Positions 1-11,557 of a DNA stretch of 11,557 nucleotides are shown in pieces. The stretch's first letter is position 1. Each line of letters starts with the position of its first letter. Source of the stretch: JBHIBR01 sp046759145 [NCBI: Nitrospinota bacterium] (lineage in GTDB: Bacteria > UBA8248); contig JBHIBR010000023.1 in the NCBI GenBank assembly GCA_046759145.1, positions 1 through 11,557 on the forward strand, read 5' to 3'. The notes below the pieces were generated by a model. That model saw only the letters and a list, made by a program, of their open reading frames with translations, did not search any database and was not told where the DNA came from. Both the position numbers and the translations under genes were made by a program.

Positions 1-252
1 GCAGCCTTCTCGGCCGTCGCGCGGGCCGGTGTCGCGGGAGCGGAGGGCTGGGGGCGGGCGGCTGCCCTGCGAGCGGGAGCGCTCGAGGAAGAGAAGGGGC
101 GATGGAAAGAGGCCCTCGCCTTCTACCGGCTGGCCGCGACGGGGGAGGGCCCCGGGACGGAAAGAGAGAGAGCCCGCGAGCGGGTCCGCCGGATCGAGGC
201 CTACCTGAAGGCGCTGGAGAAGACCCGCCCGAAGGACGACGGGAAGCCATGA
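1..252 (+). CDS. C-terminal part of a TPR-like protein (5' truncated by the window)
   Basis: Reading frame 1 is open from the first base to a TGA at 250-252 and gives the last 83 residues of a protein. The peptide is rich in Ala, Arg and Glu and helical in character. A stretch around residues 28-45 (EEEKGRWKEALAFYRLAA) has the Gly/Ala/Tyr spacing of a tetratricopeptide helix pair, followed by a charged helix and a Lys-rich end. The stop overlaps the ATG of the next gene as ATGA, so the two are probably co-translated in one operon with the ExbB-ExbD-TonB genes downstream. The family is inferred only from the TPR-like pattern. The N-terminal part, including any signal peptide, lies outside the window, so cell location is unknown. 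Confidence is good that this is coding and moderate that it is TPR-type. Confidence 0.7.
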   Translation, partial: AAFSAVARAGVAGAEGWGRAAALRAGALEEEKGRWKEALAFYRLAATGEGPGTERERARERVRRIEAYLKALEKTRPKDDGKP

Positions 253-3200
253 AGAAGGACAGGCCGAGAGGTGGTCGCATGCGGGGGGCGCTCTGCCTCG
301 GGCTGGTGGCGGTCTGGTTCAACTGGGTGGCGGAGCGCCCGCAGGCTGCGGAGAAACTGGGCATCCCCCTCCCGGAGGTGGTCATCCTGGGTAAGGACGA
401 GGCAAAACTCCTGACCCGGCGGGCCGCCGTCTCACCTCCGGAGAAGCTCCCCCTCGATCCCCTCCCGCTCCCTTCGCTCTCCCGGCCGAAACTGCCCCTC
501 CCGCCGGTGAGGGTCCCCCGGGCCGCGCCTCCACGACCGCGCATCCCGGAGCGGTTTTTCAATCCCGTTCTGAGCCGCGTGGCCCGCTTGAGGAGGGACC
601 CCACCTCGCTCTTTTTCACCGCCCACGCCCTGGAGCGGGAGGGAAATCGAGAGGGGGCCGTCGCCGCTTTGCGGCAGCTTCGCCGCCTCCACCCCGCTCA
701 CCCGCTGAGCCGGGAGTCCCTCTTTTGGGAGGGGGAGTGGCGCCTGCGCCAGGGAGAGGTGGGAGATGCCAGGGCGCTCTGGGAGGAGCTGGCGCGAGGG
801 CCCAAGTGGGCGGCTCGGCGAGAGGAGGCACTCTATGCCCTCGGCTGGCTCGCCCACCGGGAGGGGCGCTATGCGGAGGCGCACCGCTTCCTCCTCGATC
901 ACCGCCGCGATTACCCGGAGAGCGCCCGTCGGAGTGAGGCACCCTTCCTGGCGGCACACGCCGCATTTGCAGGCGGCAAGCTGGAAGAGGCCTCCCGCCT
1001 CTTCGCCGCGTTCCTGCGAGAAGCGCCGGGGAGCTCCTACGCCGGGCAGGCCTCCGTGCTGTGGGCGGAGGGTCGCTTTCGTGCGAAAGGCTGCCGGGGA
1101 ACTTTGAGTCTCTACGACGACGCCCTGAAGCGGCTCCCCCGGGGGGAGCCCACGGCAGCAGGCTGGAGGCAGGCGGCCCTCTTCGGCAAAGGGTGGTGCC
1201 TCCTCCAAGGGGGGAAGACCAAGGGCGCGGCGGAGGCTTTCCGGGAGGGACTCCGGGAGACTCCCCGCGGAAGCCGGGAGGAGGCCCTGCGCCTGGGGCT
1301 TCTGCTGGCCCTCGCGCGGGAGGGTGACCATCCTCGTTTCGGCAAAGAGCTCGCCCGCTTCCGGAGCCGTCACCCCCGCAGCCCCAGGCTGGCCCATCTC
1401 GACTTCCTCCTCGGTTGGCTCTCCTTGCGGGCGGGGCTGGTTGATGTCGCCGCCCGTTCCCTCGAGGAGTTCCTGGACCGCCATCCCCTCGAGGGCCCTC
1501 ACGCCCAGGCCCGTTTCCTGCTGGGCCTCATGCGCTATCAGCAGGGGAACTACGGCTGGGCAGTGGTCCACTTCCGCCGGGCTGCAGCCGAGGGGGCTCC
1601 CCCGGCACTGGCCTCTCGCGCCCTCCTCAACAGCGCCTTTGCGCGGCTTCGGCTGGGGGACCTCCCACACGGGGAGGAGGCCCTCGCGGGCCTCCTGGGG
1701 CGCTTCGCCGACCTGCCTGCGTCCCAGCAGGCCCGCCTCTGGCAGGGAGAGGTTGCCTTCCAGCAGGGGAGGCTCGAGGAGGCCCTCCGCGCCTTCGGCG
1801 CGGTCCAGCCCGGAAGCCCAGCCCACCCCTCCAGCCTCTACGGGCAGGGGTGGGTCTACTACCGGAAGGAGGATTGGGAGGAGGCCGCTCGCCTCTTCGG
1901 GCGTCTGGCCCAAAGGTATCCCCGCTCGGACCTCCTCCCGGAGGCCCTTGCCCGCCTCGCCGAGGCGCGGTTCAACCTCAAGCGCTACGACGAATCCCTT
2001 CGCGCCCTCGATGCCATCATCGCCCGCCTGCCCGGGACCGAGGAGGCGGCGCGCGCCCTTTTTCGGCGGGGGAAGGTGCTCTACAAGCAGGGGCGCTTCG
2101 CCGAGGCCCGCAAGGCGTTCCAGGCCTTCCTCGATGGTCGCCCGCAGGAGCCCGCCGCGGCGGAGGCCCTCTACTGGCGGGCGATGGTCCACTTCCGGCA
2201 GGAGCGATACGCGGAGGCGCGCAAGGAGTTCCACGCACTCATCGAGGCATATCCAAACTCTCCCTTCGCCGTCGAGGCCTACCTCCGCATCGGGGACGCA
2301 TTTTACAACCAGGGCCAGTTCTTGCCGGCCGACCGGGCCTACCGCCTGGTCCTGGCCCGCTTCCCCCGGCATCCCCGGACGCGGGACGCCCTCTACGGCG
2401 TCATCCTGGCGGGCCTCCAACGGGGCGAGTACGCGGAGTTCGTGACCGAGGCCCGCCGGTTCATCGAAAGCCACCCCCGGAACCCCCTGACCGTCACCCT
2501 GGCGTTCCAGCTGGGGGAGCACTTCTTCACCCGGCGTTCCCTCGCCGAGGCGGAGGAAGCCTACCAGCGGGTGGTTCTCCTCTACCCCGACAGCGGGTAC
2601 GCCGACGATGCCCTGCTCCGTCTGGCAGAGGTGCACCGGAAGCAGGGGCGCATGGCCCGAGCTGGGGAGGCCCTGGACCAGCTGTTGCAGCGCTACCCGA
2701 AGAGCCCCCTCGCCCCCGACGCCCGTTTCCGGCGGGGGGAGCTCCTGGCCCGCGCCGGACAGTGTGAGAAGGCCCTAGGGGTCTTGGAGGAGTTCCTCCG
2801 TCGCCACCCGAAGCACGACTACGCCCCCGCGGTCCACTTTCAGGCGGGGCGATGTGCCGAGAGGGTGGGGAAGGTGGCCAAGGCCATCGCCCACCTCCAG
2901 AAACCCGTGGCTGCAGAAGGTGTGGGCGCGCTGGGAGATAAGGCTGCCCTCTATCTCGGCCGCCTGCTCTTACGCCAGGGGGAGGTCTCGCAGGCAGAGG
3001 CGCCGCTGCGGCGCGCCGCCCAGTTGCGGGAGCCGGCCCTGGCGTCGGAGGCGCGTTTCCTGCTGGGAGAGGCGCTCCAGCTCGTCGGCCGGGATGAGGA
3101 CGCCGCGGTGGAGTACCTGAAGCTCACCTACCTGTATCCGGACCAGGAACTCTGGGTGGGGCGGGCGCTCTTGCGGACGGGGGAGATTTACGCGAAACTT

Positions 3201-3344
3201 GGGCGAAGAAATGAGGCGGTGCGCATCTTCCGCAAGCTGGCGAAGGTGACGCGGGACCCCCATCTCCGGGAGCGGGCGCGGGCGCGGGCGGCGGCCCTGA
3301 CGAAGGTTCGCGGTGGGGGCCCCCCGCGGGGAGGGAGGCCGTGA
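249..3344 (+). CDS. Large secreted TPR-repeat protein of a TonB/Tol-type operon
   Basis: A protein of 1031 residues. Residues 1-34 look like a Sec signal peptide: a basic start, a hydrophobic core (ALCLGLVAVWF) and a PQA-A cleavage-like site near 33. A Pro/Leu-rich linker covers about 60-100. From about 120 to 1000 it is almost entirely tetratricopeptide helices, with repeated units of the type GRxxEAxxxFxxxLxxxP, for example near 207-222, 508-523, 615-630, 653-668 and 987-1000. Such arrays are protein-protein scaffolds; several repeats resemble the TPR type of YbgF/CpoB and BamD. Location is inferred to be periplasmic. The start at 249 is chosen because it overlaps the previous stop (ATGA) and precedes the signal peptide. 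ATG at 279 is an alternative, with GAGAGG 7 bp upstream. The open frame extends further 5', but there it lies over the preceding gene. It overlaps the ExbB-like gene by 4 bp. TPR partners of TonB systems are known (for example TtpC/TPR genes of Vibrio TonB2 loci), so a role in assembling or gating this energy-transducing complex is plausible but unproven. Confidence 0.88.
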   Translation: MKKDRPRGGRMRGALCLGLVAVWFNWVAERPQAAEKLGIPLPEVVILGKDEAKLLTRRAAVSPPEKLPLDPLPLPSLSRPKLPLPPVRVPRAAPPRPRIPERFFNPVLSRVARLRRDPTSLFFTAHALEREGNREGAVAALRQLRRLHPAHPLSRESLFWEGEWRLRQGEVGDARALWEELARGPKWAARREEALYALGWLAHREGRYAEAHRFLLDHRRDYPESARRSEAPFLAAHAAFAGGKLEEASRLFAAFLREAPGSSYAGQASVLWAEGRFRAKGCRGTLSLYDDALKRLPRGEPTAAGWRQAALFGKGWCLLQGGKTKGAAEAFREGLRETPRGSREEALRLGLLLALAREGDHPRFGKELARFRSRHPRSPRLAHLDFLLGWLSLRAGLVDVAARSLEEFLDRHPLEGPHAQARFLLGLMRYQQGNYGWAVVHFRRAAAEGAPPALASRALLNSAFARLRLGDLPHGEEALAGLLGRFADLPASQQARLWQGEVAFQQGRLEEALRAFGAVQPGSPAHPSSLYGQGWVYYRKEDWEEAARLFGRLAQRYPRSDLLPEALARLAEARFNLKRYDESLRALDAIIARLPGTEEAARALFRRGKVLYKQGRFAEARKAFQAFLDGRPQEPAAAEALYWRAMVHFRQERYAEARKEFHALIEAYPNSPFAVEAYLRIGDAFYNQGQFLPADRAYRLVLARFPRHPRTRDALYGVILAGLQRGEYAEFVTEARRFIESHPRNPLTVTLAFQLGEHFFTRRSLAEAEEAYQRVVLLYPDSGYADDALLRLAEVHRKQGRMARAGEALDQLLQRYPKSPLAPDARFRRGELLARAGQCEKALGVLEEFLRRHPKHDYAPAVHFQAGRCAERVGKVAKAIAHLQKPVAAEGVGALGDKAALYLGRLLLRQGEVSQAEAPLRRAAQLREPALASEARFLLGEALQLVGRDEDAAVEYLKLTYLYPDQELWVGRALLRTGEIYAKLGRRNEAVRIFRKLAKVTRDPHLRERARARAAALTKVRGGGPPRGGRP

Positions 3345-3940
3345 TCGACTTTGTCGCCAAGGGCGGCGTGCTCATGCTCCCCATCCTCTTCTGCTCCGTC
3401 CTGGCGCTGGCCATCATCCTGGAGCGGTTCATGAGCCTTCGGCGCAGCCGGATCATGCGGTTGGATGTCCTGCGGCGGGTGGAGGAGCTTTTGCGCGAGA
3501 AGCGCGTGGGGGAGGCGAGCACCCTCTGCCGGCGGAACTCCTCCTCCATGACCCGGCTCCTCCAGGCGGCCATCCTGAATCACGAGAGGACGAAGGAGGA
3601 GATCAAGGAGATCGTCGAAGACACAGGGAGGCACGAGATCCCCACCCTCGAGCGCTACCTGAACATCCTGGGCACCATCGCGGCCATCTCGCCTCTGCTC
3701 GGACTGCTGGGGACGGTGACGGGCATGATCCGGGTCTTCAACGTGATCTCCGTCAAGGGGGTGGGCCACCCGAGTCAACTGGCGGGGGGGATCGGAGAGG
3801 CCCTCATCACCACGGCGACGGGCCTGGTGGTCGCCATCCCGGCGCTTGTCTTCTACAATTACTTCGCCAACAAGGCCGACACCTTGATCTTGGAGATGGA
3901 GAAGTACTCTTTCCGTATGGTCGAGATCCTGAAACACTGA
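3341..3940 (+). CDS. exbB: MotA/TolQ/ExbB family proton-channel protein
   Basis: A 199-residue inner-membrane protein of the MotA/TolQ/ExbB family, close to the usual ExbB/TolQ length. It has three hydrophobic segments at about 8-28, 108-130 and 155-177. The cytoplasmic stretch between the first two is charged. The second and third segments carry the family signatures LLGLLGTVTGMI (119-130) and EALITTATGLVVAIPALV (153-170). In the family these helices form the pentameric pore through which protons pass together with ExbD/TolR. It begins with GTG inside the stop of the TPR gene (GTGA), implying translational coupling, and is followed 10 bp later by the ExbD/TolR gene. From sequence I cannot say whether it is closer to ExbB or TolQ; the TonB-like gene two positions downstream favours ExbB. 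Confidence 0.93.
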   Translation: MIDFVAKGGVLMLPILFCSVLALAIILERFMSLRRSRIMRLDVLRRVEELLREKRVGEASTLCRRNSSSMTRLLQAAILNHERTKEEIKEIVEDTGRHEIPTLERYLNILGTIAAISPLLGLLGTVTGMIRVFNVISVKGVGHPSQLAGGIGEALITTATGLVVAIPALVFYNYFANKADTLILEMEKYSFRMVEILKH

Positions 3941-3950
3941 GGCGGCATCC

Positions 3951-4370
3951 GTGGAGTTCCGTCGCCACCGCAGGACCATCCCCCAGATCAACCTCACGCC
4001 GCTCATCGACGTGGTGCTCCTCCTCCTGGTGTTCTTCATGCTCTCCACCACCTTCGTCTTCCAGCCCGGCATCCGTGTGAACCTGCCGCGAGCGGTCACC
4101 GCGGAGCAGGCGCCCAAGAGAGACCTGGTCCTCATCCTCGCCCGCGACGGACGAGTCTATCTGAATGACCGCCCGGTGCCTTTCCAGGAGCTCTGGGGTC
4201 GGCTGGTGAACGAGCTGAAGGTGCAGCCCGAGGGCTACCTCGTGATCCGGGCCGACAAGGAGGTCTCTCACGGCCGGGTGGTGGCGGTCATGGATATCGC
4301 CAAGCAGGCGGGGGCCCAGCGCTTGGCCATCGCCACCCAGCCGGCCCGGAAGGTGGTGGGGCGACGATGA
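3951..4370 (+). CDS. exbD: ExbD/TolR family biopolymer transport protein
   Basis: A 139-residue protein with one transmembrane helix near the N-terminus (about 17-36) and a periplasmic domain. The motif INLTPLIDVVLLLLVFFM (13-30) is the hallmark of ExbD/TolR. Asp20 matches the membrane aspartate that family members protonate during proton flow. The later segment, including YLVIRADKEVSHG (96-108), matches the periplasmic dimerisation domain, where the family typically reads I.aDk...yg.vv.vmd. It pairs with the ExbB-like channel just upstream. The GTG start is 10 bp after the exbB stop with only a weak ribosome site (TGAGGC), so coupling to exbB translation is likely. Its stop overlaps the TonB-like gene start as ATGA. 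Confidence 0.93.
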   Translation: MEFRRHRRTIPQINLTPLIDVVLLLLVFFMLSTTFVFQPGIRVNLPRAVTAEQAPKRDLVLILARDGRVYLNDRPVPFQELWGRLVNELKVQPEGYLVIRADKEVSHGRVVAVMDIAKQAGAQRLAIATQPARKVVGRR

Positions 4371-5236
4371 GCCATTGGAGACTGCCGGCAACCTTCTCCC
4401 TCTCCCTCCTCCTTCACGGGTTTGTGCTCTACTACGGGCCTGGGCCGCAATTCGCGACCATACCGCCACCGGCACCCGACGAGCCGCACCCCGTTGAGCT
4501 GATCCGGCGGGCCATCCCGATGCCCCCACCTCCCGAGCCGAAGCCGCCCCCTGCGCCCCGTCGCGCTCCCGAGCCTCCCCCTCCACCCTCACCGCCCAAG
4601 CCCATCGACCTGGCGTTCCTGAAGAAGAGCCTGAAGGACCGGAGGTTCGTGCTCCGGCCGCCGGCCGTTCGGCCGCGGACTGTGCTGCCGAAGCTAACCA
4701 AGATCCCGCAGGCGCCACCGCTGCCTGCGGCTGAGGAGGCGCTCCTATCCCTGCCGAAGGACGCGGCTCAGAAGAAGGAGGATCGACTGCTCCGGGCGGC
4801 TCCCGGGGAAGCTAGGGTGGGCGTGCCGAGCCTCGCCTCGGACGGGTCTCTCCCCCTTCCCTCGGAGGTGTTCTCCCTGGGGAGCGAGACCACCCGGCGG
4901 CTCCTGGAGAGGGAGCTCGAGGAGGCCCTGCGCGCCTACCGGGAGAGGAGGCGGGGAGAGAAACGCGTCCGCGGCCCTGCGGCGGCCCGGCGGGTGCAGT
5001 TCCGGCCGAAGCCCCCGCGCGTGCGGGGCATCGAGTCCTCCATCGAGATCGAGCTGAAGTTCTGGGTGCTCCCTGACGGGACGGTGGGCCGCGTGGTCCC
5101 GGTGAAGAAGGGCGACGCGCGTCTGGAGGCGGCGGCCATCAGCCACCTGAAGCGGTGGCGCTTCAGCCCCTTGCCGGCCGACGCCGCCCAGGTGGAGCAA
5201 TGGGGGACGGTGGCCTTCAAGTTCCGCCTCCGATGA
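4367..5236 (+). CDS. tonB: TonB-like energy transducer
   Basis: A 289-residue protein with classic TonB architecture. A short N-terminal membrane helix (about 8-24) contains SLLLH (13-17), matching the SxxxH motif that TonB uses to contact ExbB/ExbD. A Pro-rich periplasm-spanning region follows (about 33-80, then a looser Pro-containing part to about 120). A charged helix lies near 175-200. The C-terminal TonB fold is at about 222-289, with LPDGTVGRV (235-243), an AAISHLKRWRF helix (256-266) and a final beta strand. Family TonB proteins transfer energy to TonB-dependent outer-membrane receptors. No receptor is encoded in the window, so the substrate is unknown. It is the last gene of the block; convergent genes begin 119 bp downstream. 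TolA-like use is possible, but the C-terminal domain looks TonB-type. Confidence 0.88.
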   Translation: MSHWRLPATFSLSLLLHGFVLYYGPGPQFATIPPPAPDEPHPVELIRRAIPMPPPPEPKPPPAPRRAPEPPPPPSPPKPIDLAFLKKSLKDRRFVLRPPAVRPRTVLPKLTKIPQAPPLPAAEEALLSLPKDAAQKKEDRLLRAAPGEARVGVPSLASDGSLPLPSEVFSLGSETTRRLLERELEEALRAYRERRRGEKRVRGPAAARRVQFRPKPPRVRGIESSIEIELKFWVLPDGTVGRVVPVKKGDARLEAAAISHLKRWRFSPLPADAAQVEQWGTVAFKFRLR

Positions 5237-5360
5237 GCCGGGCGCCGGCCTGAAGGACTGCGTCGAAACCCGGGGGTTCGAGCAGGCTCTCAGCTCCTCG
5301 TGATGGCCCGGTCCGTCTGAGGGGCCGGCTGTCCTCCTCCCCGCAGGCTCGAGGCTCATC
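5232..5360. repeat. 8-bp inverted repeat framing the convergent tonB / sulfur-carrier gene ends
   Basis: GATGAGCC at 5232-5239 and its exact reverse complement GGCTCATC at 5353-5360 each contain the stop codon of one of the two convergent genes. Inside lie two smaller potential hairpins: GCCGG-GCG-CCGGC at 5237-5249 and GGCCC/GGGCC at 5305-5309/5322-5326. No run of T follows any of them, so a Rho-independent terminator is not evident. The interval otherwise holds nothing I can recognise. It may act as a transcript-end structure for both operons, but the 8-bp match could be chance. Confidence 0.3.
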
Positions 5361-5595
5361 CCCCCGCCACGGGGGGGAAGATGCTCACCACCTGTCCCTC
5401 TTCAAGGGGGACCTCGGGCCTGCAGTGGCGGCCGTTTAGAAGCACGATGTGCTCCCCGGAGGGGGGGATGCGGAGAGAAGCCAACAGATCCCCTACCGTC
5501 GCACCCGCCGGGAGCTCCACCTCGGCACTCCCGTCCCGCGCCCCGGGGGGCTGGTAGCGCTCCAGCTCGACAAAGAGCTTCACCTGGACCTTCAC
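5356..5595 (-). CDS. MoaD/ThiS-family ubiquitin-like sulfur carrier in the lar operon
   Basis: A 79-residue protein that matches the MoaD/ThiS beta-grasp family in length and pattern: a VQVKLFVEL strand at the start, ATVGDLLASL (32-41), VLLNG (51-55) and the C-terminal VSIFPPVAGG (70-79). The terminal Gly-Gly is the site that an E1-like enzyme adenylates and that then carries sulfur as a thiocarboxylate. In molybdopterin synthesis MoaD does this job. Here the gene sits last in an operon with larE, larB and larC. Its GTG start overlaps the larC stop (GTGA), with GGAGG 4 bp upstream, so it is co-translated with larC. The context suggests a sulfur donor for the nickel-pincer cofactor, perhaps feeding LarE; this is inference. 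An ordinary MoaD for molybdenum or tungsten cofactor is the main alternative. No E1-like MoeB/ThiF gene is visible in the window. Confidence 0.88.
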   Translation of the reverse strand: MKVQVKLFVELERYQPPGARDGSAEVELPAGATVGDLLASLRIPPSGEHIVLLNGRHCRPEVPLEEGQVVSIFPPVAGG

Positions 5596-6809
5596 CGCTC
5601 CTCCCCCCCCAGCCGTCGGGCCGCCACCAGGGCGGCCTCGTAGACCTCCTTGAGGGGCACCCCCTTGGCGGCCGCGATGCGTCGGCAGTCCTCATATTCC
5701 GGGGCCCTGCCGCAGAGAGAACCCTCAAGCCGCGCCACCTTCACGCGGACCGGGCCGTAGGGGGTATCCACCGAGAGGGTCTCCCGCTCGGCCTTGACGC
5801 GCTCGGCTTCCCGCCAGCGCACCCCAAGGGTGGTGCTCTCCCGGAAGAGGAAGGAAGCGATGGCTTCCCGTCTCTGGGGCGGGCAGAGCACCGTCAGGAG
5901 CTGGCCGGGGCGGCCCTTCTTCATCACGACCGGCGCAGCGAAGACGTCGAGGGCCCCTCGCTCCAGGACACCCTCGAAGAGGTGCTGGAAGAACTGGGGG
6001 TTCATGTCGTCCAGGTTGGTCTCCAGGATGGCCACCGTTTCGGTCTCTGGCGTCCTCTCCTCCTCGCCCAGGAGCACTCGGAGCACGTTGGGGATGGGGA
6101 GATCCCAGCTCCCCGCCCCGTAGCCCACGCGCTCGAGCCGCATGGGGGGGCAGGGGCCGAAGGAGTCCGCAAGCTCGGTGAGGAGGAGGGCGCCCGTGGG
6201 CGTGAGGAGCTCCCGCTCGATGCCGCGGCTGTAGATGGGCGCCCCCCGCATGAGCTCCAGGGTAGCCGGGCCCGGGATGGGGAAGCTTCCGTGCGCGCTC
6301 TCCACCCAGCCCCGCCCCGTGTGGACGGGCGAGGCCAGGGCGCGGCCCGCCCCGAGGAGGCGAAAGGCCGCGAAGGCGCCGACCACGTCCACAATGGAGT
6401 CCACAGCGCCCACCTCGTGGAAGTGGATGCTCTCTACGGATACGCCGTGGATCCCCGCCTCCACCTCCCCCAGCCGCCGAAAAGCACGCGCAGCCCGCTC
6501 CTTGACCCAGGGGTCGAGGTCGCTCTCGCCGATGAGATGCAGGATCTCCCCCAGGTGGCGGCCGTGAGGGCCGCTGGCGTGCTCTTCCTGGTGGTCGGCT
6601 CCCGCCCCCCCGCCCTCGAGCACCACGTCCATCTTGGTGGCGCTGATCCCCCTCTTCACCACCCGACGGGCTTCCAGGCGGTAGCCTCGGAGGGGGAACT
6701 TCTCCAGCTCCCGGCGCAACTCCTCCGCCAGCAGCCCCAGGTCCACCAGGGCCCCCAGGATCATGTCCCCGCTCGCCCCGGCCAGGCAGTCGAAGTAGAG
6801 AGTCTTCAC
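5592..6809 (-). CDS. larC: LarC, CTP-dependent nickel insertase of nickel-pincer cofactor synthesis
   Basis: A 405-residue cytoplasmic protein matching LarC over its whole length. In characterised LarC the reaction inserts nickel into the bis-thiocarboxylated pyridinium mononucleotide at the expense of CTP. Family motifs seen are YFDCLAGASGDM (5-16), a His-containing loop (73-85, DHQEEHASGPHGR) that may hold metal, HFHEVGAVDSI (129-139), ETNLDDMNPQ (263-272), VVMKKGRPGQLLTVLCPP (294-311) and STTLGVRW (325-332). It is one uninterrupted frame, unlike Lactiplantibacillus plantarum, where LarC is made from larC1/larC2 by ribosomal frameshifting. The GTG start at 6809 is chosen because the family usually begins a few residues before this YFDC motif. 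A GTG at 6845, overlapping larB by 11 bp, is possible and adds 12 residues with low-complexity character. Neither has a clear ribosome site, so coupling to larB is likely. Confidence 0.92.
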   Translation of the reverse strand: MKTLYFDCLAGASGDMILGALVDLGLLAEELRRELEKFPLRGYRLEARRVVKRGISATKMDVVLEGGGAGADHQEEHASGPHGRHLGEILHLIGESDLDPWVKERAARAFRRLGEVEAGIHGVSVESIHFHEVGAVDSIVDVVGAFAAFRLLGAGRALASPVHTGRGWVESAHGSFPIPGPATLELMRGAPIYSRGIERELLTPTGALLLTELADSFGPCPPMRLERVGYGAGSWDLPIPNVLRVLLGEEERTPETETVAILETNLDDMNPQFFQHLFEGVLERGALDVFAAPVVMKKGRPGQLLTVLCPPQRREAIASFLFRESTTLGVRWREAERVKAERETLSVDTPYGPVRVKVARLEGSLCGRAPEYEDCRRIAAAKGVPLKEVYEAALVAARRLGGEER

Positions 6810-6834
6810 GGGAGGGGAGAGGCCCGGGCCGCCG

Positions 6835-7590
6835 CTAGCGGACACAGAGCTTGTTGATCATGTCCGCCTGGTAGGCGGCACCGAAGCCGTTGTCGATGTT
6901 CACCACCGAGACGCCGGAGGCGCAGCTGTTGAGCATGCCCAGCAGCGCGGCCAGGCCTCCGAAGCTGGCCCCGTAGCCCACGCTGGTGGGAACGGCGATG
7001 ACGGGCTTGTCCACCATTCCCGCAACCACGCTCCCCAGCGCCCCGTCCATCCCCGCGACGGCCACCACCACGTTGGCCTCAAAAAGCGCCTGCTTTTGGC
7101 TGAGCAGTCGGTGGAGGCCCGCCACGCCCACGTCGTACATCCGGTTGACGCGGCTTCCGAAGGTCTCCGCCGTGACGGATGCCTCCTCCGCCACGGGCAT
7201 GTCCGCTGTCCCCCCGCTCACCACGGCGATGTTGCCCACGCGGGCACGGCCCTGGGCTGGGTTCACCACAACGATGCGAGCCGGGGGATGCACCTCGCAG
7301 CTCGGAAAGGCGCTCTGGAGGGCGGCCGCCGCGGGGGGCTCGACCCGGGTGACGAGCACGTCCTCGTGATGCCCGGCCAGGTGCTCCACGATGGAGACCA
7401 CCTGCTCGGGCGTCTTCCCCTGCGCGAAGACCACCTCGGGGTAGCCGCTGCGCAGGGGACGGTGGTTGTCCACCTTGGCGAAGCCCAGATCCTCAAAGGG
7501 GAGGGAGCGGAGCTGCGCGAGCGCCTCTTCCGTCGAGAGTTCCCCCCGGCGGACGCCCTCCAGCAGGTGGCGAAGGGCCGCGCGGTTCAT
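6835..7590 (-). CDS. larB: LarB, nicotinic acid adenine dinucleotide carboxylase/hydrolase
   Basis: A 251-residue protein of the LarB family, whose C-terminal half resembles PurE (AIR carboxylase). Known LarB carboxylates the pyridinium ring of nicotinic acid adenine dinucleotide at C5 and hydrolyses the phosphoanhydride to give pyridinium-3,5-biscarboxylic acid mononucleotide, the first committed intermediate. Visible signatures are DNHRPLRSGYPEVVFAQGKT (41-60), VSGGTADMPVAEEA (124-137), VAGMDGALGSVVAG (178-191), VPTSVGYGASFGGLAALL (200-217) and SCASGVSVVNIDNGFGA (222-238). The start is ATG inside the larE stop (ATGA), with GGGGAG upstream, so it is translationally coupled to larE. It provides the substrate for LarE. 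Confidence 0.95.
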   Translation of the reverse strand: MNRAALRHLLEGVRRGELSTEEALAQLRSLPFEDLGFAKVDNHRPLRSGYPEVVFAQGKTPEQVVSIVEHLAGHHEDVLVTRVEPPAAAALQSAFPSCEVHPPARIVVVNPAQGRARVGNIAVVSGGTADMPVAEEASVTAETFGSRVNRMYDVGVAGLHRLLSQKQALFEANVVVAVAGMDGALGSVVAGMVDKPVIAVPTSVGYGASFGGLAALLGMLNSCASGVSVVNIDNGFGAAYQADMINKLCVR

Positions 7591-8432
7591 GGCTCTCCCC
7601 GCCCCGGGGGGACCGCCTGGAGCACGGGGAGGACCTCGTTCATGCTCCCTGAGCGGACCCCCTCCAGGTCCAGAGTGACGTAGGTGAACCCGGCCTCTTT
7701 GATGCCCCGTACCAGGGGCGCCAGGAGGTCTTCCGTGAATACGCGGCCCATCTCGTACCGGGGAAGCTCGATGCGGGCGATGGTGCCGTGATGGCGCACC
7801 CGGAGCTGGCGGAAGCCCAGGCCCCGCAGGAGTTCCTCCGCGCGCTCCACCTGGGCGAGCTTCTCGGGGGTGACCTTATCCCCGTAAGGGAAGCGCGAGG
7901 AGAGACAGGCCATGGCGGGCTTGTCCCATGTGGGGAGGCCGAAGCGGCGGGAGAGCTCCCGGATCTCTTCCTTGGTGAACTCCGCCTCCACGAGCGGGCT
8001 CCGCACCCCGTGCTGGCGCCCCGCCTGCATGCCGGGCCGGAAATCCCGGCGGTCGTCGGAGTTGGAGCCGTCCACGATCCAGGCCAGCCCCTCGGCCCTG
8101 GCCACCTCCTCCAGCTTCCCGTAGAGCTCATCCTTGCAGTAGAAGCACCGGTTGGGGGGATTGTTGCTGAAGCCCGGGACCTGGATCTCCTCCGACTCCA
8201 CCACCCGGTGGCGAATCCCGATCTGGCGGGCGAGCGCTTTTGCTTCCTCGAGCTCGCGGCTCGCGTAGGTCACCGAGCGGCCCGTCACCGCCAGCGCGCG
8301 CTTGCCGAGGACGTCGTGGGCCACCTTTGAGAGCAGGGTGCTGTCCACCCCGGCGGAGAAGGCCACCAGCACGCTGCCCATCTCCCGCAGGATGGCCTCC
8401 AGCCTCTGACGCTTCTCCTCGAGGAGCACCAT
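7587..8432 (-). CDS. larE: LarE, ATP-dependent sulfur transferase of nickel-pincer cofactor synthesis
   Basis: A PP-loop ATP pyrophosphatase-type protein. Known LarE adenylates the carboxylates of the LarB product and replaces oxygen with sulfur. The PP-loop is FSAGVDST, residues 30-37 when counting from the 5'-most ATG at 8447. Other conserved stretches are CFYCKDELYG (101-110), WIVDGSNSDD (123-132) and WDKPAMACLSSRFPYGD (174-190). Three cysteines stand out: 101, 104 and 181 (same numbering). L. plantarum LarE sacrifices a single cysteine, whereas other LarE proteins with three conserved cysteines bind a 4Fe-4S cluster; this one fits the three-cysteine type. I chose the ATG at 8432 (281 residues) because GGAGG lies 6 bp before it. 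The ATG at 8447 (286 residues) has no ribosome site. It is first in the operon and overlaps larB by 4 bp. Confidence 0.94.
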   Translation of the reverse strand: MVLLEEKRQRLEAILREMGSVLVAFSAGVDSTLLSKVAHDVLGKRALAVTGRSVTYASRELEEAKALARQIGIRHRVVESEEIQVPGFSNNPPNRCFYCKDELYGKLEEVARAEGLAWIVDGSNSDDRRDFRPGMQAGRQHGVRSPLVEAEFTKEEIRELSRRFGLPTWDKPAMACLSSRFPYGDKVTPEKLAQVERAEELLRGLGFRQLRVRHHGTIARIELPRYEMGRVFTEDLLAPLVRGIKEAGFTYVTLDLEGVRSGSMNEVLPVLQAVPPGRGEP

Positions 8433-8443
8433 CTTCCCCCTCC

Positions 8444-8462
8444 CCATGGGCGAGCCCCATGG
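8444..8462. repeat. 7-bp inverted repeat at the 5' end of larE
   Basis: CCATGGG (8444-8450) and CCCATGG (8456-8462) are exact reverse complements separated by five bases (CGAGC). The left arm contains the upstream candidate ATG of larE. If transcription starts further upstream, the element would form a hairpin just before the preferred start at 8432. It could act as an operator or as a translational control hairpin. No protein family can be named for it. Confidence 0.35.
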
Positions 8463-8470
8463 TAACCCTT

Positions 8471-8540
8471 TTTGGCGAGAGGCCTCAAGCGCAACCCCCT
8501 TGGGGCTTCGGGTCCGGGCGTGCTAAGATGAGGCGCCAAA
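8471..8540. promoter_or_regulatory. Divergent larE/lipoprotein control region with TTTGGCG...CGCCAAA half-sites
   Basis: The space between larE and the lipoprotein gene holds a widely spaced inverted repeat: TTTGGCG at 8471-8477 and CGCCAAA at 8534-8540, with 56 bp between. Within it lie the 8-bp palindrome GAGGCCTC (8479-8486), flanked by partly symmetric bases, and CCCCTTGGGG (8496-8505). Both divergent promoters must lie here or nearby, so these are candidate regulator sites. I do not see the known NikR operator pattern (GTATGA-N16-TCATAC). The functional role is inference. Confidence 0.3.
8500..8529 (+). promoter_or_regulatory. Possible sigma70-type promoter for the lipoprotein gene
   Basis: TTGGGG (8500-8505) and TAAGAT (8524-8529), separated by 18 bp, match the sigma70 -35 and -10 consensus at 3 and 4 of 6 positions. 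They lie about 43 bp before the chosen GTG start. The match is weak and the region is G-rich, so this is only a candidate. Confidence 0.28.
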
Positions 8541-8571
8541 TCAGGTGAGAGGCCGCCCGGGAGGGAGGGGC

Positions 8572-8976
8572 GTGAGAAAGGCTGCCCTCGCGGGGGTGGT
8601 GGGCTTGGTCCTCCTCGCAGGCTGCGGGGAAGAGAAGCTGGACGCCGAGGCGACCGCCGCGAGGTTTGTGGGGTATTACTATGTCGCCATTGACCTTCCT
8701 TCTGCGCAGAAACTCACCGAGGGGCTCGCCCGCTCGGAGATTGAGCGCCAGATGCTCGCAGTGAAGCAGGCGGGGGCACCCATCGCCGGGGCCAAACCGA
8801 AGGTGGAGAGCCGGATCCTCGAGCGGCGGCAATCGGATGGCCGCGTGATGTTCCTCTTCGCCCTCACCATCCAGCCGGCGCAGGGGAGGCCCTTTGAGCG
8901 GCGGGCCCTCATCTCGGTGAGCCGAAGACCTGGGGGCTGGCGGGTCACCCACTTCCGGGAGTTCGACCTCCGGTAG
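8572..8976 (+). CDS. Small putative lipoprotein of unknown function
   Basis: A 134-residue protein starting with a lipoprotein signal: MRK, a hydrophobic core and the lipobox LAGC, with Cys18 as the lipidation site. The mature part begins GEEKLDAEA and is predicted soluble. It has a helical first half (RFVGYYYVAIDLPSAQKL, 31-48) and a beta-rich second half, with FLFALTI (94-100), RRALISVSRR (110-119) and GWRVTHFREFDL (122-133). This helix-then-sheet order with a closing GWRV strand recalls NTF2-like or DUF4878-type lipoproteins, but I cannot assign a family. The start is the GTG at 8572, because GAGGGAGGGG lies just upstream and the signal peptide then begins cleanly. A GTG at 8545 would add nine residues. 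Being divergent from larE, it may share control with the lar operon; any shared function is speculative. Confidence 0.78.
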   Translation: MRKAALAGVVGLVLLAGCGEEKLDAEATAARFVGYYYVAIDLPSAQKLTEGLARSEIERQMLAVKQAGAPIAGAKPKVESRILERRQSDGRVMFLFALTIQPAQGRPFERRALISVSRRPGGWRVTHFREFDLR

Positions 8977-9017
8977 GGGCCCGGCAGCCTTTCTTCCCTC
9001 TCTCCCGCCCGTTGGGT

Positions 9018-9030
9018 GACCGACCCGGTC
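9018..9030 (+). repeat. Small hairpin upstream of the coiled-coil protein gene
   Basis: GACCG-ACC-CGGTC is a perfect 5-bp stem with a three-base loop in the 82-bp gap between the lipoprotein gene and the coiled-coil gene. No T run follows. It could be a weak transcript structure or chance in G+C-rich DNA. Confidence 0.2.
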
Positions 9031-9058
9031 GCCGAGCTATCCGCCCTGGGGAGCGATT

Positions 9059-9601
9059 ATGGACTGGCCGTTGGTGTGGGAGTGGACGAGGGCCATCGTG
9101 GTCTTCGGCGTCTTACCCCTCGGGCTCGCTGCACTCGCCGTGGCCTTGTGGCGAGAGGGCCGACGCGGTGAGGAACGCCTCCAGCGGCGCGAGCGAGAGC
9201 TGGCGGTGGTCCGCGGGGGTTTCTTGCGTTTTTCGGGGGAGATGCTGGAGAGACACCTCCAGAGCTGGGAGGCGCTCCAGCGGGAGGGGTCCGAGGCGCT
9301 TGCGGCCGAAAGGGGCGAGGTGCTCCGCGAGCTCGACCGGAGGGTTGAGGATTTCCGCGAACGCCTCCGCGCGCTGGAAGGGGAGCTGGAGTTCCTCGCG
9401 ACGCGGACCCGCAGCGCGGTGGAAAGACTCTGGGACGGAAGGGTGGAGCGGGCGCGGCGGCTGGCCCTCTCCGACCAGGCCGCGCTGCGGGACATCGCCC
9501 GCGGGCTGCTGACCGCGAGCGCAGAGAGCGGGACGGGCACACCGCCCGGTCCGCCGGGCCCCGGCGAGAAGCCGGAGAATGGGAGCCTTCAGGCCGGCTG
9601 A
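9059..9601 (+). CDS. Membrane-anchored coiled-coil protein of unknown function
   Basis: A 180-residue protein. An N-terminal membrane helix (about 11-31) is followed at once by Arg/Glu-rich residues, so the long soluble part is probably cytoplasmic by the positive-inside rule. Residues about 35-150 are heptad-like helix (ERLQRRERELAVV, EVLRELDRRVEDFRERLRALEGEL), which predicts a coiled coil. The last 25 residues are a Gly/Pro-rich flexible tail. The layout, an inner-membrane anchor plus a coiled coil, resembles small RmuC-, YhcB- or divisome-type proteins, but no motif supports any of them. The start is ATG with GGGGAG 5 bp upstream. It lies between the lipoprotein gene and hisC on the same strand, with gaps of 82 and 71 bp, so operon membership is possible but not shown. 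Not recognised as a named family. Confidence 0.72.
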   Translation: MDWPLVWEWTRAIVVFGVLPLGLAALAVALWREGRRGEERLQRRERELAVVRGGFLRFSGEMLERHLQSWEALQREGSEALAAERGEVLRELDRRVEDFRERLRALEGELEFLATRTRSAVERLWDGRVERARRLALSDQAALRDIARGLLTASAESGTGTPPGPPGPGEKPENGSLQAG

Positions 9602-9672
9602 GCCCGGAGGAGGAATCGAGGGAGGCATTCTCGGGGGGAAGAGGGGGCGGCGCGAGCTCTCGGGAGGGCAGG

Positions 9673-10788
9673 ATGGGAGAGAGGGTGAGAGCAGACGAGG
9701 AGTGGGCGCGCGGGCTGCTGCGCAAGGGGGTGGCCGAGCTCACCCCTTATAAGGGCGGGCAGTCCGCCGAGCAGGTGCGGGCCGCCTACGGGCTCGACCG
9801 TGTGGTCAAGCTCGCTTCCAACGAGAACCCCTTCGGACCCGCGCCCCGGGCGGTGGAGGCCATCCGGGCCGCCCTGGATGAGCTCCACCGCTATCCCGAC
9901 GGCAACGCCAGCCGCCTGAAGGAGGCCCTGGCGCCGCGGCTCGGCTGCAGCCCCGAGGAGCTCTTCATCGGGAACGGGGGGGACGACGTCCTCTCCGTCC
10001 TGGCCCGGACCGTGGTGGATGTGGGCGATGAGTGCCTCATCCCCTCCCCCTCCTTCAGCCCCTATGAGGTGGTCACCCGGGTGATGGGCGGGGTGCCGGT
10101 TTTCAGCCCCTTGCGGGAGTTCCGGGTGGACCTGGAGGGCTACCGGAGGCGCCTCTCCCCCCGGACCAAGCTCATCTTCCTGTGCAACCCGAACAACCCG
10201 ACGGGCACCATCGTGGGGGAGCCGGCCTTCGGCGCCTTCGTCCGGGAGGTGCCCTCTCGCTCGCTCCTCCTGGTGGATGAGGCTTACGGCGACTTCGCCG
10301 AGGACCCCTCCTTCCCCGACACCCTTTCTTATCTCGCCGAGGGCCGGGCGGTCTTCATCCTGCGGACCTTCTCGAAGATCTTCGGGCTCGCGGGCCTCCG
10401 GGTGGGGTTCGGCGTAGGCCCCGCGCCGCTGGTCCGCCACATGCACCGCACCAAGGAGCCCTTCAACGTGAACCTCCTGGCTCAGGCCGCGGCGCTGGCG
10501 GCCCTCGAGGATGAGGAGTACCGGCGGAGCGTGCGGGGCCGCGTGCTGGCCGGGCGCCGGCAGCTCTGTGCGGGTTTCGAGCGACTGGGGCTCGACTACG
10601 TCCCGAGCGAGGCCAACTTCATCTTCGTCCGCGTGGGCGCGGGCCGGAGGATGCAGGAGGCACTCCTCGCCCGCGGCGTGGTGGTGCGGCCGGGGACGGC
10701 ATTCGGCCACCCGGAGCACGTGCGGGTGACGGTCGGGAGGGAAGAGGAAAACGAGCTCTTCCTCTCCGCCCTGGAGGCCGCCCTCTGA
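9673..10788 (+). CDS. hisC: Histidinol-phosphate aminotransferase (PLP-dependent)
   Basis: A 371-residue class I/II aminotransferase, close to the usual HisC length. HisC converts imidazole acetol phosphate plus glutamate to histidinol phosphate in histidine synthesis. Seen are KLASNENPFGP (46-56) for substrate binding, RYPDGNASRLKEAL (73-86), GNGGDDVL (100-107), CNPNNPTG (171-178), DEAYGDF (202-208) and RTFSKIFGLAGLRVGF (231-246), with Lys235 as the PLP lysine and Arg243 as a phosphate contact. Near the end, RPGTAFG (339-345) and RVTVG (351-355) supply the arginine that usually binds the substrate carboxyl group. The start is ATG with GGGAGGG at 9662-9668. No upstream in-frame start exists in the gap to the previous gene. 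No other his genes are visible, so it stands apart from a his operon here. Related HisC-like enzymes can also use aromatic amino acids or cobalamin precursors, so substrate choice is not certain. Confidence 0.92.
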   Translation: MGERVRADEEWARGLLRKGVAELTPYKGGQSAEQVRAAYGLDRVVKLASNENPFGPAPRAVEAIRAALDELHRYPDGNASRLKEALAPRLGCSPEELFIGNGGDDVLSVLARTVVDVGDECLIPSPSFSPYEVVTRVMGGVPVFSPLREFRVDLEGYRRRLSPRTKLIFLCNPNNPTGTIVGEPAFGAFVREVPSRSLLLVDEAYGDFAEDPSFPDTLSYLAEGRAVFILRTFSKIFGLAGLRVGFGVGPAPLVRHMHRTKEPFNVNLLAQAAALAALEDEEYRRSVRGRVLAGRRQLCAGFERLGLDYVPSEANFIFVRVGAGRRMQEALLARGVVVRPGTAFGHPEHVRVTVGREEENELFLSALEAAL

Positions 10789-10831
10789 GGGGGGCTCCCG
10801 GCGGGGTCCCTCGCCGAAACCTCAACCCCCC
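10789..10831. terminator. Possible nested hairpin between hisC and the HU gene
   Basis: GGGGGG (10789-10794), directly after the hisC stop, can pair with CCCCCC (10826-10831). Inside it, CGGCG (10799-10803) pairs with CGCCG (10812-10816). The position between convergent genes suits a transcript end serving both strands. There is no T run on either side, so this is not a typical Rho-independent terminator, and pairing of G and C runs is easy in such DNA. Confidence 0.3.
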
Positions 10832-10871
10832 GAAGCTCGCTCTTGCCAGTCCGCGAAGGAAGGGAAAGGCC

Positions 10872-11147
10872 TCAGCGGCGCACGGCGTCCTTGAGGGCCT
10901 TGCCTGCGTTGAACTTGGGTGTCCGGGATGCCTTGATCTTGATGGTCTCCCCGGTGCGCGGGTTCCGGCCCGTGCGGGCGGCCCTCCGGCCGACCGAGAA
11001 AGTGCCAAAGCCCACGAGGGTGACCTTCTCTCCCTTCTTGAGGGTGCGGGTAATGGCGCCCACGAAGGCGTTCACCGCCTTGTCCGCAGCGGCCTTGGTG
11101 AGACCCGCATCTTTGGCGATCCGGTTCACTAGGTCTGTTTTCTGCAT
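10872..11147 (-). CDS. hup: HU family DNA-binding protein
   Basis: A 91-residue histone-like protein of the HU/IHF family with the standard length and fold. An N-terminal helix pair ([18 protein letters not shown], 1-18) is followed by LVGFGTFSV (44-52), the DNA-binding arm [10 protein letters not shown] (58-67) with the intercalating Pro63, and the end helix GKALKDAV (82-89). The DNA-arm motif fits the signature of nucleoid HU proteins, which bend DNA and compact the chromosome as dimers. It acts in the cytoplasm. The ATG start has a very strong site, GGGAGGAGGAA, just upstream. It is a single gene facing hisC; its own promoter region carries inverted repeats described separately. HU versus IHF subunit cannot be decided with certainty, but the sequence looks HU-type. 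Confidence 0.96.
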
Positions 11148-11195
11148 GGTTCCTCCTCCCGCGCCATCGATTCTGCGCTCCGTGGCACCCCTTCA

Positions 11196-11222
11196 ACCCG
11201 GACTGACCTAGGCTATCCGGGC
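11196..11222. repeat. Inverted repeat in the 5' leader / start region of the HU gene
   Basis: CCCGGA (11197-11202) and TCCGGG (11216-11221) are exact reverse complements 13 bp apart; the spacer contains the palindrome CCTAGG. On the HU strand the element sits at about the position where transcription should start, judged from the -10 candidate at 11224-11234. It could be an operator or a 5'-end mRNA hairpin. Confidence 0.35.
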
Positions 11223-11223
11223 A

Positions 11224-11254
11224 ATTCTATAGCAAAGAGGAGGGAGTGCGGAAA
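11224..11254 (-). promoter_or_regulatory. Candidate promoter of the HU gene with extended -10
   Basis: On the - strand the sequence TGCTATAGAAT (+ strand 11224-11234) contains TATAGA and, 2 bp on, TAGAAT (5 of 6 to TATAAT). The preceding TGC fits an extended -10 (TGn). The -35 place, 17 bp further up, reads TTTCCG (11249-11254), a poor match, as is common for extended -10 promoters. The predicted start lies about 70 bp before the HU ATG. Confidence 0.5.
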
Positions 11255-11269
11255 TTTTTTTGCGCACTC
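11244..11269. promoter_or_regulatory. Operator-like inverted repeat over the HU -35 region
   Basis: GAGTGCG (11244-11250) and CGCACTC (11263-11269) are perfect 7-bp reverse complements around a 12-bp AT-rich core (GAAATTTTTTTG). Symmetric GC-rich arms with an A/T tract between them, in otherwise G+C-rich DNA, look like a dimeric regulator site. One arm overlaps the -35 area of the HU promoter, where binding would repress. The A/T tract could also favour HU-type binding, allowing autoregulation. No regulator is identified. Confidence 0.5.
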
Positions 11270-11529
11270 TCATCCTGAAGCCGGCGTCCCCGGCTCGATC
11301 CGAAAGCAAGCGTTGTTCGGAAGCACGGATGGGGCTAGACTCCCATGTTCGATGCCATCAAGGGCGATGTGGTCCGCACGGTGGCGAAGCTCTGCCCCGC
11401 CGCCGCGGTGACCACGGCACCCTGCCGGTGAAGAGTCCGGATGGGAGATGGGCTCACCTGCCCCACTACCTCTCGGAGGAGCGAAGAGAGGCGGGCGCCC
11501 CTGGAGTGGCCCGTGGAAGGAGGTCGCGT
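11270..11529. other. Largely non-coding stretch between the HU control region and the right-edge gene
   Basis: Counting from the HU start, 382 bp lack a convincing gene. This half holds GCCGG-CGTCC-CCGGC (11280-11294) and a longer hairpin, TCCGAA (11299-11304) with TTCGGA (11316-11321), whose inner CAA/TTG can add three pairs. It also contains a 28-codon ATG frame (11345-11431, beginning MFDAIKGDVV) without a ribosome site, and an open frame from a GTG at 11428 that runs in phase into the edge gene. A poor promoter-like pair, TTGTTC (11313-11318) and TAGACT (11336-11341), with a 17-bp spacer, points rightwards. None of these is strong. Confidence 0.4.
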
Positions 11530-11557
11530 GTGAGCCCCTTTTTGACCATCGTGCTGG
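11530..11557 (+). CDS. Start of an unidentified gene cut by the window edge
   Basis: GTG at 11530 is preceded, 6 bp away, by AAGGAGG (11517-11523), a near-perfect Shine-Dalgarno sequence. It opens a frame MSPFLTIVL that is still open at the window end. The hydrophobic residues suggest the start of a membrane helix or signal peptide. Nine codons are too few to name a family. The same frame is open back to a GTG at 11428, but that start lacks a comparable ribosome site. Confidence 0.5.

Follow-up and report, generated by a model that had tools for sequence, protein, structure and literature searches.

A ubiquitin-like sulfur-carrier gene is the lineage-wide fourth gene of a lar operon, with a predicted [4Fe-4S] LarE as its best candidate client

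Two routes supply sulfur to LarE, the PP-loop sulfur insertase of the nickel-pincer (NPN) pathway: the sacrifice of its own cysteine and the action of a cysteine desulfurase. The [4Fe-4S] LarE of T. maritima keeps its cysteines, while a cysteine desulfurase supplies the cluster sulfur in vitro, and the enzyme gains activity in this way without a carrier, as described in the accessible part of PMC9283937. The same part finds the CXXC-C motif in most LarE homologs and compares [4Fe-4S] LarE with TtuA, which takes its sulfur from the thiocarboxylate of TtuB; the feeding of the [4Fe-4S] enzyme TtuA by TtuB is also described in the accessible part of PMC8584467. In addition, a set of MoaD proteins encoded adjacent to aldehyde ferredoxin oxidoreductase (AOR) has been described (PMC1779556, in excerpt). 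In the passages of open-access full text covered by our search, with the subscription literature mostly outside, no paper was found that joins a ubiquitin-like carrier to the nickel-pincer pathway.

The window analyzed here, which is the whole stretch of 11,557 nucleotides, carries on its minus strand the genes larE, larB, larC, and a small sulfur-carrier-like gene, in this order, with every junction overlapping. The overlaps are 4 bp between larE and larB, 11 bp between larB and larC, and 4 bp between larC and the carrier gene. The features of the window are as follows.

3341 to 5236, plus strand: exbB-exbD-tonB-like genes, markers of the locus in the lineage (TonB_C by Pfam; exbB and exbD by eye)
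5356 to 5595, minus strand: sulfur-carrier-like gene of the ThiS/MoaD family, 79 residues, GTG start, C-terminal GG (ORF, Pfam, alignment, and model)
5592 to 6845, minus strand: larC, nickel insertion, LarC1 and LarC2 (NCBIfam, over cut-off)
5600 to 5604, minus strand: GGAGG, a Shine-Dalgarno-like site of the carrier gene, within larC (by eye)
6835 to 7590, minus strand: larB (NCBIfam, over cut-off)
7587 to 8447, minus strand: larE, PP-loop sulfur insertase of the CXXC-C ([4Fe-4S]) type (NCBIfam, alignment, and model)
7905 to 7907, minus strand: C181 of LarE, predicted third cluster ligand (alignment)
8136 to 8147, minus strand: C101-X-X-C104 of LarE, predicted cluster ligands (invariant in 43 of 43 rows; role by analogy with PMC9283937)
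9673 to 10788, plus strand: hisC-like aminotransferase (Aminotran_1_2), conserved neighbor (Pfam)
10872 to 11147, minus strand: HU-family DNA-binding protein, conserved neighbor (Pfam)

Two ORFs between larE and hisC, at 8545-8976 and 9059-9601, have no Pfam match; the former is lipoprotein-like by eye and has a 38% relative in locus L174. Control by a riboswitch finds no support, as Rfam gave no match within the window at gathering scores.

The translated carrier ORF ends in FPPVAGG, and its product passes the cut-off of the Pfam ThiS model PF02597 (51 bits, cut-off 22.5) as well as that of Ub-Mut7C PF14451 (31 bits, cut-off 23). It stays under the cut-offs of all five NCBIfam models listed, namely moaD_arch (34.4 bits, cut-off 49.5), SAMP1 (30.6 bits, cut-off 60), MoaD TIGR01682 (25 bits, cut-off 66.15), ThiS TIGR01683 (17.3 bits, cut-off 37.45), and PRK11130 (14.6 bits, cut-off 94). 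The AlphaFold model (mean pLDDT 88) shows a predicted beta-grasp fold, for which SAMP1 and MoaD structures rank highest in the PDB, with a probability of 1.00; the match at rank 31 is a chain of a TtuA-TtuB complex, which is TtuB by its length. The GG terminus is kept in all 15 aligned carrier copies. Compared in 15 pairs, the copies of six close species give dN/dS values of 0.03 to 0.11, which shows purifying selection, and the gene behaves as a real one; its product is most likely a sulfur carrier. The sequence-only reading had taken it for a 79-residue carrier with a GG end, overlapping larC by 4 bp as the fourth gene of a larE-larB-larC unit, and the ORF, Pfam, and NCBIfam results agree with this description.

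The linkage was followed in 18 genomes of the phylum that includes the record L004, which NCBI files as unclassified Nitrospinota. LarC is present in 14 of these genomes, and 14 likewise give a strong match to the carrier, at E 1e-25 or better. In the window and in 13 of the 14 LarC-bearing genomes, the carrier gene directly follows larC; the 14th larC (G016) runs off the end of its contig, and the 14th carrier (G022) stands without lar genes. The two genes share exactly 4 bp in the window as in nine of the 13 linked genomes; in the remaining four they are about 70 to 140 bp apart. Three genomes (G013, G023, and G027) have neither carrier nor larC, and their ExbD and HisC matches are distant only, so the absence may be due to divergence or incomplete assembly. 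A Fisher test of LarC against carrier, in which kinship is ignored, gives p 0.019 for the 18 genomes and p 0.006 when G016 is left out. Furthermore, a LarE+LarB+LarC tree places the window as sister to 12 rows of this phylum with a support of 100/99; this tree was built from the 44 rows, out of 94 candidates, in which the available DNA includes all three lar genes, the 50 others being left out. A linkage peculiar to one contig can be rejected because it is found through the phylum, and the neighborhood survey thus extends the lar association, first read from a single stretch, beyond its contig. Across the lineage, the lar operon has the carrier gene as a genuine fourth member.

The surroundings of the operon are kept as well. 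The exbB-exbD-tonB and hisC/HU flanks are both found in eight of 16 loci and on one side in the other eight, a count in which several loci are cut by contig ends and a TPR gene is left out of the comparison. Since this whole neighborhood is conserved, the adjacency to larC is weaker evidence for a shared function than it would otherwise be. The neighbors in the window are of the exbB, exbD, tonB, and hisC types, without an adjacent AOR gene, and no AOR was found anywhere in the 16 lar/carrier loci of the phylum.

To look beyond the lineage, the association was examined in the best 80 of 570 confirmed LarC stretches; in 79 of them the DNA continues for 300 bp or more past larC. A broad carrier profile matches four of the 80 loci anywhere in their DNA (L004, L009, L021, and L049). 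In L004 and L009 the carrier immediately follows larC, and no carrier was found in 76 of the 78 out-of-lineage LarC loci within the DNA examined. Both out-of-lineage carriers adjoin AOR or an AOR remnant: in L049 the carrier comes after an intact AOR, and the Desulfobacteraceae record L021 has it ~190 bp beyond larC, the intervening DNA encoding a 52-residue remnant of an AOR C-terminus (56% identity, E 5e-14). In this region (L021:4391-5350), the carrier has the tail GGAGNSR, and an ORF without a Pfam match comes after it. In the phylum of L021, a related carrier is found in 105 of 247 genomes (1e-8 or better); among its 30 best carrier loci, AOR is present at seven and larC within 1.5 kb at none. 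The phylum of G001 (82 genomes) yields five carrier matches in four genomes, four of which (L114, L115, L116, and L118) adjoin AOR and none lar genes, and the phylum of G009 (77 genomes) gave no carrier match at 1e-6 in a search run without a positive control.

The LarE of the window meets the NCBIfam model TIGR00268 with 337.6 bits (cut-off 150). Its C101, C104, and C181 are invariant in all 43 LarE rows, whether or not a carrier is present, and Ala180, the residue just before Cys181, aligns with the sacrificial Cys176 of L. plantarum. The predicted model matches the [4Fe-4S] LarE structure 8cnz with a Z of 29.3, the 'mmLarE' of which we take to be LarE of Methanococcus maripaludis. TtuA is absent among the 50 structure matches listed for the LarE model, which is neutral either way. 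Because it has the CXXC-C motif and an alanine at the sacrificial position, the enzyme is predicted, by analogy with that of T. maritima, to be a catalytic LarE of the [4Fe-4S] type. This removes the premise of the initial proposal, in which the carrier would make a sacrificial LarE catalytic, and a suicide enzyme rescued by the carrier is rejected on the same two features. As the LarE is predicted to be of the cluster type already, the carrier would feed the cluster instead of turning a suicide enzyme catalytic. In addition, some LarE residues are shared by all 11 carrier-bearing rows and seldom occur in the others, a pattern that shared descent explains equally well.

We propose, with slightly less than even confidence, that the carrier is a dedicated fourth component of the NPN pathway, in which a ubiquitin-like protein brings thiocarboxylate sulfur to the [4Fe-4S] cluster of LarE as a third route of supply. 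An E1-like enzyme encoded elsewhere in the genome would adenylate the GG terminus of the carrier, and a sulfurtransferase would convert the adenylated terminus to a thiocarboxylate. The carrier would then bind to LarE and pass its sulfur to the open iron of the tri-Cys [4Fe-4S] cluster, and LarE would use the cluster sulfide to attack the adenylylated pyridinium dicarboxylate substrate twice, as proposed for TtuB/TtuA. Thiocarboxylation, docking, and transfer to LarE are steps that we infer for this carrier. The next-gene linkage, the 4-bp overlaps, the adjacency of other carriers to their clients, a ThiF-like E1 in the relative G004, C101/C104/C181 of LarE, the match of its model to 8cnz, the TtuB/TtuA precedent, and the purifying selection on the gene all speak for LarE as the client; the G022 locus, the conserved neighborhood, the 76 of 78 outside loci without a carrier, the carrier-free supply of T. 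maritima LarE by a cysteine desulfurase in vitro, and the presence of the motif in carrier-less LarE rows speak against it. By analogy with TtuB and TtuA, LarE is the best single candidate, and the chance that it is the chief client of this carrier could be put at about one half.

The adjacency of other carriers to their clients is drawn from the genomes of the relatives and not from the window's own genome. MoaE occurs in 15 of the 18 genomes of the L004 phylum, and MoaD adjoins it in all 15 MoaE loci (L154-L168). In a MoaD tree, which is built from few alignment columns and does not include the thiS row, these 15 MoaE-linked MoaDs form their own clade with a support of 100/97. A separate clade (99/96) comprises the 13 other lar-linked rows and G022, and the window row, which has a long branch and is poorly placed, falls outside it. 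The separate moaD beside moaE in the relatives, together with its own clade, speaks against the possibility raised in the sequence-only reading that the carrier is the missing moaD of an otherwise complete moa pathway. In 14 of the 15 MoaE-linked MoaDs, one or two residues follow the GG (e.g., GGCA or GGVA), suggesting that trimming is needed before thiocarboxylation. AOR is found in all 18 genomes, and one AOR paralog has an adjacent GG-ending carrier in 16 of 17 loci (L234-L250), the 17th being a contig that ends just after AOR. The tail of this AOR-linked carrier is mostly LLMGQYMGG or LLMGQFMGG, distinct from the lar-linked carrier, and the listed PF02597 matches of G004 and G007 do not include this protein. 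In G004, thiS lies beside thiG/thiE and cysO beside cysM, the clients being named by eye. The CysO-like protein (L082, G004:C29) ends in GGR, one residue beyond GG; the ORF directly beside cysO in L082 has no Pfam match, and a ThiF-like E1 (L082:2751-3497, E 5e-21) lies about 1.5 kb further. Since the other carriers examined adjoin their own clients, the lar-linked carrier fits the pattern with LarE as its client.

A doubtful but substantial alternative is that the carrier works solely for some other sulfur pathway, its place in the lar operon being a matter of history; candidates are the W/Mo pterin of an AOR paralog that has no carrier of its own, thiolation of tRNA, or a further client. The G022 locus supports this alternative. 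It keeps exbB-exbD-tonB, the carrier, hisC, and HU, and larC, larB, and larE are gone between the carrier and hisC; neither LarC nor LarA was matched in the assembly. Its carrier retains 12 of the 13 columns that are invariant in the other 14 rows, and the locus has a GC content of 34%, compared to 54 to 72% for six others, among them that of the window. In this genome (L182), tonB and the carrier are separated by a gene for a MaoC-like dehydratase. An intact carrier without larC-larB-larE could be explained either by a recent loss of lar or by another client, and G022 is the main fact against an exclusive role for LarE. The AOR linkage of related carriers elsewhere (L114, L115, L116, and L118, and seven of the 30 top-ranking loci of the L021 phylum) points in the same direction, as does the occurrence of AOR in all 18 genomes with three loci of other paralogs (L251-L253) that have no carrier alongside. 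Against it, G013, G023, and G027 have AOR but lack both this carrier and larC, one AOR paralog is accompanied by a carrier of its own at 16 of 17 loci, and nine of 13 genomes, like the window, preserve the 4-bp overlap with larC. A carrier for the phylum's AOR is therefore weakened by the paralog with its own carrier, and the other paralogs are still possible clients. It is possible or even likely that the carrier has another client besides LarE; carriers of Thermococcus are partly redundant between pathways (PMC11323500, in excerpt), which makes a shared role plausible for the lar-linked carrier, too.

The distribution of LarA was also considered. LarA (PF09861) is found in nine of the 18 genomes, that is, in eight of the 14 with LarC and in G027, where LarC was not matched. 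The six LarC-bearing genomes without a PF09861 match are G012, G020, G021, G024, G025, and G026, suggesting that their NPN-using enzyme is not recognized or is missing from the assembly.

Another explanation, in which the product is a ubiquitin-like modifier that tags and regulates LarC, LarE, or some other protein instead of donating sulfur, appears improbable. SAMP1 is among the nearest folds, and carriers of Thermococcus also conjugate to proteins (PMC11323500, in excerpt); the explanation, however, points to no target protein here. A further consideration counts against a modifier: bacterial relatives of known role are mostly sulfur carriers. An ordinary MoaD of the molybdopterin pathway in the wrong operon is more improbable still and is rejected in view of the distinct moaD-moaE pair and of the tree, since the relatives have separate carriers for MoaE, AOR, thiamine, and CysM, every MoaE has its own adjacent MoaD (15 of 15 loci) in a clade apart (100/97), and the carrier scores 25 bits against the MoaD cut-off of 66.15, even though the two share a Pfam family and 14 of the 15 MoaE-linked MoaDs extend past GG and might need processing.

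If LarE is indeed the client, NPN synthesis would join thiamine, molybdopterin, and tRNA thiolation among the pathways fed by ubiquitin-like carriers, and the TtuA/TtuB mechanism would extend to the making of a cofactor. The sulfur supply of [4Fe-4S] LarE otherwise rests on in vitro work with cysteine desulfurase, according to the accessible part of PMC9283937. Moreover, the four genes of this lineage form a compact set suited to tests in E. coli.

Compared to MoaD of molybdopterin synthase, the carrier has the fold and the GG in common; unlike MoaD proper, it falls below the NCBIfam cut-off and has no adjacent MoaE, and the MoaE-linked MoaDs stand in a separate clade. With the AOR-adjacent MoaD set, the lar-linked carrier shares a broad tree group, within which 10 of 13 AOR-labelled rows have NGxH or DGxH and 10 of 13 an FPxxxGG-type ending. 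That set lies beside AOR, whereas the window carrier lies beside larC, and one AOR of this phylum has a different adjacent carrier; the window carrier shares its top identity (51%) with a copy for which the available DNA shows linkage neither to lar nor to AOR. The sacrificial LarE of L. plantarum belongs to the same family and fold as the window LarE, with about 40% identity and a Z of 30, and differs in having Cys176 where the latter has alanine. The [4Fe-4S] LarE (T. maritima; 8cnz) shares the CXXC-C motif and the fold; for the T. maritima enzyme, a cysteine desulfurase in vitro and no carrier are described in the accessible part of PMC9283937, whereas the window has a carrier gene in the operon. 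The TtuB/TtuA pair (Urm1/Ncs6), as far as the accessible sources describe it, likewise combines a ubiquitin-like carrier with a PP-loop enzyme acting on an adenylylated substrate, the tri-Cys [4Fe-4S] cluster being a prediction here. The difference lies in the client, which for TtuB/TtuA is tRNA in 2-thiolation and here would be LarE with its nucleotide cofactor.
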